Below are positions 1 through 64,000 of a stretch of DNA of 64,000 nucleotides, in pieces; the stretch's first letter is position 1, and each line of letters opens with the position of its first letter. The notes under the pieces are model-generated. The model was not told the origin of the DNA. It did no database searches and worked only from the letters and a program-made list of their open reading frames with translations. Where the stretch lies: contig NZ_JAFHKM010000002.1 of the NCBI RefSeq assembly GCF_016937515.1, positions 2,537,001 to 2,601,000 of the forward strand, read 5' to 3'. A program made the translations under genes and the position numbers. The DNA is from Cohnella algarum (GTDB lineage Bacteria > Bacillota > Bacilli > Paenibacillales > Paenibacillaceae).

Positions 1-1065
1 AAACGCAAGGCCACCTTTCCGATCAACCTGGCCGGTTTCATTCTGTTCAGCATTGCCGTCGTCCTGGACATTTTATTTTATAACCAAATCATCCCCAAAG
101 GGCAGTTTGCTCCATACGGATTGCTGGCTTTTCTGTTGACGCAGTCGATCAACATGTGGTTGAGGTTTTCCCGGACCGCGATAGAGGCGGAACAGCTTTC
201 GGCGCAGCTTCAGTCGGCCAACGAATCGCTGGAGCGCAAAATCGCGGAGCGGACGGCGGAATTGAGCGAATCGAATCTGCGTTTGGAATCGGCCAACGAA
301 AAGCTGTCGGGAATGGAAAAATTTCGCCGTCAGCTGCTGTCCAACATCTCGCACGAACTGGGAACTCCCATTACCTCAATCAAAGGCTACGCTTCCGCGA
401 TGATGGAAGGAGTCGTAACCGACGACTATTTGAAATACGCGAAAAAGATTCACGACCGTACCCGGATGCTCGAGCTGATGATCGACGATTTGACCGAACT
501 GACGAAGCTGGAAACGGACCAGATCCAGTTTGCGTTCCGGCCGACGGATACGGGCGTGTTTTTCAAGCAGCTTTTTTACAAATACGAATCCGAGATAACG
601 GCAAGCGGCCGCCATTTCGAATGGGTAGAGCCGGACGGCGCGAACATCGACGGATGGAGCGCCGAAGCGGAGCTGGACCCGATGCGGATCGAGCAGGTCG
701 TGTCCAATCTGTTGTCCAACGCCGTCAAATACACGTCTCCAGGCGGCCGAATCCGGATGGCGATCGAATACCGGGCCGTCGGCAAAGAATGGGGCGCGGC
801 GGTCGTCAGCGTGGCCGACAACGGCGAAGGAATCGACGAGACGGAGACGGAAAAAATATTCGAACGGTTTTACCGGACGAACCGCCACCGTCAAATGGCG
901 CAAGGCACGGGATTGGGGCTTGCGGTTTGCAGGGAAATCATGATTCGGCACAAGGGCTGGATCGCGGCGGAAAGCAAGCCGGGAACCGGGAGCCGCTTCC
1001 GTTTCGGCGTCCCCGTCCGATGGGTGCGCGCAGGAACGGATTCGCCGAAAGAGGAAGGAGCGTAA
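1..1065 (+). CDS. Sensor histidine kinase, 3' part (5' end outside window)
   Basis: The reading frame is open from the first base, so only the last 354 residues are visible. It starts in membrane segments (about residues 10-27 and 40-55), followed by a coiled coil (ERKIAERTAELSE), a HisKA box (SHELGTPITS, phospho-His near residue 118), then N, G1 and G2 boxes of a HATPase domain (NLLSNAVKY, DNGEGI, GTGLGLAV). Membrane segments followed by a long coiled coil fit a 7TM-DISM-type kinase, but the sensor region is missing so the signal cannot be named. The stop is followed after 4 bases by the response regulator, so the two form an operon and a cognate pair. High confidence for kinase; low for subtype. 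Confidence 0.93.
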   Translation, partial: KRKATFPINLAGFILFSIAVVLDILFYNQIIPKGQFAPYGLLAFLLTQSINMWLRFSRTAIEAEQLSAQLQSANESLERKIAERTAELSESNLRLESANEKLSGMEKFRRQLLSNISHELGTPITSIKGYASAMMEGVVTDDYLKYAKKIHDRTRMLELMIDDLTELTKLETDQIQFAFRPTDTGVFFKQLFYKYESEITASGRHFEWVEPDGANIDGWSAEAELDPMRIEQVVSNLLSNAVKYTSPGGRIRMAIEYRAVGKEWGAAVVSVADNGEGIDETETEKIFERFYRTNRHRQMAQGTGLGLAVCREIMIRHKGWIAAESKPGTGSRFRFGVPVRWVRAGTDSPKEEGA

Positions 1066-1069
1066 ACGC

Positions 1070-1765
1070 ATGAACGGTCATATACTCGTCGTCGAAGACG
1101 ATGAAGACATCCGCGAAATTGTCTCCCTTTATTTAAGCAAGCAAGGCTTCGAAGTCACCGCCGCCGCAAGCATCGCCGAAGCCATGATCATATGCAGGAA
1201 CGCGACGCCGGACCTGCTGCTTGCCGATATTTTGCTGCCGGACTCGACGGGGACGGAATTGACCCGATGGGTCAGAAAACGTTCCGATATGCCGATCATT
1301 CTGATGAGCTGCAAAAAGGAAGCGGACGACATCGTCGAAGGGCTCGAGCTTGGAGCGGACGATTATATTACGAAGCCGTTTGAACCGAGCGTCGTCGTGG
1401 CCCGCGTCAAGGCGCTTTTGCGCCGCACGCGGACGAAAGACACCTGGGAGGACGGAAGGCTCCGCATCGATCCGGTCGGGTGCGTCGTTACAATCGATAA
1501 TCAGCCGGTTTCCTTGTTCGCGAAGGAGCTGCAGCTGCTGCTGTTCATGGCTTCCCATCATAATCAGGTTTACAGCGTCGAGCAATTGTACGAGCATATT
1601 TGGGGCTGGGACAAGGAAGGCGACTTGAGAACGGTCATGGTTCATATCAGCAACCTCCGGAAAAAGATCGAAGCGGATCCGGCCAATCCCTCTTATATCG
1701 TTACGGTGCGGGGATTCGGGTACAAATTTTGCTGGAATGCGGTTGACCGGACCATGTCGTCTTAA
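1070..1765 (+). CDS. OmpR/PhoB-family response regulator
   Basis: 231 residues, the usual family length. Receiver domain about residues 3-118 with the acidic pair (EDDED), phospho-acceptor Asp53 (LADILLP) and conserved Lys (ITKPFEPS). C-terminal winged helix about residues 130-225 (AKELQLLLFMASH, TVMVHISNLRKKIE, RGFGYKF). Starts at an ATG with GGAAGGAG upstream, 4 bases after the kinase stop, so it is translationally close-coupled to it and is almost certainly its phosphorylation partner. The next gene is convergent with only 13 bases between stops, and no clear terminator is seen there. Confidence 0.95.
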   Translation: MNGHILVVEDDEDIREIVSLYLSKQGFEVTAAASIAEAMIICRNATPDLLLADILLPDSTGTELTRWVRKRSDMPIILMSCKKEADDIVEGLELGADDYITKPFEPSVVVARVKALLRRTRTKDTWEDGRLRIDPVGCVVTIDNQPVSLFAKELQLLLFMASHHNQVYSVEQLYEHIWGWDKEGDLRTVMVHISNLRKKIEADPANPSYIVTVRGFGYKFCWNAVDRTMSS

Positions 1766-1778
1766 CGCGGCAGTTCCG

Positions 1779-2600
1779 TCAGGCGGAAGCCGCAAGCCGC
1801 AGCTTGGCCTTCGCGATAACATTGGCGATCTGTTCCTCATAGCCGTAAATTTTCTCCTTGCGATTGACGATCTGCTGCTGAAGGGAGTTCAAACCGGCAA
1901 GCGCGCTGCGGGCGTCCTTGGCGCTGCCGGTCTTGACGGCCGCATTCAGCGATTTCATCACGGTCGAAACGGAGCTCTTGGGGGCGCCGATCGCCTTTTT
2001 CTCCGCTTGAATTCTCACCTTGACGGGGTCGATTTCGGCCAGCACGGCCCGAATCTGCTTCGCTTTTTTGCCGGTCGAATCCTTGAGCGACTTCAAAGCG
2101 TCCCGCTTCGCTTTAATATCCTCCCTGGCCAATTGGACGAGCGGCTTCAGCAAATTGGCCTGCGTCTGGAGCAGCTTCTTCAGCTCCTTGCTCTTCATCG
2201 CATTGGCCGCGCTGATTTGCTTGTTAAGCGAAGAATATCGGCTTAGCAGCGGGTCGTGCTTCGTTTCCGCCTGCTTCAATTGCGCTTCCAGCTTGCCGAG
2301 CTGCGAGGCGTTGATTTGCTTGATCTGGCTTTTGACCACTTTAACCGCTTCATCGTTGCTATAATGCAGCGCGTTGATTCTGGCATCCCAGCTGTCCGTC
2401 TGCTTCTGCAAGGAAAGAAATCCGTTATACGCGGCCTGCAGCTTGGCGGCTTCCGTCTTCTCCGTTACCGCGAGAAGCTTGTCCCACTTGGCTTGGGCCG
2501 CGGCCGTAAATTGCACCGTCGCGGCGTGCGACAAGGGGGCGAACGCGCTGACCAAACCGAAAACGAAAAGTGCTGCAGCAATCCATTTTCTCCAGTTCAT
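1779..2600 (-). CDS. Secreted coiled-coil protein, SbsC C-terminal-domain-like
   Basis: 273 residues starting at ATG 2600, chosen because GGAGG lies just upstream and the protein then begins with a clean signal peptide (MNWRKWIAAALFV...PLSHA, cleavage after about residue 26). The mature part is Lys/Ala/Gln-rich and almost entirely helical with heptad character (KLEAQLKQAE, LKKLLQTQANLL). This resembles the SbsC_C domain found in Paenibacillus/Geobacillus surface proteins, which in SbsC is part of an S-layer protein. No SLH repeats or enzyme motifs are present. Family assignment is from memory of composition and pattern, so moderate; secretion is well supported. A longer start at 2744 would put 48 unrelated residues ahead of the signal peptide. 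Confidence 0.75.
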   Translation of the reverse strand: MNWRKWIAAALFVFGLVSAFAPLSHAATVQFTAAAQAKWDKLLAVTEKTEAAKLQAAYNGFLSLQKQTDSWDARINALHYSNDEAVKVVKSQIKQINASQLGKLEAQLKQAETKHDPLLSRYSSLNKQISAANAMKSKELKKLLQTQANLLKPLVQLAREDIKAKRDALKSLKDSTGKKAKQIRAVLAEIDPVKVRIQAEKKAIGAPKSSVSTVMKSLNAAVKTGSAKDARSALAGLNSLQQQIVNRKEKIYGYEEQIANVIAKAKLRLAASA

Positions 2601-2635
2601 GCTTGACTCCTCCAATCGATTCGTTGAATTTGGCA

Positions 2636-2687
2636 AAGCAAAAAGCACCTGCCGGAAAAGCCGAACGGCTTCCCTACAGGTGCTTCC
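2636..2687 (-). terminator. Intrinsic terminator for the 70-residue gene
   Basis: Read on the minus strand: AAGCACCTG ... CAGGTGCTT arms of 9 bp, extended inside by AAGCCG/CGGCTT around a 2-base loop, followed by TTTTTGC. It lies 75 bases downstream of the stop of the small minus-strand gene and just upstream of the secreted protein, so it separates the two. Confidence 0.7.
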
Positions 2688-2764
2688 TCGTAAGGTGATG
2701 CGAACTATTGTTCTCAGTTTAGACGATCGAAAACGGGATGTCAAGCGCTTGTCCGGGCGCGTGC

Positions 2765-2977
2765 CTATCTTTTTCTCAATTCGAAAAACTCGCAGCCGGC
2801 CCGGGAATGATAGGCCAGATCTCCGACGCCGGACTGGACGACGACCGTCCGTTCGTCAAAGCGAACGATGACGCCGCCGGAATCGACGATATGGTCGTCT
2901 TTGAACACGCGGACGGCGGCCCGCCGCTCTTGCGCCTCGGAAAAGTCGGGATCGGTCAGCAGCTTGCGATTGATCAT
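2765..2977 (-). CDS. Conserved-looking small hypothetical protein (70 aa)
   Basis: 70 residues from ATG 2977, preceded by AAGGAGG at about 11 bases; an upstream in-frame start at 3049 lacks a ribosome site. The sequence is charged and soluble (MINRKLLTDPDF, DDHIVDSGGVIVRFDERTVVV), with a short beta-rich middle that could form a small barrel. No signal peptide, no metal motif and no family I recognise. It stands alone with its own terminator. Real gene likely from the ribosome site and codon pattern; function unknown. Confidence 0.6.
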   Translation of the reverse strand: MINRKLLTDPDFSEAQERRAAVRVFKDDHIVDSGGVIVRFDERTVVVQSGVGDLAYHSRAGCEFFELRKR

Positions 2978-3194
2978 GGCCGGGCTTGCCTCCTTAGGAA
3001 TCGGTAACAGGAGAATACCAGTTTCCGGGCGGATGCACAAGGCCCGCAAGTCGCCAAACCAGCTCCATAATCAAGCTGTACGCGGAGATCCGCTTGATCC
3101 TTCGCGATACGAGCATCGCGACTATCGAAATACATTTATTTTTGTTCGCCTACATACACTGTATCACTTTCCGAAGAAGGATCGTGATGCGAGG

Positions 3195-4592
3195 ATGGAC
3201 ATTGAACTGACGGCCCTGCATTGGGTGTATCTGGCGTTCATCGTCTTCATTCTGGTGCTGATGGCCAGGCGGCGCGACACGGTCATGCTTTGCGTAATCG
3301 GCGTCTTCGCGCTCGGTCTGATCGCGACCGAGAGCTTGACTCGATCCGTATCGGGCATCTTCAACGGCTTTATTTATGCGACAAAAGAGCTGGCCGGGAC
3401 GATCTTCATCATTTCCATCATCGTGTCGATGAGCCGCGTCATGATCAAGACCGGCATCAACGAGCTGATGGTCGCGCCGCTGACGCGGTTCATTCGAACG
3501 CCCGCGATCGCGTTTTGGGGAATCGGCATCATTATGCTCGTTTCCTCTTTCTTTTTTTGGCCGTCTCCCGGCGTGGCGCTGATCGGGGCGGTGCTGCTGC
3601 CGGTCGCTCGGCGGGTCGGGCTGCCCGCGCTCGGCGCCGCGATCGCGATGAACCTGTTCGGCCACGGCATCGCGCTTTCCGGCGATTACGTCATCCAGGG
3701 AGCGCCGAAGCTGACCGCGGATGCCGCGGGTCTGCCGGTATCCGAGGTGATGGAGGCGAGCGTGCCGCTCGTCATCGTCATGGGGGCCGTCACGACGATC
3801 GCCGCATTCTGGATGATGCTGCGGGATCAGAAAAACGGGAAGTGGCGGGACGGCCTGGTCGCTTCGGCGGACCGTTCGATCCAGGCGTCGGACGAGCGGA
3901 TCGCCCTGCCGCCGCGCGTCCGGCGATGGGCGGCCGCGATCATTCCGCTGCTGTTCGCGGCCGATGTCGCCGCGATGTTCGCTTTCGACCTGCAGGGGGG
4001 CGACGCCACCGCGTTGATCGGGGGCACCGCCGTCATCATCCTCATCGTTCTCGCGCTGCTCGCCCACCGCGGCGAAGGGCTGGAGGAGACGACGTCCTAC
4101 CTCGTGCAAGGCTTTCAATTCGGCTTTAAAGTGTTCGGTCCGGTCATTCCGATCGCCGCCTTCTTCTATTTGGGCGATGCGGCGTTCGCGGAGCTGCTCG
4201 GCTCGCACTTGCCGGCCGGTTCCCACGGCATCGTCAACGACCTCGGCGTTGCCCTGGCCGAAACCGTCCCGGTCAACGGCATCGTCGGCTCGATTACACT
4301 GACGGTCACCGGCGCCATCACCGGGCTCGACGGCTCCGGGTTTTCCGGCATCTCGCTCGCGGGCTCCGTGGCGAACATGTTCGCCACGGCGATCGGCTCC
4401 GGCGCGGCGACGCTGACGGCGCTCGGCCAGGTGGCCGCCATTTGGGTCGGCGGCGGCACGATCGTGCCGTGGGCGCTCATTCCCGCCGCGGCCATTTGCG
4501 GCGTCAGCCCGTTCGAGCTGGCCAGACGCAACCTGAAGCCGGTGCTGATCGGCCTGGCCGTCACAACCGTCGTCGCGATGTTTCTCGTTTGA
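3195..4592 (+). CDS. Multispanning permease of ion-transporter type
   Basis: 465 residues from ATG 3195 (weak AAGAAGG about 14 bases upstream; nearby ATG and GTG codons are out of frame). About 11-12 membrane segments; two halves each carry a Gly/Ser-rich re-entrant-looking loop (FFFWPSPGVALIGAVLLP; GLDGSGFSGISLAGSVANMF, ATAIGSGAATLTALGQ). This inverted two-half plan with small-residue hairpins is typical of the ion-transporter superfamily (CitMHS, GntP, NhaC, DctM-like). I cannot name the substrate. It stands alone: no binding protein, kinase or catabolic enzyme is adjacent. Confidence 0.7.
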   Translation: MDIELTALHWVYLAFIVFILVLMARRRDTVMLCVIGVFALGLIATESLTRSVSGIFNGFIYATKELAGTIFIISIIVSMSRVMIKTGINELMVAPLTRFIRTPAIAFWGIGIIMLVSSFFFWPSPGVALIGAVLLPVARRVGLPALGAAIAMNLFGHGIALSGDYVIQGAPKLTADAAGLPVSEVMEASVPLVIVMGAVTTIAAFWMMLRDQKNGKWRDGLVASADRSIQASDERIALPPRVRRWAAAIIPLLFAADVAAMFAFDLQGGDATALIGGTAVIILIVLALLAHRGEGLEETTSYLVQGFQFGFKVFGPVIPIAAFFYLGDAAFAELLGSHLPAGSHGIVNDLGVALAETVPVNGIVGSITLTVTGAITGLDGSGFSGISLAGSVANMFATAIGSGAATLTALGQVAAIWVGGGTIVPWALIPAAAICGVSPFELARRNLKPVLIGLAVTTVVAMFLV

Positions 4593-4649
4593 GGCGGCCG
4601 GCGGCTTGAAGGCATGCGGACGACCCTGTCGCGGCTTCTTCCCTGCCCT

Positions 4650-4702
4650 TTGATCATGGAAGGTTATTCCGGGTAAAATAGAAGTTATACATCCCGGAAT
4701 AA
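4650..4702 (+). promoter_or_regulatory. Promoter with an inverted repeat across its -10 and leader
   Basis: TTGATC (4650-4655) and TAAAAT (4674-4679) are spaced by 18 bases. A perfect 10-bp inverted repeat, TTATTCCGGG (4664-4673) and CCCGGAATAA (4693-4702), frames the -10 box and start region and ends just before the AAAGGAG of the DUF445 gene. It could be an operator or an RNA hairpin in the leader. Confidence 0.45.
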
Positions 4703-4714
4703 AAGGAGCAACCG

Positions 4715-5959
4715 ATGGCACGAGAAGCGAAACATACGGCGGCGATATCGCTTGGCATCATGGGAGCGGGGTTTCTCGCGACGTTCCCGGCGGACGGACA
4801 TTGGGCGGGGGCGCTGCTGCACGGCGGTTTCGAGGCCGGTCTCGTCGGCGGCCTGGCCGACTGGTTTGCGGTAACGGCCCTGTTCCGCAAGCCGCTCGGC
4901 CTGCCGATTCCGCACACCGCTTTGCTCCCCCGCAACCGGGACAAGGTGGTCCGTTCCCTGATTCATGTCATCGAGAACGAATTTTTGACGAAAGAGAGCA
5001 TCAAGCAAAAGGCGGGAGAGCTCCGCATCGGGGAGAAGCTGCTCGAAATCGCCGAAGGCCGGCTTCCGGACATCGTCCGCGCGGCGGTCCTGCTCGGCGA
5101 CTACGGGCTGAAGCATCTGCCTGCGGAGCGCCTGGCCGCGTTTGCGGCGGGGGAGCTGCGGCGAATCGCGGAGAAGGCGGACGCGGCCGCCGTTCTGCGG
5201 GCCTTGCGTAACGAGATTTTGGAGCGGGGGTACGAGGAGCGGGCGCTGGACTTTTTGCTGGACAAGGCGGAAGACCTCGTTTCCTCGGATACCGCCCGCT
5301 ACCAGCTCGGAAGCATGGCGGCTTCGGCACTCGGAAACCTTCAGGTGAACGGCTTGATGGGGTTCGCTGTCAACGCGTTCGTCGGATTTATGAGCGAGGA
5401 CAAGCTGGGCTACATGCTGCAGGGCGCGATTCTGGGCAAGCTGCGGGAGATGACCGCCGACGAGGGGCACCCGCTGCGGGTGCTGCTGCTTAACGAGCTG
5501 CGGCGCGCGCTGATCGATCTGGACCGCAACGAAGCGTTGATCCGGGAGCTTGACGGCGCCAAGTCGCGCCTTCTGGAGCAATGGGACGCCGAAGCCTATC
5601 TTCGGCGCTGGATCGAGGAGCTTCGCGACCGGACGCTGGAATGGATCCATAGCGAGCGGTTCGAGCGGGATTTCGCGCTGCCGCTGCTCGCGAAGCTGAT
5701 CGAGCGGGTAAGAGGCAACGAGGAGCTGTTGAATGCGTTTCAAAACTGGACCCAGACGCAAATTTCCCAAATCGTCGAGCGAAACCACTCCAAAATCGGC
5801 AAGCTCGTGCAGGAAAATCTGGACAAGCTGGACAACGATACGCTCATCGCGATGATGGAGGACAAGCTCGGCAAAGATTTGCAGTGGATTCGGGTTAACG
5901 GGGCGGTATGCGGCTTTTTGATCGGGCTGGCGCTCGAGGGCATCAATTTGATGTTATAG
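4715..5959 (+). CDS. DUF445 family membrane-associated protein
   Basis: 414 residues, usual length for DUF445 (YjiN-like). N-terminal membrane hairpin with the family's signature (GGFEAGLVGGLADWFAVTALFR, then IPHTALLPRN at residues 40-72), a long amphipathic helical middle (ENEFLTKESIKQKAGE ...) and a C-terminal hydrophobic anchor (GAVCGFLIGLALEGINLML). The family is widespread but its molecular role is not settled. ATG start has AAAAGGAG at 7 bases. Monocistronic, with its own promoter and inverted repeat. Confidence 0.9.
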   Translation: MAREAKHTAAISLGIMGAGFLATFPADGHWAGALLHGGFEAGLVGGLADWFAVTALFRKPLGLPIPHTALLPRNRDKVVRSLIHVIENEFLTKESIKQKAGELRIGEKLLEIAEGRLPDIVRAAVLLGDYGLKHLPAERLAAFAAGELRRIAEKADAAAVLRALRNEILERGYEERALDFLLDKAEDLVSSDTARYQLGSMAASALGNLQVNGLMGFAVNAFVGFMSEDKLGYMLQGAILGKLREMTADEGHPLRVLLLNELRRALIDLDRNEALIRELDGAKSRLLEQWDAEAYLRRWIEELRDRTLEWIHSERFERDFALPLLAKLIERVRGNEELLNAFQNWTQTQISQIVERNHSKIGKLVQENLDKLDNDTLIAMMEDKLGKDLQWIRVNGAVCGFLIGLALEGINLML

Positions 5960-6002
5960 GTGCTATAATCGAGTCATTATCGAGGCCGGAGGGAACGAGC
6001 GA

Positions 6003-6493
6003 ATGCTGATCATGAACGAGAAAATCAAAGCTTCCGAAGTCGAGCTGACGGGCCTGGACGGAGAGGCGCTGGGCATCGTCCCGCGCGCGGAGGCGTTGGA
6101 GCTGGCGAAGCGGCTGAAGGCGGACCTGGTATGCGCCTCGCTGCTCAGCAGCCCGCCCCTTGCAAGCTGGTTGCCCGGGGGCAGGCGAAGCAGGAGCGGC
6201 AGCAGGAGAAAAAGCAGGACCGGGCGGAGGCGCAATCGCTTAAAACGAAGGAAATTCGCCTCACTCCGCACATTGAAGACCACGACTACGAGACGAAGCT
6301 CCGCCAGGCGGAGAAGCTGCTGCAGTCGGGCCGCTCCGTGCAGCTTGTCGTTCGTCTGACGAACGCGAAGGAAGGGCAGCGGGCGAAGGAGCTGCTCGAA
6401 GCGATGCTCAAGGATTTGCAAGGCGCCGGAACGAAAAAAACGGCCGTGCAAACGAGCGGAAAGCAGGCGGCCGTGCTTGTACTGCCGCGATAA
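6003..6493 (+). pseudogene. IF-3-like translation factor paralog, frameshifted
   Basis: The N-terminal IF-3 domain (MNEKIKASEVELTGLDGE, GIVPRAEALELAKRLKADLV) is read from ATG 6003, preceded by GGAGGG. From about 6160 the match continues in another frame (CKLVARGQAKQERQQEKK, KEIRLTPHIEDHDYETKLRQAEKLL, AKELLEAML) to the stop at 6493. One extra C in the CCCC run at 6156-6159 would restore a single 163-residue protein with the expected SSPPPCKL junction. The protein is diverged from a housekeeping IF-3 and lacks ribosomal-protein neighbours (rpmI/rplT), so it looks like a second, accessory copy. Sequencing error, true mutation and slippage are all possible; the first seems most likely. Confidence 0.75.
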
Positions 6494-6531
6494 ATTTATG
6501 TAAGAAAATCTGACTTAAGCGTTTACAATCC

Positions 6532-6560
6532 TTTACAAATGATAAATAAGACGGTATAGT
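6532..6560 (+). promoter_or_regulatory. SigmaA-type promoter of the riboswitch transcript
   Basis: TTTACA (6532-6537), 17-base spacer, TATAGT (6555-6560). The predicted start falls at about 6567, exactly where the conserved part of the riboswitch begins. Confidence 0.7.
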
Positions 6561-6565
6561 GGTAC

Positions 6566-6690
6566 TACGCTTAGTTTCCGGCTATATAGGTCGGGAAGCG
6601 GGGGAACCAGTTTTTGGGGCGAGTCGTTCGTCTTTTCGATGAACGTAGGGTACCATCTACCCGAGTCCGTCAGCTAACCTCGTCAGCAGG
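6566..6690 (+). promoter_or_regulatory. c-di-AMP riboswitch (ydaO/yuaA class)
   Basis: The conserved blocks of this class appear in order: CGCTTA, GCGGGGGAACC (about 6597-6607), TTGGGGCGAGTC, a variable stem (GTTCGTC ... GATGAAC), GTAGGG ... ACCCGAGTCC, and the near-invariant CGTCAGCTAACCTCGT ending near 6684. In this class ligand binding normally turns expression off. It is followed by a terminator hairpin (6722-6760) and then the HAD phosphatase and mtlD, so it is placed to control them. Confidence 0.92.
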
Positions 6691-6721
6691 AGATGGGTCA
6701 TTTCTTTGCTTATAACCAAGT

Positions 6722-6760
6722 AGAGTGAGGGCCCCCGCACGGTAGGGCTCTTTTTGTTTT
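6722..6760 (+). terminator. Riboswitch expression-platform terminator
   Basis: An imperfect GC-rich hairpin (GAGGGCCC ... AGGGCTC) runs straight into TTTTTGTTTT, about 30 bases after the riboswitch and about 95 bases before the HAD gene. Position suggests it is the attenuator governed by the riboswitch. Confidence 0.65.
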
Positions 6761-6853
6761 ATGATGGCCCCTGTTTTTTCTCCTATATCCGTTTCCCGCC
6801 GTTTTCCGCCGCTCTCGGACGATAAGCGAAAATGAAGGAGGGAACCGCGAAAC

Positions 6854-7522
6854 ATGATCAAAGCTCTTATTTTCGATTTCGACGGAACGATCATCGACAC
6901 GGAAACCGCTTGGTACGTCGCTTTTCGCGAAGCTTACCAGCGGTATGAAGTCGATCTCAGCCTGGAGATGTACTCCGGATGCATCGGAACGAGCTTGCAC
7001 GCCTTTAATCCTTACGAATATTTGATGACGGAATTGAAGCTTCCGATCGATCGGGACCAGTTTCGCGTTTCCGTTCAGGAACGCCATGCGGCGCTTATGC
7101 TTCAGGAAGCCGTCCGGCCCGGCATTCTGCATTTTCTGGATTCCGCCAAGGCGGCCGGCCTGCGAATCGGCCTGGCCTCCAGCTCGGATCGGGCCTGGAT
7201 CGACCGGCACCTGGAACAGCTTAATCTGAAGGAATATTTCGAAGTCATTCGAACGAAGGACGATGTCCGGGAGGTCAAGCCGAATCCCGAATTGTACCTT
7301 CAGGTGCTTGAAGCGATGGGCATTGCAAACGACGAAGCCGTCGCGATCGAGGATTCGCCCAACGGCGCGCGTGCCGCTGTTGCCGCAGGACTGCGCTGCG
7401 TCGTCGTCCCGAACGAAATCACGCAAAGCCTGGAGTTTCCGGAGCTTCCGGGAGCCATCTGGGCCAAATCGCTGGAAGAAGTCGTCTTCGAGTCGCTTTT
7501 GACCGGTTCGCCCGTCCGCTAA
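6854..7522 (+). CDS. HAD-family phosphatase (candidate mannitol-1-phosphate phosphatase)
   Basis: 222 residues, subfamily IA (beta-phosphoglucomutase-like). Motif I DFDGTIIDTE (Asp8 nucleophile, Asp10), helical cap about residues 18-85, motif II LASSSD, motif III Lys (VKPNPELYL), motif IV IEDSPNGARAA. ATG start preceded by GAAGGAGG. HAD phosphatases of this group act on small sugar or polyol phosphates. The next gene is mannitol-1-phosphate dehydrogenase, and Acinetobacter baylyi has a natural HAD-MtlD fusion that makes mannitol as an osmolyte. Together with the upstream c-di-AMP riboswitch this suggests the phosphatase step of mannitol synthesis. That substrate is inferred; beta-phosphoglucomutase-like activity is the alternative. 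Confidence 0.85.
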   Translation: MIKALIFDFDGTIIDTETAWYVAFREAYQRYEVDLSLEMYSGCIGTSLHAFNPYEYLMTELKLPIDRDQFRVSVQERHAALMLQEAVRPGILHFLDSAKAAGLRIGLASSSDRAWIDRHLEQLNLKEYFEVIRTKDDVREVKPNPELYLQVLEAMGIANDEAVAIEDSPNGARAAVAAGLRCVVVPNEITQSLEFPELPGAIWAKSLEEVVFESLLTGSPVR

Positions 7523-7649
7523 ACCCGGCGGCGGCGAACTTGTCCTAGAGGCGGGGGCGAAAGCTCCGCACCGTCAATAAATTGAAAATTCAGATATTAT
7601 TTTCACCGTAAAGGCTGGGGTTTTTGATAAGGGAGAGGAGAGAACGATA

Positions 7650-8858
7650 TTGAAATCAAGGAGAGCCGTCCATTTCGGAGCGGGCAATATCGGCAGGGGA
7701 CTCGTCGGGTTGCTGTTGTCGCAGTCGGGGTATGAGATCTGTTTTGTCGCCCGCAACGAGAAACAGATCGAGCTGCTGCAGCAAAGAAAACAGTACACGG
7801 TCACCTTGGCCAACGAAAACAGGGATACGAACGTCGTGCGCAACGTATCGGCCGTCCATGTCAAAAACGACAAAGCCTTGCGGCAAACGATCGCCGAAGC
7901 GGACTTGGTCACGACGGCCGTCGGCGCTTCTTCGCTGCCTCATATCGCGGAGTCGCTCGCCAAAGGCATCGCTTTCCGCCTGCGGGAAAACAAACGGCCA
8001 TTAAACGTCATCGCCTGCGAAAACGCCGTCGGGGGCAGCGCACAGCTCAAGAAGCTGGTGTACCGCCATCTGGATGAGCAGTCCCGCGAACGGGCGGACC
8101 GTTACGTTTCTTTTCCCAACTCCATCGTCGACCGGATCGTTCCGCAGCAAAAAAACGAAGATCCGCTCGCGGTGCAGGTCGAGCCTTTTTTCGAATGGGT
8201 CGTTCATCGTTCCGGCAATATGGGCGATATCGGGGATATTCGGGGCATTCAGGTCGTCGATAAGCTGGAGCCGTATACGGAGCGCAAGCTGTTCACCGTA
8301 AATACGGGTCACTGCGTTGCCGCTTATTTCGGCTACTTGTCCGGCTATCGGACGATTCAGGAAGCGTTGAAGGATGCCCGCCTTCGCTCCAAAGTCGAGA
8401 AAGTGCTTCATGAAACGGGAGAAATGCTCATTCGAAAGCATGGCTTTAACGAGTTGGAGCATCGAAAATACATCCGCAAAACGCTTGAACGGTTCGCCAA
8501 TCCGGCGCTGGCCGACAAAGTGATTCGCGTCGGAAGGTCGCCGCTGCGCAAGCTGGCGCCGAACGACCGCCTCGTTCGCCCCGCGCTCCAGGCGCTGGCG
8601 CTCGGGGTCGAGGCGCCGCACCTCGTCTCCGCCATCGCCTCCGCCTTGATGTTCGATTACGAGGGCGATCCGGAAGCGGTAAGGCTGCAGGAGTTGATCC
8701 GCAAATACGGCGTCTCCCACGCGCTGACCGGAGTGACGGGAATTCCGGAAAAAAACCGGCTGCACGCCCTCGTCGCCGCCGAATACGGGAAAATGCGGCA
8801 GGCGGCGATGCGGCCGCCGCTCGGGAATATGTCGACGCTCGGGAATATGTCGAAATGA
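7650..8858 (+). CDS. mtlD: Mannitol-1-phosphate 5-dehydrogenase
   Basis: 402 residues; catalyses NAD-dependent interconversion of mannitol-1-phosphate and fructose-6-phosphate in the cytosol. N-terminal Rossmann motif FGAGNIGRG (residues 9-17), then the polyol dehydrogenase signature region (CENAVGGSAQLKK, FPNSIVDRIVP) and C-terminal helical domain with KLFTVNTGHC and RKYIRKTLERF. TTG start with GGGAGAGGAG upstream. No mannitol PTS genes are nearby, which is unusual for a catabolic mtlD. The last 15 residues contain a repeated LGNMS from an 18-bp direct duplication. The 127-base gap to the HAD gene has no obvious terminator. Confidence 0.95.
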   Translation: MKSRRAVHFGAGNIGRGLVGLLLSQSGYEICFVARNEKQIELLQQRKQYTVTLANENRDTNVVRNVSAVHVKNDKALRQTIAEADLVTTAVGASSLPHIAESLAKGIAFRLRENKRPLNVIACENAVGGSAQLKKLVYRHLDEQSRERADRYVSFPNSIVDRIVPQQKNEDPLAVQVEPFFEWVVHRSGNMGDIGDIRGIQVVDKLEPYTERKLFTVNTGHCVAAYFGYLSGYRTIQEALKDARLRSKVEKVLHETGEMLIRKHGFNELEHRKYIRKTLERFANPALADKVIRVGRSPLRKLAPNDRLVRPALQALALGVEAPHLVSAIASALMFDYEGDPEAVRLQELIRKYGVSHALTGVTGIPEKNRLHALVAAEYGKMRQAAMRPPLGNMSTLGNMSK

Positions 8859-8862
8859 CATC

Positions 8863-8905
8863 GGCCTTGGCCCGGTATTATACTGGGCTAAGGCTTGTTT
8901 TTTTG
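8863..8905 (+). terminator. Terminator after mtlD
   Basis: GCCTTGGCCC (8864-8873) pairs with GGGCTAAGGC (8885-8894) with one mismatch, followed by TTGTTTTTTTG. It overlaps the region where a longer start of the next gene would lie, which argues for the later GTG start there. Confidence 0.85.
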
Positions 8906-8932
8906 CAGATTATAACGACAAGGGTGAGGCCG

Positions 8933-10201
8933 GTGTTTTTGGAGGACGACAGTTGGATACGCTCGGTGCGGGAACGCTCCGGGCCGATGGAGAGGGCGGG
9001 CGAGCTTGATTCCGATTTGATCGAAGCGATCTATGAGGAAAAGCTGTTCAAGCTGTTCGTGCCGGAATCGATGAACGGCGCCATGACGCCGCTGCCCGAG
9101 GCGCTCCGCGCGTTCGAACGGGCGGCGTGGATCGACGGGGCGCTCGGCTGGGCGGTGACGATCGGGGCCGGGGGCGGTTTTTTCGCGGCGACGATGGATC
9201 AGGAGAGAGCGCGGGAGCTGTTTTCGGCGCGCGAGGCGGTCATCGCCGGAAGCGGCCTGCCGACCGGCCGCGCCGTGCGCGCGGAAGGAGGCTATCGGGT
9301 GTCGGGGCGCTGGAGCTATTGCAGCGGGGCGTTGTACGCGAGCTTCTTTACGGCGAATTGCGTCGTTGTCGCGGCGGAAGCCGGCGAGGCCGGGGCGGAT
9401 AGAGTAGGTGGAGCTGACGGGGCCGGTGGGGCCGGGGCGGAAAGGGATGACGGAGCTGGCAGGGCCGGTGGAGCCTGGGCAGAAAGGGATGACGGAGCTG
9501 GCAGGGCCGGTGGAGCCTGGGCGGATAGGGTTGGCGAAGCAGACGGGGCCGGTGGGGCCGATGCGGGGAGACCGCCGCTTGTTCGCTCGTTCGCTTTTCT
9601 GCCCTGGCAGGTTGAAGTGATTCGCGATTGGAACGCCTTCGGACTTAGGGCGACGGGCAGCCATACGATCGTTGTGAACGACGCGTTCGTCCCGGACGAC
9701 ATGACGTTCGACATTATGGAGCCGCCGCGGCTTGCGGACCCGATTTACCGGTATCCGTTTCTGCCGTTTGCCCAAACGTCGTTCGCCGCCGTCGTCCTGG
9801 GCATCGGCCGGCATTTTCTGGACGAATGCGCGGGATTTGCGGACGAGCGCAAAGCCGATTGGGAGGCCGTCAAGCCGCGGAAGTTGGAGCTGCTGCTGTC
9901 GTCGCTGGCCGAATGGCGGCGGGAGGTCGACGCGGCTGCCGATCGCTTCCATGCGGCGGCGACCGAGACATGGGCCGGCTTTTTGCGGGCCGGCGCGCTT
10001 TCCCCCGAGGCGGAACGGCTTGTCGGCCGCCGCAGCCGGGAAGCGGCCCGAACCGCCGTCCGCGCGGCGGAGGCGCTGTTCCCGCAGCTCGGCATGACGG
10101 CGCTGCGGCAGGATCACCCGCTCAACCGGACGTGGCGGGATTTGCACACGGCGGCTCAGCACTCGGTGCTGCAGCCGGACGGCGATGAGGAGAATATCTG
10201 A
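8933..10201 (+). CDS. Acyl-CoA-dehydrogenase-like flavoprotein with repeat insertion
   Basis: About 422 residues from GTG 8933, chosen because AAGGGTGAGG sits at proper distance and upstream in-frame codons run through the mtlD terminator. The fold is that of the acyl-CoA dehydrogenase superfamily, closest in feel to its flavin-dependent monooxygenase branch (FVPESMNG, FERAAWIDGALGWAVTIGAG, GGYRVSGRWSYCSGA, RATGSHTIVVNDAFVP, C-terminal helical bundle with Arg/His near GMTALRQDHPLNRTWRDLHTAAQH). Between beta-domain strands lies a Gly/Ala/Asp-rich insertion of about 55 residues encoded by tandem repeats. No electron-transfer or acyl-CoA partner is adjacent. Substrate unknown. Confidence 0.75.
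   Translation: MFLEDDSWIRSVRERSGPMERAGELDSDLIEAIYEEKLFKLFVPESMNGAMTPLPEALRAFERAAWIDGALGWAVTIGAGGGFFAATMDQERARELFSAREAVIAGSGLPTGRAVRAEGGYRVSGRWSYCSGALYASFFTANCVVVAAEAGEAGADRVGGADGAGGAGAERDDGAGRAGGAWAERDDGAGRAGGAWADRVGEADGAGGADAGRPPLVRSFAFLPWQVEVIRDWNAFGLRATGSHTIVVNDAFVPDDMTFDIMEPPRLADPIYRYPFLPFAQTSFAAVVLGIGRHFLDECAGFADERKADWEAVKPRKLELLLSSLAEWRREVDAAADRFHAAATETWAGFLRAGALSPEAERLVGRRSREAARTAVRAAEALFPQLGMTALRQDHPLNRTWRDLHTAAQHSVLQPDGDEENI
9394..9566 (+). repeat. Tandem repeat inside the flavoprotein gene
   Basis: A 42-bp unit beginning GAAAGGGATGACGGAGC occurs twice back to back (from about 9440 and 9482), flanked by shorter diverged copies of GGGGCCGGTGGGGCC. Unit length is a multiple of 3, so copy-number change keeps the frame. 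The encoded peptide is low-complexity (AERDDGAGRAGGAW). Confidence 0.85.
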
Positions 10202-10231
10202 CGAAACCTTCTCCGCCAAGGCGGGATCATT

Positions 10232-10280
10232 AAAAAGAATCGCCAGGACGGGCGCGGGGCCTGCCGAGCGATTCTTTTTT
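10232..10280 (+). terminator. Terminator after the flavoprotein gene
   Basis: AAAAAGAATCGC and GCGATTCTTTTTT form a 12-bp stem closing a GC-rich loop, with a terminal T run; starts 30 bases past the stop codon. Confidence 0.85.
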
Positions 10281-10350
10281 AGTTTAAACTCTTCACCGTG
10301 CGAAAGCTGCTGCTCGTTTGAACCGCCAACCGCATGCAGCCGAACGCATT

Positions 10351-10420
10351 TGAGTAAAAATGACTCATCTGCCCGCCACCGCACGCCCGCTGCCGATCCA
10401 GTTGAGTCGTGGCGACTCAT
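10351..10420. repeat. Phased palindrome array, left part (2 palindromes)
   Basis: TGAGTAAAAATGACTCA starts at 10351 and TGAGTCGTGGCGACTCA at 10403, exactly 52 bases apart. The 35-base spacers match those of the other copies (GCCCGCCACCGCACGCCCGC; CCATGCGCA). The array is cut by the IS3-family element 28 bases further on and resumes beyond it. Nothing else is seen between the terminator and the insertion sequence. Confidence 0.85.
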
Positions 10421-10487
10421 CTCAACCCTCCATGCGCAAACGGTATTTGTCAAGATAGTTGTCGCGATTCCTTAGGGAAAGTAAATG

Positions 10488-11552
10488 TTAAGATAGCGAT
10501 TTTTTTGCAGCCGGAATAAGCGTCACTTTTTCAGGATTCAGCCAGACTTCATCTTTCAGGCTCCAGTCGCGAATGGTGCCAGACCAGCGATTAGGGTTTC
10601 TGGCTTTTGCGGCCAAATAAATCTCCTTGCGTTTCTCAAACACTTGGTGTGCTAATCCTTCATGCCGCTGGTTAGGTGTAATAAAATTCAGTCCGCTGTG
10701 TCGATGTTGTTCGTTGTACCAGCGAACAAATCGCATGACCCATTCACGCGCCTCTGACAAGGCCTTAAAGCCTTCCGTTGGATAGCCAGGACGGTACTTG
10801 CATGTGCGGAAAATCGATTCTGCGTAAGGGTTGTCGTTGCTGACGCGTGGTCGGCTTCGAGAGGGGGTAATGCCCAAACTGTACAGGGTCTCCAGCAACG
10901 TGGCCCCCTTCATCGGGCTTCCGTTATCCGAGTGAAGCACAAGCGGCTGCCGACGAATCACGCATTGCTCTCGCACGACCGTACGACGGATCAATTGACT
11001 GGCATGCTCGGCAGACTCTTCTTCCCAAATCTCCCAGCCTACAATTTTACGGCTGTACAAATCCAGGATGAGATACAGGTAGAAGAACAACCCCTTCACG
11101 GGCCCGGGCAACCAAGTGATATCCCACATCCATACTTCATTCGGGCCGCTCGCAGCGTGGCTGGTGATGGGTTTAAGGGTGCGTTTCTTGCTGCGCCCGC
11201 GATGGTGCTGCTGATTGTATTTATGCATCACCCGGTAAAAGCTGGACTCGGAGGCGATGTAGGTTCCTTCATCGGCCAGCGCCGGCACAATCTGGCTTGG
11301 CGGCAGGCTCCTGTACGGCGGCTGCTGAAGAACCTCCAGCACCTGCTGCTCTTCTGCATCGCTTAGCTTGTTAGCGGGTGTCGGCCGTTTGGCGTGAGGG
11401 CGTCCGTCTACGGTACCGCCTTGCTTGCGCCAGCGTTGCAGCGTTCGCTGAGTCAGTCCGAGCTCTCGGCAAGCAGCCGCTTCTCTTGCGCCGGCAGCAA
11501 CGGCTTCTTGAATCAGTGTAAGGGCATGCTCGCGATCTGAGGCACTGATCAT
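10488..11552 (-). CDS. IS3-family transposase, DDE subunit (orfB)
   Basis: 354 residues. N-terminal HTH-like part (ELGLTQRTLQRWRKQGG), then an rve integrase core: first Asp in WMWDITW, second in LHSDNGSPM, Glu in NDNPYAESIF, followed by the WYNEQHRHSGL region typical of IS3 family. ATG overlaps the stop of orfA by ATGA, so coupling is by termination-reinitiation; the classical IS3 programmed -1 frameshift is not obvious here. All catalytic residues are present, so it may be active. Confidence 0.95.
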   Translation of the reverse strand: MISASDREHALTLIQEAVAAGAREAAACRELGLTQRTLQRWRKQGGTVDGRPHAKRPTPANKLSDAEEQQVLEVLQQPPYRSLPPSQIVPALADEGTYIASESSFYRVMHKYNQQHHRGRSKKRTLKPITSHAASGPNEVWMWDITWLPGPVKGLFFYLYLILDLYSRKIVGWEIWEEESAEHASQLIRRTVVREQCVIRRQPLVLHSDNGSPMKGATLLETLYSLGITPSRSRPRVSNDNPYAESIFRTCKYRPGYPTEGFKALSEAREWVMRFVRWYNEQHRHSGLNFITPNQRHEGLAHQVFEKRKEIYLAAKARNPNRWSGTIRDWSLKDEVWLNPEKVTLIPAAKKSLS

Positions 11553-12043
11553 TCGTCCTCTTGGTCCCCCCAGATCGCTTGGGCCTTTTTTCGCAACACC
11601 AACAAGGCGGCGGCTTCGGCGAGCGCTGCTTCTTTGCGCTTAAGCTCTCGATTTAATGCCTTGTTCTCTTGCTCTTTCTCGCGGAGTTCCTTCTGAAGCC
11701 TGTTCGCTTGCGAGACGATTCCGCCATTGGCTTGCATACACGCATCCCGCCATGCTTCCACCTGCTCAACAAACAGCCCTTTTGTCCGACAATACTCTGC
11801 CAGTTCGATTTCGCTCAAACTTGCGGTTTCGACGACGACAGCGAACTTCTCCTGCGTACTCCAACGTTCGGGCTGTACGTCATCACCGGGTATCATACCT
11901 TGTGCTTTTGCCGCCTTCTTCCACTTAAATAAAGTCGTCTCCGATAGACCGATTTCCTTAGCAAGCCGACTGACCGGCTCGTTGTACGGGGGCATCATAC
12001 GCTGTACAATGCTTTGCTTGAATTCTTTGGTTACGGGATTCAC
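11549..12043 (-). CDS. IS3-family transposase, HTH subunit (orfA)
   Basis: 164 residues from GTG 12043, chosen over a TTG at 12100 that lies inside the terminal inverted repeat; GAGGTGGAG precedes it. N-terminal helix-turn-helix (VSRLAKEIGLSETTLFKWKKAAK), a second short HTH-like part (LSEIELAEYCRTKGLFVEQVEAWRD) and a C-terminal leucine-zipper-like coiled coil (LQKELREKEQENKALNRELK). It binds the IS ends in this family. Confidence 0.88.
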   Translation of the reverse strand: MNPVTKEFKQSIVQRMMPPYNEPVSRLAKEIGLSETTLFKWKKAAKAQGMIPGDDVQPERWSTQEKFAVVVETASLSEIELAEYCRTKGLFVEQVEAWRDACMQANGGIVSQANRLQKELREKEQENKALNRELKRKEAALAEAAALLVLRKKAQAIWGDQEDE

Positions 12044-12136
12044 GTTCTCCACCTCGTCCTCGTTTCTCCTCACTATATATTCAATTTGGGGGTACGACAA
12101 CTATTCTGACAGAGGGGGCAAATGGCCCCACGAACT

Positions 12137-12309
12137 TGAGTAAAAATGACTCATCTGCCCGCCACCGCACGCCCGCCAGCGATTCGGTTGAGTCGTGATG
12201 ACTCATCCCAACCCGCCAAACGCATGCGACCGTACGCAGTTGAGTAAAATTTACCCATCTGAATGCCTTCGCACACCCGCTAACGATCAAGTTGAGTCGT
12301 GGCGACTCA
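12137..12309. repeat. Phased palindrome array, right part (4 palindromes)
   Basis: Palindromes start at 12137 (TGAGTAAAAATGACTCA), 12189 (TGAGTCGTGATGACTCA), 12241 (TGAGTAAAATTTACCCA) and 12293 (TGAGTCGTGGCGACTCA): spacing is 52 bases each time and the two types alternate, giving a 104-base super-period. It lies between the insertion sequence and the aldo/keto reductase stop. Confidence 0.88.
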
Positions 12310-12335
12310 ACTTGGACCCTTCATCGCGGGGCGGC

Positions 12336-13310
12336 TTAAGGAATCCGCTGCCCGCGGGCGCTCACGTACAATTTGTACCATTCCTCGCGCGACAGTTCGA
12401 CCTTCTCGGCGTCTTGACAGGCGCGAATCCGCTCCGGATTTTTCGTGCCGATAATCGCCTGAATGCCGGCCGGATGCTTCAGCAGCCAGGCGAGGACGAT
12501 CGCTTCCCGCGTCGTGCCCTTCCGCTCGGCGAGCCGGGCGACCATCGCCGCGGTCTGCTGGACCGATTCGCTCTCGCCGTCGATGTTCCGCCCCGTAAAC
12601 AACCCCTGGTCGAGCGGGCCCCATGCCTGCAACTGAATGCCCTCCAGGCGGCAATATTCCAGCGTGCCTTCCGGGAACGTGTCGTCCTTCGCCACGAGGC
12701 GGTTCAGATGAACGCCCTGATCGAGCCAGCCGCAATGCTTCAGGCTGAGCTGCAGCTGATTGACGATCAGCGGCTCGTCCAGAGAAGCTTGCAGCAGCCG
12801 AATTTGCCCCGCGCTCATATTGGATACGCCGAACGCGCGCACCTTGCCGTCCCGCTTCAGGATGGTCAGCGCTTCGGCTACTTCTTCCGGGTCCATCAGC
12901 GGGTCCGGCCGGTGCAGCAGCAGGATGTCGAGGTATTCGACGCCCAGCCGCTTCAGGCTCCCGTCCACGCTGTTCAAAATATGCTCCTTGGAAAAATCGT
13001 AGCGCTGCGGCTCGTCCGGTCCGTCCTCCAGCCGGATGCCGCACTTGGACTGGATCAGCATCCTCTCGCGCAGACCGGGGCGCTCCTTCAGCACTTGACC
13101 GAACACGGCCTCGGCCTTGCCTCTCGTATAAATATCCGCATGATCGAAAAAGTTGACGCCGATCGACAAGGCGGCCTCGATCGCTTCGTGCGCTTCCTTG
13201 ACGTGCGCGGGCTCGATCGGATCGCGGTTCCAGCCGCCGCCGAGCGGCATGCAGCCGAGGGCGATCCGGCTGGCTTCGATGCCGCGCTTTCGCAACGGGA
13301 TCATCGTCAT
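12336..13310 (-). CDS. Aldo/keto reductase
   Basis: 324 residues; NADPH-dependent reductase with a TIM-barrel fold. Catalytic tetrad residues are visible: Asp and Tyr in FFDHADIYTRGKAE, Lys in LIQSKCGIRL, His in LLLHRPDPL; nucleotide-binding end has VSNMSAGQIRLLQ and IIGTKNPERIRAC. It resembles the YdhF-type subfamily. ATG 13310 is used because AAAGGAG lies 10 bases upstream; a longer frame to 13391 has no ribosome site. Stands alone; substrate not predictable. Confidence 0.92.
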   Translation of the reverse strand: MTMIPLRKRGIEASRIALGCMPLGGGWNRDPIEPAHVKEAHEAIEAALSIGVNFFDHADIYTRGKAEAVFGQVLKERPGLRERMLIQSKCGIRLEDGPDEPQRYDFSKEHILNSVDGSLKRLGVEYLDILLLHRPDPLMDPEEVAEALTILKRDGKVRAFGVSNMSAGQIRLLQASLDEPLIVNQLQLSLKHCGWLDQGVHLNRLVAKDDTFPEGTLEYCRLEGIQLQAWGPLDQGLFTGRNIDGESESVQQTAAMVARLAERKGTTREAIVLAWLLKHPAGIQAIIGTKNPERIRACQDAEKVELSREEWYKLYVSARGQRIP

Positions 13311-13534
13311 CGTGGCAACGCTCCTTTTTTTCGGAAATGGCGTGACAACTTTTATTATAGAAATAACGGGAAGAAGGAGAAAGCGGTTCATTTTAAAACT
13401 AGGGTAGAAAAAATTAAGAGAAATTCGACATTAACCGACATTGCCTAATCGAAAAATGGTATAAAATGTTTTCTGGATTTTATTTCCTCGGGATTTTATT
13501 TCTTGCAGCGAATCAGAGACGGGAGGCTGGAACG

Positions 13535-13699
13535 ATGAATGTAAAAACGATTTTCGACTCGTTAAATCGACTCGTACAAAAACGCCCGGCTATAGGCTGG
13601 ATGATTCTGGTTGCGTTTGCTCTTTGCGCTTTGGCCACCGTGTTTGGAAGGGTAAGCGACTTTATTAACGGCTTTCGTGACGGTTGGAATGCATATTGA
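13535..13699 (+). CDS. Small single-span membrane protein (54 aa)
   Basis: 54 residues from ATG 13535 with GGGAGG 8 bases upstream. Basic N-terminus (NRLVQKRPA), one membrane helix (IGWMILVAFALCALATVF) and a short polar tail (FINGFRDGWNAY). No family recognised. It is too short to judge by codon use, but ribosome site, topology and positive-inside charge pattern agree. Confidence 0.5.
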   Translation: MNVKTIFDSLNRLVQKRPAIGWMILVAFALCALATVFGRVSDFINGFRDGWNAY

Positions 13700-14462
13700 A
13701 TAGGCGTTTTGCGGAGCTCCGATATGACAATGTTAGCGAGATGAATGAAACGCTGGTTGTAGAAGCGCCACAAATCGATCGGCGGCCATCCCCAATTGGT
13801 CCCGATCGCTTCGTATTGCCCGTCCGTGTCGAACTCGATACGACCCTGGCCGTCGTCAACCCCTTGCGCCTTCCGAAAAACCGCCGCCCGGCGGTTTTTT
13901 TTCTTCAGGAAATCGCTTTGCAAATTTCCTGATCCCGAAATTCGACGAAGACGTCTGGCAGCCGTTAGCGCACTTGCGCTCAGTTCTATCCGCCGATCCG
14001 GGCTTATGGCCGGTCGGAGGAGGAGGAATACCCGGTCGCCGGTCGGGTTTTGACTTGCAGCTCCTTCCTGTGCCGCAGATTTTGAGGAAATCAAAGGCGG
14101 CTCCGATGCGACCGCGATCAGTTCCCATGCCAAAGGTCATAATTCCAGGATCCGTTCCCAACATACTGAAAATATTTGGTTAAATTTTAAGGTATTCGAC
14201 AAATTATTACAAAAAACAGCGATTCAAAGGTGTAAAATGTGCGCATGACTAATTTACTATATTTTCTGAATGCTTCCATGATTTCTATTTTTGGCAATTG
14301 GAAGTCGAAACTTAGCTGCTGCGGGTTGTGAAACTGTTCGGTCTGCGGCACTCGTTGTTCTCGTTTAATAATGGCTGAAGTAGTGCAGCAAAATTATCGT
14401 CGTAACTGCGCCCATAGATGAATGAATCGACAGGAAATACGAAGGAAAGGAAGTCATTGCAT
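13700..14462. other. Gene-poor interval with one hairpin and a tiny ORF
   Basis: No recognised gene. A bidirectional hairpin (AAACCGCC GCCC GGCGGTTT flanked by A and T runs) lies at about 13877-13902. The minus strand from 13880 to 13684 reads like a protein tail (GQYEAIGTNWGWPPIDLWRF) but I cannot tie it to a family. A 28-residue ORF (MTNLLYFLNASM ... KLSCCGL) at 14245-14331 precedes the regulator; its AAAGGTG is 12 bases away. Both are weak. Confidence 0.35.
13873..13905. terminator. Bidirectional intrinsic terminator
   Basis: AACCGCC/GGCGGTT stem with a GCCC loop, preceded by AAAAA and followed by TTTTTTTT, so it can act on either strand. Confidence 0.6.
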
Positions 14463-15092
14463 TTGAGCGATATGCCTATTCGTATTGGGATCGTCGAGGA
14501 TGATCCGCTGTTCCTGCTGGCGTTGTCTCGCTACTTAAATTCCCAGCCCGATATGAACGTTACAGGAACCGCTGCCAGCCGTGCCGAAGCCTTGCAAATG
14601 ATACTACTGAAGCCTCTAGACTTGATTTTAATGGATGTCGTTCTGTCGGACCAATTAGATGACGGCATTCAGGCTACTATTGAAATTCTGGAGTCGCTTA
14701 AAGTGAAAATCATTATGATGTCATCCCGCCGAGATAAAGACATAATTCTTCGTGCGTTTGCGGCAGGGGCGATTGATTTTGTTCCAAAAACCAGGTACCG
14801 GCAATTGCCCGAAATTATCCGTGCCGCATTGGATGTTTTCAATCCGCATGCCATATTGGCTGAGGAATACGGGGAGCTGCGGAAAAAGGAACTACTTTCA
14901 CGTTTGTCTGCATCCGAACAAGAAATATTTGAATTATTGCACCAAGGGTATACCCGCTCCGAGATTGAAAAGAAACTTTTTAAGTCAGCTAGTACGATAA
15001 AGAATCAAATTAACAGCATTCTCCGGAAATTGGAGGTTTCAAATTCGAGAGAAGCAGTTCGTAAGGTCGAAACGCGTGGAGTAGGAAGATAA
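14463..15092 (+). CDS. Orphan NarL/LuxR-type response regulator
   Basis: 209 residues from TTG 14463, chosen for GGAAAGGAAG at 9 bases; the ATG at 14418 has no ribosome site. Receiver domain (IGIVEDDPLF, phospho-Asp in LILMDVVLSD, Lys in DFVPKTRY) and a C-terminal HTH (LSASEQEIFELLHQGYTRSEIEKKLFKSASTIKNQ). HTH spacing is slightly degenerate relative to NarL (Lys-rich recognition helix). No kinase gene is adjacent; it sits in the accessory block between two insertion sequences and just upstream of the bacteriocin region, so a role there is possible but unproven. Confidence 0.88.
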   Translation: MSDMPIRIGIVEDDPLFLLALSRYLNSQPDMNVTGTAASRAEALQMILLKPLDLILMDVVLSDQLDDGIQATIEILESLKVKIIMMSSRRDKDIILRAFAAGAIDFVPKTRYRQLPEIIRAALDVFNPHAILAEEYGELRKKELLSRLSASEQEIFELLHQGYTRSEIEKKLFKSASTIKNQINSILRKLEVSNSREAVRKVETRGVGR

Positions 15093-15250
15093 ACAAGAAG
15101 ATCAGGCTGTTTGTAGATAAGAATTCGCGCCAAAAAGATCCAAAAAATTTAGAACTACCATTAATAGATTAAATTCACTATTTTAGAAGTGGCTCTATAA
15201 AATAAGGAGCCATTCCTGTAATGAATTAAAATGCGGTTTGCAAAACAAAA

Positions 15251-15316
15251 AGCGCCTCCTGTATGCTGGGTCTCGGAATGGTGCACATTCACTGCCCTAA
15301 TTAAGAGGAGGACGCT
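15251..15316 (+). promoter_or_regulatory. Hairpin that can mask the transposase ribosome site
   Basis: AGCGCCTCCT (15251-15260) is complementary to AGGAGG-A-CGCT (15306-15316) with one bulged A. The 3' arm contains the AGGAGG of the IS110-family transposase. Such a fold would block translation of read-through transcripts, a known way insertion sequences limit expression from outside promoters. Confidence 0.55.
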
Positions 15317-15320
15317 CACT

Positions 15321-16619
15321 ATGAAGTTTAACCAATCGAGCAAGCAAAATCAACGGATTTCGAGAATTTCTGAAACAACATTGGTCATCGGGACGGATAT
15401 CGCGAAGCACAACCATGTCGCTCGGGCCTTCACCTACCGTGGCATTGAGCTCGGTAAGCGTTGCCTGTTCCAGAACGACGAGAATGGCCTACTGGACTTG
15501 TTGGCCTGGGCCGAATCCATCCAGCAAGAACATGGACTGACGGACGTACTACTTGGCGTAGAGCCCACCGGGCACTACTGGTTCCCGCTGTTTCACTTCC
15601 TGAAGCAGCGCAGCATCGAAGTGGTGCTCGTGAATCCGCATCACGTCAAGAAAAGCAAGGAACTCGACGACAACTCGCCGACCAAGAACGACATCAAAGA
15701 TGCGAAGGTCGTCGCCAAACTCGTCATCGACGGACGCTATACACAGCCGCAGCTGCCGGAGGGTGTTTACGCCGACCTGCGTGTACTGATGAACCAGCGT
15801 GACCGTCTATGCGGGGATTTGAATCGGGTGAAAGGAAGAATCCACAATTGGCTGGATCGCTTCTTTCCCGAATATAGGCAAGTGTTTAAAGACTGGGAAG
15901 GCAAGGCCTCGCTCATTACGTTGCAACACTTTCCGCTGCCACAAGACGTCGTCTCCGCCGGCGAAACGACAGTCGTGGCGACTTGGAAGAAGAACGATGT
16001 GAAACGAGCTGTGGGCCCCAAGAGAGCGGGACTGCTCTACCGGAAAGCCCAAACGTCCATCGGCCTCACGGAAGGCGCTACGGCGGCCAAACATGAGCTA
16101 GCCATGTATTTGGAACAGTACGCCATGCTGTGCAGGCAGATCGAACAACTGATGGAGCATGTGGCGGATCTGGTGGAACAGATTCCGGGCGCCACCCACA
16201 TGATGAGCATTCCGTGTATCGGCCTCATCACTGTGGCAGGATTCCTGGCGGAAGTCGGAGACTTGAGCGGCTACGATCACAGCAGGCAAATCGTTCGTCA
16301 CGCCGGTCTCAGCCTGCGAGAAAACAGCTCCGGGCTTCACAAAGGGGAAACGACCATCAGCAAGCGAGGTCGTTGTCGTCTCCGGGCTTTGCTGTACCGG
16401 GCGGCATTGACCTTGGTTGCCAAAAATCCGGAGTTCCGCGCACTGCACCTGTACTTCACGACGCGCCGGGATAATCCGCTGAAAAAAAAGCAGTCGATGA
16501 TTGCGATTTCGAGCAAGCTCATTCGAGTCATGTTTGAGCTAGGCCGTAAACAGAAGAACTATGACGTCAGCAAAGTACTCGGCCCCCATCGGGAGGCTCA
16601 ATTGCAAGCGGCAGCTTAA
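15321..16619 (+). CDS. IS110-family transposase (DEDD recombinase)
   Basis: 432 residues from ATG 15321 with AGGAGG upstream. N-terminal RuvC-like DEDD domain: Asp in VIGTDIAKHNH, Glu in LLGVEPTGHYW, Asp pair in NDIKDAKVVAKL. Central coiled coil, then the C-terminal Transposase_20 domain with the serine-containing segment (MMSIPCIGLITVAGFLAEVGDLSGY ... GLSLRENSSG ... SKRGRCRLRALLYRAAL). Length and both domains are complete, so it is likely functional. This family uses a structured RNA from the element to pick target and donor sites. Confidence 0.95.
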   Translation: MKFNQSSKQNQRISRISETTLVIGTDIAKHNHVARAFTYRGIELGKRCLFQNDENGLLDLLAWAESIQQEHGLTDVLLGVEPTGHYWFPLFHFLKQRSIEVVLVNPHHVKKSKELDDNSPTKNDIKDAKVVAKLVIDGRYTQPQLPEGVYADLRVLMNQRDRLCGDLNRVKGRIHNWLDRFFPEYRQVFKDWEGKASLITLQHFPLPQDVVSAGETTVVATWKKNDVKRAVGPKRAGLLYRKAQTSIGLTEGATAAKHELAMYLEQYAMLCRQIEQLMEHVADLVEQIPGATHMMSIPCIGLITVAGFLAEVGDLSGYDHSRQIVRHAGLSLRENSSGLHKGETTISKRGRCRLRALLYRAALTLVAKNPEFRALHLYFTTRRDNPLKKKQSMIAISSKLIRVMFELGRKQKNYDVSKVLGPHREAQLQAAA

Positions 16620-17030
16620 TTCATTCACAGATGGATAACTCACTTTGGTTTCATCGCTTACACACATGTTGATCTTTGACAAACGAAGCACGGATAGGCT
16701 GGGAGTAATCGATTCCATTAGGGCAACGACCCCGTAAAGGAGCTAACCTGGCCTCCACCCCTTGAGAGGTAGAACGAAGGAATGTAAGGGCAACGACCCA
16801 GGGAGATATGGGAGGGTAAACCGCAAGGGCACATGTGGAGATCCATATGCGACCATACGGCTTTCAAAAAGCGGGGTGGTCCCCACCTCTATTCCCGCCA
16901 ACAGGTCGATCCCAAATATTCGCTCCGCGTCAAATCTTATCCAAGGGAGCCTCGGATGTCAAAGTTGAAATCCTGAGAAAATGCGAGAAAAACGGAGAAA
17001 AGATTAATTTATTGAGGGAGGTCGTGTTTA
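16620..17030 (+). other. Non-coding flank of the IS110 element, candidate guide RNA region
   Basis: About 400 bases with no convincing gene. It contains a direct repeat AGGGCAACGACCC (about 16729 and 16790) and several short GC-rich hairpins (GGCCTCCACCCCTTGAGAGG; GCGGGGTGGTCCCCACCTC, about 16871-16890). In the IS1111 branch of IS110 elements the guide (seek/bridge) RNA is encoded downstream of the transposase, which fits this position. The exact element end is not visible because this family lacks terminal repeats and target duplications. Confidence 0.4.
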
Positions 17031-17270
17031 ATGACAGCTGTAGGTTTTTATGATCTCTCCAAAGAAGAATTATTGGAAGTTGACGGAGGAGGATTTTGGT
17101 CAAGCGTTGCTTACTACGCATTTACTGGTGGAATGGGTGCTTTGGGAGCGGCAGCTGGAGCGGCAATAGGCGGTCCTGTTGGAGGGGTGATTGGAGGGCG
17201 AATTGGGACCGTTGTAGGCGGAGGAATAGGAGCTTACGTAGGAGACCTAATTTGGGATGCAGCACATTAA
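17031..17270 (+). CDS. Bacteriocin precursor peptide with double-glycine leader (first)
   Basis: 79 residues. Leader MTAVGFYDLSKEELLEVDGG ends in Gly-Gly and has the LS-x2-EL-x2-V-x-GG pattern cut by C39 peptidases. The predicted mature peptide of 59 residues is rich in Gly/Ala and GxxxG motifs (GGMGALGAAAGAAIGG, GGVIGGRIG), the mark of class IIb two-peptide bacteriocins, whose helices pair in the target membrane. GGGAGG ribosome site. A second GG-leader peptide and a matching C39 exporter follow in the same direction. Confidence 0.85.
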   Translation: MTAVGFYDLSKEELLEVDGGGFWSSVAYYAFTGGMGALGAAAGAAIGGPVGGVIGGRIGTVVGGGIGAYVGDLIWDAAH

Positions 17271-17276
17271 AATTCG

Positions 17277-17543
17277 ATGATACAAACATTAATTAACATT
17301 TCTATCATAATTATTGCTCTTGTGATCTTGGATTTTGTTATCGAAGCCAAGTTTCATATTCGAAAGCGTATTGTTAAAAAGGTCGGCGTACTTCTTACAA
17401 TTATTTTATCAATTGTGTTTGTGGCGGGGATTGATACTATTTTGTTAAACTATTGGCCGGAACTCCAAAATAATGAATTATATAAATTCACTAAAATTGG
17501 ATTTATCGTTTATTTCGTGCCTAAGAAAGGGGATAAAACATGA
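17277..17543 (+). CDS. Small membrane protein, putative bacteriocin immunity protein
   Basis: 88 residues with two or three membrane segments (LINISIIIIALVILDFVI; VGVLLTIILSIVFVAGI; FTKIGFIVYFV) and basic loops. It lies 6 bases after the first bacteriocin gene and overlaps the second by ATGA, so it is in the same operon. Immunity proteins of class II bacteriocins are commonly small membrane proteins at such positions. No sequence family recognised and its ribosome site is weak, so the role is inferred from place and topology only. Confidence 0.6.
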   Translation: MIQTLINISIIIIALVILDFVIEAKFHIRKRIVKKVGVLLTIILSIVFVAGIDTILLNYWPELQNNELYKFTKIGFIVYFVPKKGDKT

Positions 17544-17785
17544 CTCAATTTATTGAACTTAATGAACAGGAATTGAAAGAAGTTGACGGGGGAGGCCTTT
17601 TAGGTGCAATCGCTGGCGGTGTAATCGGTGGTCTTATCGGAGTTGGTGTCGGAATGGTTGCCTACACAACAGGAAGACTAACAGGAAATACTTCTACAAG
17701 CAGCTTTAATTCTGTTATGAGAGACTCCATGATGGCAAGCGCAGGAATTGGAATGTCGTTTGGAGCATTAGCTCCAACTCCTTGA
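17540..17785 (+). CDS. Bacteriocin precursor peptide with double-glycine leader (second)
   Basis: 81 residues. Leader MTQFIELNEQELKEVDGG has the same EL-KEVDGG end as the first peptide. The mature part (63 residues) is Gly-rich with GxxxG motifs (GGVIGGLIGVGVGMV) in its first half and polar Ser/Thr/Met-rich in its second half. AAAGGGG ribosome site. Two different Gly-zipper peptides in one operon suggest a two-component bacteriocin. No Cys, Ser-dehydratase or other modifying gene is nearby, so it is probably unmodified. Confidence 0.85.
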   Translation: MTQFIELNEQELKEVDGGGLLGAIAGGVIGGLIGVGVGMVAYTTGRLTGNTSTSSFNSVMRDSMMASAGIGMSFGALAPTP

Positions 17786-17790
17786 TTAAA

Positions 17791-17825
17791 CAAAAAGAGG
17801 ACTAGGTAGCCTGGTCCTCTTTATC
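17791..17825 (+). terminator. Terminator after the bacteriocin genes
   Basis: AAAGAGGAC and GTCCTCTTT form a perfect 9-bp stem, tail TTTATCT; starts 6 bases past the second peptide's stop. Confidence 0.85.
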
Positions 17826-18530
17826 TAGTATGATAAAAACTAACTTATGAGGTCAATATAGATGATAAGAATTGAATTAAATAAGAGCATTCGCTTTGAA
17901 AATGTCGCTTCTATTCGAAAAAAATTAAAAAAATCTAACATAAATCGTGCCGTTTCGTAACCTGCCGAATTATCAAACCGTAAACTACAAATATCAAAAT
18001 TCAGGTGAACTTTATGAAAAAAAACAATCATATTTTGTTTAATTATAACATTAATTTTTTCGGTTCTTAGTTTTATCTATTATATCCCAACATTTACGGA
18101 TACGACAATTTTAGTGTTGGGCGTGGTTGTTATGCTAAATCTTTTTATAGTTGCTGAGCTAAATAAAATAACCCAACAACCTGAAAAAGTTCAGCTTTGG
18201 AGAGTGTACTTTTCTGTTATTTGTTCCGGATTAATATTAGTTATTAAGATGTGAAGCGGAATTGTGAAGTCTGAGAGACTTGCTTTTGAGAAAGGGGTGA
18301 AAAAATGGAGTGAGTTCTTTCGACTACGGGTTCTATTTAATTGACGAGTATTATTGGAGTTTTATCTCAAAAATAATTAATCTATTAAATTTAAATTCGG
18401 GAATACCAGCAAAACAAAATTTTAAATAAAACAAAAAAAGTATTTTTAGCTTCTTCTATGCTGACCATACTCATGCTTATAACATCCTTAATCGTGTATC
18501 AATAATCAAAAACACAGGAAGTGTGTTTTA
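17826..18530 (+). other. AT-rich accessory interval with small, mostly broken ORFs
   Basis: GC is clearly lower than in the rest of the window. A 32-residue basic ORF lies at 17862-17960 (GAGG 11 bases upstream). A frameshifted membrane gene is described separately. At 18309-18428 a 39-residue GTG ORF (SSFDYGFYLIDEYYW) overlaps, in another frame, a stretch ending in a membrane helix (KKVFLASSMLTILM ... VYQ, stop near 18504). These look like remains or very small members of the bacteriocin cluster; none has a family I recognise. Confidence 0.4.
18014..18254 (+). pseudogene. Small membrane protein gene with an A8-tract frameshift
   Basis: ATG 18014 (AGGTGA upstream) is followed by eight A residues (18017-18024). 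In the ATG frame translation stops after 18 residues. Dropping one A gives an uninterrupted 79-residue protein, MKKTIIFCLIITLIFSVLSF and onward, with three membrane segments and a basic middle loop (NKITQQPEKVQLWR). Place and topology suggest an immunity or accessory protein of the bacteriocin cluster. Poly-A tracts of this length also allow transcriptional slippage, so the gene may still be expressed. Confidence 0.55.
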
Positions 18531-20762
18531 ATGGCTTTTCACAAAAAGTATACCGTTATCAAACAGAATGATATAAAAGATTGCGGAGTCGCATGCATTG
18601 CCGTAGTAACGAAACAGTACGGACGACAAATTCATTTATCGCGAATCAGGGAAATCGCCGGCACCGACCTCCAAGGAACCAACGCCCTCGGCCTCATCAA
18701 GGCCGCCGAAAAACTCGGTTTTACAGCCAAGGGAGTCAAAGGCGACAAAGAGGCCTTCTTCAGTGATTTTCCCCTGCCTGCGATTGCCCATGTCGTCATC
18801 GACCAGTCGCTGCTGCATTATGTCGTCATACATAAGATTTCCAAGAAACAAGTGATAGTTGCCGATCCGGCCAAAGGCATTGTCAAATATCCCCCGGATG
18901 ATTTCTTCAAGATCTGGACGGGGGTTCTTATATTGATGGTTCCGACTCCCCAGTTCAAGAAAGGAGACGAGACAAAGGGGCTTTTTTCGCGGTTCTTCGG
19001 CTTGCTCAAGCCGCAAAAAAAGCTGCTTGTCCATATTTTTTTCGCCTCCGTTCTTTTTACCGTGCTCGGGATACTCGGAGCGTTTTATTTCAAGTTTTTA
19101 ATGGACGATATTCTCCCCTATGCACTGGAAAAAACCTTGCATATCGTCTCGATCGGCATTATCGCCCTTTATCTGTTTAAAATCATTCTGAACGCATTCC
19201 GGTCCCATCTCCTGCTTTATCTTAGCCAGAAGCTCGACTTAAGCCTCATTCTTGGCTATTACCAGCATGTACTCGGGCTTCCGATGAACTTTTTCAGTAC
19301 TCGCAAGGTCGGCGAGATCATTTCGCGTCTGATGGATGCTTCCAAGGTGCGGGAAGCGATATCGGGCGCGACGCTGACGATGATGATCGATACGCTGATG
19401 GTTGTTGTCGGCGGGGCGATTCTGTATTCCCAAAGTCCGTTTCTGTTCGGGATTACGGCAGCGCTCGTTCCACTGTACGTCGCCATCGTCTGGGTATTCC
19501 ATAAACCGTTCAAAACGGTCAACGAAAAGCAGATGGAAGAAAACGCGCAGCTTACTTCCTATATTGTCGAGTCTATCAACGGTATTGAAACCGTCAAAGC
19601 CTATAACGCCGAATGGCAGTCCGACTACGAGACGGAAAAGAAGTTTGTCCGACTTCTGCGTACGCTGTTCAAGTTCGGCTGGATCAATAATTTGCAAAGC
19701 TCCTTCAAAGGCTTTGTCGAGCTGGTTGGCGGCGTGGTCATTTTATGGATCGGATCCTATCAGGTTATGCAAGGGCAAATGAGTGTCGGTCAGCTCATTA
19801 CATACAACGCTCTGCTCGCCTACTTCCTTCAACCGATACAGAATATTATTAATCTTCAGCCGATGATGCAGACGGCCGTAGTCGCTTCCAATCGTCTGGG
19901 CGAGATTTTGGACCTGGAGCTGGAGCGTTCCGCCGACGAGGACAAAAAGATTTTTCCAACAAGTCTTCGGGGCGACATCGAGTTTCGGAATGTCGATTTT
20001 CGCTACGGAACCCGGGCGCTAGTGCTTAAGAACATCAATCTGGATATCGCTCCGGGGGAAAAGGTTGCGTTTGTCGGCGAAAGCGGATCAGGCAAAACGA
20101 CGCTCGTCAAGCTGCTTATGAACTTCTACCCTTACGAAAAAGGGGACATCGTCGTCAATCGTTACAATATCCAGGACATGAATATCGATGCTTTGCGAAG
20201 CAAGATTGCCTATATTCCGCAGGAAAACTTCTTTTTCAGCGGCACGATCAGGGAAAATCTGGTTCTGGGCTTGCGGGAAGAAATTCCGTTCGAGAAGGTA
20301 ATCGAGGCGGCGGAAATGGCGAAGGCGCATGAATTCATTAACCGGCTTCCTCTTCGTTATCAAACGATGCTGGAAGAGAATGGAGCCAACTTGTCCGGGG
20401 GACAAAGGCAAAGGCTTGCGATTGCCAGAGCGCTTCTTAAAAATCCCGATATCCTTATTATGGACGAGGCCACAAGCAATCTCGATTCCACGACGGAGAA
20501 GGCGATTTCCGACACCATTCAAAATATCGGCCGGGAAGTAACCACGATCATTATCGCCCATCGTTTAAGCACGATTATGCGCTGCGATCGCATTTTTGTC
20601 ATGGAGAACGGGGAGTTTATCGAGACCGGCACCCATCACGAATTGATGCTCCGCAAAGGGAAGTATTACGAGCTGTGGAAAGATCAGCTGCCCGAACATG
20701 AAGATCGGCGCGAGAATGCGGAGTCTGCCGGCGAATTGAGACAGGGGAAGGTTTACGCATGA
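18531..20762 (+). CDS. Bacteriocin-processing ABC exporter with C39 peptidase domain
   Basis: 743 residues, full family length. Residues 1-130: C39 protease with Cys18 (NDIKDCGVACIA), His96 (LLHYVVIHK) and Asp112 (VADPAKG), which removes GG leaders. Residues about 150-450: six-helix ABC membrane domain. Residues 480-735: ATPase with Walker A GESGSGKTT (516-524), signature LSGGQRQRLAIARAL, Walker B ILIMDEATSNLD and H-loop IIAHRLST. All catalytic residues are present. ATG overlaps no gene but the HlyD-like gene follows with a 4-base overlap. Its natural substrates are the two GG-leader peptides encoded 1 kb upstream. Confidence 0.95.
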   Translation: MAFHKKYTVIKQNDIKDCGVACIAVVTKQYGRQIHLSRIREIAGTDLQGTNALGLIKAAEKLGFTAKGVKGDKEAFFSDFPLPAIAHVVIDQSLLHYVVIHKISKKQVIVADPAKGIVKYPPDDFFKIWTGVLILMVPTPQFKKGDETKGLFSRFFGLLKPQKKLLVHIFFASVLFTVLGILGAFYFKFLMDDILPYALEKTLHIVSIGIIALYLFKIILNAFRSHLLLYLSQKLDLSLILGYYQHVLGLPMNFFSTRKVGEIISRLMDASKVREAISGATLTMMIDTLMVVVGGAILYSQSPFLFGITAALVPLYVAIVWVFHKPFKTVNEKQMEENAQLTSYIVESINGIETVKAYNAEWQSDYETEKKFVRLLRTLFKFGWINNLQSSFKGFVELVGGVVILWIGSYQVMQGQMSVGQLITYNALLAYFLQPIQNIINLQPMMQTAVVASNRLGEILDLELERSADEDKKIFPTSLRGDIEFRNVDFRYGTRALVLKNINLDIAPGEKVAFVGESGSGKTTLVKLLMNFYPYEKGDIVVNRYNIQDMNIDALRSKIAYIPQENFFFSGTIRENLVLGLREEIPFEKVIEAAEMAKAHEFINRLPLRYQTMLEENGANLSGGQRQRLAIARALLKNPDILIMDEATSNLDSTTEKAISDTIQNIGREVTTIIIAHRLSTIMRCDRIFVMENGEFIETGTHHELMLRKGKYYELWKDQLPEHEDRRENAESAGELRQGKVYA

Positions 20763-22288
20763 GCGTGATTGTGAGAGATTTGAAGGACTTGTCCGACAGC
20801 AGGGAGCTTCTGGAAACGAAAGCGTCTCCCGTCATTCCGGTTTTTATTTATATTTTGATCGCTTTGCTGGCTGCAGCATTGATGTGGACTTACTTTGGGG
20901 AGAGAGATGTCGTGGTCAAAACGGCAGGCATCGTTCGGCCGAATTCGCAGATCAGCACGGTGAAAACGAAAGTGACCGGACAGGTCGCGTCGATCGGCTT
21001 CGATGCCGGGCAACGGGTTGAAAAAGGGCAAAGACTGATGTCGCTAAAGGCGGATGCGCTTGAACAGCAAAAGGAAATATACGCAGAGCAAATCAAGCAA
21101 AAGGAGGCGGACCTTCGGCAGCTTAGCTGGTTTAAGACGAGCGTTCAGTCCGGCAAAGATCAATTTCCCGAAGCTGCCCATGGATCGGAAATTTATGAAC
21201 AGTTCAAAAAATATCTTCTCGATTACGAACAGTTGCAAAACGAGATTCAAAAATACGAAGCGGACGTTCGGAAACTGCAAGGCGAAAATCAGTACAACCT
21301 GCAGGTGACGCGTCAGCAAAAGACCGAATTGACTCAGGAACTTGAAGAAATGGGACTGCTGCTTCAGTCGGTTCGGGAAAATAAAAACTTGTTCAAGAGC
21401 GCCGGCGGAGTATATGTCGGTCAATACATTCAATACAACTATAAGATTAAACAACTGGAGGAGGTCGTGTCGGAGAAGCAAAACCAATACGAAACTTCAA
21501 TGACGCTCGGAATCGACCTGGTCCCTGCTCGGCAAATCGAAAATGAATGGAAAGCTTTAGAGAGCGCCAAATTGGAATTGGAACGTTACCGAAACGAAAC
21601 GATTACGGCACTGGAGACCGAAATTTACAATGCGGAGAAGAAGTTGGCGGATCTCGAAGCCGTATTGGCCAAAAAGGATTACGATTCCGAGGTAGCAAAG
21701 GCAGGGAAGCGGCAGCTTGAAGCGGCGGTCGGCAAGTTCGAGCAAGATAAGCTGGTGGAAATCGGAGCTTCGATTCAAGCCGTAGAAGACCAATTGCGAA
21801 ACCTTCGAGATCAGGTCGAACAGACGGAACTCGGGGTGAACGACTATGTTATCGAAGCGCCGATAGGCGGAATCGTCAATGTTGTTTCGGAAGTTAACGA
21901 GGGGGACTTGGTTGCTTCCGGAACCGAGGTTTTAACGATCATTCCGGAGAACGATTCTCAATTTACGATTCGTCTTACTGTGCAAAATAAAGATATTGCC
22001 GATATTCGCGTCGGCGATCCGATCAAATATCACTTCCCTGCGCTTCCGTACAAGGAATACGGCGAGCTGGAAGGGACAATCACGAAGATCAGCACCGATG
22101 CAAGCTACAACCAGGCGGACGGTCAAAGTTACTATGCCGTCGAGGCGACGATCGAAAACAAGCCGTTATACAGCTATAAGGGCGAGGAAGCCTCCATTAA
22201 GGTCGGCATGATTTGTGAAGCGTACGTCGTAACGGAATCCCAGAAAATCTTGTATTTTCTGCTCGAGAAGCTGGATTTGCGAGAATAA
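20759..22288 (+). CDS. HlyD-family secretion accessory protein
   Basis: 509 residues. One N-terminal membrane helix (VIPVFIYILIALLAAALMWTYF, about residues 24-45), a lipoyl-like half domain (VRPNSQISTVKTKVTGQVASIGFDAGQRVEKGQ), a very long coiled-coil hairpin (about residues 85-350) and the second lipoyl half and beta-barrel (VIEAPIGGIVNVVSEVNEGDLV, IIPENDSQFTIRLTVQNKDIADIRVGD). It is the membrane-fusion partner of the C39 exporter; ATG overlaps the exporter stop (ATGA). The long hairpin resembles Gram-negative HlyD adaptors more than short Firmicute BlpB/ComB-type ones, in keeping with the TolC-like gene that follows. Confidence 0.92.
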   Translation: MSVIVRDLKDLSDSRELLETKASPVIPVFIYILIALLAAALMWTYFGERDVVVKTAGIVRPNSQISTVKTKVTGQVASIGFDAGQRVEKGQRLMSLKADALEQQKEIYAEQIKQKEADLRQLSWFKTSVQSGKDQFPEAAHGSEIYEQFKKYLLDYEQLQNEIQKYEADVRKLQGENQYNLQVTRQQKTELTQELEEMGLLLQSVRENKNLFKSAGGVYVGQYIQYNYKIKQLEEVVSEKQNQYETSMTLGIDLVPARQIENEWKALESAKLELERYRNETITALETEIYNAEKKLADLEAVLAKKDYDSEVAKAGKRQLEAAVGKFEQDKLVEIGASIQAVEDQLRNLRDQVEQTELGVNDYVIEAPIGGIVNVVSEVNEGDLVASGTEVLTIIPENDSQFTIRLTVQNKDIADIRVGDPIKYHFPALPYKEYGELEGTITKISTDASYNQADGQSYYAVEATIENKPLYSYKGEEASIKVGMICEAYVVTESQKILYFLLEKLDLRE

Positions 22289-22302
22289 TAAAGGAGCTCC
22301 AA

Positions 22303-23565
22303 ATGGTGAAAAACAGGATTCGTTTTTCCATTGTCATTTTGGTTTGCTTGGTTATTTCATTTGGCGCGACAAGCTACGCGGAAACCCCTTTCCTCGCTAC
22401 GCCTCCCGTTAAAGTGACGCTTGATGAAGTCGTTGAGACCGGAATCAAGGGAAGCCGCAATTTGCAACTGCTGCGTTATACGGTTCAAATGCTGCAGTAT
22501 CAGAAGATGGATGCCGAGGACGATATCAAAGAAATCGACCAGGCCGGAAACTTTTCGCTGTTGCCGACAGATCCGGGAACGATAGCGGCCGGTATGCCGA
22601 ACGACGGAAGTCTGAGCGAGGAAGAATGGCTTCGAATCGTACTGACTCAGGTGCAGATTAATTCAACGCTTAATGAGATCATCAAGGCCCAAGGCGAACA
22701 AACGGCCAAGCAGCTGAGCGAACAAAGGAAGCAATTGCTTTCGCTGATCGACGAAATCGACATTCAAAAAGGGAAGACCAATCTGCAGCAGGAAGCCGAA
22801 ACAGAGGCGATCGAGCTTTATTTGACAACTCTGTTTTATCAGATTGTGAGCGTGAAGGAACAACTCGCTTTTTCGAAAGAAGAGACTGCATACTTGAACA
22901 ATGAATGGGTCAGGATCAGCCTCCTTAAGGAAAAAGGGCTGTCGGATCAAATGGCGGTCGATCGTGCGGCTGCTGCAGCAGACCAGAAGGAGCTGGAACT
23001 GCATTTGTTGCAAGCCCAATACGCGTCGTTGCTTGGGCAACTGGCCTTTCAAATGAATTGGGACTCTAGCGACGTAGAGCTGGTAGCCGAAGCGGAAGAG
23101 GAATTCCGGGAACTCTCCTTTCCGGCCGATTACCGCTCATGGTTGGTAAACTCTTATGCTTATCGGCTGGCCCAGGAGGATGTCAAATCGGCCGAATACG
23201 CGGAAAAGGCCGCAGCTTCGGAAAGCTTTCACACGCGGATGCAAAAAGAAGCGGAAAAAAATGCGGCCGTTCAAAAACGGGATCAGCTGTATCAGGAATT
23301 GTACCGCATATTGGTTGCCGCCCATATGGAAGCGGAGCAGTCTTATGCGAAGGGAAAGCAGTTATTAGAGCAGGAGAAAGCTGCGCGCAACGAAAATCTG
23401 TTGGCGGAAAAGAAATGGGATCTCGGGCTAATTTCCCAGACGGAGCGGGACAAAGCCGCGTTAAGTTATCATAAGGCTGTAATGCAGCGTAAACAAGCGG
23501 CAATCGATTATAAGCTTAAACTCATAGAAATTGAAGCGATGAAGCGGGGATATTTCGGTATTTAG
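22303..23565 (+). CDS. TolC-like secreted coiled-coil protein of the export operon
   Basis: 420 residues. Signal peptide (MVKNRIRFSIVILVCLVISF ... SYA, cut near residue 26), then VKVTLDEVVETGIKGSRNLQLL, which matches the first helix of outer-membrane efflux proteins (LTLEEAVELALKNNPEL type). Two long helical hairpins follow, with the typical AAASQKEL-like and DLGLISQTERDKAALSYHKAVMQRKQA elements; in TolC this second element is the L-x-D-L-x-A segment. The beta strands that make an outer-membrane barrel are not evident. GAGCTCC ribosome region; 14 bases after the HlyD-like gene, so one operon with it. In a one-membrane cell it may form or brace a channel through the thick wall. Confidence 0.75.
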   Translation: MVKNRIRFSIVILVCLVISFGATSYAETPFLATPPVKVTLDEVVETGIKGSRNLQLLRYTVQMLQYQKMDAEDDIKEIDQAGNFSLLPTDPGTIAAGMPNDGSLSEEEWLRIVLTQVQINSTLNEIIKAQGEQTAKQLSEQRKQLLSLIDEIDIQKGKTNLQQEAETEAIELYLTTLFYQIVSVKEQLAFSKEETAYLNNEWVRISLLKEKGLSDQMAVDRAAAAADQKELELHLLQAQYASLLGQLAFQMNWDSSDVELVAEAEEEFRELSFPADYRSWLVNSYAYRLAQEDVKSAEYAEKAAASESFHTRMQKEAEKNAAVQKRDQLYQELYRILVAAHMEAEQSYAKGKQLLEQEKAARNENLLAEKKWDLGLISQTERDKAALSYHKAVMQRKQAAIDYKLKLIEIEAMKRGYFGI

Positions 23566-23669
23566 TTCTACAAATTATGACAAATTTCTCGACAGGGCTG
23601 GTCTAAAATAGAAATGCACACACTTGCATATCCATTATTTCATCTAAAAGGAAGAAGGGAAGTGTCAGG

Positions 23670-24866
23670 TTGAAACGATTTTTGGCAACGATTGCATCAG
23701 CCGCGATGCTGTTTGCGTACGCGGGAACGGCCGGAGCGGCCGCGCAGCAAAAACCGATCCAGGTGCTGCTGAACGGCGAGCCCGTTCAATTTGCCGTGGC
23801 ACCGGCCGCTATCGAAGGCAAGACGTTCGTCGAATTCCGTTCGCTGTTCGTGGCGCTGGGGTACGAGGTGGCTTATGACGCCGGGATCAAAAAAATCACG
23901 GCAACGTCGAGCGGCCGGACCATCGAAATGACGGTCGGCGCGGATGCCGCGTTCGTAGACGGCAGCGCCGTTCCGATCGATAACCAGCTCCGAATTGAAA
24001 AAGGCCGCACGCTCGTTGGCGTCCGGTTTATCGCGACGCTGTCCGGCAAGGATGTCGCTTGGGACGCAGCCGCGAAAACGGTCGTCATCGTCGACGGCGG
24101 GCCGACGGCCGAGCAGGAGGCCGCGGTGTTCGCTTTGCTGGACAAGATGCAGGCCGCCGAAGAGGCATGGGATTACGACGCGACGATCGCGCTTTTTTCG
24201 GACGATTCTCCGTTAAGGGAAGACTATAGCGAGGAACTTGCGGCAACGTGGGATCGGCTTCGAACGAAGACGACCATTTTGGAGAAAAAGATCGTGTCCT
24301 ATTCGGCGGAGGAGACGGTGCTTGAAACCGCGGAGGAGAACGTTAAAACAGGAGGAACGGGCTTTTCGCCCGACGCTCGGGTAAATTACGTCTATACGCT
24401 GCGCCCCGCGGCGAACGGAGAGTGGAGAATTTACAATCTCCAGGTCGTTAACTTCGTCGCAACGAACGTTCCGGAGCTGTTCGAGCAAGCCGCCGACGTC
24501 CCGGCAGAGGAAGCGACGGCGTTGAGGGCGGTTCTGGATCGGCAAATTCAGGCCCTCCAGGAAGAAAACCTGGACGATTACCTGGCTACGATGCATTTGG
24601 ACGATGCCGGAATGAAAGAGGCGGCGTCGGCCCAAATCCGGCAGCTGTTCGACACCTCCGATTCCAAAATGACGATCGAAAAGTTTGTGGTCGCCGACTA
24701 CTACGATACGAACAGAGCGACAATCCTGTTCGAAGCGGTTACCGAGGTTCAAGTGGCCGGACAGACCGTTAAAGTCCGTTCGGTCATGGCCAACGACGCC
24801 GAAAAAAGAGACGGAACATGGCTGCTCGATCCGGTTGCGATCCCGCTGGAAAACGAGCAGCTGTAA
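23670..24866 (+). CDS. Secreted protein with copper-amine-oxidase-type stalk domain (A)
   Basis: 398 residues from TTG 23670 (GAAGGGAAG upstream). Signal peptide MKRFLATIASAAMLFAYAGTAGA. Residues about 28-140 form the Cu_amine_oxidN1 stalk domain (IQVLLNGEPVQF, GKTFVEFRSLFVALGYEV, GRTLVGVRFIATLSGKDVAWD, KTVVIVDGG), common in Paenibacillus exoproteins and not itself catalytic. The rest appears to be two NTF2-like repeats (VFALLDKMQAAEEAWDYDATIALFSDD; LRAVLDRQIQALQEENLDDYLATMH). A close paralog lies at 27794. The pair brackets a LytTR/ABC cassette. Function unknown. Confidence 0.85.
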   Translation: MKRFLATIASAAMLFAYAGTAGAAAQQKPIQVLLNGEPVQFAVAPAAIEGKTFVEFRSLFVALGYEVAYDAGIKKITATSSGRTIEMTVGADAAFVDGSAVPIDNQLRIEKGRTLVGVRFIATLSGKDVAWDAAAKTVVIVDGGPTAEQEAAVFALLDKMQAAEEAWDYDATIALFSDDSPLREDYSEELAATWDRLRTKTTILEKKIVSYSAEETVLETAEENVKTGGTGFSPDARVNYVYTLRPAANGEWRIYNLQVVNFVATNVPELFEQAADVPAEEATALRAVLDRQIQALQEENLDDYLATMHLDDAGMKEAASAQIRQLFDTSDSKMTIEKFVVADYYDTNRATILFEAVTEVQVAGQTVKVRSVMANDAEKRDGTWLLDPVAIPLENEQL

Positions 24867-24882
24867 TCGAACGCGTTCATGC

Positions 24883-24914
24883 GACGGCAGGGGGAAGCTC
24901 CTGCCGTTTTTCGT
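24883..24914 (+). terminator. Terminator after stalk-domain gene A
   Basis: ACGGCAGG and CCTGCCGT stem around GGGAAGCT, tail TTTTTCG. Confidence 0.8.
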
Positions 24915-24979
24915 GTTGTATAATAGACAAGTCCAACCGAACATACGAAATTGGAACAACGGACAGATTGGGTGATGTC

Positions 24980-26014
24980 GTGAATTTGCTCGAAATCCGC
25001 GGATTGGAGAGTTTTGCGGAGCATACGCTTGTATTTCCCGCGTTTCAACTGGAAGTGGGGCCGCACGATGTGACGGCGTTGTATACGAGCATGAACGTGC
25101 GCCATGCGCTGCTGGCGAATCTGGCGGGCAAGCTGCCCGTTTCGAGCGGAGAGATCCGGGTAAACGGGGAGACCTGCGCCGGCAATCGAAAGCGGTATTT
25201 TTCGCAAATCGGCTTTTTATTTTTAAACGAGGGGCTTTACGAACGGCTCACGGTAAAGGAATACTTTTTTTTCTGCAAAAAATTGTACGGGTCCGCTTTG
25301 GACGTCGAGGACACGATCCGTTCGACAAAGCTGGAGACGAAGGCCAGGACGCGTATTTCGCAATTGAACCCGTCGGAGAAAAGAAGGGTTCAATTTGCCC
25401 GGATCCTGTTGCAGGACCCGAGCCTATTCGTGTTCGAGGAGCCGGATCAAAACGTCGACAACGAAACGAGGCTCGTGCTCCAAAGAATCGTCGCCAGGCT
25501 GCGCGAACTCGGCAAGGGCGTTCTCGTGCTGACCGGCAGCATGGAAACCGCCCTCGGCATGACGGACAAGGTATACCGTCTCGACGAAAAAGGGCTGAAA
25601 GCATTTGACATTCAAGAAAGGCGGGAGGCCGAGGCGGACGTTCCGGAGGAAGAACTGTCCGTTCAGCAGCTCGTGCGGTTCGAGAAAATCCCGGCCCGGA
25701 TGAACGAGAAAATGATCCTGTTCAACCCGCCGGAGATCGATTACATCGAAAGCAACGAGGGCCAGACCCATCTTTATATCGACGGAGAAGCGTATCCGTC
25801 GACGTTCAAAATCAACGAGCTGGAGGACCGGTTGCGGACGTACGGATTTTTTCGCTGCCACCGCTCCTACATCGTCAATCTGCAAAAGGTAAGAGAGGTC
25901 GTCACGTTCACCCGCAACAGCTACAGTCTCGTGTTGGACGATCGGGTGAAGTCGTCGGTTCCTCTGTCCAAGACGAAAATGGCGGAATTAAAAGAAATGA
26001 TGGGCCTTAAATAA
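24980..26014 (+). CDS. LytTR regulator fused to a degenerate ABC ATPase domain
   Basis: 344 residues from GTG 24980 (GGGTGATG upstream). Residues 1-215 follow the outline of an ABC ATPase (SGEIRVNGETCAG, FLFLNEGLYERLTVKEYFFFCKKLYG, PSLFVFEEPDQNVDNETR), but the Walker A glycines and lysine are replaced by YTSMNVRHALL and the signature is LNPSEKRRVQFA, so ATP hydrolysis is unlikely. Residues 240-344 are a LytTR DNA-binding domain (IDYIESNEGQTHLYIDG, FRCHRSYIVNLQKVREV, VPLSKTKMAELKEMM). This architecture is known beside two-gene ABC transporters, which it is thought to regulate; here such a pair follows directly. Confidence 0.88.
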   Translation: MNLLEIRGLESFAEHTLVFPAFQLEVGPHDVTALYTSMNVRHALLANLAGKLPVSSGEIRVNGETCAGNRKRYFSQIGFLFLNEGLYERLTVKEYFFFCKKLYGSALDVEDTIRSTKLETKARTRISQLNPSEKRRVQFARILLQDPSLFVFEEPDQNVDNETRLVLQRIVARLRELGKGVLVLTGSMETALGMTDKVYRLDEKGLKAFDIQERREAEADVPEEELSVQQLVRFEKIPARMNEKMILFNPPEIDYIESNEGQTHLYIDGEAYPSTFKINELEDRLRTYGFFRCHRSYIVNLQKVREVVTFTRNSYSLVLDDRVKSSVPLSKTKMAELKEMMGLK

Positions 26015-26145
26015 GCTCCGTTCGCGGCCGGAAATGCTCCGTTCGCGCCCGGGGACGCTCCTTTGGACGGGATGATGATGCGCCCCGGCCCGATCTGCTC
26101 TAGGATAAGGGCATAGCGAAGTCATATGCGGAGGTTGAAAGCGCG

Positions 26146-26994
26146 ATGGAAAATATTATCGAAGTGACGGCGTTGGAAAAATCGTTTTCCGGTTCCCGGG
26201 CTTTAACGAATGTATCCTTTAGCGTACGGAAGGGAGAAATTTTCGGTTTTTTGGGACCGAGCGGGTCGGGAAAAACGACGACCATCAAAATCCTGACGGC
26301 TCAGCTGAAGCCTACCTCGGGGACCGCCTATGTGTTCGGAGCGAGCGCGGACCGGCTGCGGGAAGCCCGATACCGCAAAAAAATCGGCATCATTACGGAT
26401 AACACGGCTTTATACGCCCGATTGTCCGTCTACGACAATTTGAAGCTGTATTGCGATTTGTACGATGTGCCCTTTAGCCGAATCGGCGAAGTTCTGGCGA
26501 TGGTGAACATGGAAGGCGAGAGCAAGAAAACCGTCTCCAAGCTGTCCAAAGGGATGCTCCAAAGAATCGTATTGGCGCGCGCCCTTCTGCACGAGCCCGA
26601 GCTGTTGTTCCTCGACGAGCCGACATCCGCGCTCGATCCGGTAAACACGAAGCATATTTACGAGGGCTTGAATCGGTTAAAAGAGCGGGGAACGACGATC
26701 TTTTTGACGACGCACGATATGAACGAAGCCGAAACGCTGTGCGATCGGGTCGCTTTTTTGAACAACGGAGAGATACAATTGCTGGGTTCCCCGCAAAAGC
26801 TGCGCCGGCAGCGCGGAGACGCGACGTTGACCGTCGAGCTTACCGACGGGTCCACCGTCATCGTGCCGAAGGGGCCGGAAGGGGCTCGGGAATTGTTCGA
26901 ATACATGAGCGCCGATCGGATTGCGTCGGTCCAAACGAATTTTCCGACGCTTGGCGATATTTTCGTAGAAGTAACCGGGAGGAAGCTGGCATGA
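26146..26994 (+). CDS. ABC transporter ATP-binding protein
   Basis: 282 residues. Walker A GPSGSGKTTT (about residues 38-47), Q-loop region, signature LSKGMLQRIVLARAL, Walker B LLFLDEPTSALD and H-loop TTHDMNEAE, all intact; a C-terminal extension (TLTVELTDGSTVIVPKGPEG) as in DrrA/CcmA-type exporters. ATG with GGAGG upstream. The permease gene overlaps its end by 4 bases. Likely an exporter of drug, lipid or peptide type; the substrate is not visible. Confidence 0.95.
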   Translation: MENIIEVTALEKSFSGSRALTNVSFSVRKGEIFGFLGPSGSGKTTTIKILTAQLKPTSGTAYVFGASADRLREARYRKKIGIITDNTALYARLSVYDNLKLYCDLYDVPFSRIGEVLAMVNMEGESKKTVSKLSKGMLQRIVLARALLHEPELLFLDEPTSALDPVNTKHIYEGLNRLKERGTTIFLTTHDMNEAETLCDRVAFLNNGEIQLLGSPQKLRRQRGDATLTVELTDGSTVIVPKGPEGARELFEYMSADRIASVQTNFPTLGDIFVEVTGRKLA

Positions 26995-27701
26995 CGTTAT
27001 CGATGAAGCGGGTTTTCGCGATTTTGCAAAAAGACTACAAAGACATGTCCCGCAATTTGTACGTCTCGACGACGCTGTTGATGCCGATCGTGCTGTCGGT
27101 CATTTACGGCCGGATGGGCGCAGGGAGCATCGATACCTACTACTTGGTTTTCAACATGACGTTCGTCCTGGTAACCGCGTATGTGCAAGCGTCGCTGATC
27201 GCGGAAGAGAAAGAAAAGAACACGCTGCGCGGGCTCATGCTGTCGCCTGCCAGCACGCTCGAGATTTTTTGCGGCAAAAACTTGCTGAGCTTTCTGGCGA
27301 CCGTCCTGATCGTGACGGTTTGCATGGCGCTGCAGGAGTACAATCCGCAAAATATGCCGGCCGTAATCGCCGCCTTGTTTTTGTCCGTCCTCTTTTATTT
27401 GGGCCTCGGGACGTTGATCGGGCTGTTTACGAAATCGGTGATGGAAGCTTCGGTCGCGGTTTTGCCGTTTTTCGCGATTTTCAGCTTCGGCTCCTATGTC
27501 ACCCTGTTCATCGAGCAGTATCCGTTTCTGTCCGTATTGGAGGCGCTGCCGAATTTGCAGCTGCTCGAATTGGCAAAACGGGTGGAAGCGGGCGCGGGAT
27601 TCGCCGATACGGCGGGCCATCTGGGCATCATCCTCGCATGGGCGGTCGCCATTCATATTTTGGCCGCATTCGTCTACAAGAAACGCATGGTCGACGAATA
27701 A
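26991..27701 (+). CDS. ABC transporter permease (ABC-2 type)
   Basis: 236 residues, six membrane segments (YVSTTLLMPIVLSVIYG, YLVFNMTFVLVTAYVQ, LLSFLATVLIVTVCMAL, VIAALFLSVLFYLGLGTLIGLF, ASVAVLPFFAIFSFGSYVTLF, LGIILAWAVAIHILAAFV). The EEKEKNTLRGLMLSPAS stretch is the usual ABC-2 cytoplasmic coupling segment. ATG 26991 overlaps the ATPase stop (ATGA), with GGGAGGAAG upstream. Forms the membrane part of the exporter with the preceding ATPase. Confidence 0.9.
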   Translation: MTLSMKRVFAILQKDYKDMSRNLYVSTTLLMPIVLSVIYGRMGAGSIDTYYLVFNMTFVLVTAYVQASLIAEEKEKNTLRGLMLSPASTLEIFCGKNLLSFLATVLIVTVCMALQEYNPQNMPAVIAALFLSVLFYLGLGTLIGLFTKSVMEASVAVLPFFAIFSFGSYVTLFIEQYPFLSVLEALPNLQLLELAKRVEAGAGFADTAGHLGIILAWAVAIHILAAFVYKKRMVDE

Positions 27702-27715
27702 AAACGAGAAAAGAC

Positions 27716-27745
27716 TTAACTTCTGCCGCTATTTTCCGATATGAT
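27716..27745 (+). promoter_or_regulatory. Candidate promoter of stalk-domain gene B
   Basis: TTAACT (27716-27721), 18-base spacer, TATGAT (27740-27745), 48 bases ahead of the TTG start. Confidence 0.4.
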
Positions 27746-27793
27746 GAGGTGGTATAGGAAAAATACCCAAATCGGGAGACGGGAAGTGCTCTA

Positions 27794-28987
27794 TTGAAAC
27801 GCTTCGTTGGATTGGCCGTGACCGCAATGCTCTTATTCGCCTCCATGGGGACGGCGTCCGCCGCGAGCGGGCAGCCGGAGATCAAAGTTCTGCTTAACGG
27901 AGAGCCGCTTCGATTCAACCAAAATCCGGTCGCGATGGACGGACGGACGTTCGTCGAATTCCGGACTTTGTTCGAAGCGTTCGGCTATGAAGTTTTCTAT
28001 GAAAATGCCACGAAAAAAATTACGGCGGAATCCGACAGCCGTTACATCGAAATGACGATCGGGGCGGATATCGCGTTCGTGAACGGCACGGCCGTCGAGG
28101 TCAACAAGCAGTTGACGACGCTTAACGGCCGCACGCTCGTCGGCGTGAAGTTTTTGGCGGACCTGTCCGGCAAAGAAGTGAGCTGGGAATCCGCGGCCAA
28201 AACGGTCGTCATCGTCGACGGCGGGCCGACGGCCGAGCAGCAGCAGGCTCTGTTCGGCGTGCTGGATCAGGTGCTCGCGGCGGAAGAAGCCTCGGACGCC
28301 GATGCGCTGATGGCGCTGTTTCACGACGAGTCCGAGATCAAGGATGCCATGGATGCCGCCATTCGCGAGCAGTTCTCGACAGCGAAGACGAAAACGACGA
28401 TCGAAGACCGATATGTCGGCTATTATACCGACGAGGAAGCGCTCGTCGTCACGCTGGAGAAGTCCGTCAAAGTCAGCGGCGGCTTTTTCCTCGACAACGA
28501 GAGCGAAGTCGAATATACGCTCCGGCCGGATGCGAGCGGCCAGTGGAAAATTTACGACATTTACGTTCCTTACACCGACTACACGAACCTGGATCGCTTG
28601 TTCGATCAAGCCGTAACGGTGCCGGATGCGGACAAGGCGGCGATCGAAGCCGTGTTGAGCGCGCAGATGAAGGCGGCTTCCGAGGGCGACACGGAAGCTT
28701 ACGTGGCGACGATGCATTTCGAGGACGAAACGCTGAAGGCGGATGCTTCGGCGGCGATCGAGGAGCTGTTTGCCTCCTATTCGACCAAAGCGACGGTGGA
28801 ACAGCAAGCGATTGTCGAATACAACGGAGCGGACCGGGCGACGCTCGCGTTCGTCATGGTTTCGGAAGTGACGATGGAGGACCTTTCGTACACCGTTCGC
28901 TCGACGATGCTTAACGACGCGGTGAAGGTGGACGGAAAATGGCTGCTGGAGCCTTACACGTCGGAGCTCGCCAGCGAAGAGCTGTGA
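27794..28987 (+). CDS. Secreted protein with copper-amine-oxidase-type stalk domain (B)
   Basis: 397 residues from TTG 27794 (CGGGAGACGGGAAG upstream). Paralog of the 23670 gene over its whole length: same signal peptide type, same stalk domain (IKVLLNGEPLRFNQ, TFVEFRTLFEAFGYEV, VVIVDGGPTAEQQ) and two NTF2-like repeats (LFGVLDQVLAAEEASDADALMALFHDES; IEAVLSAQMKAASEGDTEAYVATMH). The conserved segments differ mostly at scattered positions, which suggests an old duplication rather than a recent one. Secreted; role unknown, perhaps linked to the transporter between the copies. Confidence 0.85.
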   Translation: MKRFVGLAVTAMLLFASMGTASAASGQPEIKVLLNGEPLRFNQNPVAMDGRTFVEFRTLFEAFGYEVFYENATKKITAESDSRYIEMTIGADIAFVNGTAVEVNKQLTTLNGRTLVGVKFLADLSGKEVSWESAAKTVVIVDGGPTAEQQQALFGVLDQVLAAEEASDADALMALFHDESEIKDAMDAAIREQFSTAKTKTTIEDRYVGYYTDEEALVVTLEKSVKVSGGFFLDNESEVEYTLRPDASGQWKIYDIYVPYTDYTNLDRLFDQAVTVPDADKAAIEAVLSAQMKAASEGDTEAYVATMHFEDETLKADASAAIEELFASYSTKATVEQQAIVEYNGADRATLAFVMVSEVTMEDLSYTVRSTMLNDAVKVDGKWLLEPYTSELASEEL

Positions 28988-29044
28988 TCGGAACGTGATC
29001 GCGGCCGGGCGCGGCTACTCGGCTGCGAAACGGGGCCGCAACTA

Positions 29045-29120
29045 GAAATAGGACTGTTTTGAGCGGGAGCTCTGCCGCAGAGGGCAGAATTCGCCGCCGG
29101 AACAGTCCTTTTCTACTTTT
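29045..29120. terminator. Bidirectional terminator between convergent genes
   Basis: AGGACTGTT (about 29050) pairs with AACAGTCCT (about 29100) closing a structured loop with an inner CTCTGCCGCAGAG hairpin; T-rich tails on both sides. Serves stalk gene B (+) and the helicase gene (-). Confidence 0.75.
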
Positions 29121-29136
29121 CCGTAAGCTGTTCCGG

Positions 29137-32100
29137 CTAGATCATCAGGAGCTCGCGGATTTCCTGCTCGGTGATCGCCGACAGCGCCTCTTCTCCCGGC
29201 TGGATCACTTCGGCGATCAAATCTTTTTTCCGCTGCTGAAGCTCCACGATTTTTTCCTCGATCGTACCCTGGGCGACAAGCCGGATCACCTGCACGACCT
29301 TTTTTTGCCCGATCCGGTGCGCGCGATCCGCCGCTTGCTGCTCGACGGCCGGGTTCCACCACAAATCGTACAAAATGACGGTGTCCGCGCCGGTCAAATT
29401 CAACCCCGTGCCTCCGGCGCGCAGGGAGATCAGGAACAGATCGTGCTCGCCTTCGTTGAATCTTCTGCACAGCTCGACGCGGTCTTTCGCGGGCGTTTGC
29501 CCGTCGAGATAAAAGCAAGGCAGGCCCCGGAGCTCGAGCTCCTCCCGGATCAGGCCGAGCATGGAGGTGAACTGGGAGAAAATGAGCAGCCGCTTGCCGG
29601 CGGCCAGCGCTTCCTCCACGATGTCGAGCAGCTGTTCCAGCTTGCCGGAGTCGCCTTCGTAGTTTTCCACGAACAGGGAGGGGTGGCAGCACAGCTGGCG
29701 CAGCCTCGTCAGTCCGGCCAGTATTTTCATCCGGCTCTTTTGAAAGCCCTCCGTCCGCAAATGGTCGATCGTCTCCGCCTGAAGCTTCGCCAAATACGCG
29801 ACGTACAGCTTCTTCTGCTCGTCGGTGAGCTCGGACAGCTGCAGGGTTTCGATTTTGTCCGGCAGTTCTTTCAGCACGTCGGTTTTGAGCCGGCGCAAAA
29901 TGAACGGGCGCACCCGCTTCGCGACCGCTTCCCGGGACAGCTCCGCAAACCGGCTGCGGCTGCCGAACAGCTCGGGAAACACCGCGTCGCAAAGCGACCA
30001 CAGCTCGTCGAGCGAGTTTTCGATCGGCGTTCCGGTCAGGGCGAAGCGATGCGCCGCCCGAATGATCTTGACCGCCTGGAACGTCTGGGTGGCGTGGTTT
30101 TTGAGCGCCTGCGCCTCGTCGAGAAACAGCGCGTGGAACCGCTGTCCCGCGTACAGCTCCATATCCCGGCGGAGCAGCGGATAGGACGTAATGAGCACGT
30201 CGACGCTGCCCAGGTCCTCCAGCGCCCCGCTCCGCTCCTGCTTGGCGCCGGCGGCCATCCGGACGTTCAAATCCGGGGCAAAGCGCGCGATTTCGTTGCG
30301 CCAGTTGTAAATGAGCGAAGCCGGAGAGACGATCAGCGCGGGCAAGCCCGCTTCGCGAATCCGCTCCAGGTTGGATTCGATAAACGCGATCGCCTGCAGC
30401 GTCTTGCCGAGGCCCATGTCATCGGCGAGGATGCCGCCGAAATGGTAGCTGGCCAGCGTTTTCATCCATTGAAAGCCGAATTTCTGGTAATCCCGCAAAA
30501 TCGGGGCGAGCCGTTCCGGCACGGCAAAATCCAGATTGTCTGGATTTCGCATATTGTCCAGCAGCTGCCGGAAGGCGCGCCCGAGCTTGACGTTCGCCGT
30601 CCGCGGCCCCTCTTCCATCAGCGCCAGTCCCCGCACGGCGGACAGGTCGAGGCGCGAGCTTTTGATGTCGTTTTTGCGGATGCCCATTTCGTCCATGAGG
30701 CGGGCGATTTCGAGAAACCCTTCGTCCTCGAGCGACAGAAACGCCCCGCCCGGCAGCCGGTAGTACGATTTTTTTTCAACGAGCGTTTTCAAAATGAGAC
30801 CGATCTCCCGCTCGTCGATGCCTTCCATATCGAACCGGACTTCCAGCCACTGCGTGCGGGGGTCCATGTCGATCGTCATCCGCGGCGGAGGCGGGGGCTC
30901 TCGCAGCATGGCGTCCATGGGGCCTGTGGCCGTCACTTCGGCCAGCTTCTCCAGTTGGGGCAGCAGCCGGTATTGAAACCGGTAGACGCTTTCTTCGTCG
31001 TCCAGGTACAGCTCGCTTCCGTTGTATTTGAAGGCGGCCCGTTCGATCAGGCTCATAATGCGCCCTTCGGCTTCCACGTCGCGCATCAAAATGCGTTCCG
31101 AGTCGCCGGCTCTGCCTTTTCCCGGTTGCATCGGATCGATTTCAATGTCGTCATACTTATACGTCAGCCTGGCGAGCAGCCTTCCGTTCAGCCAGTCGAG
31201 CCCGATTCTGGCCTGCAGTTTCGGGCTCACGATCCGATCGGCGATCGCCTGGGCGATCGTCACCTCCCCGATTCGGCGAAGACCGGGGATGACCCGGTCC
31301 ATGAAAGGCTCCATCTGCTCCGGGGGAATAAGCATATGCTTGCCGGGCTTGTACGCGAACAAGCGCTTCACTTCCTCCAGCCGCCGCATGGACGACTCTT
31401 CCATCCGGTGGAGAATGCCGTCCGCGACGACGACCCCGTAGCTGTCCATGACGAGCGTCCGGTCGAGACCGCGGATATCGAGCTGAAACCCTTCGGCCGG
31501 CGCCTGATTCAGCTCGAATTGCAGCGGCGGCGGTTCGTCGGTGACGACGATCCGGTCGACCTCGCGCATGCCGTGCGCGAAGCGGACGTTCGCCGCCTCG
31601 AACAAGGGAAGCAGTTCTTCCCATGCATAGGGCGGAACGATCATGTAGCGTTCGTGCTGAAAGCCGAAGCCTCCGTAGCTGCTGCGAAACGCCTCCCGGT
31701 ACGCCTCCTCGCTGCGCCCGATATCGATCAGGCGGCGAACGATCGCCTCGTCCCCGGGCTTGAACGCATGCGCCGTCGGGTCGTAGGTAAACAGCTTGGC
31801 GAACGCGACCGGCAGCTGCTGATCGACCTTCTGCAGGAAATCCTTGATTTTTTGCACGACGTAGAGGCGTTTCGGTCCGACCTTCATCTCGATCGCGAAC
31901 AAAGGCGAGCGGCTGTGCTCGTTCACGGGCGAGCAGATAAATTCCGTTTCCAGAAACTGCGCCTGTACGCCGGGAGCCTCGTCATGGAACGGAGCGTTCG
32001 AGACGGGGCCGTCGAAAAGGGAAATCATGTTTTTGGCAAATTGGATATCCCGGCTCGTGAACGCCGGCGCCGGCGGCTGGGTAAACGGCACGGTGCCCGT

Positions 32101-32400
32101 CTGCCGATCGGGCTTCGGCTGCGATTCGTAAAGGTGGACAAGGACGGCCGCAATATGTTTGCAATAGTATTGATTGTGGTAAGCGGGACAAGTGCAGCGG
32201 GCGTCCTGAACGCCGGAGTCGTCCATGACGATCCGCTGGTCGTATTCCTCTTCGCCGACGACGACGGCGCGAACCGTCCGTTTCCCCTCGTCGATTTCGA
32301 CTTTGGTCACGCGGTGCTGCTCGTAGTATTTCCGCCCGCGCTCGTACGAAATGGAACCGCACAGCAGCTTGATTTGTTGAAGCGATAGGGAATGGATCAT
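29137..32400 (-). CDS. SNF2-family helicase with SWIM zinc finger
   Basis: 1087 residues. SWIM zinc motif near the N-terminus (Cys69, Cys71, Cys80, His82 in RCTCPAYHNQYYCKH). A long middle region is the SNF2-associated domain. The C-terminal half has both helicase lobes: Walker A DDMGLGKTLQ, DEAQ box (LFLDEAQALK), motif III LTGTPIENS, motif IV-VI region (LIFSQFTSMLGLI, GGTGLNLTGADTVI, ADRAHRIGQKK). It should be an ATP-driven DNA translocase acting on protein-DNA complexes. Homologs are common, single-copy genes in Paenibacillus and Bacillus; no methylase or nuclease partner is present, so there is no reason to call it a defence gene. ATG with GGAAGGAAAAG upstream. Confidence 0.94.
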   Translation of the reverse strand: MIHSLSLQQIKLLCGSISYERGRKYYEQHRVTKVEIDEGKRTVRAVVVGEEEYDQRIVMDDSGVQDARCTCPAYHNQYYCKHIAAVLVHLYESQPKPDRQTGTVPFTQPPAPAFTSRDIQFAKNMISLFDGPVSNAPFHDEAPGVQAQFLETEFICSPVNEHSRSPLFAIEMKVGPKRLYVVQKIKDFLQKVDQQLPVAFAKLFTYDPTAHAFKPGDEAIVRRLIDIGRSEEAYREAFRSSYGGFGFQHERYMIVPPYAWEELLPLFEAANVRFAHGMREVDRIVVTDEPPPLQFELNQAPAEGFQLDIRGLDRTLVMDSYGVVVADGILHRMEESSMRRLEEVKRLFAYKPGKHMLIPPEQMEPFMDRVIPGLRRIGEVTIAQAIADRIVSPKLQARIGLDWLNGRLLARLTYKYDDIEIDPMQPGKGRAGDSERILMRDVEAEGRIMSLIERAAFKYNGSELYLDDEESVYRFQYRLLPQLEKLAEVTATGPMDAMLREPPPPPRMTIDMDPRTQWLEVRFDMEGIDEREIGLILKTLVEKKSYYRLPGGAFLSLEDEGFLEIARLMDEMGIRKNDIKSSRLDLSAVRGLALMEEGPRTANVKLGRAFRQLLDNMRNPDNLDFAVPERLAPILRDYQKFGFQWMKTLASYHFGGILADDMGLGKTLQAIAFIESNLERIREAGLPALIVSPASLIYNWRNEIARFAPDLNVRMAAGAKQERSGALEDLGSVDVLITSYPLLRRDMELYAGQRFHALFLDEAQALKNHATQTFQAVKIIRAAHRFALTGTPIENSLDELWSLCDAVFPELFGSRSRFAELSREAVAKRVRPFILRRLKTDVLKELPDKIETLQLSELTDEQKKLYVAYLAKLQAETIDHLRTEGFQKSRMKILAGLTRLRQLCCHPSLFVENYEGDSGKLEQLLDIVEEALAAGKRLLIFSQFTSMLGLIREELELRGLPCFYLDGQTPAKDRVELCRRFNEGEHDLFLISLRAGGTGLNLTGADTVILYDLWWNPAVEQQAADRAHRIGQKKVVQVIRLVAQGTIEEKIVELQQRKKDLIAEVIQPGEEALSAITEQEIRELLMI

Positions 32401-32567
32401 CTTCTTTTCCTTCCGCTTATTGTTAATATTTCATTATACCACACGGGGGCGGGATAAACGATTGTACTTGCGCGACCGGGACTTTCGATCTATCGAAACG
32501 ACACCATCGATCATGTATGATGGGTATAATGTCGCAATAAAATCGAACTCGTGCTGGAGGAAGAGCC

Positions 32568-32930
32568 ATGGCCCGAATCCTGATCGCCGACGATTCGGCG
32601 GTGATGCGAGCTACGCTGAAGAGCATTTTGACGAAAGCCGGACACGCGATTGCCGCGGAAGCCTTCAACGGCCGGGAGGCCGTGGAGATGTACGAGCGCT
32701 TCCGGCCGGATCTGGTGACGATGGACGTCATGATGCCGGAAATGGACGGAATCGCGGCGATTCGTCACATTTGCGAATTCGATCCGCGGGCTCGAATCGT
32801 CGTTCTGTCGACGATGGAGCGCCAGGAGACGATCGCGGAGGCGATTCGGGCGGGAGCGAAGGAATTCATCACCAAGCCGTTTATCGAACAGCGGGTCGTT
32901 CATATCGTCGGCCATGTGCTGGGCAGATGA
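32568..32930 (+). CDS. Single-domain CheY-like response regulator
   Basis: 120 residues, receiver domain only: IADDSAVMRATL (acidic pocket), phospho-Asp in LVTMDVMMPEMDG (Asp53 region), Thr/Ser switch (IVVLSTMER) and Lys in EFITKPF. Most like CheY/stand-alone chemotaxis receivers. GGAGGAAG ribosome site; a TATAAT box at 32525-32530 lies 38 bases ahead. No kinase or chemotaxis gene is adjacent, so its partner is elsewhere. Confidence 0.93.
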   Translation: MARILIADDSAVMRATLKSILTKAGHAIAAEAFNGREAVEMYERFRPDLVTMDVMMPEMDGIAAIRHICEFDPRARIVVLSTMERQETIAEAIRAGAKEFITKPFIEQRVVHIVGHVLGR

Positions 32931-32933
32931 ACC

Positions 32934-32981
32934 GAAGGGCCGATCGGCCGGTTCTCGAACCGGCGATCGGCCCTTCTTTTT
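32934..32981. terminator. Strong terminator after the CheY-like gene
   Basis: GAAGGGCCGATCGCCGG-type stem of about 18 bp (GAAGGGCCGATCGGCCGGTT pairing with the following AACCGGCGATCGGCCCTTC) and a TTTTT tail. Confidence 0.9.
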
Positions 32982-32991
32982 GCCTCGGCCT

Positions 32992-33291
32992 TTATTGTTC
33001 CTTGAGCGGAACGAGGTGCGTAAGCTGCGGCGAGACGATCACTTTAATGACGTGATGCGCTTTGTCGTATTCGACTTTGCCGGAGCCGGCCGACGAAGCG
33101 GGAGAGGAGCCGAGCACGTAAAACAGGTCGTCCGCGAGCGTGCGCAGGCAGACGTCCCGCTCCGGCTGCTCCAGTTCCTCCCACTCGCCCTTCGTCATTT
33201 CGAACGTTTCGTAACAATCGGGAATGGCGGTCAGCGCCTTGGATAAATCGTCCAAAATTTTGTCGTATTCCCGCGTATACCGGATCGCCAC
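32992..33291 (-). CDS. Small hypothetical protein (99 aa)
   Basis: 99 residues from GTG 33291, which has AAAGGA at about 10 bases; the GTG at 33300 would sit on top of that ribosome site. Soluble, acidic/mixed helix in the first half (YDKILDDLSKALTAIPDCYETFEMTKGEWEELEQ, here quoted only to its first part: YDKILDDLSKALTAI) and beta-like second half (VIKVIVSPQLTHLVPL). No known domain recognised. Monocistronic, sharing the terminator region with the CheY-like gene. Confidence 0.6.
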   Translation of the reverse strand: MAIRYTREYDKILDDLSKALTAIPDCYETFEMTKGEWEELEQPERDVCLRTLADDLFYVLGSSPASSAGSGKVEYDKAHHVIKVIVSPQLTHLVPLKEQ

Positions 33292-33416
33292 CGAGACCAC
33301 ATCCTTTCGTAAGTTTCATTATAGCGAATGCCAGGTGTTGCATAAACTTTATTTACGGATGACAAATCCGCTATAATGGGTACTTGAAGCAAGACGCACG
33401 GATAGAAAAATAGGGG

Positions 33417-35282
33417 ATGATGCATGTGGCGGCTTGGCCTCGTATCGCGCGAATCTTATCCAAACCGTTTGTTTTCTTTACGATAATGATGGCGCTCAAA
33501 ATTTATTTGGCCCGCTTCGTCATCTTCGACGGAGGGCATGTCTGGATGCCGCTTGCGACCGGCATTCCGTCCGTCTGGGTCGCGTTCTGCCTTGTAGAAC
33601 TGCTGTTTTACAAGCGCAAGCTCGGCGCTTATTTAACGGTTAATCTGATTTTGACCTCCGTCTATTTTGCGGTCATCATGTATTACAAATATTTCGGCGT
33701 CATCGTCACCTACCATGCTTTGCAGCAGGTCGGACAGGTTACGGAAGTGAAAAGCAGCGTGTTCTCGCTGCTGCATCCTTACTTTCTGCTTATCTACGTC
33801 GATATCGTCGTCCTGTTTATTTTACTGCTTTCCAGTCGCAAGGTTCGGGCCTGGGGGAGAAGCCTTGCCGTACGGGAACCGAGGGCCGTATCGGCTTCCG
33901 TCGGCGCGCTTTCGATCGTGATGTGCGCGGCCAGCATTTATCCGTACAAGGACGGAATGAACGAAATTTTGCAAGCTCAAAAAATGGGAATCCTCAACTA
34001 TGAAGCTTATGTCGCGTTCGGGGCTTCGAAGGACGAGCCGGTCGATACGAGCGAAGTGACGCAGGAGCGGATTCGCGAGATCAAGGGCATCGAGGATAAA
34101 GCCGAACCGGCCTATTGGGAAGCGGCCAAAGGCAAAAACGTCATCATTATCCAGCTGGAAGCGTTCCAGAACTTCCTGATCGGCATGGAAGTGGACGGCA
34201 AGGAAGTGACGCCGAACCTGAACAAGCTGGCTTCCGAAAGCTTTTATTTCCCGCATTTTTACCAGCAGGTCGGGCAAGGCAACACCTCGGATGCGGAATT
34301 CGTCGTGAACACGTCGTTCTTTATTCCTCCTCACGGCGCCGCTTCCCAGGTGTACGCGGACAAGGAACTGCCGAGCATGCCGAAGACGCTGGCGGAGCAC
34401 GGCTACGACACCGCCACTTTCCATACGAACGACGTCTCGTTCTGGAACCGCGAAGAGCTTTATCAGGCGCTCGGCTTCGGCCAATATTACGACACCGCTT
34501 TTTTCGGCGAGGAAGATTTCGTCATGTTCGGAGCTTCCGACGAAGTGCTGTACGAGAAAACGGCCGGCGTGCTGGAAACGATGCGGCAAAGCGGCAAACC
34601 GTTTTACGCCCAGGTGATCTCGATGTCCGCCCATCATCCGTTCAATCTGCCGGAACGCAAAATCCGGATGGAGCTGCCGGAAAAGTACGACGATACGCTG
34701 GTCGGCCATTATATCGGCGCGCAAAATTACGCGGACCTCGCCCTCGGCCAATTTATCGAACGGCTGAAAAGCAGCGGCATTTGGGACGAGAGTCTCGTTA
34801 TCATCTATGGTGACCACCAGGGATTGCCGGTATACTCGCTGACCAAAGAAGAGAAAAGCCTTATGAAAGAAATCTACGGCCGGGATTACGAGTCTCCGGA
34901 CATGTTGAACATCCCGCTTATTCTCAAGCTGCCCGGCCAAACCGAAGGCCAGGTGCTCGAGCAAACGGGCGGGCAATCCGATCTGTTTCCGACGATCGCG
35001 AATTTGGCCGGCATTTCGCTGGACGATCATATCCACTTCGGTCAGGATATCCTGAACGAAACGGAAAACGTGCTGCCGCAAAGGTATTACCTGCCGTCGG
35101 GTTCGTTCGTGAACGACGGGGCGGTATTCGTCCCCGGCCTCGGGTTCGAGGACGGCGTCGTCTACCCGTTCTCCGGCGGCGAGGCCGCGGAAGGCGACGT
35201 AACCGAGGAACAGTACGAAAACGCGCTGGAGCTGATCAGCATGTCCGACAGCTACGTGGAGTCTCTCCCCGAACGAAACTGA
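33417..35282 (+). CDS. LTA-synthase-family sulfatase-type membrane enzyme
   Basis: About 620 residues. Five N-terminal membrane segments (to about residue 175), then an extracellular sulfatase-fold domain: metal and nucleophile sites NVIIIQLEAFQNF (Glu), GQGNTSDAEF (catalytic Thr), SAHHPF, and YGDHQGLP (Asp-His). This is the LtaS pattern; such enzymes transfer glycerol-phosphate from phosphatidylglycerol onto lipoteichoic acid or its primer, outside the cell. In-frame ATG codons at 33417 and 33420 lie too close to AGGGGAT; GTG 33426 has the best spacing and may be the true start. A -10 TATAAT lies at 33372-33377. Monocistronic. Confidence 0.92.
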   Translation: MMHVAAWPRIARILSKPFVFFTIMMALKIYLARFVIFDGGHVWMPLATGIPSVWVAFCLVELLFYKRKLGAYLTVNLILTSVYFAVIMYYKYFGVIVTYHALQQVGQVTEVKSSVFSLLHPYFLLIYVDIVVLFILLLSSRKVRAWGRSLAVREPRAVSASVGALSIVMCAASIYPYKDGMNEILQAQKMGILNYEAYVAFGASKDEPVDTSEVTQERIREIKGIEDKAEPAYWEAAKGKNVIIIQLEAFQNFLIGMEVDGKEVTPNLNKLASESFYFPHFYQQVGQGNTSDAEFVVNTSFFIPPHGAASQVYADKELPSMPKTLAEHGYDTATFHTNDVSFWNREELYQALGFGQYYDTAFFGEEDFVMFGASDEVLYEKTAGVLETMRQSGKPFYAQVISMSAHHPFNLPERKIRMELPEKYDDTLVGHYIGAQNYADLALGQFIERLKSSGIWDESLVIIYGDHQGLPVYSLTKEEKSLMKEIYGRDYESPDMLNIPLILKLPGQTEGQVLEQTGGQSDLFPTIANLAGISLDDHIHFGQDILNETENVLPQRYYLPSGSFVNDGAVFVPGLGFEDGVVYPFSGGEAAEGDVTEEQYENALELISMSDSYVESLPERN

Positions 35283-35304
35283 CGAAAAACGCCCGAAAAT
35301 TGGT

Positions 35305-35345
35305 CGACCCCCGCCAGGCTAAGCCCAGCGGGGGTCATTCGTTTA
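35305..35345 (+). terminator. Terminator after the LTA-synthase-like gene
   Basis: TGACCCCCGC-type stem: GACCCCCGC (from 35306) pairs with GCGGGGGTC (to 35336), followed by ATTCGTTT. The remaining 230 bases to the next stop codon show no gene. Confidence 0.7.
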
Positions 35346-35577
35346 AGCGCAACCGCGCGATGTTTCCTGAAACTCACTTGCACGAAAACAACGAAAGCCC
35401 TGCCTCTCAATCGTTCTTGCGGTTCCTTGACCGCTCCAGCGAGAATTCGTGTTCCTTTCCCAGCAGCCATTGTATTAAAGGAATGTGAAAGAGAACGGAG
35501 GCGATATCCCTTTAGAGGAAAAATCAGAGGGTCACACTTAAATCACTAATGAATTATACTTCATCTGGATAACTATG

Positions 35578-36681
35578 TCAAGGGTTCTCCACATTTTTTG
35601 GCAAAATTACCGAAACGACCGTTCCTTGGTCCGGGGCGGAGCGGACGCTCGCCTGGCCTCCGACGCCGCGTGCCCGCTCTTCCATACTGAACAGTCCGAC
35701 CCCCTGGCTTTCCGGCATCGGGACGAAGCCGACGCCCCGATCCTCGACGCGCGCATAGACATGCGTTTCCGACTCCCAGACGTCGACCGTTGCCTCCGCA
35801 ACCCCCGCGTACTTGCCGATGTTGGTGAGCGCCTCCTGAACGATCCGGTAAAGCGCGGTTTCCGTCTGGCGGTCCATGCGGCCCGCCAGCTTGCAGGTCA
35901 AGCGGACGCGAATGCCGTAATGCTGGGAAAACATCTCCGAGTAGCTCCGCAGGGCGGGAGCGACCCCGAGATCGTCCAGCACGGACGGCCGCAGCTCCCA
36001 GGCGAGCTCCCGCACCTCCTCCATGATGCCGGTGACGTCCCGGCGAAGCTGGGCAAGCTCCGGCGCATGCCCGGGCTGGGCGAGCAGCCGGTCGAGGTGG
36101 ATCGCCAGGCCGAACAGGCTTTGGCCGATGCCGTCGTGCAGCTCGCGGGAAAACCGCTTGCGCTCCTCTTCCTGGATGCGCATGACGCGCGTCATCATCC
36201 GCTGCAGCTCCTGTTCCGCCTTCTTCAGCGGGGTGACCTCGTTGCGGATCGCCAAATATTGATAAGGCTTTCCCGATTCGTCCACGAACGGCACGATCGT
36301 CGTGTACACCCAATAGTAGCTGCCGTCCTTTGCCCTGTTGCGAATTTCGCCCCGCCACACCTCGCCGGATTGAATGGTCCGCCATAATTCGCGCATGAAC
36401 GATTTTCCGTGGTAGCCGGAATTGATGATCCGGTGATCGCTCCCGAGCAGCTCTTCGCGGCTGTACTTGGAAATTTCGCAAAACTTCCCGTTCACATAGC
36501 GGATAATCCCTTTGCGGTCGGTCATCGCCACGATCGACGATTCGTCCAGCGCAAGCTTCAGATGGTTGAATTGCTGGAGCATCTGCTTAAGCTCGCTCCG
36601 AAATTCGGCGGTCATCGGAAACCCGGGATCGTCGAGGCTCGAGACCAGTTCGTCGACGCGTTTGGCTTCTTCAGGCGTCAA
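35578..36681 (-). CDS. PAS-domain sensor histidine kinase (NreB/NarX-like)
   Basis: 367 residues from TTG 36681 (AAGGGG 10 bases upstream, inside the end of the regulator gene). Cytosolic: PAS domain about residues 40-155 (GIIRYVNGKFCEISKYSREELLGSDHRI, first part: IIRYVNGKFCEIS), then HisKA_3 (EEERKRFSRELHDGIGQSLFGL, phospho-His in RELHDG) and HATPase_c (ALYRIVQEALTNIGKYAG, EDRGVGF, GVGLFSMEERA). Only one Cys is in the PAS domain, so the four-Cys iron-sulfur site of NreB is absent; the ligand may be different. Operon order on the minus strand: GAF protein, regulator, this kinase. Confidence 0.93.
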   Translation of the reverse strand: MTPEEAKRVDELVSSLDDPGFPMTAEFRSELKQMLQQFNHLKLALDESSIVAMTDRKGIIRYVNGKFCEISKYSREELLGSDHRIINSGYHGKSFMRELWRTIQSGEVWRGEIRNRAKDGSYYWVYTTIVPFVDESGKPYQYLAIRNEVTPLKKAEQELQRMMTRVMRIQEEERKRFSRELHDGIGQSLFGLAIHLDRLLAQPGHAPELAQLRRDVTGIMEEVRELAWELRPSVLDDLGVAPALRSYSEMFSQHYGIRVRLTCKLAGRMDRQTETALYRIVQEALTNIGKYAGVAEATVDVWESETHVYARVEDRGVGFVPMPESQGVGLFSMEERARGVGGQASVRSAPDQGTVVSVILPKNVENP

Positions 36682-37333
36682 AGTTCAGCAACCCCTTTTT
36701 GAGCGCGTATTTGACCAGATCGGGCCGCGTCTTGAGACCGAGCTTTTCCATGACGTGGGCTTTGTGGGTTTCGACCGTTTTGACGCTGATGATGAGGTGC
36801 TCGGCAATATCCTTGTTGGAATAGCCCTTGGCGATCCAGCCGAGCACTTCCTTCTCGCGTTCCGAAAGCAGATCGTAGGCGTCCGCGCTTTCGCCGCGGC
36901 GGATCCGCTCCATATATTCGTTCATGAGCCGCTTCGTGGCGGTCGGGTACAAGTAGGCGTTGCCCTCGGAAACCGATTGAATCGCGGCCAGCAGTTCTTC
37001 GTGGGGGGCGCTTTTCAAAATGTAGCCCGATGCCCCGGCATGAATCGAGCGAAATAAATACTCGTCGTCATCGTGCATCGTCAAAATGAGCACGGCAATG
37101 TCGGGCATCAGCTTTTTCAGTTCGCCCGTCGCGGTCAAGCCGTCTTTGCCGTGCGGCATGCTTAGGTCCATCAGCACCACGTCCGGCGAAAGCTCCCGGG
37201 CCAACCGGATCGCCTCGTCTCCGTCCGCGGCGTCGCCTGCCACTTCGATGCCGGGCTTGCTCTCGAGCAGCATCCGCAAGCCCGAACGGACGACAGCGTG
37301 GTCGTCGACGAGCAAAATGCGTACGTTGTCCAA
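36671..37333 (-). CDS. NarL-type response regulator (NreC-like)
   Basis: 220 residues from TTG 37333 (GAGGGGGAAA upstream). Receiver: LLVDDHAVVRSGL, phospho-Asp in VVLMDLSMPHG, Lys in GYILKSAPH. HTH: LSEREKEVLGWIAKGYSNKDIAEHLIISVKTVETHKAHVMEKL (first part LSEREKEVLGWIAKGYSNKD). Overlaps the kinase start by 11 bases, so the two are tightly coupled. Together with the GAF protein this resembles the Staphylococcus/Bacillaceae NreABC nitrate-oxygen system in gene content though in a different order. Confidence 0.93.
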   Translation of the reverse strand: MDNVRILLVDDHAVVRSGLRMLLESKPGIEVAGDAADGDEAIRLARELSPDVVLMDLSMPHGKDGLTATGELKKLMPDIAVLILTMHDDDEYLFRSIHAGASGYILKSAPHEELLAAIQSVSEGNAYLYPTATKRLMNEYMERIRRGESADAYDLLSEREKEVLGWIAKGYSNKDIAEHLIISVKTVETHKAHVMEKLGLKTRPDLVKYALKKGLLNFDA

Positions 37334-37364
37334 GCCGTTTCCCCCTCTCGTTCTCTCTATCTTA

Positions 37365-37841
37365 TCAGGAGATTTCCCCGAAATGAACCTTGCCCCCTTC
37401 CGAATCGTACTCTCCCAACTGCCCGAGCCACTTGGCCGACATCTGGAGCACCGTTAGATTTTCCGGCGTGAAGCAGCGAACGGACCGAAACCCGGCCAGG
37501 AGCACGCCTTTTAATTGTCCATGGACGTTGACGGGCAAACCGGCCGCGGTCTGAAGCTTCTCGAGCAGCATGAACGGGGACTGTTCCTTCATCCGCGAGG
37601 CGCTCGGATTGCAGGGGTCCAATACGAGCGGCCGGCCGATTCTCGGAACGGTTCCCTCCAGCCCCCGTCCGATCCGAATGGAAAGCATGCGGTATCTGTC
37701 GTCGCCGCAGCCCGATGCGATGGCCCAGTCCAGCCGGCGTTCCCGGTCCTGCATCCATGCCAATGCCGCAACGTCGGCCGACAGGAGCTCGCGCAATAGA
37801 TGAAGCTCTTTTTCCATCAGCTCGCGCACCTTTTCAACCAT
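37365..37841 (-). CDS. GAF-domain protein (NreA-like)
   Basis: 158 residues. GAF fold over nearly the whole length (LLSADVAALAWMQDRERRLDWAIASG, IRIGRGLEGTVPRIGRPLVL, MLLEKLQTAAGLPVNVHGQLKGVLLAGFR quoted in part: GRGLEGTVPRIGRPLVL, AAGLPVNVHGQLKGVLLAG). NreA, of the same size, binds nitrate and holds back its kinase; the same role is proposed here from gene order, but its nitrate-site residues cannot be checked by eye. ATG 37841 has AGGTGAG close by. First gene of a three-gene operon, divergent from the DoxX gene across a 226-base region with two palindromes. Confidence 0.8.
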   Translation of the reverse strand: MVEKVRELMEKELHLLRELLSADVAALAWMQDRERRLDWAIASGCGDDRYRMLSIRIGRGLEGTVPRIGRPLVLDPCNPSASRMKEQSPFMLLEKLQTAAGLPVNVHGQLKGVLLAGFRSVRCFTPENLTVLQMSAKWLGQLGEYDSEGGKVHFGEIS

Positions 37842-37915
37842 CCTTTCTCACCTAGCCTCGCTTTTCCGGTCGTCATCCTCTCATTAATTGTATTCTTTCT
37901 TGCGGGGGCTGTAAG

Positions 37916-38011
37916 TCGGGGAATTCCCCTAATTTGCGGTAAGGGAAGCGCAGCTGCCGTTCTTAGGAAAAAATCAGGGCCCGCCTCCGTCAGGATCGGG
38001 AATTCTCCCGA
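37916..38011. promoter_or_regulatory. Two palindromic operator-like sites between divergent genes
   Basis: GGGGAATTCCCC (37918-37929) and TCGGGAATTCTCCCGA (37996-38011) share a GGGAATTC core and lie 80 bases apart between the GAF operon and doxX. Staphylococcal NreC binds GC-rich palindromes of the TAGGG-N4-CCCTA kind, so these are good candidates for sites of the regulator encoded alongside. Confidence 0.5.
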
Positions 38012-38067
38012 TGGGGGACGGCGCGAAGAAGAGCTATGATGAAGACATCAGAAGGGAGAGGATTCAA

Positions 38068-38613
38068 ATGGCAAACTGGATGAGAACAAACCGGATCGCC
38101 GCCGCGCTGCTCGTCGTCGTGAGGTTTTATCTCGGGTGGAAGTGGATCGAGGCGGGGTGGCACAAGATCGTGGACGGCTTCAGCGCCGCCGGCTTCCTGA
38201 ATAAAGCGATCGAAACGCCGGTGCTCGCGACCGGCACGGAAAATGCGATGTACCCGAATTTTGTGGCCTTCCTCAAGCATTTCGCGCTTCCGAACGTTGA
38301 ACTGATCAACGTGCTCATTCCCTGGGGAGAGTTTCTGGTCGGCCTGGGCCTCATACTGGGGGGCTTGACGGTTACCGCCGCCTTCTTCGGAATGATGATG
38401 AACTTCATGTTCCTGCTGGCCGGCACCGTATCGAGCAATCCGTGGCTGATTCTGTTCGGCATCGTCGTCCTGCTCGCCGGCAACAACGCGGGCAAGTTCG
38501 GACTCGACTACTACCTGCTGCCCTTGATTAAACGCGCCTACCGCCACATCGTCAAACGCAAGCACCCGACCGATCCGGCCGCGCCGGTCAATCGCCAAGG
38601 GGTTGCCGGATGA
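38068..38613 (+). CDS. DoxX-family membrane protein
   Basis: 181 residues from ATG 38068 (GGGAGAGG upstream). Four membrane segments (AALLVVVRFYLGWKWIEAGW; INVLIPWGEFLVGLGLILGG; TAAFFGMMMNFMFLLAG; WLILFGIVVLLAGNNAG), with the DoxX/SURF4 features RFYLGWKWIEAGWHK and a conserved Gly-rich hairpin. Family members are quinone-linked or redox-stress membrane proteins; no specific activity is assured. Divergent to the NreABC-like operon and with two palindromes in its upstream region, it is the likely target of that regulator. Confidence 0.9.
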   Translation: MANWMRTNRIAAALLVVVRFYLGWKWIEAGWHKIVDGFSAAGFLNKAIETPVLATGTENAMYPNFVAFLKHFALPNVELINVLIPWGEFLVGLGLILGGLTVTAAFFGMMMNFMFLLAGTVSSNPWLILFGIVVLLAGNNAGKFGLDYYLLPLIKRAYRHIVKRKHPTDPAAPVNRQGVAG

Positions 38614-38702
38614 CCGGGAAAGCGGACGAGGTTCCCGCAGGAGGGTCTCGGCGCACCGCTGACAAACGGAGGCTACAAAGCGGACGAAGTTTCCGCACGC
38701 GG

Positions 38703-38758
38703 GCCTCGGCCTCGCGTCGCAGCGAAAGCTGCAGCGCGAAGCCGGGGTTATTTTTTTG
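38703..38758 (+). terminator. Terminator after the DoxX gene
   Basis: GCGTCGCAGC GAAA GCTGCAGCGC stem-loop with one mismatch, extended by outer GGCCT/GCCGG pairs, then TTATTTTTTT. Upstream of it two copies of a 20-base imperfect palindrome (GCGGACGAAGTTTCCGC type) occur at 38622 and 38680. Confidence 0.75.
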
Positions 38759-38839
38759 GGCGGACGACAAGCTTCGCGACGATCGGCGGAACGAAAGTTT
38801 TACAATGAGGGGGAGTCACGTAACCGGGAGGCGCTGCGA

Positions 38840-39268
38840 ATGAACCGTTTTTCCGTTGTGCTGCGAAGTTTAAGGATGTGGCTGCTTTCTTTTCCCGTTG
38901 TCCGGCTCGCGCTGCCGCTTCACCTGCATTTATTGTTCGGCGGGCTTGGCGTGCTGTTTTTGGAAAAATTCCTGATCGAGATTTTGCCTTATTCGGTCTA
39001 CGACACGCTGAATTTTTTGTTTTACACGATCCCCTTGTCTGTTATCGCTTATTACGGTTTTTTCGCCGGAGTGTGGCTGACGCTCGTGTCCGAACGCATC
39101 GACCGGCTGCCTTACGGATTGTGGGGGTACGCCTTCGTCATCCTGTTCCCGTTCCAGCACTTGACCCTCCATGCGATTGTCGGCGCCGTCATTTACGGCC
39201 TGCTCGGCTTGGGAATGCATCGATACGCGAAATTCGCTTCGGCGGAGCGGAAAACGGGGAAGATTTAG
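38840..39268 (+). CDS. Hypothetical four-span membrane protein
   Basis: 142 residues from ATG 38840 (GGGAGGCG upstream). Hydrophobic segments at about residues 22-45 (VRLALPLHLHLLFGGLGVLF), 56-80, 92-110 (LWGYAFVILFPFQHLTLHA) and 112-128, with a basic C-terminal tail. Three His residues lie in or near membrane segments. No family recognised. It stands between the DoxX terminator and the palindrome array. Confidence 0.65.
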   Translation: MNRFSVVLRSLRMWLLSFPVVRLALPLHLHLLFGGLGVLFLEKFLIEILPYSVYDTLNFLFYTIPLSVIAYYGFFAGVWLTLVSERIDRLPYGLWGYAFVILFPFQHLTLHAIVGAVIYGLLGLGMHRYAKFASAERKTGKI

Positions 39269-39326
39269 CCCGGAAGAGCGGGCGGCCTTTATCTTGCCGC
39301 CTCCGCACGCGTGAAATGGATCCAGA

Positions 39327-39656
39327 TGAGTCGTGGCGACTCATCTCGACCCGCCATGCGCATACAGCCGCCCGCAGTTGGGTAAAAATTACCCATTTTG
39401 CCGCTTCCGCCTGCGCGCCTTCGATTCAAATGAGTCGTAGGGACTCATCTGAGCCCTCCATGCGCATACGGCCGCCCGCAGTTGGATAAAAATTACCCAA
39501 CTTGCCGCTTCCGCCTGCGCGCCTTCGATTCAAATGAGTCGTAGGGACTCATCTGAGCCCTCCATGCGCATACGGCCGCCCGCAGTTGGATAAAAATTAC
39601 CCAACTTGCCGCTTCCGCCTGCGCGGAGTCGGACCCAAATGAGTCGTAGCGACTCA
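39327..39656. repeat. Phased palindrome array (7 palindromes, 52-bp spacing)
   Basis: Palindromes start at 39327, 39379, 39431, 39483, 39535, 39587 and 39640. Types alternate: X = TGAGTCG-TRG-CGACTCA (or GACTCA variants) and Y = TGGGTAAAAATTACCCA (or TGGATAA variant). Spacing is 52 bases (53 for the last). Spacers are near-identical between copies (CCATGCGCATACGGCCGCC; GCCGCTTCCGCCTGCGCG), so the 104-base pair is a true tandem repeat. The same family occurs at 10351-10420 and 12137-12309. The other bases from 39269 to 39837 hold no gene. Confidence 0.92.
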
Positions 39657-39837
39657 TCTTAGCCCTCCATGCGCATACGGCCGCCCGCTGGCCGATTCCG
39701 TGGAGGACGGCAAGCGGGTTTCTGACCTCCGCCCTAACTCCGAATCGAACAATCGGTCGAAAAAATTTTGAAACGCCAAGCGGAATGGGCCGTATATGAG
39801 GATAAAACTCACGCCCAATCTGTATCGAACGCTTCAT

Positions 39838-39866
39838 TTGTAATTCGACCGTTCGTTTGATACGAT
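39838..39866 (+). promoter_or_regulatory. Promoter of the RND pump gene, with operator-like sequence
   Basis: TTGTAA (39838-39843), 17-base spacer, TACGAT (39861-39866). The spacer carries CGACCGTTCG; CGAAC and CGGTCG motifs recur upstream (about 39743-39757 and 39826-39831), forming inverted repeats that could bind the TetR regulator encoded after the pump. Confidence 0.5.
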
Positions 39867-39900
39867 GGCGAGGTGAGCCTAAAAGACAAGGAGTGGAGAG

Positions 39901-42900
39901 ATGAAAAGCGTTATCAAGTTCTCATTGAACAACAAGTTCGCCATCTGGTTGTTCACTATTATTGTCCTCGTTTCGGGCTTGTACTCCGGCTTGACGATGA
40001 AGCAGGAGAGCATGCCCAATTTGTCGTTGCCGTTCCTTAGCGTGACGACGGTCTATCCGGGGGCTGCTCCCGACTCGGTCGTCGAGGACGTTACGGCTCC
40101 GTTGGAACAACGGCTGCGCAACCTGGATAATGTCAACAACGTCACCTCCACCTCGATGGAGAACGCATCGAACATTATGATTGAATTCGAATTCGGTCAA
40201 GATATGAACAAAGCGGTGACCGACGTTCGCGAAGCGCTCGATCTGGTCGAGCTGCCTTCCGGGGCGCAAAGTCCGAGCATTTCCAAGTTTTCGATCAATT
40301 CCTTTCCGATCCTTTCGCTGAGCGCGGCGGGGGGAGAGGATCTCGAGCACTTGACGAACATCGTCGACAGCGAAATCAAGCCGGCTCTCGAAGAAATCGA
40401 AGGCGTGGCGTCGGTATCGGTAGCGGGTCAATACGTGAGGGAAGTTCAACTGACGTTCGATCAGGCGAAAATGGCCCAGTACGGCTTGACCGAAGATACG
40501 GTGTCCAGCCTCGTACAGGCGGCGGCGGTCAAAGCTCCGCTCGGCCTGTTCCAATTGGACGATTCGGAAAAATCGATCGTCGTGGACGGACAAGTGACCT
40601 CGATCGAAGAGCTTCGCAACCTGACGATCCCGGCCGTCGGGGGAGCCGCTTCCGCGGGCGGCGCGCCGGGCGGTGCCGGCGGAGCTGCCGGAACGGGAGC
40701 CGCAGCGCCCGGAGCGGGCGCAGGCGCACCGGGGACGGACGCCGGAGCGGCGGGGACGGGCGCGGGCGCGCCTGCCGCGCCAATGGGCTTGCCGACCGTC
40801 AAGCTGGGCGACATCGCGACGCTGGAGCTGGTCGGCCAGGCGGAATCCGTATCCCGCACGAACGGCAAGGAATCGATCGGCATTCAAATCGTCAAAGCGA
40901 ACGACGCCAACACGGTCGAAGTCGTCAATGCGGTCAAGGATGAAGCCGAACGTTTCCAAGAGAAGTATCCGGACATGGAATTGGTCGTTCTCCTCGACCA
41001 AGGCAAGCCGATCGAGGAATCGGTCCTGACGATGCTGGAAAAAGCGCTGTTCGGCGCCATTTTCGCCATCATTATCATCCTCTTGTTCCTGCGGAATATC
41101 CGCTCGACGATCATTTCCGTCGTCTCGATTCCGCTGTCGCTCATTATGGGCGTCCTCTTGCTCAAGCAATTCGATATTTCGCTCAATATAATGACGCTTG
41201 GCGCGATGACGGTCGCGATCGGCCGGGTCGTCGACGACTCGATCGTCGTCATCGAAAATATTTACCGGCGAATGGCTCTCTCCGGCGAAAAGCTGAAAGG
41301 CAAAGAGCTTATCCTGGATGCCACCCGCGAAATGTTCATGCCGATCATGTCGTCGACGATCGTCACGATCGCGGTCTTCCTGCCGATCGCGCTCGTCAGC
41401 GGTTTGGTCGGGCAGCTGTTCCTGCCGTTTGCGCTGACGATGGTGTTCACGCTGCTCGCTTCCTTGCTCGTGGCGATCACGATCGTGCCGATGATGGCGC
41501 ATTCGATGTTCCGCAACGGCGTCAAAGCCGGCAAAGCCGACCACCACGAAAAGCCGGGCAAAATGGCCGAAGGCTACAAAAAGATGCTTGCCGCCACCTT
41601 GCGCCACAAAGTCGTGACCGTCGTCGCGGCCGTCGCGCTGCTCGTCGGAAGCTTCTTCCTCGTGCCGCTCATCGGGACAAGCTTCCTGCCGGAAGAAGAA
41701 GAAAAATATATGATGATCACGTACAGCCCGGAGCCGGGAGCGCTGCTTGACGATGTGACGAATCGGGCGCTGCAGGCGGAAAGCTTCTTGCTTGAGCAGC
41801 CTGACGTCACGAGCATGCAATATTCGATCGGCGGAGGCGGAAATCCGCTCGCGATGGGCTCTTCGTCCAATTCGGGGCTGTTCTATCTCCAGTTCGATCC
41901 CGACGTGTCGGAATTCGAAGCGAAAAAGGAAGCGATCGTAACCGAACTGCAGCAGAGAGTTCCGGAAGGCACGTGGAGCCAAATGGATATGACCGGCGGC
42001 ATGGGAGGCAGCAGCTTCAGTCTCGGCGTATACGGAGAATCGCTGGAGCAAATCAAGCCCGTCGCCGATCAAGTCGCCGAAATCATGAAGCAGGATTCCA
42101 ACTTCGAGGATGTCGAGACGAGCTTGTCCGAAACGTTCGGCCAATATACGCTCGTGGCGGACCACGACAAGCTGAGCCAGTTGGGCCTTACGGCCGGGCA
42201 ACTGGCAATGAGGCTTATGCCGAACCACGAGAGACCGATCTTGACCACGGTCGAGGAAGAAGGCCAAACGTATAACGTTTACGTGCAGGTAGACAATGAA
42301 ACGTTCGGCTCGATCGCGGACATCGAAAATGCGACACTTCAGTCCCCGCTCGGGGTGGAAGTGCCGATCAAGGATGTCGCGACCGTGGAGGAAGGCACCG
42401 CGCCGAGCACCGTTACGCGCGAAAACGGCCGGATGGTCGTCACGGTAAGCGGCGCAATTACGTCCAACGACGTGGGGGCGGCATCCGCCGCCGTTCAGGA
42501 TAAAGTGGACGAGATGGACTTGCCGACCGGCGTCGAAGTCAAAATCGGCGGCGTTACGGAACAAATCAACGAAACGTTCAGCCAGCTTGGCTTGGCGATG
42601 GCCGCGGCGATCGCGATCGTGTACCTGGTGCTCGTGCTGACGTTCGGCGGGGGACTCGCTCCGTTCGCGATCATGTTCTCTTTGCCGTTCGCCATTATCG
42701 GCGGCCTCGTAGCCTTGTGGCTTGCAGGCGAAACGCTCAGCGTATCCGCGCTGATGGGCGCGCTCATGCTGATCGGGATCGTCGTCACGAACGCCATCGT
42801 CCTGATCGACCGCGCCATCCACAACGAGAAGGCGGGCATGACCGTGAGAGAGTCCTTGCTGGAAGCGGCCGGAACGCGTCTTCGTCCGATCTTGATGACG

Positions 42901-43089
42901 GCGCTCGCGACGATCGGTTCGCTGCTCCCGCTCGTCTTCGGAATCGGAGGCGGAGGCGGCATCATCTCCCGCGGCCTTGCCGTTACCGTCGTCGGCGGTT
43001 TGATCAGCTCGACGCTTCTGACGCTGTTCATCGTGCCGATCGCTTATGAGGTGCTGATGAGATTCCGCCGCAAACCTAGGGAAGATTAA
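39901..43089 (+). CDS. RND-family efflux transporter (SwrC/AcrB-like)
   Basis: 1062 residues, full length. Twelve membrane segments in two halves; N-terminal KSVIKFSLNNKFAIWLFTIIVL, PNLSLPFLSVTTVYPGAAPDSVVEDVTAPLE (quoted in part: VYPGAAPDSVVEDVTAPLE), and the proton-relay region MTVAIGRVVDDSIVVIENIYRR (core AIGRVVDDSIVVIENI; GxxxDD). The second half repeats the pattern (LIGIVVTNAIVLIDRA). It exports lipophilic compounds using proton flow; B. subtilis SwrC gives surfactin resistance. Unlike its relatives it has a Gly/Ala/Pro-rich insert of about 50 residues (247-297) in the first outer domain. No adaptor or outer protein gene is adjacent. GGAG ribosome site. Confidence 0.95.
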   Translation: MKSVIKFSLNNKFAIWLFTIIVLVSGLYSGLTMKQESMPNLSLPFLSVTTVYPGAAPDSVVEDVTAPLEQRLRNLDNVNNVTSTSMENASNIMIEFEFGQDMNKAVTDVREALDLVELPSGAQSPSISKFSINSFPILSLSAAGGEDLEHLTNIVDSEIKPALEEIEGVASVSVAGQYVREVQLTFDQAKMAQYGLTEDTVSSLVQAAAVKAPLGLFQLDDSEKSIVVDGQVTSIEELRNLTIPAVGGAASAGGAPGGAGGAAGTGAAAPGAGAGAPGTDAGAAGTGAGAPAAPMGLPTVKLGDIATLELVGQAESVSRTNGKESIGIQIVKANDANTVEVVNAVKDEAERFQEKYPDMELVVLLDQGKPIEESVLTMLEKALFGAIFAIIIILLFLRNIRSTIISVVSIPLSLIMGVLLLKQFDISLNIMTLGAMTVAIGRVVDDSIVVIENIYRRMALSGEKLKGKELILDATREMFMPIMSSTIVTIAVFLPIALVSGLVGQLFLPFALTMVFTLLASLLVAITIVPMMAHSMFRNGVKAGKADHHEKPGKMAEGYKKMLAATLRHKVVTVVAAVALLVGSFFLVPLIGTSFLPEEEEKYMMITYSPEPGALLDDVTNRALQAESFLLEQPDVTSMQYSIGGGGNPLAMGSSSNSGLFYLQFDPDVSEFEAKKEAIVTELQQRVPEGTWSQMDMTGGMGGSSFSLGVYGESLEQIKPVADQVAEIMKQDSNFEDVETSLSETFGQYTLVADHDKLSQLGLTAGQLAMRLMPNHERPILTTVEEEGQTYNVYVQVDNETFGSIADIENATLQSPLGVEVPIKDVATVEEGTAPSTVTRENGRMVVTVSGAITSNDVGAASAAVQDKVDEMDLPTGVEVKIGGVTEQINETFSQLGLAMAAAIAIVYLVLVLTFGGGLAPFAIMFSLPFAIIGGLVALWLAGETLSVSALMGALMLIGIVVTNAIVLIDRAIHNEKAGMTVRESLLEAAGTRLRPILMTALATIGSLLPLVFGIGGGGGIISRGLAVTVVGGLISSTLLTLFIVPIAYEVLMRFRRKPRED

Positions 43090-43090
43090 G

Positions 43091-43987
43091 ATGAGCGACA
43101 AAAAGCAACAGGTGCTGGAAGCGGCGTTGAAGTGTTTCTCGCACAAAGGGTTTCAGGCCGCATCGATGCAGGACATTGCGGATGAGCTCGGGATGGCCAA
43201 AGGCTCGCTGTACTTTTATTTCAAGTCCAAGGACGATTTGCTGCTGTCGGTCATCGGCTTTTTTACGGAAAGATTCATGGCGGGGCTGAGGGAGCTGTCG
43301 GAGGATCGGCAGCTTCCCCCTCGGGAAAAGCTTCGCTTTCAGCTTATCCGCAACCTGGTCACCCTTCGGCAGGAGCGGGGGTTCGCGGAAATGCTGCTGC
43401 GGAATCCCGGAATCGGTTCGAACGCGGAAATTCGCCAAATCTTCCAGGCTTTTCAGGTCCGGTTCATCCTGTGGTACCGCCAGCACATCGTCGAAATTTA
43501 CGGCGACGAGGGGGAGCCTTACGCCTGGGACGGCGCGGCCCTGTTCGGCGGCATGACGACGGCGTACATGGGGCGGATTTTGAAGGACGACCTTCCGTTG
43601 AACGAAAATCGGCTGGCCAATTTTTTGATGGATCGGCTGGATGATGTCATGAAGGGCATGATCGGCAAAGGGGAACGGCCGCTGCTGAATCGCGAGGACG
43701 TCATCCCGCACTCCGAAGAAGAGGAGGATGCGTCCGACCCCGGCTACGAAGTCCGGCTCGCCTTGCGCGACCTCCGCCTGGCCGCGGAGAAATCGCACGA
43801 AAAGCGGCCGGAGGAGCGGAACGCGGATTTGCTCGGGAGCTTGACCCTGCTGGAGGAGGAATACGCGAAGCCGATTCCGGACCGCATTATCATTCGCGGT
43901 ATGCTGGCTTACATCAAGGAATTGATCCCGCCCGAGTGGGAGGAGATGGTCAAACGTCTCGAAACGGGTCTGAGTTTTAATCGGTAG
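43091..43987 (+). CDS. TetR/AcrR-family regulator
   Basis: 298 residues, longer than the usual 190-220, as in YerO of Bacillus beside SwrC. N-terminal HTH (VLEAALKCFSHKGFQAASMQDIADELGMAKGSLYFYFKSKDDLL; core MQDIADELGMAKGSLYFYF). The C-terminal ligand domain has an extra helical stretch of about 90 residues rich in Glu/Arg (SEEEEDASDPGYEVRL, EKSHEKRPEERN). One base separates it from the pump stop, so both are on one transcript; the regulator probably represses the shared promoter at 39838 until an exported compound binds it. Confidence 0.92.
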   Translation: MSDKKQQVLEAALKCFSHKGFQAASMQDIADELGMAKGSLYFYFKSKDDLLLSVIGFFTERFMAGLRELSEDRQLPPREKLRFQLIRNLVTLRQERGFAEMLLRNPGIGSNAEIRQIFQAFQVRFILWYRQHIVEIYGDEGEPYAWDGAALFGGMTTAYMGRILKDDLPLNENRLANFLMDRLDDVMKGMIGKGERPLLNREDVIPHSEEEEDASDPGYEVRLALRDLRLAAEKSHEKRPEERNADLLGSLTLLEEEYAKPIPDRIIIRGMLAYIKELIPPEWEEMVKRLETGLSFNR

Positions 43988-43999
43988 CGGCATAGCGGC

Positions 44000-44050
44000 A
44001 AAGGGCCTCCGTCCAGTCGATCGACGACTTGACGGAGGCCCTTGTTTTTG
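44000..44050. terminator. Bidirectional terminator between convergent genes
   Basis: AAGGGCCTCCGTC and GACGGAGGCCCTT make a perfect 13-bp stem; tail TGTTTTTG on the plus strand and a short T-rich end on the minus strand. Confidence 0.88.
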
Positions 44051-44063
44051 CATCGGTTTCCCT

Positions 44064-44939
44064 TTAGCGGTACGAAAGGACAAAATCCAACTCCAGCGTC
44101 TCTCCCGGCCGGAGCATGATCAGCTCTTCCTTCCGGTTCAGCGCGCCGTTCAACGCCGTCCACGGCTCCACGCAAATGAAAGGCTTGCCTTCCACCGACC
44201 AGAGGACGACCGTCTTGAACTGCGGGCTGTAATCCAGCTGGATCCGGCCTTCGTCGCCGAACGGAAACGCGATGGTCGGCGTTTTGGGATCGAGAAGGGC
44301 GACCGATTCGACCAAGCCGGCAAGGTCCACGGTTCCTGCAAACGGCTTGATTTGCCCGTCGTTGTAATCGAGCAGCCGCGTGGCGTCCGACTCGTAGAAG
44401 AAGCTTTTGCCGGGGCCTGTGGCAAAGTACGGATGGAAGCCGGCCTGAACGGGCATCGGGCGGTCCGACAGATTGCGGTAGGCTTGGCGAATGGACAATT
44501 TTCCGTCTTTTAGCCTGTAAGAGAACGAAAGCTCGAACCGAAACGGATAGGAGGCAAGCGTCTCGTCGCTGCTTCGCAGCTTCAGCGTCAGCAGCGCTTC
44601 CCCGTCGGTGCCCGTTTCGGCGACTTCCCAGGCGGATGTGCGCGCGACGCCGTGGTTGCGCATGGAATAGACCGTTCCGTCCCATTCGTATGTTCCGTCT
44701 TCGAGCTGCCCGCAAATCGGGAACAAAATCGGGATGCCGCCGCGGACGTTCGCTTTCGGATCGAGGAACGTGTCCCGATCCAGGTACAAGAGCTCCTGCC
44801 CGCTCAACCTGCAGCCGATGACGATGCCGCCCCGCTCCGGGCATATCTTCACGCTGGAGCTTGTGGCGTCTTCCTTCAGCTCGTAAATAAGAAAAGTATC
44901 GTCGTAGGAATCGATCTCGTATGGTTTGGATGCCGTCAT
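44064..44939 (-). CDS. Aldose 1-epimerase family protein (mutarotase)
   Basis: 291 residues, beta-supersandwich of the galactose-mutarotase family. Conserved pieces: ICPERGGIVIGCRLSG, GGIPILFPICGQL, RNHGVAR (catalytic His), VQAGFHPYF (second His) and CVEPWTALNGALN (Glu base). It interconverts alpha and beta anomers of an aldose or hexose-6-phosphate (the GIPILFP and WT-N patterns favour the YeaD-like group). AAAGGAGGG ribosome site. Monocistronic. Confidence 0.9.
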   Translation of the reverse strand: MTASKPYEIDSYDDTFLIYELKEDATSSSVKICPERGGIVIGCRLSGQELLYLDRDTFLDPKANVRGGIPILFPICGQLEDGTYEWDGTVYSMRNHGVARTSAWEVAETGTDGEALLTLKLRSSDETLASYPFRFELSFSYRLKDGKLSIRQAYRNLSDRPMPVQAGFHPYFATGPGKSFFYESDATRLLDYNDGQIKPFAGTVDLAGLVESVALLDPKTPTIAFPFGDEGRIQLDYSPQFKTVVLWSVEGKPFICVEPWTALNGALNRKEELIMLRPGETLELDFVLSYR

Positions 44940-45017
44940 CTGGTTCCCTCCTTTTCCCTTATTATAGAACTTCCGCAGGGCGCATGGAAGAAAGGGAGGG
45001 AACGAGCGCGAACCGCG

Positions 45018-45626
45018 TCAATACAGCATGTGCCCGAGCGGCCCTTCCTCGTCGATAATATCTTCGATTTCGTATACCGAAATCGGGAAGTAAGGGAAGC
45101 CCCAGGCGTAGGGGACGATGGCATAAAGGGGAAAATAAATGACCAGCGCCTTGTCGGCGATGTAATAATCCTGATCCTCCGTTATTCCCGGATATTCGCC
45201 GAGAAGCGGAAGATCCCGGGCCTTGATCTGGGCCCGAATGATGGAGTCCAATCGCTCGGCGTAATCGCTGTCGGGCTTGAACAATTCGTCGAGCGAGTAG
45301 CTTCGGCCGGTTGCCGCATCGAAGGTGAGCGATTTCTGCAGCGTATTTCCGTGGGCGCCGCCCGTGAAGGCGTAGTTCAGCAAGGATAGGCTAAGGACGC
45401 CGCGCTGGTTGTTTTTGATTTCGAAGGTGCCGTCCATTTCCTGAATATCGTCGCTGGGATAGCCTTGATCTTTCATTAAGGCGCGGGTTTCCTCGACGAT
45501 CGCGGCGTTTATCTTTTCCCGGGCTTCCTCGTTGGTCCCGCCGGCCACGGCGGGCACGTTGATTTTGATATTCGGCTCCGCGATTTGCGAGACGGAAATC
45601 GGCAGCATCAGCGTTTGTCCGTTCAT
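45018..45626 (-). CDS. DUF3298 (RsiV-like) domain protein
   Basis: 202 residues without signal peptide or membrane helix. Residues about 90-195 match DUF3298: FTGGAHGNTLQKSLTFDAATGRSYSLDELFKP (core GGAHGNTLQKSLTFDAATG), YYIADKALVIYFPLYAIVPYAWG. In RsiV this domain binds lysozyme outside the cell, but this protein appears to lack an export signal, so its place and role differ or its export is unusual. AAAGGGG ribosome site. Neighbouring genes give no clue. Confidence 0.8.
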   Translation of the reverse strand: MNGQTLMLPISVSQIAEPNIKINVPAVAGGTNEEAREKINAAIVEETRALMKDQGYPSDDIQEMDGTFEIKNNQRGVLSLSLLNYAFTGGAHGNTLQKSLTFDAATGRSYSLDELFKPDSDYAERLDSIIRAQIKARDLPLLGEYPGITEDQDYYIADKALVIYFPLYAIVPYAWGFPYFPISVYEIEDIIDEEGPLGHMLY

Positions 45627-45716
45627 CCCGTCGTCCCCTTTCTGTCATGGGCTGTCGCTTCAGCATATGCGCGATCGGCGATGGGCGTTCGCGAGGGGGG
45701 ATGCCGCAAATTCCCG

Positions 45717-46676
45717 TCAGAACAAGGTCAGCTGTTCCGGAGCGCAAGGAGCGCACGGAGCTTGCGCAGAAGGGACTTCAGCGGCTGGGTTGGAAGCGGA
45801 GTCGCGTTCCGGTTCGTAGAAATCCCCGCCGTTCATCCCGTATCGCCTGAAGCAGTCGGCCAGACGGGCTTTGACGGGGCGGACGTACGAATCCGGCAGT
45901 CGCGAAGAACGCCAGTACAACCGGCCATAGCGTTCCGCCAGTTCCGGGTAGCCCTGTCTCAGAACGGAAAAAAACCAGCTTTTCACTTCGGGGGTGGACA
46001 AACGCAGAAACGAAGCCATCACCTGCCGAATCCCGTGATCCGCGCATGCCGACAGGAGCGATTCCACGGCTTCCGGCCGATCGGTCAGGTAGGGAAGCAT
46101 CGGCGCCATGAAGACGTGCGTTTCGATTCCCGCTTCGCGAAGCGCGCGGGCGCAGCGAAGACGTTGGAGAGGGGCGGGCGTTTGCGGTTCGAACGCGCGC
46201 CATATTTGCGGGTCGAGCGTATGCAGGCTGATATTGACGGAGACGTCAGGGAGCCGCCGGAGCAGGTCCAGATCGCGAAGCACGAGCGGGGAGCGCGTCG
46301 TGATGCTGACCGGGACGCCGAACTCGGCCAGCGCCTCGAGGCAGCCTCGAGTCAGCAGGGCCTTGCTTTCCAATTGCTGATAAGAGTCGGTCGCGGTGCC
46401 GATGGCCACCGAAGAAGGAAGCCTTGAAGCGGCGGCCATACGGCGAAGCTCTTGGCGCAGCAGCGACGGCGCATCCTCCTTCCAGAAAATGCGATGCTGA
46501 AACGCGTCGTCTGCCGGCTGTCCCAGAAAGACATGGGTGCTGCGAGCGTAGCAAAAGCTGCATCCGTGCTGGCAGCCGCGGTACGGATTGATCGACCAGT
46601 CGAAAGGCATGGATGGGGCGCGGACCGCGTTCAGCACCGTTTTGCTTTTCATCGGTTCGTATTGCGTCTTGGCCAC
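45717..46676 (-). CDS. Radical SAM protein (Rv2578c / SplB-related) with C-terminal clamp motif
   Basis: 319 residues from GTG 46676 (GGGGGAGAG upstream). The cluster motif is Cys35-x3-Cys39-x2-Cys42 (RGCQHGCSFCYAR), with a following GTATDSYQQLE region for SAM binding. Members of this family often sit beside DNA metabolism genes and share ancestry with spore photoproduct lyase. The last residues, EQLTLF, fit the bacterial sliding-clamp-binding pentapeptide (QLxLF), preceded by an unstructured Pro/Ala/Cys tail. That suggests action on DNA at replication or repair sites, which is inference. Confidence 0.88.
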   Translation of the reverse strand: MAKTQYEPMKSKTVLNAVRAPSMPFDWSINPYRGCQHGCSFCYARSTHVFLGQPADDAFQHRIFWKEDAPSLLRQELRRMAAASRLPSSVAIGTATDSYQQLESKALLTRGCLEALAEFGVPVSITTRSPLVLRDLDLLRRLPDVSVNISLHTLDPQIWRAFEPQTPAPLQRLRCARALREAGIETHVFMAPMLPYLTDRPEAVESLLSACADHGIRQVMASFLRLSTPEVKSWFFSVLRQGYPELAERYGRLYWRSSRLPDSYVRPVKARLADCFRRYGMNGGDFYEPERDSASNPAAEVPSAQAPCAPCAPEQLTLF

Positions 46677-46758
46677 TTGCGCTCTCCCCCTGTAACCAGT
46701 GATAAAGGGAGTTTACCAAACATACGTTCCCGTGTAAAGGAGAGAAAGCTGGAAACGG

Positions 46759-48681
46759 CTACGCAGGCAAAGCGAGCGTTAGAATGCAGCCCGGGTTGCC
46801 GGGACCCAGCTCCATTCGGCCTCCCAATTCGGCGACGCGTTCGGCCATCGCCTGCAAACCGAAGCCGAATTCCGTCGGGGAATAGGTATTGCCGTCGTTG
46901 GCGAGCCGAAACACGATCTCCCCGCCGGCCATCGTCAGCGAAAAATCGAAGCGGCGGCTTTCCCCGTGGCGGATGCCGTTCGTCAACCCTTCCTGCAGCG
47001 CCTGGTAAAGCACCCGCTTTTGCAGCATACTGAGCGAATCGGGGACGGCTTCCAGGCGGCAGCCGATGAAGACTCCCGTAGACTGCTTCGTCTCCTCGAT
47101 CAAGGCATGGATGGCTTCAAGCAAATGAAATTCCGGCGTCTGATTTTCCACGATTCGGGAGGAAAGCCGGATTTCTTCGAGTCCTTTGCGTACCAGCTGT
47201 TTCGAAGCGTTCAATTTGTCCAGGGCCGTCTTCGAGTCCCGGCGAAGCAGCCTTTTGGCCGCTTCCAGCTGCACGATGGTCGCCGTCAGGGCATGCCCGA
47301 CCGAATCGTGAATCGATCCGGTAATCCGGCGCCTTTCCTGAAGCAGCATCGTTTCCGCCATCGCTTCGGCCGTTTCTTTGGCGGATGCCGCGAGAAGCGC
47401 GTTGGCTTTTTCCAGTTCGTCGGAGCGTTCTTTCAATTCTTGCGTCCGATGGGCCACCTTTTGTTCGAGGGAACGGTTAAACGCCTCCAGCTCCCGGTTC
47501 ATGATGCCGAAACGGTGCAGAATCACTCTGACGATGCAAACGACGAAGACGAACAGCCCCCAAAACAGCATGTCTTCCGGAAAATACCGCATCGGCGCCG
47601 ACATCCATCCGGGCAAAGGAGAAAATCCGGGAATGATCATAAACCGAAAGACGTGCACGAGCGAGACGGCGGCCATCGAGGCGAAGCCGGACAACAGCCA
47701 GATCGATTCCAGGTCTTTTCGTTTGCGGTAGGCGGTCCCGAGCGTCCAGATGATGAAGATCACCGTGACCGGGAACGACGGAAGAAAAGGGAACAGGATC
47801 AGTTTCGGATACCAGTACGGGCTCCAGACGGCCGCTACGAGAATAACGCTTCCGACAATCAGCATGGCGTTTCGCATGAAAATCATCGTTTTGCGGTAAA
47901 TGCCGGGGAACAGTTCCGTCATGACCCCCAGGAACGCGCCCGTTCCCAAGGGCATGAACACGTCCACGAAGTAGGTGATCCACCGGTAGTCCCATAGGAG
48001 CTGCAAAGAGAAGTTGTGCATCGCGCAAGCAGTCCCCCCGGAAAAGCAGAGGAGAAAGAAGTAGCCGTACAATTTTTCGCGGCGGACCGCATACAGGGAG
48101 ATCGACACGAACGAGCAAAACAGGAAAAGGGCGCTGAGCACCAGATCGTCCGTGTCTTTGCGGATCATCCAGCGGATATGGTCCGAACGTTCGCCGAGAC
48201 GGACGAGAGGCTTCGCGATGCTCGAACGGTTCGTCGTCAGCAAGTAAACCGCATCCGGCAAAGGCGCGGGGACCCGGGCCAGGTTCCATCGGGCGCCCAA
48301 ATTGATTCTGTCATTTCGCGCTTTAATATCGAATGTATAGGTGAAATCTCCGTCGGCCCAAACCCGGACGCTCGCGGTATTGGTAATCCATAAATACGGA
48401 TCGTGAAGGAGCATGTCCGGAAGAGGGATTCGCACCCAGTAATTGTCGGCCTCCTTTTCCTTCGGAAGACCCGCGGGGAACGGCGTCCAGCCGTCGGAAG
48501 GGGGCGCCGCCTCGTCAAAGCCGGCGGCGGCGGCCCATTCCCAGTTCTCCCTGTCGAGCCTGACGACGGATTCGGGAAGCCGAACCGACGACAACGCCAA
48601 TCCGATGGCGACAAGGACAAGGGAAAGAGCGGCGATCATCCGGAGCAAGGGGAGATGGCGGCTCAGGCGGTTGTTTTTCAT
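46759..48681 (-). CDS. 7TM-DISM-type sensor histidine kinase, complete
   Basis: 640 residues from ATG 48681, which overlaps the stop of the preceding kinase-like gene (ATGA); a start at 48714 would lie deeper in that gene. N-terminal membrane helix, extracellular sensor domain (NYWVRIPLPDMLLHDPYLWI), seven membrane segments (about 190-410), coiled coil (EQKVAHRTQELKERSDELEKANALL), HisKA_3 (ERRRITGSIHDSVGHALTATI, phospho-His in SIHDSVGH) and HATPase_c (LYQALQEGLTNGIRHGESR, FGFGLQAMAERV). The third gene of an operon with a NarL-type regulator and a shortened paralog. Confidence 0.92.
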   Translation of the reverse strand: MKNNRLSRHLPLLRMIAALSLVLVAIGLALSSVRLPESVVRLDRENWEWAAAAGFDEAAPPSDGWTPFPAGLPKEKEADNYWVRIPLPDMLLHDPYLWITNTASVRVWADGDFTYTFDIKARNDRINLGARWNLARVPAPLPDAVYLLTTNRSSIAKPLVRLGERSDHIRWMIRKDTDDLVLSALFLFCSFVSISLYAVRREKLYGYFFLLCFSGGTACAMHNFSLQLLWDYRWITYFVDVFMPLGTGAFLGVMTELFPGIYRKTMIFMRNAMLIVGSVILVAAVWSPYWYPKLILFPFLPSFPVTVIFIIWTLGTAYRKRKDLESIWLLSGFASMAAVSLVHVFRFMIIPGFSPLPGWMSAPMRYFPEDMLFWGLFVFVVCIVRVILHRFGIMNRELEAFNRSLEQKVAHRTQELKERSDELEKANALLAASAKETAEAMAETMLLQERRRITGSIHDSVGHALTATIVQLEAAKRLLRRDSKTALDKLNASKQLVRKGLEEIRLSSRIVENQTPEFHLLEAIHALIEETKQSTGVFIGCRLEAVPDSLSMLQKRVLYQALQEGLTNGIRHGESRRFDFSLTMAGGEIVFRLANDGNTYSPTEFGFGLQAMAERVAELGGRMELGPGNPGCILTLALPA

Positions 48682-50273
48682 TTTTCCGTTCCCCCCGTCT
48701 GGCTCCTGCTCCATTCCGAATTCGGCGGCGGCGCGTCATCCTTGAGCAGGCGCACCGATTTCCGAATCGCTTCGAGTCCTTGGCGAACCGTTTGCTGGGT
48801 TTTCTCCAGCCGGCTTTCGGCAAGCTCCGCATTGTCGTCCACCGCCTGTTCGGCTTGTTCCATCTGATCGATCGACGCGGACAGCACGTGGGCGACGCGG
48901 CCGTGGATTACGCCGACGATGCGGTTTCGCTCCTCGAGCACGAGGGCTTCGGCCATCGTCTCCGCGTTCTCCCTCATCGAAGCCGCCAGTTTTTCATTCG
49001 TCTTTTGAAGCTGGGCATTCCGTTCCAGGATCGCGGCCGTGCGCTCGCGCACTTTATGTTCAAGGGTGCGGTTGAACTCCGACAGCTCCCGGTTGACCTC
49101 GTCGAAGCGATGCGCGATGACCCGTACAAGGCAGAGCAAAAACAACAGGAGACTGAAGGACATGAGGTCTCCCGGAAGCTTGCTCGCGGCGGGAACGATT
49201 CGGACGATTTCCGCGGCCAACTCCGGCGAATAATACCGGATGACGTGAACAAGAGCGACAAAGGTGACGACGAAGCTGCCGGACAGCATCCATACGGATT
49301 CGATATCCCGGCGTCTCCGGTAAATCGAACCGAGCGCGTAAAACAATTGGGCCGCGACGATAAGAAAGGCCGGCAGCACGAGATAGTTGATGATCCAAGC
49401 GTAAATCGCCTCGTCCGCCAGCGCCGCGGCAAGCGTCGCGACGAAAAAGCCGAACGTCGTCCGTCGAAGGCGGTTCAGCAAACGGGAGTGGATGGGATGA
49501 AACAGCACGCAAAACGTGCCGATGAACGCAAACACGCCGAGCGGAAAAACGGCTTTTTCCAGGTAGCCGATCCATGGCTGGTCCCACAAGTACTGCAAAA
49601 AACGATTGCGGGCAAAGGAGCCGTAAGCCCCGCACGCGGCAAGCAAAAAAAAGTAAAAGTAAAGACGGTCGCGGCGGGATCGGTAAAGTCCGAACGCGAT
49701 AATGGCGCAAAAAAGCTGCAGCGCCCCAATCGTTATCGAAACAGCGCCTTCGCTGAAAATTTCCGTCACCATCTCATGCTTGTCCAGCAGACGAACGGAG
49801 GGCATCGTGCCGGACAACTTGCCGTTATCGAGAAAGAGCAGGACCTCTTCGGGAACGGGCTCGGGAAGGGGAACGAGATTCCAGTGGAAAAACGGATTCA
49901 GCCGATGCCCGGACCGTTCCGGCGAATAGGCGTACAGGAGCTCGTTATCAACGTATACTTTCAAGCCGTAAGCCCCGAAAATCCAAAGCTGCGGTTCCCG
50001 AGCGTCCGATTCGGGCAAAGGAATGCGCAGCCAATAGGGCTCGGAGGCGGGGACGGAGCCGCTATCGCCGAAGGAGCTCCAGGCATCGCTAGCAAGGGCA
50101 GGGGCATTCGCGCCGGAAAGCGCCGGAGCCCAGCTCCAGCCGCCGGTATTCAAGGGAGGGGTTTCGCGGTTCGAAAACGAGGACAGAGGCCAGACGAGAG
50201 CGATCAAAAGCACGCCTAATCCCAACAAGATTCTCAGCAGCGGCAGATGAACGCGCCATCCGGTTTCTCTCAC
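48678..50273 (-). CDS. 7TM-DISM sensor lacking the ATPase domain (kinase paralog)
   Basis: 531 residues from GTG 50273 (AAGGGAG upstream). Paralog of the following kinase through its sensor (PYWLRIPLPESDAREPQLWIFG), seven membrane segments, coiled coil and dimerisation helix (ERNRIVGVIHGRVAHVLSASIDQMEQ; core RIVGVIHGRVAHVLSA), but it ends about 80 residues after that with no N, G1 or G2 boxes. The His is kept (VIHGRV) while the Asp that usually follows is Gly. It cannot phosphorylate by itself. It may pair with the full-length paralog or sense a second signal. The stop codon overlaps the start of that paralog, so the two are made together. Confidence 0.9.
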   Translation of the reverse strand: MRETGWRVHLPLLRILLGLGVLLIALVWPLSSFSNRETPPLNTGGWSWAPALSGANAPALASDAWSSFGDSGSVPASEPYWLRIPLPESDAREPQLWIFGAYGLKVYVDNELLYAYSPERSGHRLNPFFHWNLVPLPEPVPEEVLLFLDNGKLSGTMPSVRLLDKHEMVTEIFSEGAVSITIGALQLFCAIIAFGLYRSRRDRLYFYFFLLAACGAYGSFARNRFLQYLWDQPWIGYLEKAVFPLGVFAFIGTFCVLFHPIHSRLLNRLRRTTFGFFVATLAAALADEAIYAWIINYLVLPAFLIVAAQLFYALGSIYRRRRDIESVWMLSGSFVVTFVALVHVIRYYSPELAAEIVRIVPAASKLPGDLMSFSLLLFLLCLVRVIAHRFDEVNRELSEFNRTLEHKVRERTAAILERNAQLQKTNEKLAASMRENAETMAEALVLEERNRIVGVIHGRVAHVLSASIDQMEQAEQAVDDNAELAESRLEKTQQTVRQGLEAIRKSVRLLKDDAPPPNSEWSRSQTGGTEK

Positions 50274-50349
50274 TTGTCTCGCGGCTCCCTTCGGGCAAAC
50301 AGTCGAAATTAATTGTAACCCGAAGGGGAAAAATGTCCAGTGACCCTCG

Positions 50350-51015
50350 TCATGTGACCGTCATCTCTTTCAGCCAAATCACCGCCAGCGTGCGGTCGTT
50401 CGTGCCAATTTTATCGTAGATGGTGCTGATGTAGTTTTTGACGGTGCCTTCGCTCATGAACAGCAGCTGCGCGATTTCGCGGTTGGTCCGGCCTTCGATC
50501 ATCAGGGCGACGATGCTCGCCTCCCGTTCGGTGAACCGGACGTTTCCGAGCTCCGGCGAACGCGCCTTGGCGGGCGACAGCCGCGCGGACGAAGAGGCGG
50601 AGGATAACCTTGCGGCCAGCTTGGCGGCGATGCTGGCGGGCAGCATCATTTCGCCCGCGGCGGCGTCGCGGATCGCCTGCAGCAGCTTGTCGCTGGCGAT
50701 GTCTTTGAGAAGGAATCCGACGGCCCCGTTTGCCAAAGCTTCGATAATATATTCGTCCTCGTCGAAGGTCGTCAGCATGAGCACCCTCGTCTGCGGCGAT
50801 TCGGTTCGCAGCCGCTTGACGGCTTCGATTCCGTCCATGACCGGCATTCGAACGTCCATCAGCACCAAATCCGGCGCGTATTGCTGAACCAATTGGCATG
50901 CTTCGGCTCCGTTTTCGGCGGTCGCAACGACTTCCATGTCGTCCTCCAGCTGTAAAATCGTTTGCAGACCGTCGCGCATGAGCGTCTGGTCGTCCGCGAT
51001 GATGATTCTGAGCAT
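50350..51015 (-). CDS. NarL-type response regulator
   Basis: 221 residues. Receiver: IIADDQTLMRDGL, phospho-Asp in LVLMDVRMPVMDG, Lys in GFLLKDIASD. HTH: FTEREASIVALMIEGRTNREIAQLLFMSEGTVKNY (core TEREASIVALMIEGRTNREI). Most like LiaR/DesR-type. First gene of the operon; 76 bases later the ATPase-less sensor begins, then the complete kinase, which should phosphorylate it. Confidence 0.94.
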   Translation of the reverse strand: MLRIIIADDQTLMRDGLQTILQLEDDMEVVATAENGAEACQLVQQYAPDLVLMDVRMPVMDGIEAVKRLRTESPQTRVLMLTTFDEDEYIIEALANGAVGFLLKDIASDKLLQAIRDAAAGEMMLPASIAAKLAARLSSASSSARLSPAKARSPELGNVRFTEREASIVALMIEGRTNREIAQLLFMSEGTVKNYISTIYDKIGTNDRTLAVIWLKEMTVT

Positions 51016-51196
51016 GGCCGCATCCCCTCTCTTCTACTGCTATTATAAGGTACGAACCTGCCGCATGTCATGACAATATGGATGACGCCCGTCACTGGTC
51101 ATATGACGTTGACGGTCCGTATTCTAGAGGTAATCGCCGGGACGAAACGTTTCGTTCCGCAACGAACCGGGAAGAATACCAAGGAGGACCACACCT

Positions 51197-52306
51197 ATGA
51201 TCATTATGCCGACGTTTCAATGCCGGCCGGGCATGAAGTTGGGACGATCCGTGTACTCGGAGCAAGGACAAGTGCTCGTAAAGCGCGGATTCGTGTTGTC
51301 GGAGCATGTTATCGTTCGTTTGCATAAAATGGGACATCCCTTTCTTCACGTCGAGGAAGAAGGGACGGAAGATATTTCGCCCGATCAGGCGGTAGGCGAA
51401 GAGGCGATGAACGTGCTGCGGGGCGCGGTCGTTCAGGCCATAAACGAATTGAACGACGGGAAACGAACGTCGCTGAGTCCGGAAACGGTGCGTTTTTGCA
51501 GCGACGCCGTCTCCTTGCTGATCAAAGGGATGGACCGGCGCAATCGGCTGATTTTGCCGATTCATGACTATGCCGTTTTTTCGGACGAGCGCCGCCAACG
51601 TTTTTTGGAAAATGCGGTCAACGTCGGCGTGTGCGTCACGAGGCTTGCGATGGAAGAGGGCTTGCACGGAGAAGAGCTGGCGGCGTTGGCCGCCGGGGCG
51701 ATTTTTCACGACATCGGGCTTTTTCGTTCCGGAAGAGATGGCAAGAACCGGGCGCATACGGAAGAGGGATACCGGTTGCTGAAGGACAGCGGTTTTTCGG
51801 AGCTGACCGCCCATTGCGCGTTGTTTCATCACGAGCGGATGAACGGCAGCGGATACCCGTTCGGACTGGCCGGAGCCCGCTTGCCAGACAACATCCAGTG
51901 GGTCGGGCTGATCGACGAATTCGACGGGCTGATTCACGGGCGGAACAAGGGCTGTCCCATGCTTCCTCACGAGGCTTTGGAAGTGCTTTACGGCGGGGCC
52001 GGCACGTTGTACGACATCGACAAAGTCCGCCGGCTGCGCGATAAGCTGGCGCTGTTTCCGGTAGGAACGACCGTCCGGTTGAATACCGGCGAGATCGGCG
52101 TCGTCTCCCGCCTGCACGAGGACAGCAAGCAGCGGCCGGTCGTCCGGATTATCCGCGGCGCAAGAGGCGAGCCTGTCGCCCGCCCGTTCGAGGTCGACCT
52201 GAAAAGATGCCTGCATGTCATGATCGGAGAACTGGATCGGCAGTCCTTCTCGGAGGATAATTTTGGCATCCCGAGTCCCGCAAAAAAATTAATAAAAAAC
52301 GCTTGA
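51197..52306 (+). CDS. HD-GYP-type domain protein, altered active site
   Basis: 369 residues (AAGGAGG upstream; MIIMPTFQCRPGMKL start). Residues about 140-310 are an HD domain of the HD-GYP class: AIFHDIGLF (HD pair), a distal His (RAHTEEGY), FHHERMNGSGYPFGLAG (the HHE-GYP loop). The first element HDIGK has Leu instead of the Lys, and the usual second HxxG is RAHTEEGY, so phosphodiesterase activity toward c-di-GMP is plausible but not assured. The flanking N-terminal domain (GMKLGRSVYSEQGQVLVKRGFVL) is the DUF3391-like partner often seen. The C-terminus has a small PilZ-like/beta segment (TTVRLNTGEIGVVSRLHED). Confidence 0.88.
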   Translation: MIIMPTFQCRPGMKLGRSVYSEQGQVLVKRGFVLSEHVIVRLHKMGHPFLHVEEEGTEDISPDQAVGEEAMNVLRGAVVQAINELNDGKRTSLSPETVRFCSDAVSLLIKGMDRRNRLILPIHDYAVFSDERRQRFLENAVNVGVCVTRLAMEEGLHGEELAALAAGAIFHDIGLFRSGRDGKNRAHTEEGYRLLKDSGFSELTAHCALFHHERMNGSGYPFGLAGARLPDNIQWVGLIDEFDGLIHGRNKGCPMLPHEALEVLYGGAGTLYDIDKVRRLRDKLALFPVGTTVRLNTGEIGVVSRLHEDSKQRPVVRIIRGARGEPVARPFEVDLKRCLHVMIGELDRQSFSEDNFGIPSPAKKLIKNA

Positions 52307-52331
52307 CTTTGATGCCTCTGTTTAGTATTCT
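52303..52331 (+). promoter_or_regulatory. SigmaA promoter of the tRNA gene
   Basis: TTGACT (52303-52308), 17-base spacer, TATTCT (52326-52331), 12 bases before the tRNA. The -35 box overlaps the stop of the HD-GYP gene. Confidence 0.75.
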
Positions 52332-52343
52332 ATAAGAGTGCTC

Positions 52344-52419
<76 letters not shown>

Positions 52420-52436
52420 CTTAACCTCTCAAATGC

Positions 52437-52473
52437 GGCGCGGTTTCCGGTTTTCCGGGACCGCGCTTTTTGC
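52437..52473 (+). terminator. Terminator after tRNA-Thr
   Basis: GCGCGGTTTCCGG and CCGGGACCGCGC stem with a TTTT loop, then TTTTTGC. Confidence 0.88.
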
Positions 52474-52529
52474 TTTCATTAAAGAAGTTCGGTTTGACAT
52501 TCCGAAGTTTTGTTGGTAGACTTCCTTAA

Positions 52530-52548
52530 GTGTAATTATTACAATTAA
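52530..52548. promoter_or_regulatory. Zur-box-like site 1
   Basis: GTGTAATTATTACAATTA: a TGTAAT-T-ATTACA palindrome close to the Bacillus Zur consensus (TCGTAAT-N-ATTACGA). Upstream of the split methyltransferase gene. Confidence 0.6.
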
Positions 52549-52580
52549 TCGAAAAGTGTTTTGTTTTTATTTTTTCGCTT

Positions 52581-52602
52581 TAATCGTAATTATTACAATT
52601 TA
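52581..52602. promoter_or_regulatory. Zur-box-like site 2
   Basis: ATCGTAATTATTACAATT, left half perfect to the Zur consensus (TCGTAAT), right half with one change. About 75 bases ahead of the methyltransferase ATG at 52676. No other feature is seen in this interval. Confidence 0.7.
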
Positions 52603-52694
52603 AACGAAGGACACCGAACAACGCCATCTGCCAACGCATTCGATCGCTTCCGTTTGGAAGAGGGAGGGAGTACAAATGAATCGCCCCGTTTTAA

Positions 52695-54245
52695 AAGTCC
52701 GGTGATAAAGTCCGCGTAAGCAGGCTTTTATCACGGTTTTGTCGAATTAATATCGTAACACGACTATCGAAAGAGTGATTAGGTATGAAAGCCCGCAAGT
52801 CATCGGCTATCCAGCCTCAGATGTTCCAATTCGTGGATATGGATGAACTCGTGCCGAAAAAGCACATCCTGCGCCAACTGAACGAAGCGCTTGATTTTTC
52901 CATCGTTCATGATTGGGTGGCGCCTCTATATACGGAACGTACCGGCCGCCCGGCGGCTGACCCGGAGCGGATGGTTCGACTGATGCTGCTTTCGTATTTG
53001 TTCAACCATTCCGAACGGGAATTGTATCAACTGTTGCCCATGCATGCGGGCTATTTGTGGTTTTGCGGACTGGATTTCGAATCCGTCGTGCGCCCGGACT
53101 CATCGCGGCCGTCCCTGCCGGATCGGACGACCTTGGTGAAGACCCGGAAATTGTGGCGAACGCACGGTGTTTTTGAGAAGCTGATGAAACATGTCGTCGA
53201 TCAGTGCATCGCCGCGGGACTGGTCCAACCCGATGTGCATGTCGGCGTCGACGGCACCCAGGTACGGGCCAACGCATCCATTCACAGCTTGAAAGAAATC
53301 ACCCTGGCCCCGGTGGAGTCGATTGAAGACTATTTGGCTCGCATGGCCCGGCAAGATGAAGAGACCGGTGGTGTCGCCCATGATTCCGATGATGACCGAC
53401 AGCCGCCCGCACCGCCCGCGCAAAAAGAGCGGCTGCTGGAAGACGAAGCGACGCATGAAGATTTTCATGGCAAAACGTTCTCGAACAAGACCCACCGCAG
53501 CGTAACGGATCCGGATGCCCGCTTGTACAAAAAGAGCAACGGTCAGGAAGCGCATTTGCGGTATTTGGTGCATGATGTGACGGATATCAAATCCGGCGTC
53601 ATTCTGTCTACGCAAGCGAGCATCGCGTCCGGAACGGCTGAGCGTGAAACGAGCTTGCGGCAGCTCTTCGCGATCCGTTTTGCCCATCCGCAAATCCGGA
53701 TTCGGACGCTTTCTGCCGATAAAGCCTACGGTACGACAGATTATCTGCAAGCGTTGTTCGAGCAAGGGATTGTTCCCCTGGTTTCGCTTCGCAACCTGAC
53801 ACTGGAAGATGTACCTGCTTGGAAACGTCAAACGAACGATCCGGAGAAACAACGCAAACGGCTGGCCAAAATCCGGGAAATCCAAATTCGAAACAAAGCC
53901 AAACGAATTCAGCTTATGGGTTCTTACCGTCATCTGCAAAAGTTGCGGACGCGGTGCGAGCATGTGTTTGCCGAAAGCAAAGTCGCGCATGGCCTGGGCC
54001 GCGCACGGAGCCGTGGATTGGACTGCATGCAAGAGCAGGCGGTGCTCACGGCCATCGTTCAAAATCTGAAAAGACTGTGCCGGTTTAAGAAAAAGCGACC
54101 ACAAACCGGTGTTTTGGCATGTCCAAAACCGAAATCCGTGATGATGGAGGCAGTGTCGGACCTGCTCATTTCGGCGCTGGTTGGGTTGTTTTCCTCTTTT
54201 TTTATGCCGAAGAGACGGTTACAACTGACCTAAATCACCGGACTT
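52695..54245 (+). mobile_element. IS1182-family insertion sequence (1551 bp)
   Basis: Terminal inverted repeats AAGTCCGGTGAT ... ATCACCGGACTT, 12 bp perfect, with a 4-bp TTAA direct duplication outside (52691-52694 and 54246-54249). One transposase gene fills it. Ends, duplication and gene are intact, which suggests a recent insertion. Confidence 0.95.
52785..54233 (+). CDS. IS1182-family transposase
   Basis: 482 residues. N-terminal DUF772-type region (PLYTERTGRPAADPERMVRLMLLSYLFNHSERELYQLL; core GRPAADPERMVRLMLLSYLF), first catalytic Asp in VGVDGTQVRANAS, second in LSADKAYGTTDYL, and the third acidic residue in ABC-like RCEHVFAESKVAHGLGRARSRG (Glu before SKVAHGL). DDE core of the IS4/IS5-related IS1182 family. 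The ATG lies 90 bases inside the left end. Full length and likely active. Confidence 0.95.
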   Translation: MKARKSSAIQPQMFQFVDMDELVPKKHILRQLNEALDFSIVHDWVAPLYTERTGRPAADPERMVRLMLLSYLFNHSERELYQLLPMHAGYLWFCGLDFESVVRPDSSRPSLPDRTTLVKTRKLWRTHGVFEKLMKHVVDQCIAAGLVQPDVHVGVDGTQVRANASIHSLKEITLAPVESIEDYLARMARQDEETGGVAHDSDDDRQPPAPPAQKERLLEDEATHEDFHGKTFSNKTHRSVTDPDARLYKKSNGQEAHLRYLVHDVTDIKSGVILSTQASIASGTAERETSLRQLFAIRFAHPQIRIRTLSADKAYGTTDYLQALFEQGIVPLVSLRNLTLEDVPAWKRQTNDPEKQRKRLAKIREIQIRNKAKRIQLMGSYRHLQKLRTRCEHVFAESKVAHGLGRARSRGLDCMQEQAVLTAIVQNLKRLCRFKKKRPQTGVLACPKPKSVMMEAVSDLLISALVGLFSSFFMPKRRLQLT

Positions 54246-55048
54246 TTAAAGTGGTACGAAGAAAGTTTCGGCGAGGATTATTTGCTCATCTATCGTCATC
54301 GGAACCGGCTGCAGGCCGAATGTGAAGTCCGAACGATGACGAAATGGTTAAAGCTGCGCCAAAAGGACCGTATCCTCGACCTTTGCTGCGGTACGGGAAG
54401 ACACTCCTTGGCGCTTGCAAATGCAGGCTACCGCGTTACCGGCATCGATCTGTCTCCGGTATTGCTTCGGGAAGCGAGAACGAACGATCCCGATGGCCGC
54501 GTTACCTGGATCGAATGCGACATGCGCGCTTTGCCTGACGATACGATGTTTGCTGAACGATTTGACGCTGTCGTTAATTTGTTCACCTCCTTCGGCTATT
54601 TTGAAGAAGACAGCGAACAATTGAAGGTGCTGCGCCAAATCCGGAAAGCATTGAAGCCAGGGGGGAGATTCGTCATCGATGTTATGAACGCGGGATACAC
54701 GGAGGATCATCTGGTGCCTCATTCAAAGCGAGTCGAACGGGGAGCGGTTATCTCGGAAACCCGCCGAATCGAAAAAGGGTTCGTCGTTAAAAAGATCGTT
54801 GTCCAAGAGCCGAACGGATCGCCTCGCCGTTATTCCGAACGAGTGAAGCTATACGCGCCCGAACAACTGTCGACGATGCTGAATGAGGCAGGTTTAGTGT
54901 TAGATACAATATACGGAGGATATGAGGGGGAGATTTATGACGCGAGGCAATCGTGTCGAATGATCATGGTCGGCCATCGGTAAGTATGCGGAGCTGGTCC
55001 GGGACTTCGATAAACAACTTTTGCATTTTCGTTTATTTTAATTCGTTT

Positions 55049-55069
55049 TAATCGTAATAATTACATAAA
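55049..55069. promoter_or_regulatory. Zur-box-like site 3
   Basis: AATCGTAATAATTACATAAA, TCGTAAT-A-ATTAC core, 17 bases before the TTG start of the substrate-binding lipoprotein, so it would cover the promoter or leader. Confidence 0.75.
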
Positions 55070-55085
55070 GTGAGGGGGAGGCAAG

Positions 55086-56260
55086 TTGTTCATCCGAATA
55101 TTATCCAAAACGGGCAGTTTCAAGAGCCTGGCGTTTTTACTCGTACTCGTTGTTTTGGCTGCGGGCTGTTCGGCCGGCACGGGCAACGATTCGCCGATGA
55201 CGACGGAGCGGAACCTGCAGTCGAACTCGCCGGCACAAGCCGAACAGTCCAATTACACGTTTACGGACACTAGCGGGAAACAAATTACGCTGAATATTCC
55301 GATTCAAACAGCAATCATCATCAACCGAAATACGGCGGAAGCGATCAAATTGTTGGGAGCGGACGATCGTGTTGCAGCAACCGGCGACGCGACAATTAAA
55401 AACAACCCGTATCTGGGTTTCCAAAGCTTGCCCGATGTAGGCGAAACCGGGCAGTTGAATCTGGAGACGATTCTGAGTTTGAAGCCGCAGGCCGTATTCA
55501 CCTATACGAATCGGCCCGATCGGAAACTGGAGGAGAAGCTTGAGCCTGCGGGCATTAAAGTCGTAAGAATGAACAATTACTTGCCCGATCAGACGGACTC
55601 GGAATGGGAATTGCTCGGCAAGCTGTTCGGCAAAGAGGAGCGGGCCGCCCAATTTCTCGAATGGAAGCATGGAATCGAACGCATCTCCGCGGAGCGAATC
55701 CAATCGATCGGGGAAAACGACAAAAAAAGCGTAATGGCGCTGTCTGCAGGATTTCTCAATTCCGATGGGGCTATCGTATTTTTCCGAGTCAGTCGCTGGG
55801 CGGAAAACCCGGGGTGGGCGAGGGCTTTGCCACGATTTTGGCTGGCGGCAAAGATGCGGCGGATTTACAGTGGAATCCGGCCGAAGCCTCCACGACGATC
55901 ATGGTCGATGAGGAGTATGTCCTTACGCGAAATCCGGACGTTATTACGCTGCACGGCACATGGCTTGGGGGATACGAAGCTGCGGACGTTCAGCCGCTCG
56001 AGGACGCGTTCGCCAATATGTTGTCCATCTCTTCCTTGAACCGGCTGAAAGCGGGAAAAAATAGGGACGTCTATTTTTTTCATACGAATTTCATCGGATC
56101 GGACAAACGGTATATCGGCGTATTGCAACTTGCCAAATGGTTGTATCCGGACCGCTTCGCAGACGTCGATCCCGAGGCATACGCAAGAGAGTATTTTGAA
56201 AAATGGCTCGGCGTCCCGTACCAAGGAATCTGGTATCACTCGTTTAAGGAGCGCAAATGA
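55086..56260 (+). pseudogene. FecB-type metal-chelate-binding lipoprotein, frameshifted
   Basis: TTG 55086 has GAGGGGGAGG upstream. Lipoprotein signal (FLLVLVVLAAGCS, lipobox Cys). Residues about 55-230 are the first lobe of a TroA/FecB-type binding protein (FTDTSGKQITLNIPI, AIKLLGADDRVAATGD, PDVGETGQLNLETILSLKPQAV quoted in part: LNLETILSLKPQAV). Near 55779-55785 (TTTTTCC) the frame is lost; one added base restores FFPSQSLGGKPGVGEGF and a full 391-residue protein ending HSFKERK at 56260. The gene is followed by FecCD permease (overlap TGATG) and ATPase genes. It would bind a metal chelate outside the membrane. Confidence 0.85.
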
Positions 56261-57365
56261 TGGGGGAATCGATCCGTCGCAGTGAAACGGACTCTTTGAG
56301 ATCGATATCGTCGACTCGGCAGCTGGCGTCTCTATACCGCGGCAGTTCGATGCGCAAGCTTCTCTTGCTCGGGTTGTTTCTGGTCTTGCTGGTCGTCGCA
56401 GCGGCAGCGGCGATCATGAAAGGCTCGGCGAGCGTGCCATTGCCGGAGCTCTGGGCAATGGCGACGGGAGGGACAGTCGATGAAATGAACGCGTATATCG
56501 TTCGGGAAGTCAGACTTCCCCGAATTACGATGGCTATCGTGACCGGCATATCGCTCGCTGCGGCGGGAGCGATCATGCAGGCGCTGCTGCGCAACCCGCT
56601 GGCCGACCCCTTTACTCTCGGCGTTTCCAGCGGGGCCTCCTTTGGCGCGGCGCTTGCTATTGTCGCAGGCTCCAGCGCATTCGGCATCAACCTTGTGCAT
56701 AACGGACAATGGCTGATCGCGTTTAATGCATTCGTTTTCGGCTGCCTGGCGGTCGGAATCGTTTATGGCATCGCGCGGTTGAAGAGCGGTTCGACCACGG
56801 TGCTGCTGCTTGCGGGCGTGGCGATCGGCCAATTGTTCGCGGCCGGCGTATCCTCGCTCAAATATTTTTCCGACAACGAGGCCCTCAAAGATTTGATCGT
56901 CTGGCTGATGGGAGGATTTTGGGGGCCAGTTGGCAGGTTCTGTACATTCTTCTGCCCCTGTTTGCCGTATCGCTGGGGGTGCTGATGAAATATGCCTGGG
57001 ATTTGAATGCGCTCGTTTCGGGCGAAGAGGCGGCGCGCACGCTCGGGGTCAAAGTGAAACGATTGAGGTGGATCTGCCTTTTGACGGTGACTCTGATGGC
57101 GTCAACCACGATTGCCTTCACCGGAATCATCGGGTTTATCGGACTTGTCGCCCCGCATATCGGCCGGATGATGATCGGTACCGATTACCGGTATTTGCTG
57201 CCGTTCTCCTGTCTGATCGGGGCCCTGCTCCTGCTGTTGTCGGATACGGTTGCCCGGCTGCTGCTGTCTCCGATCGAAATTCCGGTCGGAATCGTGACCT
57301 CCTTTTTCGGCGCGCCGTTTTTCGTTTATTTGCTCGTTCGAAAGCGTCGGGAGTACTGGGCCTAG
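56257..57365 (+). pseudogene. FecCD-type ABC permease, frameshifted
   Basis: ATG 56257 overlaps the binding protein stop. First part has the FecCD pattern (REVRLPRITMAIVTGISLAAAGAIMQALLRNPLADPF; core VRLPRITMAIVTGISLAAAG, NPLADPFTLGVSSGASFGA). The frame breaks at the GGGGG run 56921-56925 (WLMGGFWG); adding one G gives ASWQVLYILLPLFAVSLGVL and the usual second half (GEEAARTLGVKV, GIIGFIGLVAPHIGRM, EIPVGIVTSFFGAPFFVYLL), 369 residues in all, normal length. Most likely intact in the organism with a sequencing error here. Imports iron-siderophore, heme, cobalamin or, in a Zur setting, zinc-chelate substrates. Confidence 0.85.
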
Positions 57366-57376
57366 GAGGAACGATC

Positions 57377-58150
57377 ATGTTCGTAAACGTTTCGGGGTTA
57401 TCGTTCAAGTACCGTTCAAACGTCATTTTAAGCGACATTCAGATGAGCATGAAAAAAGAAGAAGTGGTCAGCATCGTCGGACCTAACGGGGCGGGAAAGA
57501 CCACGCTCCTGAAAAGCATCTGCTCCATCCTCCCGCCGCGGAAGGGGACGGTAAGGATCGGCGGGGAGGACGTGCGTTCGATAAGACCCGGACAATTGGC
57601 CAAAATCCAGGCTTATGTGCCGCAGCAAGCCTCGTCCGGATTTCCGCTTACCGTTATGGAGACGGTAATGCTCGGCAGAAAGCCCTACATTCGATGGGGC
57701 GTTACAAAGCAGGATCTGAACATTGTGGAATCCTTGCTGTTCGAACTTCGACTGGATCGTTACGCAACGCGTCATATGGACGAATTGAGCGGCGGCGAAC
57801 GGCAGAAAGTTTTGATTGCCCGGGCGCTCGCCCAACAACCGGACATGCTGCTGCTTGACGAGCCGACTTCGGCCCTCGACATCCGGCATCAGCTCGAGGT
57901 GCTGGAGCTCGTCCGCAGCCTTGCGAAGCGGTCCGGAATGCTTGTCGTGCTGATCCTGCATGACCTGGAGCTGGCATCCCGGTATTCGGATACGGTTTAC
58001 ATGTTGAAGGACGGACGGATATTCGCATCCGGCAAACCCGAAGCGGTGTTTACCTCTCTCCATATGGAGAAGGTATACGGAGTGCGGATGGAAATCGAGC
58101 GCTCGCCGCATGGAATGAAAATGACCGCGCTCGAACCGCTGCAGGAATGA
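57377..58150 (+). CDS. FecE-type ABC ATPase
   Basis: 257 residues from ATG 57377 (AGGAGGAACG upstream). Walker [15 protein letters not shown]-loop YVPQQASSGFPLTV, signature LSGGERQKVLIARALAQQ, Walker B LLLDEPTSALD, H-loop LHDLELASRY; all intact. The C-terminal part follows the vitamin B12/siderophore ATPase type (VFTSLHMEKVYGV). Completes a FecBCD-type importer with the two preceding genes. Confidence 0.95.
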   Translation: MFVNVSGLSFKYRSNVILSDIQMSMKKEEVVSIVGPNGAGKTTLLKSICSILPPRKGTVRIGGEDVRSIRPGQLAKIQAYVPQQASSGFPLTVMETVMLGRKPYIRWGVTKQDLNIVESLLFELRLDRYATRHMDELSGGERQKVLIARALAQQPDMLLLDEPTSALDIRHQLEVLELVRSLAKRSGMLVVLILHDLELASRYSDTVYMLKDGRIFASGKPEAVFTSLHMEKVYGVRMEIERSPHGMKMTALEPLQE

Positions 58151-58186
58151 CATTTTTATTCGGAAAACGAGAGGGAGGGAACTTCA

Positions 58187-59029
58187 ATGTTTCACGGCGT
58201 CCGATTCAATATGGATTTTAAGCGGTTCTGGATGGAAGGCATGAAAGATTGGAACGGAAAATTGCCGGAACGAATGATCGACGATGCCAAGGAAGAAGCG
58301 TTTTGGCAAACCTATATCCCGAACAAATCGAGCGCGCTGGACGACTACTCGGCCGATATTCGAACGGAGCTTCTCCGTTTCATTGAACCGGCCGACCATG
58401 TGCTGGAGATCGGGCCGGGTTGGGGCAATTACACGTTTGCTGCCGCAAATAAAGCATCGTCGCTTACCTGCGTAGACAGCTCGCGAAGCGTGCTCGATTA
58501 TTTGCGGAAGGAGACGAGACGCAAAGGTCTTCGCGAACCCCGGCTCATTCATGCCAAATGGGAAGATCGCCCTCCGCAGGAAACATTTGATGTCGTCTTC
58601 GGGATCAATTGTTATTATCGAATGCAGGAGATTGACCGGGCGCTTCTCCACATGAACAACGCAGCCAAACGGTGGGCGATCGTCGGACTGACGAGCGGTC
58701 CGGAAAAACCGCATTTATGGGAAATTCATCGGCGGCTTGGTTACAAAATCAAATTTCAGCGGCGGGATTACATTTATTTGACCAACCTTCTCTATGAGCT
58801 CGGCATCGATGCCAACTGCAAGATTCTCGATTTGGAGCGTACCTATCGGTATGAAAGCGAGGAGCAGATGATCATGGACAATCTTGGCGCTATTCTGGAA
58901 CCCGATTACGATCGAAAAGCCGCGGAAGAGATTCTCCGCCAGTTCGTATCGGAACGGGATGGAAGCTTTCTATATAAGCATCGGTTCAAGGGCGTACTGC
59001 TGTATTGGAGGCCGGAACGCATCATGTAA
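58187..59029 (+). CDS. Class I SAM-dependent methyltransferase (second)
   Basis: 280 residues. N-terminal segment (FKRFWMEGMKDWNGKLPERM), motif I VLEIGPGWGNYTFAAANK (EIGPGWG), acidic residue in SLTCVDSSRSVLDYL, motif IV FDVVFGINCYYRMQEIDRA, then a C-terminal region unlike common families. GAGGGAGGG ribosome site, 36 bases after the ATPase. Being in the importer operon, it may alter the imported chelate or build it; neither is proven. It is not homologous by eye to the split methyltransferase upstream beyond the fold. Confidence 0.88.
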   Translation: MFHGVRFNMDFKRFWMEGMKDWNGKLPERMIDDAKEEAFWQTYIPNKSSALDDYSADIRTELLRFIEPADHVLEIGPGWGNYTFAAANKASSLTCVDSSRSVLDYLRKETRRKGLREPRLIHAKWEDRPPQETFDVVFGINCYYRMQEIDRALLHMNNAAKRWAIVGLTSGPEKPHLWEIHRRLGYKIKFQRRDYIYLTNLLYELGIDANCKILDLERTYRYESEEQMIMDNLGAILEPDYDRKAAEEILRQFVSERDGSFLYKHRFKGVLLYWRPERIM

Positions 59030-59046
59030 CCATCGAGCCGCAATTG

Positions 59047-59097
59047 AAAAGACCCGCAGCAGGAATCAAACATGGCCCGGCCGGGGTCTTTCTTGTA
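59047..59097. terminator. Bidirectional terminator between convergent genes
   Basis: AAAAGACCC and GGGTCTTT arms close a loop with an inner GGCCCGGCC; T-rich end (TCTTGT) on the plus strand and TTTTC on the minus strand. Confidence 0.7.
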
Positions 59098-59108
59098 TTG
59101 AAAATGAA

Positions 59109-60106
59109 CTAGCCGGCAACGCAACCGGCAAACTGTTTGCGGAACCATTCTTCATCCAGATTGCGGCCGATGACGACGAATTCGCTGGTCGGCACTTCAT
59201 TCGGCTTCCATTCGCGGTCGGGATACGAACCGAACAGCATGTGAATGCCTTGGAACACAATTCGCTGCTTGACCCCTTGATATTCAAGACGCCCTTGTAG
59301 CGAAAGGTATCCACGCCGTGGTCGACAAGCCATTCGTTAATGAAACGTTCCACCTTGTTTAAATCAAGCGGACGCGTCTCCCGAAAAAAGACCGAGGTGA
59401 CATCGTCATCATGCTCATGATCCTCTTCTTCGAGAAATCCCGGTTCGATCTCCAGTTTCTTCTCCAAGTCGAAGGCGCCGATTCCGAGAATCCGGTCGAT
59501 TTCAATTTGGGACTGCCGGGTGCGGTAAAGCTTGGCGGCCGAATTCATTGCGCGAAGCCGCTGTTCCAGCTTCTGAAGCTCGTCTTCGGAAACGAGGTCC
59601 GTTTTATTTAACAAAAGAACGTCCGCAAAGGCGACTTGTTCCTGCGCCTCATGGCCTTCGTCCAGGTGTTGGCCGGCATGTTTCGCGTCCACGACCGTGA
59701 CAATGGCATCGAGCTTGTAAAATTCGGAGATTTCCGGATTGACAAAAAAGGTTTGAGCGACGGGGGCCGGATCGGCGAGGCCCGTCGTCTCGATAAGCAC
59801 CCGGCTAAAATCGGCTCTGCGACCGCCTTTGCCGAGTTTGGCTTCCATGAGCTGACCGAGAATGCGAATGAGGTCGCCCCTTACGGTACAGCAAATACAT
59901 CCGTTGTTCATTTCGAAGATTTCTTCATCCGCGCCGACAACAAGCTGATTGTCGATGCCGACTTCGCCGAATTCGTTGACAATGACCGCGACTTTTTCGC
60001 CATGGTCGGCAGTCAGTACGTGGTTAAGCAGTGTCGTTTTTCCGGCGCCAAGAAAGCCCGTCAGCACCGTTACGGGAATGCGGGAATCGGCCTGCAGATT
60101 TGGCAT
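59109..60106 (-). pseudogene. COG0523 GTPase (zinc/metal chaperone family), frameshifted near the 3' end
   Basis: ATG 60106 is used because AAAGGAG lies 8 bases upstream. Walker [10 protein letters not shown] (residues 18-25), CxCC metal site (Cys70, Cys72, Cys73 in NNGCICCTVRGD), ETTGLADP, NKTDLV (guanine site), a short acid/His stretch (EEEDHEHDDD) and the start of CobW_C (VERFINEWLVDHGVDTFRYKGVLNIKG). Then the CCCC run at 59273-59276 (plus strand) breaks the frame; one extra base restores VKQRIVFQGIHMLFGSYPDREW ending WFRKQFAGCVAG (quoted in part: GIHMLFGSYPDREW), 332 residues. In Bacillus, COG0523 proteins under Zur (YciC/ZagA type) deliver zinc to client proteins. Confidence 0.88.
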
Positions 60107-60135
60107 GACGTTCACTCCTTTGTCTTGACTTCTTA

Positions 60136-60153
60136 AATGTAATATTTACAATT
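60136..60153. promoter_or_regulatory. Zur-box-like site 4
   Basis: ATGTAATATTTACAAT, TGTAA-N3-TTACA within a wider palindrome CTTCTTAA ... TTAAGAAG (60128-60158); sits 30 bases upstream of the minus-strand COG0523 start. Confidence 0.6.
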
Positions 60154-60251
60154 AAGAAGAGTATAGATCTCTTCAATTCGTTTGTCAAACGACAGTCGAA
60201 CCCCTTTATCTTTCGTTCCGGAATATTGAACGGGGTGCGGTTTATGTATAT

Positions 60252-60271
60252 AATCGTAATAATTACAAATA
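60252..60271. promoter_or_regulatory. Zur-box-like site 5
   Basis: AATCGTAATAATTACAAATA, TCGTAAT-A-ATTACAA, one change from the consensus palindrome; 50 bases ahead of the ferredoxin gene. Confidence 0.75.
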
Positions 60272-60321
60272 AAAAGAGATCTTGACGTTCCGGCTCCGGT
60301 TCGCCGGAAAGGAGGACATTC

Positions 60322-60684
60322 GTGACAACATGGAATTTACAGGAGACTTTTTGTCACCTGCTCATCTGCAATGGCAGCAACTGCATGATGCGGCAAGCCG
60401 AAGAAGTAACGAAGGCGATCCGTGACGAAATTGCGCTTCTCGGAGCGGATAAACGGATTCATACGACGCGAACCCGGTGCAATGGGCGGTGCGCGGACGC
60501 CTGCGTAGTGATCGCCTACCCGGACGGAGTCTGGTATAGGGATATTTCTCCCGAATCCGGAAGGACGCTTGTCCGAAAGCATCTTTCAGGAGATCGACTG
60601 GATGAACAGTTGGTTTATTCGTTCGACGGCCGATTTATCGCTTCGGACCTTTCTGTAGCGGGAAAAGAAAAAACCTCAAGCTAG
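60322..60684 (+). CDS. (2Fe-2S) ferredoxin-domain protein (CobW-associated type)
   Basis: 120 residues from GTG 60322 (AAAGGAGGAC upstream). Thioredoxin-like ferredoxin fold: Cys16 and Cys21 (LLICNGSNCMMRQ), Cys53 and Cys57 (TRTRCNGRCADACVV) as cluster ligands, then AYPDGVWYRDI. Two further Cys (11, 61) flank them. Proteins of this kind are found near COG0523 GTPases in zinc- or cobalt-responsive clusters, as here, where a COG0523 gene follows 36 bases later and a Zur-like box precedes. Confidence 0.88.
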   Translation: MTTWNLQETFCHLLICNGSNCMMRQAEEVTKAIRDEIALLGADKRIHTTRTRCNGRCADACVVIAYPDGVWYRDISPESGRTLVRKHLSGDRLDEQLVYSFDGRFIASDLSVAGKEKTSS

Positions 60685-60720
60685 GCAATGCCATTTTAAA
60701 CCGAAGGCGGGAAGGTTACT

Positions 60721-61364
60721 TTGATCAGAAAGACACCGGTTGTGATTCTGTCCGGTTTTCTCGGGAGCGGAAAAACAACGCTGCTTGCGAGAATGCTGGA
60801 TTATTACGCTAAAAGACGAATAAGACCTGCTGTCATCATGAATGAAGCGGGCGACGTCAATCTGGACGGTCAGCTTGTCAATGAAGAGGTCCCGATGCGA
60901 GAAATGCTGAGCGGTTGTATCTGCTGTACGATTCGGGGCGATTTGGGCATGGAGATCCGAGATCTGATAGCGGATCGTTCGCCCGATCTGATTCTTATTG
61001 AAGCAACGGGAGTTGCGAATCCGATGGAAATTTTCGATTCGGTGACAGAGGCGGCCTTTCTCGTTCCTATCGTATGAACACGTTACGGTTTACACGCATT
61101 ATTTCGAACATCCTATGGGATCGCGGTCGAATCGAAACCATTTTAAGCGAATTGCCGAGCAGTATCTATCGGGCAAAGGGCATTTTTACGGCGGCAGATA
61201 CCGGAGAACGGATGATGTTTCAAGTTGCCTACCGGCAGCTGAATCTTTTTCGGATAAAACCGCAAAGCAACGTTCAGGACGTTGCCGTCTTTATGGGCGA
61301 ACAATTTCCCAAGCAAGAAATTAAGCGGAAGCTAGAGGAAGACGCGGGTGTTGGCGGTGTCTAG
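60721..61364 (+). pseudogene. Second COG0523 GTPase, internal deletion
   Basis: TTG 60721 (GCGGGAAGG upstream). The first 118 residues are an intact N-terminal GTPase half (LSGFLGSGKTTLL, SGCICCTIRGDLG with CxCC, LILIEATGVANPMEIFD) ending VPIV and a stop at 61077. A second ORF (61074-61364), overlapping by ATGA and in another frame, is a CobW_C domain (SSIYRAKGIFTAADTGERMMFQ; core YRAKGIFTAADTGERMM). The central portion with the NKxD guanine site, about 100 residues, is missing. A family member needs it for GTP binding, so this is a deletion remnant unless the two ORFs act as separate peptides. Confidence 0.85.
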
Positions 61365-61533
61365 CTAAGTTTCGGCACTATCTATCAAAACATTAAAACT
61401 GTTTCAAAACATTCAGGTCATCGAGTTTTTCGTCTTTGCCGATGAAATTCGCTATCGCATGATGAAGAAGGAGCATCCGAAATATCATGTCATCTGCATA
61501 GGATGCGAAACAACGATGACTGTCAAGCGGCAA
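61365..61533 (+). pseudogene. Fragment of a Fur/Zur-family regulator
   Basis: Directly after the CobW_C stop, SFGTIYQNIK and, one frame later (extra A in the AAAA run at 61395-61398), LFQNIQVIEFFVFADEIRYRMMKKEHPKYHVICIGCETTMTV (quoted in part: VIEFFVFADEIRYR, KYHVICIGCETTM) match the end of the DNA-binding domain and the start of the dimer domain of Fur-family proteins (T-x-Y-x-x-L-K and HxHxxCxxC regions). The N-terminal helices, most of the dimer domain and the second CxxC pair are absent. A Zur-type gene at a Zur-box locus is a natural origin, but Fur or PerR cannot be excluded. Confidence 0.65.
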
Positions 61534-61535
61534 CC

Positions 61536-61580
61536 GTTATACGCGCTTGTCCCGGACTCCGGGCAAGCGCGTATTTTTAA
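61536..61580 (+). terminator. Terminator closing the zinc-related block
   Basis: ATACGCGCTTG and CAAGCGCGTAT, perfect 11-bp stem extended by CCCGG/CCGGG, then TTTTTAAT. Confidence 0.88.
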
Positions 61581-61644
61581 TTTCGGATTCGGGAGCGAAA
61601 CGCCGGGCTGCATCGTTATTTAAGTAGGGAAAGGTGGTGGAGAC

Positions 61645-62193
61645 GTGAGCGTTCCTGGGATCTTCGCCCGGACGGAAGAGGCGGCCGGTTTCGGGGAGGA
61701 GGAGTTGAAGACGTGCATGGACGAGTTCGGGGATATGGTGCTGCGGACCGCCTACGTCTATTTGCGGGATCGGCAAAAAGCCGAGGATGTCTACCAGGAA
61801 GTGTTCGTGCGCGTATTCCGGCACGGGGACAAGATCAAGCGGATGGACAATCCCCAAGGGTGGATTTTGCGCGTCACGATGAATTTGTGCCGGGATCTGA
61901 AACGCTCGACGTGGTGGCGCAGGGTGCTGTTTCTGAACGATGAGCGGGACGGCGTCTCGGGCAGCCTGGAAGACCGGATCGTGGCCTCGGAAAAAAGCCG
62001 GGAGCTGCTCGCGCACATTATGCGCCTGGAAACGCCCTACCGGATGGCGGTGCTTCTGTTTTACTATCACGATCTGTCGACCCGGGAGATTGCCGGCGTC
62101 CTCAAGGTTCCGGAAGGGACGGTCCGAAGCCGCCTTCACCGGGCACGCGCGTTGCTGAAGGATTATATGAACAGCGGGGAGGAATCGCCGTGA
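61645..62193 (+). CDS. ECF-type RNA polymerase sigma factor
   Basis: 182 residues from GTG 61645 (AAAGGTGGTGGAG upstream). Region 2 (MVLRTAYVYLRDRQKAEDVYQEVFVRVFRH; core DRQKAEDVYQEVFVRVF) and region 4 (ETPYRMAVLLFYYHDLSTREIAGVLKVPEGTVRSRLHRAR; core LSTREIAGVLKVPEGTVRSR); no region 1 or 3. Overlaps the next gene by 4 bases (GTGA), the usual layout for a sigma factor with its anti-sigma factor. Confidence 0.94.
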   Translation: MSVPGIFARTEEAAGFGEEELKTCMDEFGDMVLRTAYVYLRDRQKAEDVYQEVFVRVFRHGDKIKRMDNPQGWILRVTMNLCRDLKRSTWWRRVLFLNDERDGVSGSLEDRIVASEKSRELLAHIMRLETPYRMAVLLFYYHDLSTREIAGVLKVPEGTVRSRLHRARALLKDYMNSGEESP

Positions 62194-62840
62194 ACAGAGA
62201 TAAATCCGATGAAGAATTCGCGCAAGCGTTTCGCGACGCTCTCGATCCGATACGCGCGGGCGGGGAACTGCGGCAGCGAACGCTGGATTCGGCGCGGAAG
62301 GGATGGCGCGGAGCCCGCCGCAGGCTTCTTCGAGGCGCCGCCGCGTTGTTGATTCCCGCGTTCCTAGCCGCGGCGGCCGTCTATTTCCTGCCGGCCCTGT
62401 CCGGCATCCGGGGAGCCGAGACGATTTCCCCCGCGGCAAGAACGGCTTCCCTGTCCCCGAACCCGGCCGCGACGATCAAAGCTCCGATCCCCTCCTATAT
62501 TCCGGCAGGCTACAGGATCGAGGAGGTCGTATCGTCGGTTCCCGAGGCGGACGAAGCGCCGGAAATCAACATCCGGTTCGCCTCGGAGCGCCCGGGCTTT
62601 CTGGAGCTGACCCGGCGGGAAGCCGCCGCGGAACGGCCCGACGAGCAGAGCTACTACCCGGTCGAGATCGACGGGAAAAAGGGATGGATTCGCAAAGAAG
62701 GCGAAGATGCCGTCGAGCTCATTTTGGAGGACGGCGACTACGAATACCGGATTACCGGAACCATTTCCGAGGGCGAAGCCGTGAAGATGGCCCTTTCGAT
62801 CGAGCGAAAAGCCAAGGAGGACGAAGAAACGCATGAATGA
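62190..62840 (+). CDS. Membrane-anchored anti-sigma factor, DUF4367-like
   Basis: 216 residues from GTG 62190. Cytosolic N-terminus about residues 1-45 (FAQAFRDALDPIRAGGELRQRTLDSARKGW; core ELRQRTLDSARKGWRG), one membrane helix (GAAALLIPAFLAAAAVYFLPAL), and an outer domain (IPSYIPAGYRIEEVVSSVPE, VEIDGKKGWIRKEG, DYEYRITGTISEGEAVKMALSIE) of the DUF4367 kind. It lacks the zinc-binding HxxxCxxC of ZAS anti-sigma factors. Place and topology suggest it holds the ECF sigma factor; both could respond to the solute-binding gene downstream. Confidence 0.82.
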   Translation: MNRDKSDEEFAQAFRDALDPIRAGGELRQRTLDSARKGWRGARRRLLRGAAALLIPAFLAAAAVYFLPALSGIRGAETISPAARTASLSPNPAATIKAPIPSYIPAGYRIEEVVSSVPEADEAPEINIRFASERPGFLELTRREAAAERPDEQSYYPVEIDGKKGWIRKEGEDAVELILEDGDYEYRITGTISEGEAVKMALSIERKAKEDEETHE

Positions 62841-64000
62841 ACGATTTGTAAAAAAGAGATGGCCGCGAGTCGCCGCTTCGCTTGTTTTGCTTCTGGTAGC
62901 GCTCGCTGCGGCGGGCTGCGACAAGCCGGCGAACGCTCCCGAGCAGACGGAAGCGGAGCCGGCGGAGGCGTCGGGAGAAATCCGCCATCCGCCGGAGAAC
63001 GACTGGAAGCCCTATGAGGCGCGGCCGGGAGAAAAAGTCGAGCTCACGGTGATGTACGCAAGCGAAGCCTCCTTTTACCGGGATTACGGCAATCTGTTTC
63101 TCGCCCGCCACCCGGAGGCGGAATTTCGCGTTGTCGCGCTGTCGGAGACGCGGGGCGAAGGGGATATGCTGGCCAATTACGAGGCCGTGCTCAAGGAGAG
63201 CGCGCCCGACGTGCTCCTGCTGAATGAAGCTCAATACGAGGCGCTCGCCGCAAACGGGCGCCTGCTCGATCTGGACGCTCCGATCCGGAGCAGCGGGTTC
63301 GACATGGAAAGCATGGTTCCGGGCGTCATCGAATTGCTGACGGAGCGGGGAGGCGGCCGGCTGTACGGCCTGTCCCCTTCGTTCGAAAGCCGGGCGCTGT
63401 ATTACAACCGCTCGCTGTTCGACGAATACGGCGTCCCTTATCCGGAACCGGGCATGAGCTGGGAGGAGGTTCTGATGCTGGCCGAGCGGTTCCCGGACGC
63501 AAACGAAGCCGGGCAGCCGCTTTACGGCTTGTACCAGCCGACATTCACGATCAGTCCGTTCGACCTGGCGATGAAAATCGGCAGCGCGCAGCGGCTGTCC
63601 TTGCTCGACCCGGAAGGCGCGAAGCTGCTGCTCGACAGCGAGGGGTGGAAACGGATTTTCTCGCTGGTCGTGGAAGGCTACAAAAACCAGGCGATTTATT
63701 ATCCCGCCGCGCCGCTTCGCGACAACGGCAACGGGACGACCTCCCTGTCTTTGGGCAGCAACCTGTTTTTGGACGGGCAAGCGGCCATGGCGATCGACGA
63801 TATGCTCATGATGCAAATGATGGATTTCCTCGCGGGGCGCAAGGGCGAAAACGAAGGCGAAAGCGCCGCCTTCGCCTGGGACACGGTCCCGATGCCGGTT
63901 AGTCCGGATAATCCCGGCGTGACGCCCTATTTCGAAGTGGAAGATATTTTTGCCGTCAACCGCGAATCCGATCAGCTTTCGCTCGCCTGGGAATTCGTTC
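62833..64000 (+). CDS. Extracellular solute-binding lipoprotein, partial at 3' edge
   Basis: 389 residues visible from ATG 62833, which overlaps the anti-sigma factor stop by 8 bases; the frame runs off the window. Lipoprotein signal (SLVLLLVALAAAGCDKP, lipobox Cys28). The mature part is a periplasmic-binding-protein type 1/sugar-binding fold (VELTVMYASEASFYRDYGNLF, DVLLLNEAQYEALAANGRLLDLD, LYGLSPSFESRALYYNRSLFDEYGVPYPEPGMSWEEVLMLAE quoted in part: ALYYNRSLFDEYGVPYPEP, FLDGQAAMAIDD). A binding protein fused transcriptionally to an ECF pair is unusual; it may be a signal receptor as well as a transport component. ABC permease genes may lie beyond the window. Confidence 0.9.
   Translation, partial: MNERFVKKRWPRVAASLVLLLVALAAAGCDKPANAPEQTEAEPAEASGEIRHPPENDWKPYEARPGEKVELTVMYASEASFYRDYGNLFLARHPEAEFRVVALSETRGEGDMLANYEAVLKESAPDVLLLNEAQYEALAANGRLLDLDAPIRSSGFDMESMVPGVIELLTERGGGRLYGLSPSFESRALYYNRSLFDEYGVPYPEPGMSWEEVLMLAERFPDANEAGQPLYGLYQPTFTISPFDLAMKIGSAQRLSLLDPEGAKLLLDSEGWKRIFSLVVEGYKNQAIYYPAAPLRDNGNGTTSLSLGSNLFLDGQAAMAIDDMLMMQMMDFLAGRKGENEGESAAFAWDTVPMPVSPDNPGVTPYFEVEDIFAVNRESDQLSLAWEFV

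Follow-up and report, generated by a model that had tools for sequence, protein, structure and literature searches.

A Zur-boxed FecBCD importer and methyltransferase cluster in Cohnella algarum with ties to the cobalt and B12 regulon of Bacillales

What does a FecBCD-type importer carry when it is encoded between two methyltransferase genes and behind Zur boxes? The question is raised by a gene cluster of the soil bacterium Cohnella algarum, which lies in the 64-kb stretch of DNA that we analyzed (hereafter the window).

Zur boxes and gene content

A first-pass annotation had described five Zur-box-like palindromes in the cluster and proposed a scan with a Zur matrix. We trained a 21-bp matrix on 29 sites, all outside the window (23 from loci of other genomes and 6 from elsewhere in the C. 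algarum genome), selected by the core GTAATNATTAC; the Gram-positive ZUR consensus given in PMC545781 reads TAAATCGTAATNATTACGATTTA. The five top places in the window are exactly these five palindromes (23.4 to 32.0 bits, Table 1), which we consider real. The sixth best place scores 12.3 bits, and the maximum in 20 Markov-1 random windows (one strand) is 13.9 bits. A plain 15-mer scan allowing up to three mismatches is much weaker evidence than the matrix: its six matches (four within the cluster) compare with an average of 2.2 for shuffled sequence.

A better fit to Fur or PerR, the objection foreseen in the annotation, was found at none of the sites, although two are ambiguous. Mismatches to Zur, Fur, and PerR 15-mers are 1/4/3 at site 52584, 2/5/4 at 55052, 1/4/3 at 60254, 3/5/3 at 52530, and 4/6/4 at 60137. 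Zur fits clearly better at the first three and ties with PerR at the last two, and Fur fits worse at all five. Promoter-like hexamers overlap or directly precede box 1 (52494-52522, plus strand), box 4 (60188-60160, minus strand), and box 5 (60226-60254, plus strand), the nine such matches in the region being no significant excess over the 7.1 expected.

Table 1. Features of the cluster (positions in the window)
Feature	Position	Strand	Remarks
Zur box 1	52527..52547		29.1 bits; 5′ of MT1, insertion sequence now in between
Zur box 2	52581..52601		32.0 bits
Insertion sequence (IS)	52690..54250 (ends approximate)	+	at very start of MT1, between boxes 1-2 and MT1
Transposase ORF of IS	52785-54233	+	Pfam DUF772, DDE_Tnp_1
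Methyltransferase 1 (MT1), class I SAM-dependent	54234..54983	+	ORF from TTG 54282; start interrupted by IS
Zur box 3	55049..55069		26.0 bits; before importer operon
FecB-type substrate-binding lipoprotein	55086..56260	+	two frames (ORFs 55086-56039, 55604-56260); Peripla_BP_2 in first piece
FecCD-family permease (FecC)	56257..57365	+	two frames (ORFs 56257-56985, 56919-57365)
ABC ATPase, FecE/HmuV-like	57377..58153	+	single open frame
Methyltransferase 2 (MT2), class I SAM fold	58187..59029	+	single open frame
COG0523 (CobW-type) GTPase A	59066..60115	-	frame change near 59273-59297
Zur box 4	60134..60154		23.4 bits, weakest of five; before COG0523 A
Zur box 5	60251..60271		30.2 bits; before ferredoxin-COG0523 B
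Thioredoxin-like [2Fe-2S] ferredoxin (FDX)	60322..60684	+	open frame
COG0523 GTPase B	60721..61364	+	internal deletion of ~165 residues (about 119-283 of L057 protein)
Fur/Zur-family gene remnant	61375..61590	+	about 73 of 158 residues recognizable

Judging from the matrix and from box placement here and in relatives, Zur control of the cluster is very likely, as the annotation had proposed. The C. algarum genome holds an ordinary znuABC-zur locus outside the window, and boxes of the same kind mark this znuABC-zur-COG0523 region, so that the genome has both zur itself and the usual zur targets behind boxes of this type. The layout box(es)-MT1-box-FecB-FecC-ATPase-MT2 is kept in three related loci (L057, G416, and G436), where FecB is one open frame, and the box pair 5′ of MT1 recurs in G416 and G436. 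The L057 and L058 clusters also contain zur-like genes, 57-73% identical to C. algarum Zur. Less favorable is L058, where exact-core boxes precede a COG0523 gene 5′ of FecB and the only box directly before FecB has three mismatches. The cobW domain and the Zur box 5′ of the gene that mark a zinc-linked COG0523 GTPase are both found in the window. Zur boxes before COG0523 GTPases are likewise described in PMC2770081 and, for Bacillus anthracis Zur, in PMC6336718; the words "FecB," "siderophore," "ferredoxin," and "Paenibacillus" are absent from the main text of the former, and "FecCD" and "methyltransferase" from the latter.

The genes themselves are those that had been annotated, from the methyltransferase, FecB, FecC, ATPase, and second methyltransferase to the minus-strand COG0523 gene, the [2Fe-2S] ferredoxin, and the second COG0523 gene. 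Peripla_BP_2, FecCD, and ABC_tran domains are all present, FecB and FecC being in split frames, and MT2 has the class I methyltransferase fold with glycine-rich motif I. The annotation made no mention of the IS, the split frames, the COG0523 B deletion with the Fur-family remnant, the separate znuABC-zur locus, or the link to B12.

Several of these features could mean that in C. algarum the module is a decaying remnant without function, whatever its role in relatives; we rate this as possible, somewhat short of an even chance. The IS, with terminal inverted repeats whose arms (52681-52706 and 54234-54259) are 85% complementary, sits at the start of MT1, which from 54234 onward is 72% identical to residues 2-250 of the L057 protein. 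The gap in COG0523 B is followed by the Fur-family remnant (26% identity to the L057 zur-like protein over 73 residues, E 4e-5), and the zur-like gene that L057, G416, and G436 carry between MT2 and COG0523 A is missing. Three frames are split: COG0523 A, FecB (its pieces matching the L057 protein at 68% and 87% identity), and FecC (pieces covering FecCD profile positions 1-172 and 172-311). However, two more genes of this assembly (znuB and another FecB gene) are split and znuA covers just 195 of 263 profile positions, a pattern that suggests indel errors in the assembly, and the stretches of frame change in all three cluster genes each hold a run of four to five G or C. The three split frames may therefore be assembly errors, and we do not accept them as proof of decay. 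The frames of the ATPase, MT2, and the ferredoxin are open. This copy may be damaged, and its working state is doubtful.

Alternation of cobalamin riboswitches and Zur boxes

We compared 82 loci, comprising the best 80 of 137 relatives plus L055 and L056. Cobalamin riboswitches were assigned by nhmmer in all 82 and by Rfam in 18 of them, the window, and nine short loci; those of L061, L069, and L070 come from Rfam, as the automatic walk through upstream elements did not pick them up. Rfam finds no cobalamin riboswitch in the window but does so 5′ of orthologous operons of other Paenibacillaceae. The FecB-FecC-ATPase-MT2 operon lies directly 3′ of a riboswitch in L061 (with a ferredoxin gene first), L062, L067, and L068; in L070 the riboswitch is about 4 kb 5′ of the operon, within one run of genes. 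In L069, an opposite-strand ORF separates the two, and control by the riboswitch is a "perhaps." Both types are found in Paenibacillus senegalensis, L058 being the Zur copy and L070 the riboswitch copy.

Brevibacillus panacihumi carries both elements before a single operon (L059), in the order riboswitch (6136-6316), terminator-like hairpin (6403-6426), promoter-like hexamers (6456-6484), Zur box (6489-6503), and ferredoxin start (6547). The promoter- and terminator-like matches, one each against 0.9 and 0.6 in shuffles, are no excess by number.

The ten Zur-linked MT2 rows do not form one clade (AU p 1e-9, in a test run once the tree was known). Parsimony requires four regulator changes (Zur or riboswitch) across 30 labeled rows, three without the dual rows and five with B12-operon rows counted as riboswitch; L129, which matches the core with one mismatch, was not counted as Zur.

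The change of regulator may often accompany the absence of CbiD. In the C. algarum genome this protein is absent, and in the tested set six of six genomes whose operon is Zur-only lack it; Zur and riboswitch copies differ in this respect (Fisher p 0.0097, ignoring kinship and in a comparison chosen after looking). P. senegalensis entered this comparison twice and L069 entered as riboswitch; left out were L057 and several loci of CbiD-positive genomes, namely L056/G002 (which has just a 3-mismatch box), L066 (a binding-protein fragment), and L093/L096 (another importer). L066, L093, and L096 run against the trend, as does L056 if its box counts. Not every swap can be explained by loss of B12 synthesis, since Zur-linked MT2 occurs in the CbiD-positive genomes of P. 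alkaliterrae (L066), H. oceani (L093 and L096), and B. panacihumi (L059 and L060). The riboswitch copy L070, and perhaps L069 too, is in a genome without CbiD, so a cobalt need there cannot be due to B12 synthesis.

What the importer may carry

We give a probability of roughly one half to the reading that the cluster is a Zur-repressed copy of the metal-supply module of the B12 (cobalt) regulon and imports a cobalt and/or zinc chelate in zinc starvation. MT2 lies beside B12-synthesis genes in 34 of the 82 loci (at least three of six clusters). It also occurs with a NiCoT-type protein in L085 and L086, with CbiM and a ferredoxin in L082, and with NikA/Opp-type importer genes in L071, L080, L081, and L084, the transporter families being assigned from L086, L082, and L084. 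Some FDX relatives are fused to CbiX.

As the FecB gene of the window is split, the orthologous L057 binding protein served as query. Its nearest matches in a PDB sequence search are 4mo9, YiuA, and MolA, and BtuF is not among its 14 matches at E 0.01; as a control, the riboswitch-linked BtuF-like protein of C. algarum matches BtuF at E 4e-21. Among the fold matches listed for its predicted model, FepB, YiuA, and MolA are nearest and Ni-bound CeuE ranks lower; the best 50 do not include BtuF, which may still follow below them. Identity to YiuA, FepB (Veillonella), MolA, and HP1561 CeuE is 17-25%, and the ligands given in the PDB titles of these proteins are iron with part of a siderophore, molybdate, Ni, and Ni-His. 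The earlier claim was one of zinc-chelate uptake; this grouping in sequence and predicted fold makes import of a metal chelate plausible, but the likeness does not fix the ligand. In the NCBIfam models, FecC and the ATPase score highest for BtuC, heme, and corrinoid subunits, all below cut-offs. The L057 protein, which is under Zur, is 60-65% identical to the riboswitch-linked forms, 67% to the dual form, and 56% to the Salipaludibacillus Zur forms. The ligand was thus probably unchanged on the move under Zur.

This conservation weighs against the zincophore route first suggested, in which the ligand changed on that move and both methyltransferases make or modify a zinc chelate; we regard that route as unlikely. 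Zur control would suit it, some opine zincophore clusters of the staphylopine/bacillopaline type combine a zinc context with FecCD-type importers and extra methyltransferases (PMC7438024), and MT1 matches (tblastn, >45 bits) occur only in Zur-linked loci, L057, L066, and L133 among the 82 and also G416 and G436. However, six Zur loci (L058, L126, L093, L096, L059, and L060) have no such match. Neither a scaffold-making enzyme nor an exporter was recognized among the cluster proteins, and the suggested comparison with cnt/bacillopaline-type clusters recovered neither CntL (nicotianamine synthase-like) nor CntM (opine dehydrogenase) among those scanned. A genome-wide search for opine dehydrogenase PF10100 gave no match, but its 14 controls were silent too. 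MT2, moreover, is common to cobalt and B12 loci, and it is hard to see what purpose a secreted chelator would serve next to free-ion nickel/cobalt transporters (NiCoT, CbiM).

Equally improbable in our view is a corrinoid importer under Zur, in which the cargo of FecBCD is B12 or its precursors, MT2 works in corrinoid metabolism, and cells starved of zinc increase their B12 for B12-dependent enzymes such as MetH in place of the zinc enzyme MetE. The riboswitch-controlled orthologues, the cbi genes adjoining them and MT2 relatives, the riboswitch copy L070 (perhaps L069) without CbiD, and the MetH activation domain in all eight genomes tested are consistent with it. Its difficulties are the missing BtuF match of the L057 protein, the occurrence of MT2 with cobalt-ion and NikA-type transporters, and a separate riboswitch-linked BtuF-FecCD locus in C. 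algarum. (A cobalamin riboswitch 5′ of BtuFCD is usual in Bacillales, though not strictly defining.) The different binding protein of H. oceani shows BtuF similarity at E 2e-10, with 4n01 as best match. The C. algarum metE lies 3′ of a cobalamin riboswitch, hence the idea that Zur-driven B12 uptake shuts off MetE; as a general account we rejected it, since five of 11 genomes tested (the L057 genome not among them), all with Zur-linked MT2, have no MetE domain.

A possible role in zinc starvation

On the preferred reading of a B12-regulon module under Zur, we infer that Zur bound to the promoter boxes of zinc-replete cells would silence MT1, the importer-MT2 operon, and the COG0523 and ferredoxin genes, and that zinc starvation would release them. 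FecB, FecC, and the ATPase would next bring in a chelate of a divalent metal. It is most likely the one that the riboswitch-controlled orthologues carry (cobalt for B12 synthesis), and it would supply cobalt in place of zinc and/or zinc on the same ligand. Inside the cell, MT2, the ferredoxin, and the COG0523 GTPases may act in metal release or placement.

Among the closest parallels, Pseudomonas aeruginosa PA2911-2914 is Zur-controlled and imports cobalt-pyochelin in zinc starvation; in PMC13083405 and PMC11481552, its components are compared with siderophore or vitamin B12 entry proteins and COG0523 proteins are discussed beside it. It differs in its Gram-negative host, outer-membrane receptor, and known ligand, and the word "methyltransferase" is absent from PMC11481552. 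The cobalamin-riboswitch B12 regulon of Bacillales (including ferredoxin-CbiX and CbiY) shares the orthologous importer, MT2, and the ferredoxin family with the cluster, which differs in having Zur boxes instead of a riboswitch, added COG0523 genes, and no CbiD in the genome; the Zur-linked clusters of relatives also hold zur-like genes. Among the matches listed in a search of titles and abstract starts of openly licensed papers, none joins this operon, Zur, and the cobalamin riboswitch.

A broader proposal is more tentative, and we hold it with less than even confidence: in Bacillales, a cobalt-chelate module of the B12 regulon exchanged its riboswitch for Zur control on several occasions, frequently in lineages that lost B12 synthesis, and zinc-starved cells import cobalt in place of zinc. 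The riboswitch-terminator and Zur promoter in series of B. panacihumi would form an OR gate (low B12 or low zinc), and MT2 and the CbiX-type ferredoxin would be unrecognized cobalt- or zinc-handling enzymes.

Our analysis suggests that cells short of zinc draw on a cobalt-supply system and do not produce a new zinc scavenger, and it warns that FecBCD plus methyltransferase under Zur should not be read as a new zincophore. One importer and one methyltransferase family that answer B12 shortage, zinc shortage, or, apparently, both in one species offer a natural comparison. It makes testable the role of the methyltransferase and ferredoxin of Bacillales B12 operons, as well as cobalt import for survival of zinc starvation in bacteria outside Proteobacteria.

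Zur boxes and the state of the cluster

The five palindromes that the first-pass annotation read as Zur boxes are present where it put them, scoring 23.4-32.0 bits in a matrix scan, against 12.3 for the next site in the window and a maximum of 13.9 among 20 random windows. The 21-bp matrix was trained on 29 sites outside the window, keeping the window itself out of training. Fur fits poorly at all five boxes, and by simple mismatch counts PerR ties with Zur at two of the five. At most one mismatch to TCGTAATNATTACRA is found at seven places in the 6.2-Mb genome: three within the cluster, a further pair around znuABC, zur and a COG0523 gene (contig C2, 263-271 kb), and two upstream of a second FecB-FecC-FecD set (C2, 5643 kb). 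This distribution indicates that the motif marks zinc genes in Cohnella algarum. The FecB of the second set is spread over two reading frames, and next to the set is an ORF that by eye resembles a transposase.

The gene families named initially were confirmed by Pfam and NCBIfam. An IS with a DUF772/DDE transposase occupies the start of methyltransferase 1 (MT1), and FecB, FecC and the minus-strand GTPase COG0523 A each contain one frame change, with a run of 4-5 G or C within each affected stretch. About 165 residues are missing from the interior of the second GTPase, COG0523 B, and a Fur-family remnant lies downstream of it. The same assembly also splits znuB and the second FecB gene and shortens znuA, so sequencing errors may account for the frameshifts in the cluster; the IS and the COG0523 B deletion are structural changes. 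Insertion next to tRNA-Thr (CGT) may have brought in the cluster as an island.

Two other Paenibacillaceae genomes (G416 and G436) carry the order box-box-MT1-box-FecB-FecC-ATPase-MT2-zur-like gene, followed by COG0523 A on the opposite strand and boxes upstream of the ferredoxin gene. FecB is a single open frame in both; COG0523 B is present in the G436 stretch and was not found in the G416 stretch examined. The P. montaniterrae cluster has two zur-like genes (57% and 73% identity to Zur of the C. algarum genome); in the window, only a remnant is present. Orthologues of MT2 scoring above 200 bits occur in 3/197 genomes of the family, and the binding protein at E 1e-60 in 8/392 genomes of the order, C. 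algarum included.

Probable control by Zur or by a cobalamin riboswitch

Zur boxes precede the FecB-FecC-ATPase-MT2 operon in the window, G416, G436 and loci L057 (P. montaniterrae), L058 (P. senegalensis), L126 and L133. At L058, a COG0523 gene lies between the strong boxes and FecB, and the box immediately in front of FecB carries 3 mismatches. Zur boxes also occur in L066 (P. alkaliterrae, partial) and in L093 and L096 (Halalkalibacter oceani, different importer). At L061, L062, L067 and L068, the operon follows a cobalamin riboswitch. The riboswitch lies about 4 kb upstream of the orthologous operon at L070, and its link is uncertain at L069, where an opposite-strand ORF intervenes. P. senegalensis JC66 carries one Zur copy (L058) and one riboswitch copy (L070). 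Both elements are present in B. panacihumi: in strain JCM 15085 (L059), the leader runs from riboswitch through a terminator-like hairpin, promoter-like hexamers and Zur box to the ferredoxin start, with only about 170 bases between riboswitch and box.

The ten Zur-linked rows of the MT2 tree do not group as a single clade (AU p 1e-9). Counted by parsimony over the 30 labelled rows, control switches four times between Zur and riboswitch. MT2 also stands alone behind a cobalamin riboswitch in P. chitinolyticus (L063) and two relatives (L064, L065), with a Zur box and permease-like gene downstream and a COG0523 gene nearby. In H. oceani L093, the BtuF-related gene is followed by the importer, MT2, a ferredoxin and a CbiY/BluB-like gene.

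Coordinates of features in the window and at related loci
Feature	Location	Remark
c-di-AMP riboswitch	window 6558-6703	Rfam match
BsrC sRNA	window 35378-35464	Rfam match
tRNA-Thr (CGT)	window 52344-52419	ends about 110 bases upstream of first Zur box
MT2	window 58187-59029	
Second FecB-FecC-FecD set	L052:3123-6410 (G000:C2 about 5640.1-5643.4 kb)	two Zur-like boxes immediately upstream, at L052 6290 and 6403
zur-like genes, P. montaniterrae	L057:10893-11351 and 14152-14628	
Group II intron matches, B. panacihumi W25	L060:4238-6503	between cobalamin riboswitch and importer-operon Zur box
MT2 behind riboswitch, P. chitinolyticus	L063:9565-14359	
Zur box within B12 operon, H. oceani	L093:7076-11992	between tetrapyrrole methylase-type and BtuF-related genes

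MT2 neighbours, B12 status and cargo

For MT2 relatives from named genomes (the best 80 of 137), neighbour genes were clustered and one representative per cluster was identified by Pfam. Six clusters belong to B12 synthesis (tetrapyrrole methylase, CbiG, two CbiA/CobQ-type amidotransferases, siroheme-synthase type and BtuR), and at least three of them lie near MT2 in 34/82 loci. MT2 is adjoined by a NiCoT-type protein in L085 and L086 (the latter over the Pfam NicO cut-off and under those of the NCBIfam models), by CbiM (above cut-off) and a ferredoxin in L082, and by NikA/Opp-type importer genes in L071, L080, L081 and L084 (in L084, 471 bits vs a cut-off of 600). A ferredoxin-CbiX fusion cluster, of which one member was checked, occurs in 13/82 loci. 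Among 30 aligned relatives, N141, C142, Y144, R145 and H176 of MT2 are invariant and C211 nearly so; these are possible metal or acceptor-site residues.

CbiD is present in 26 of the 32 genomes searched, including four riboswitch genomes and two of B. panacihumi. It is absent from all six tested Zur-only-copy genomes: C. algarum, G416 and G436 (these last two additional to the 32 and searched together with C. algarum), P. senegalensis and two Salipaludibacillus. The riboswitch copies L069 and L070 also lie in genomes without CbiD, and over all Zur-linked MT2 loci the trend has exceptions in L066, L093 and L096, plus L056 if its weak box is counted. Were the cargo a corrinoid, riboswitch control should have been retained in genomes unable to make B12. 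Since six genomes without CbiD use Zur, and C. algarum retains a separate riboswitch-linked BtuF locus, these genomic patterns favour, without proving, a metal rather than a corrinoid cargo.

Zinc ligand or imported metal chelate

The original proposal of a zincophore, with the methyltransferases of the cluster making or modifying the zinc ligand, now appears unlikely, as methyltransferases are all that Pfam and NCBIfam recognised of such a pathway in the cluster, with no scaffold enzyme or exporter, and MT2 is not zinc-specific. MT1 was found only at Zur-linked loci (L057, L066 and L133 of the 82, plus G416 and G436), so a part for it in making a zinc-specific ligand is possible.

For a metal cargo, we propose that release of Zur control would switch on the importer, which would bring a metal chelate into the cell, where MT2, the ferredoxin and the COG0523 proteins would handle the imported metal. 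Alternatively, zinc could be carried on the same chelate instead of being replaced by cobalt. Replacement by cobalt has precedent, since cobalt is described as substituting for zinc in C. metallidurans under zinc starvation (PMC11340326), and PA2911-2914 of P. aeruginosa is described as a Zur-controlled importer of cobalt-pyochelin (PMC13083405, PMC11481552).
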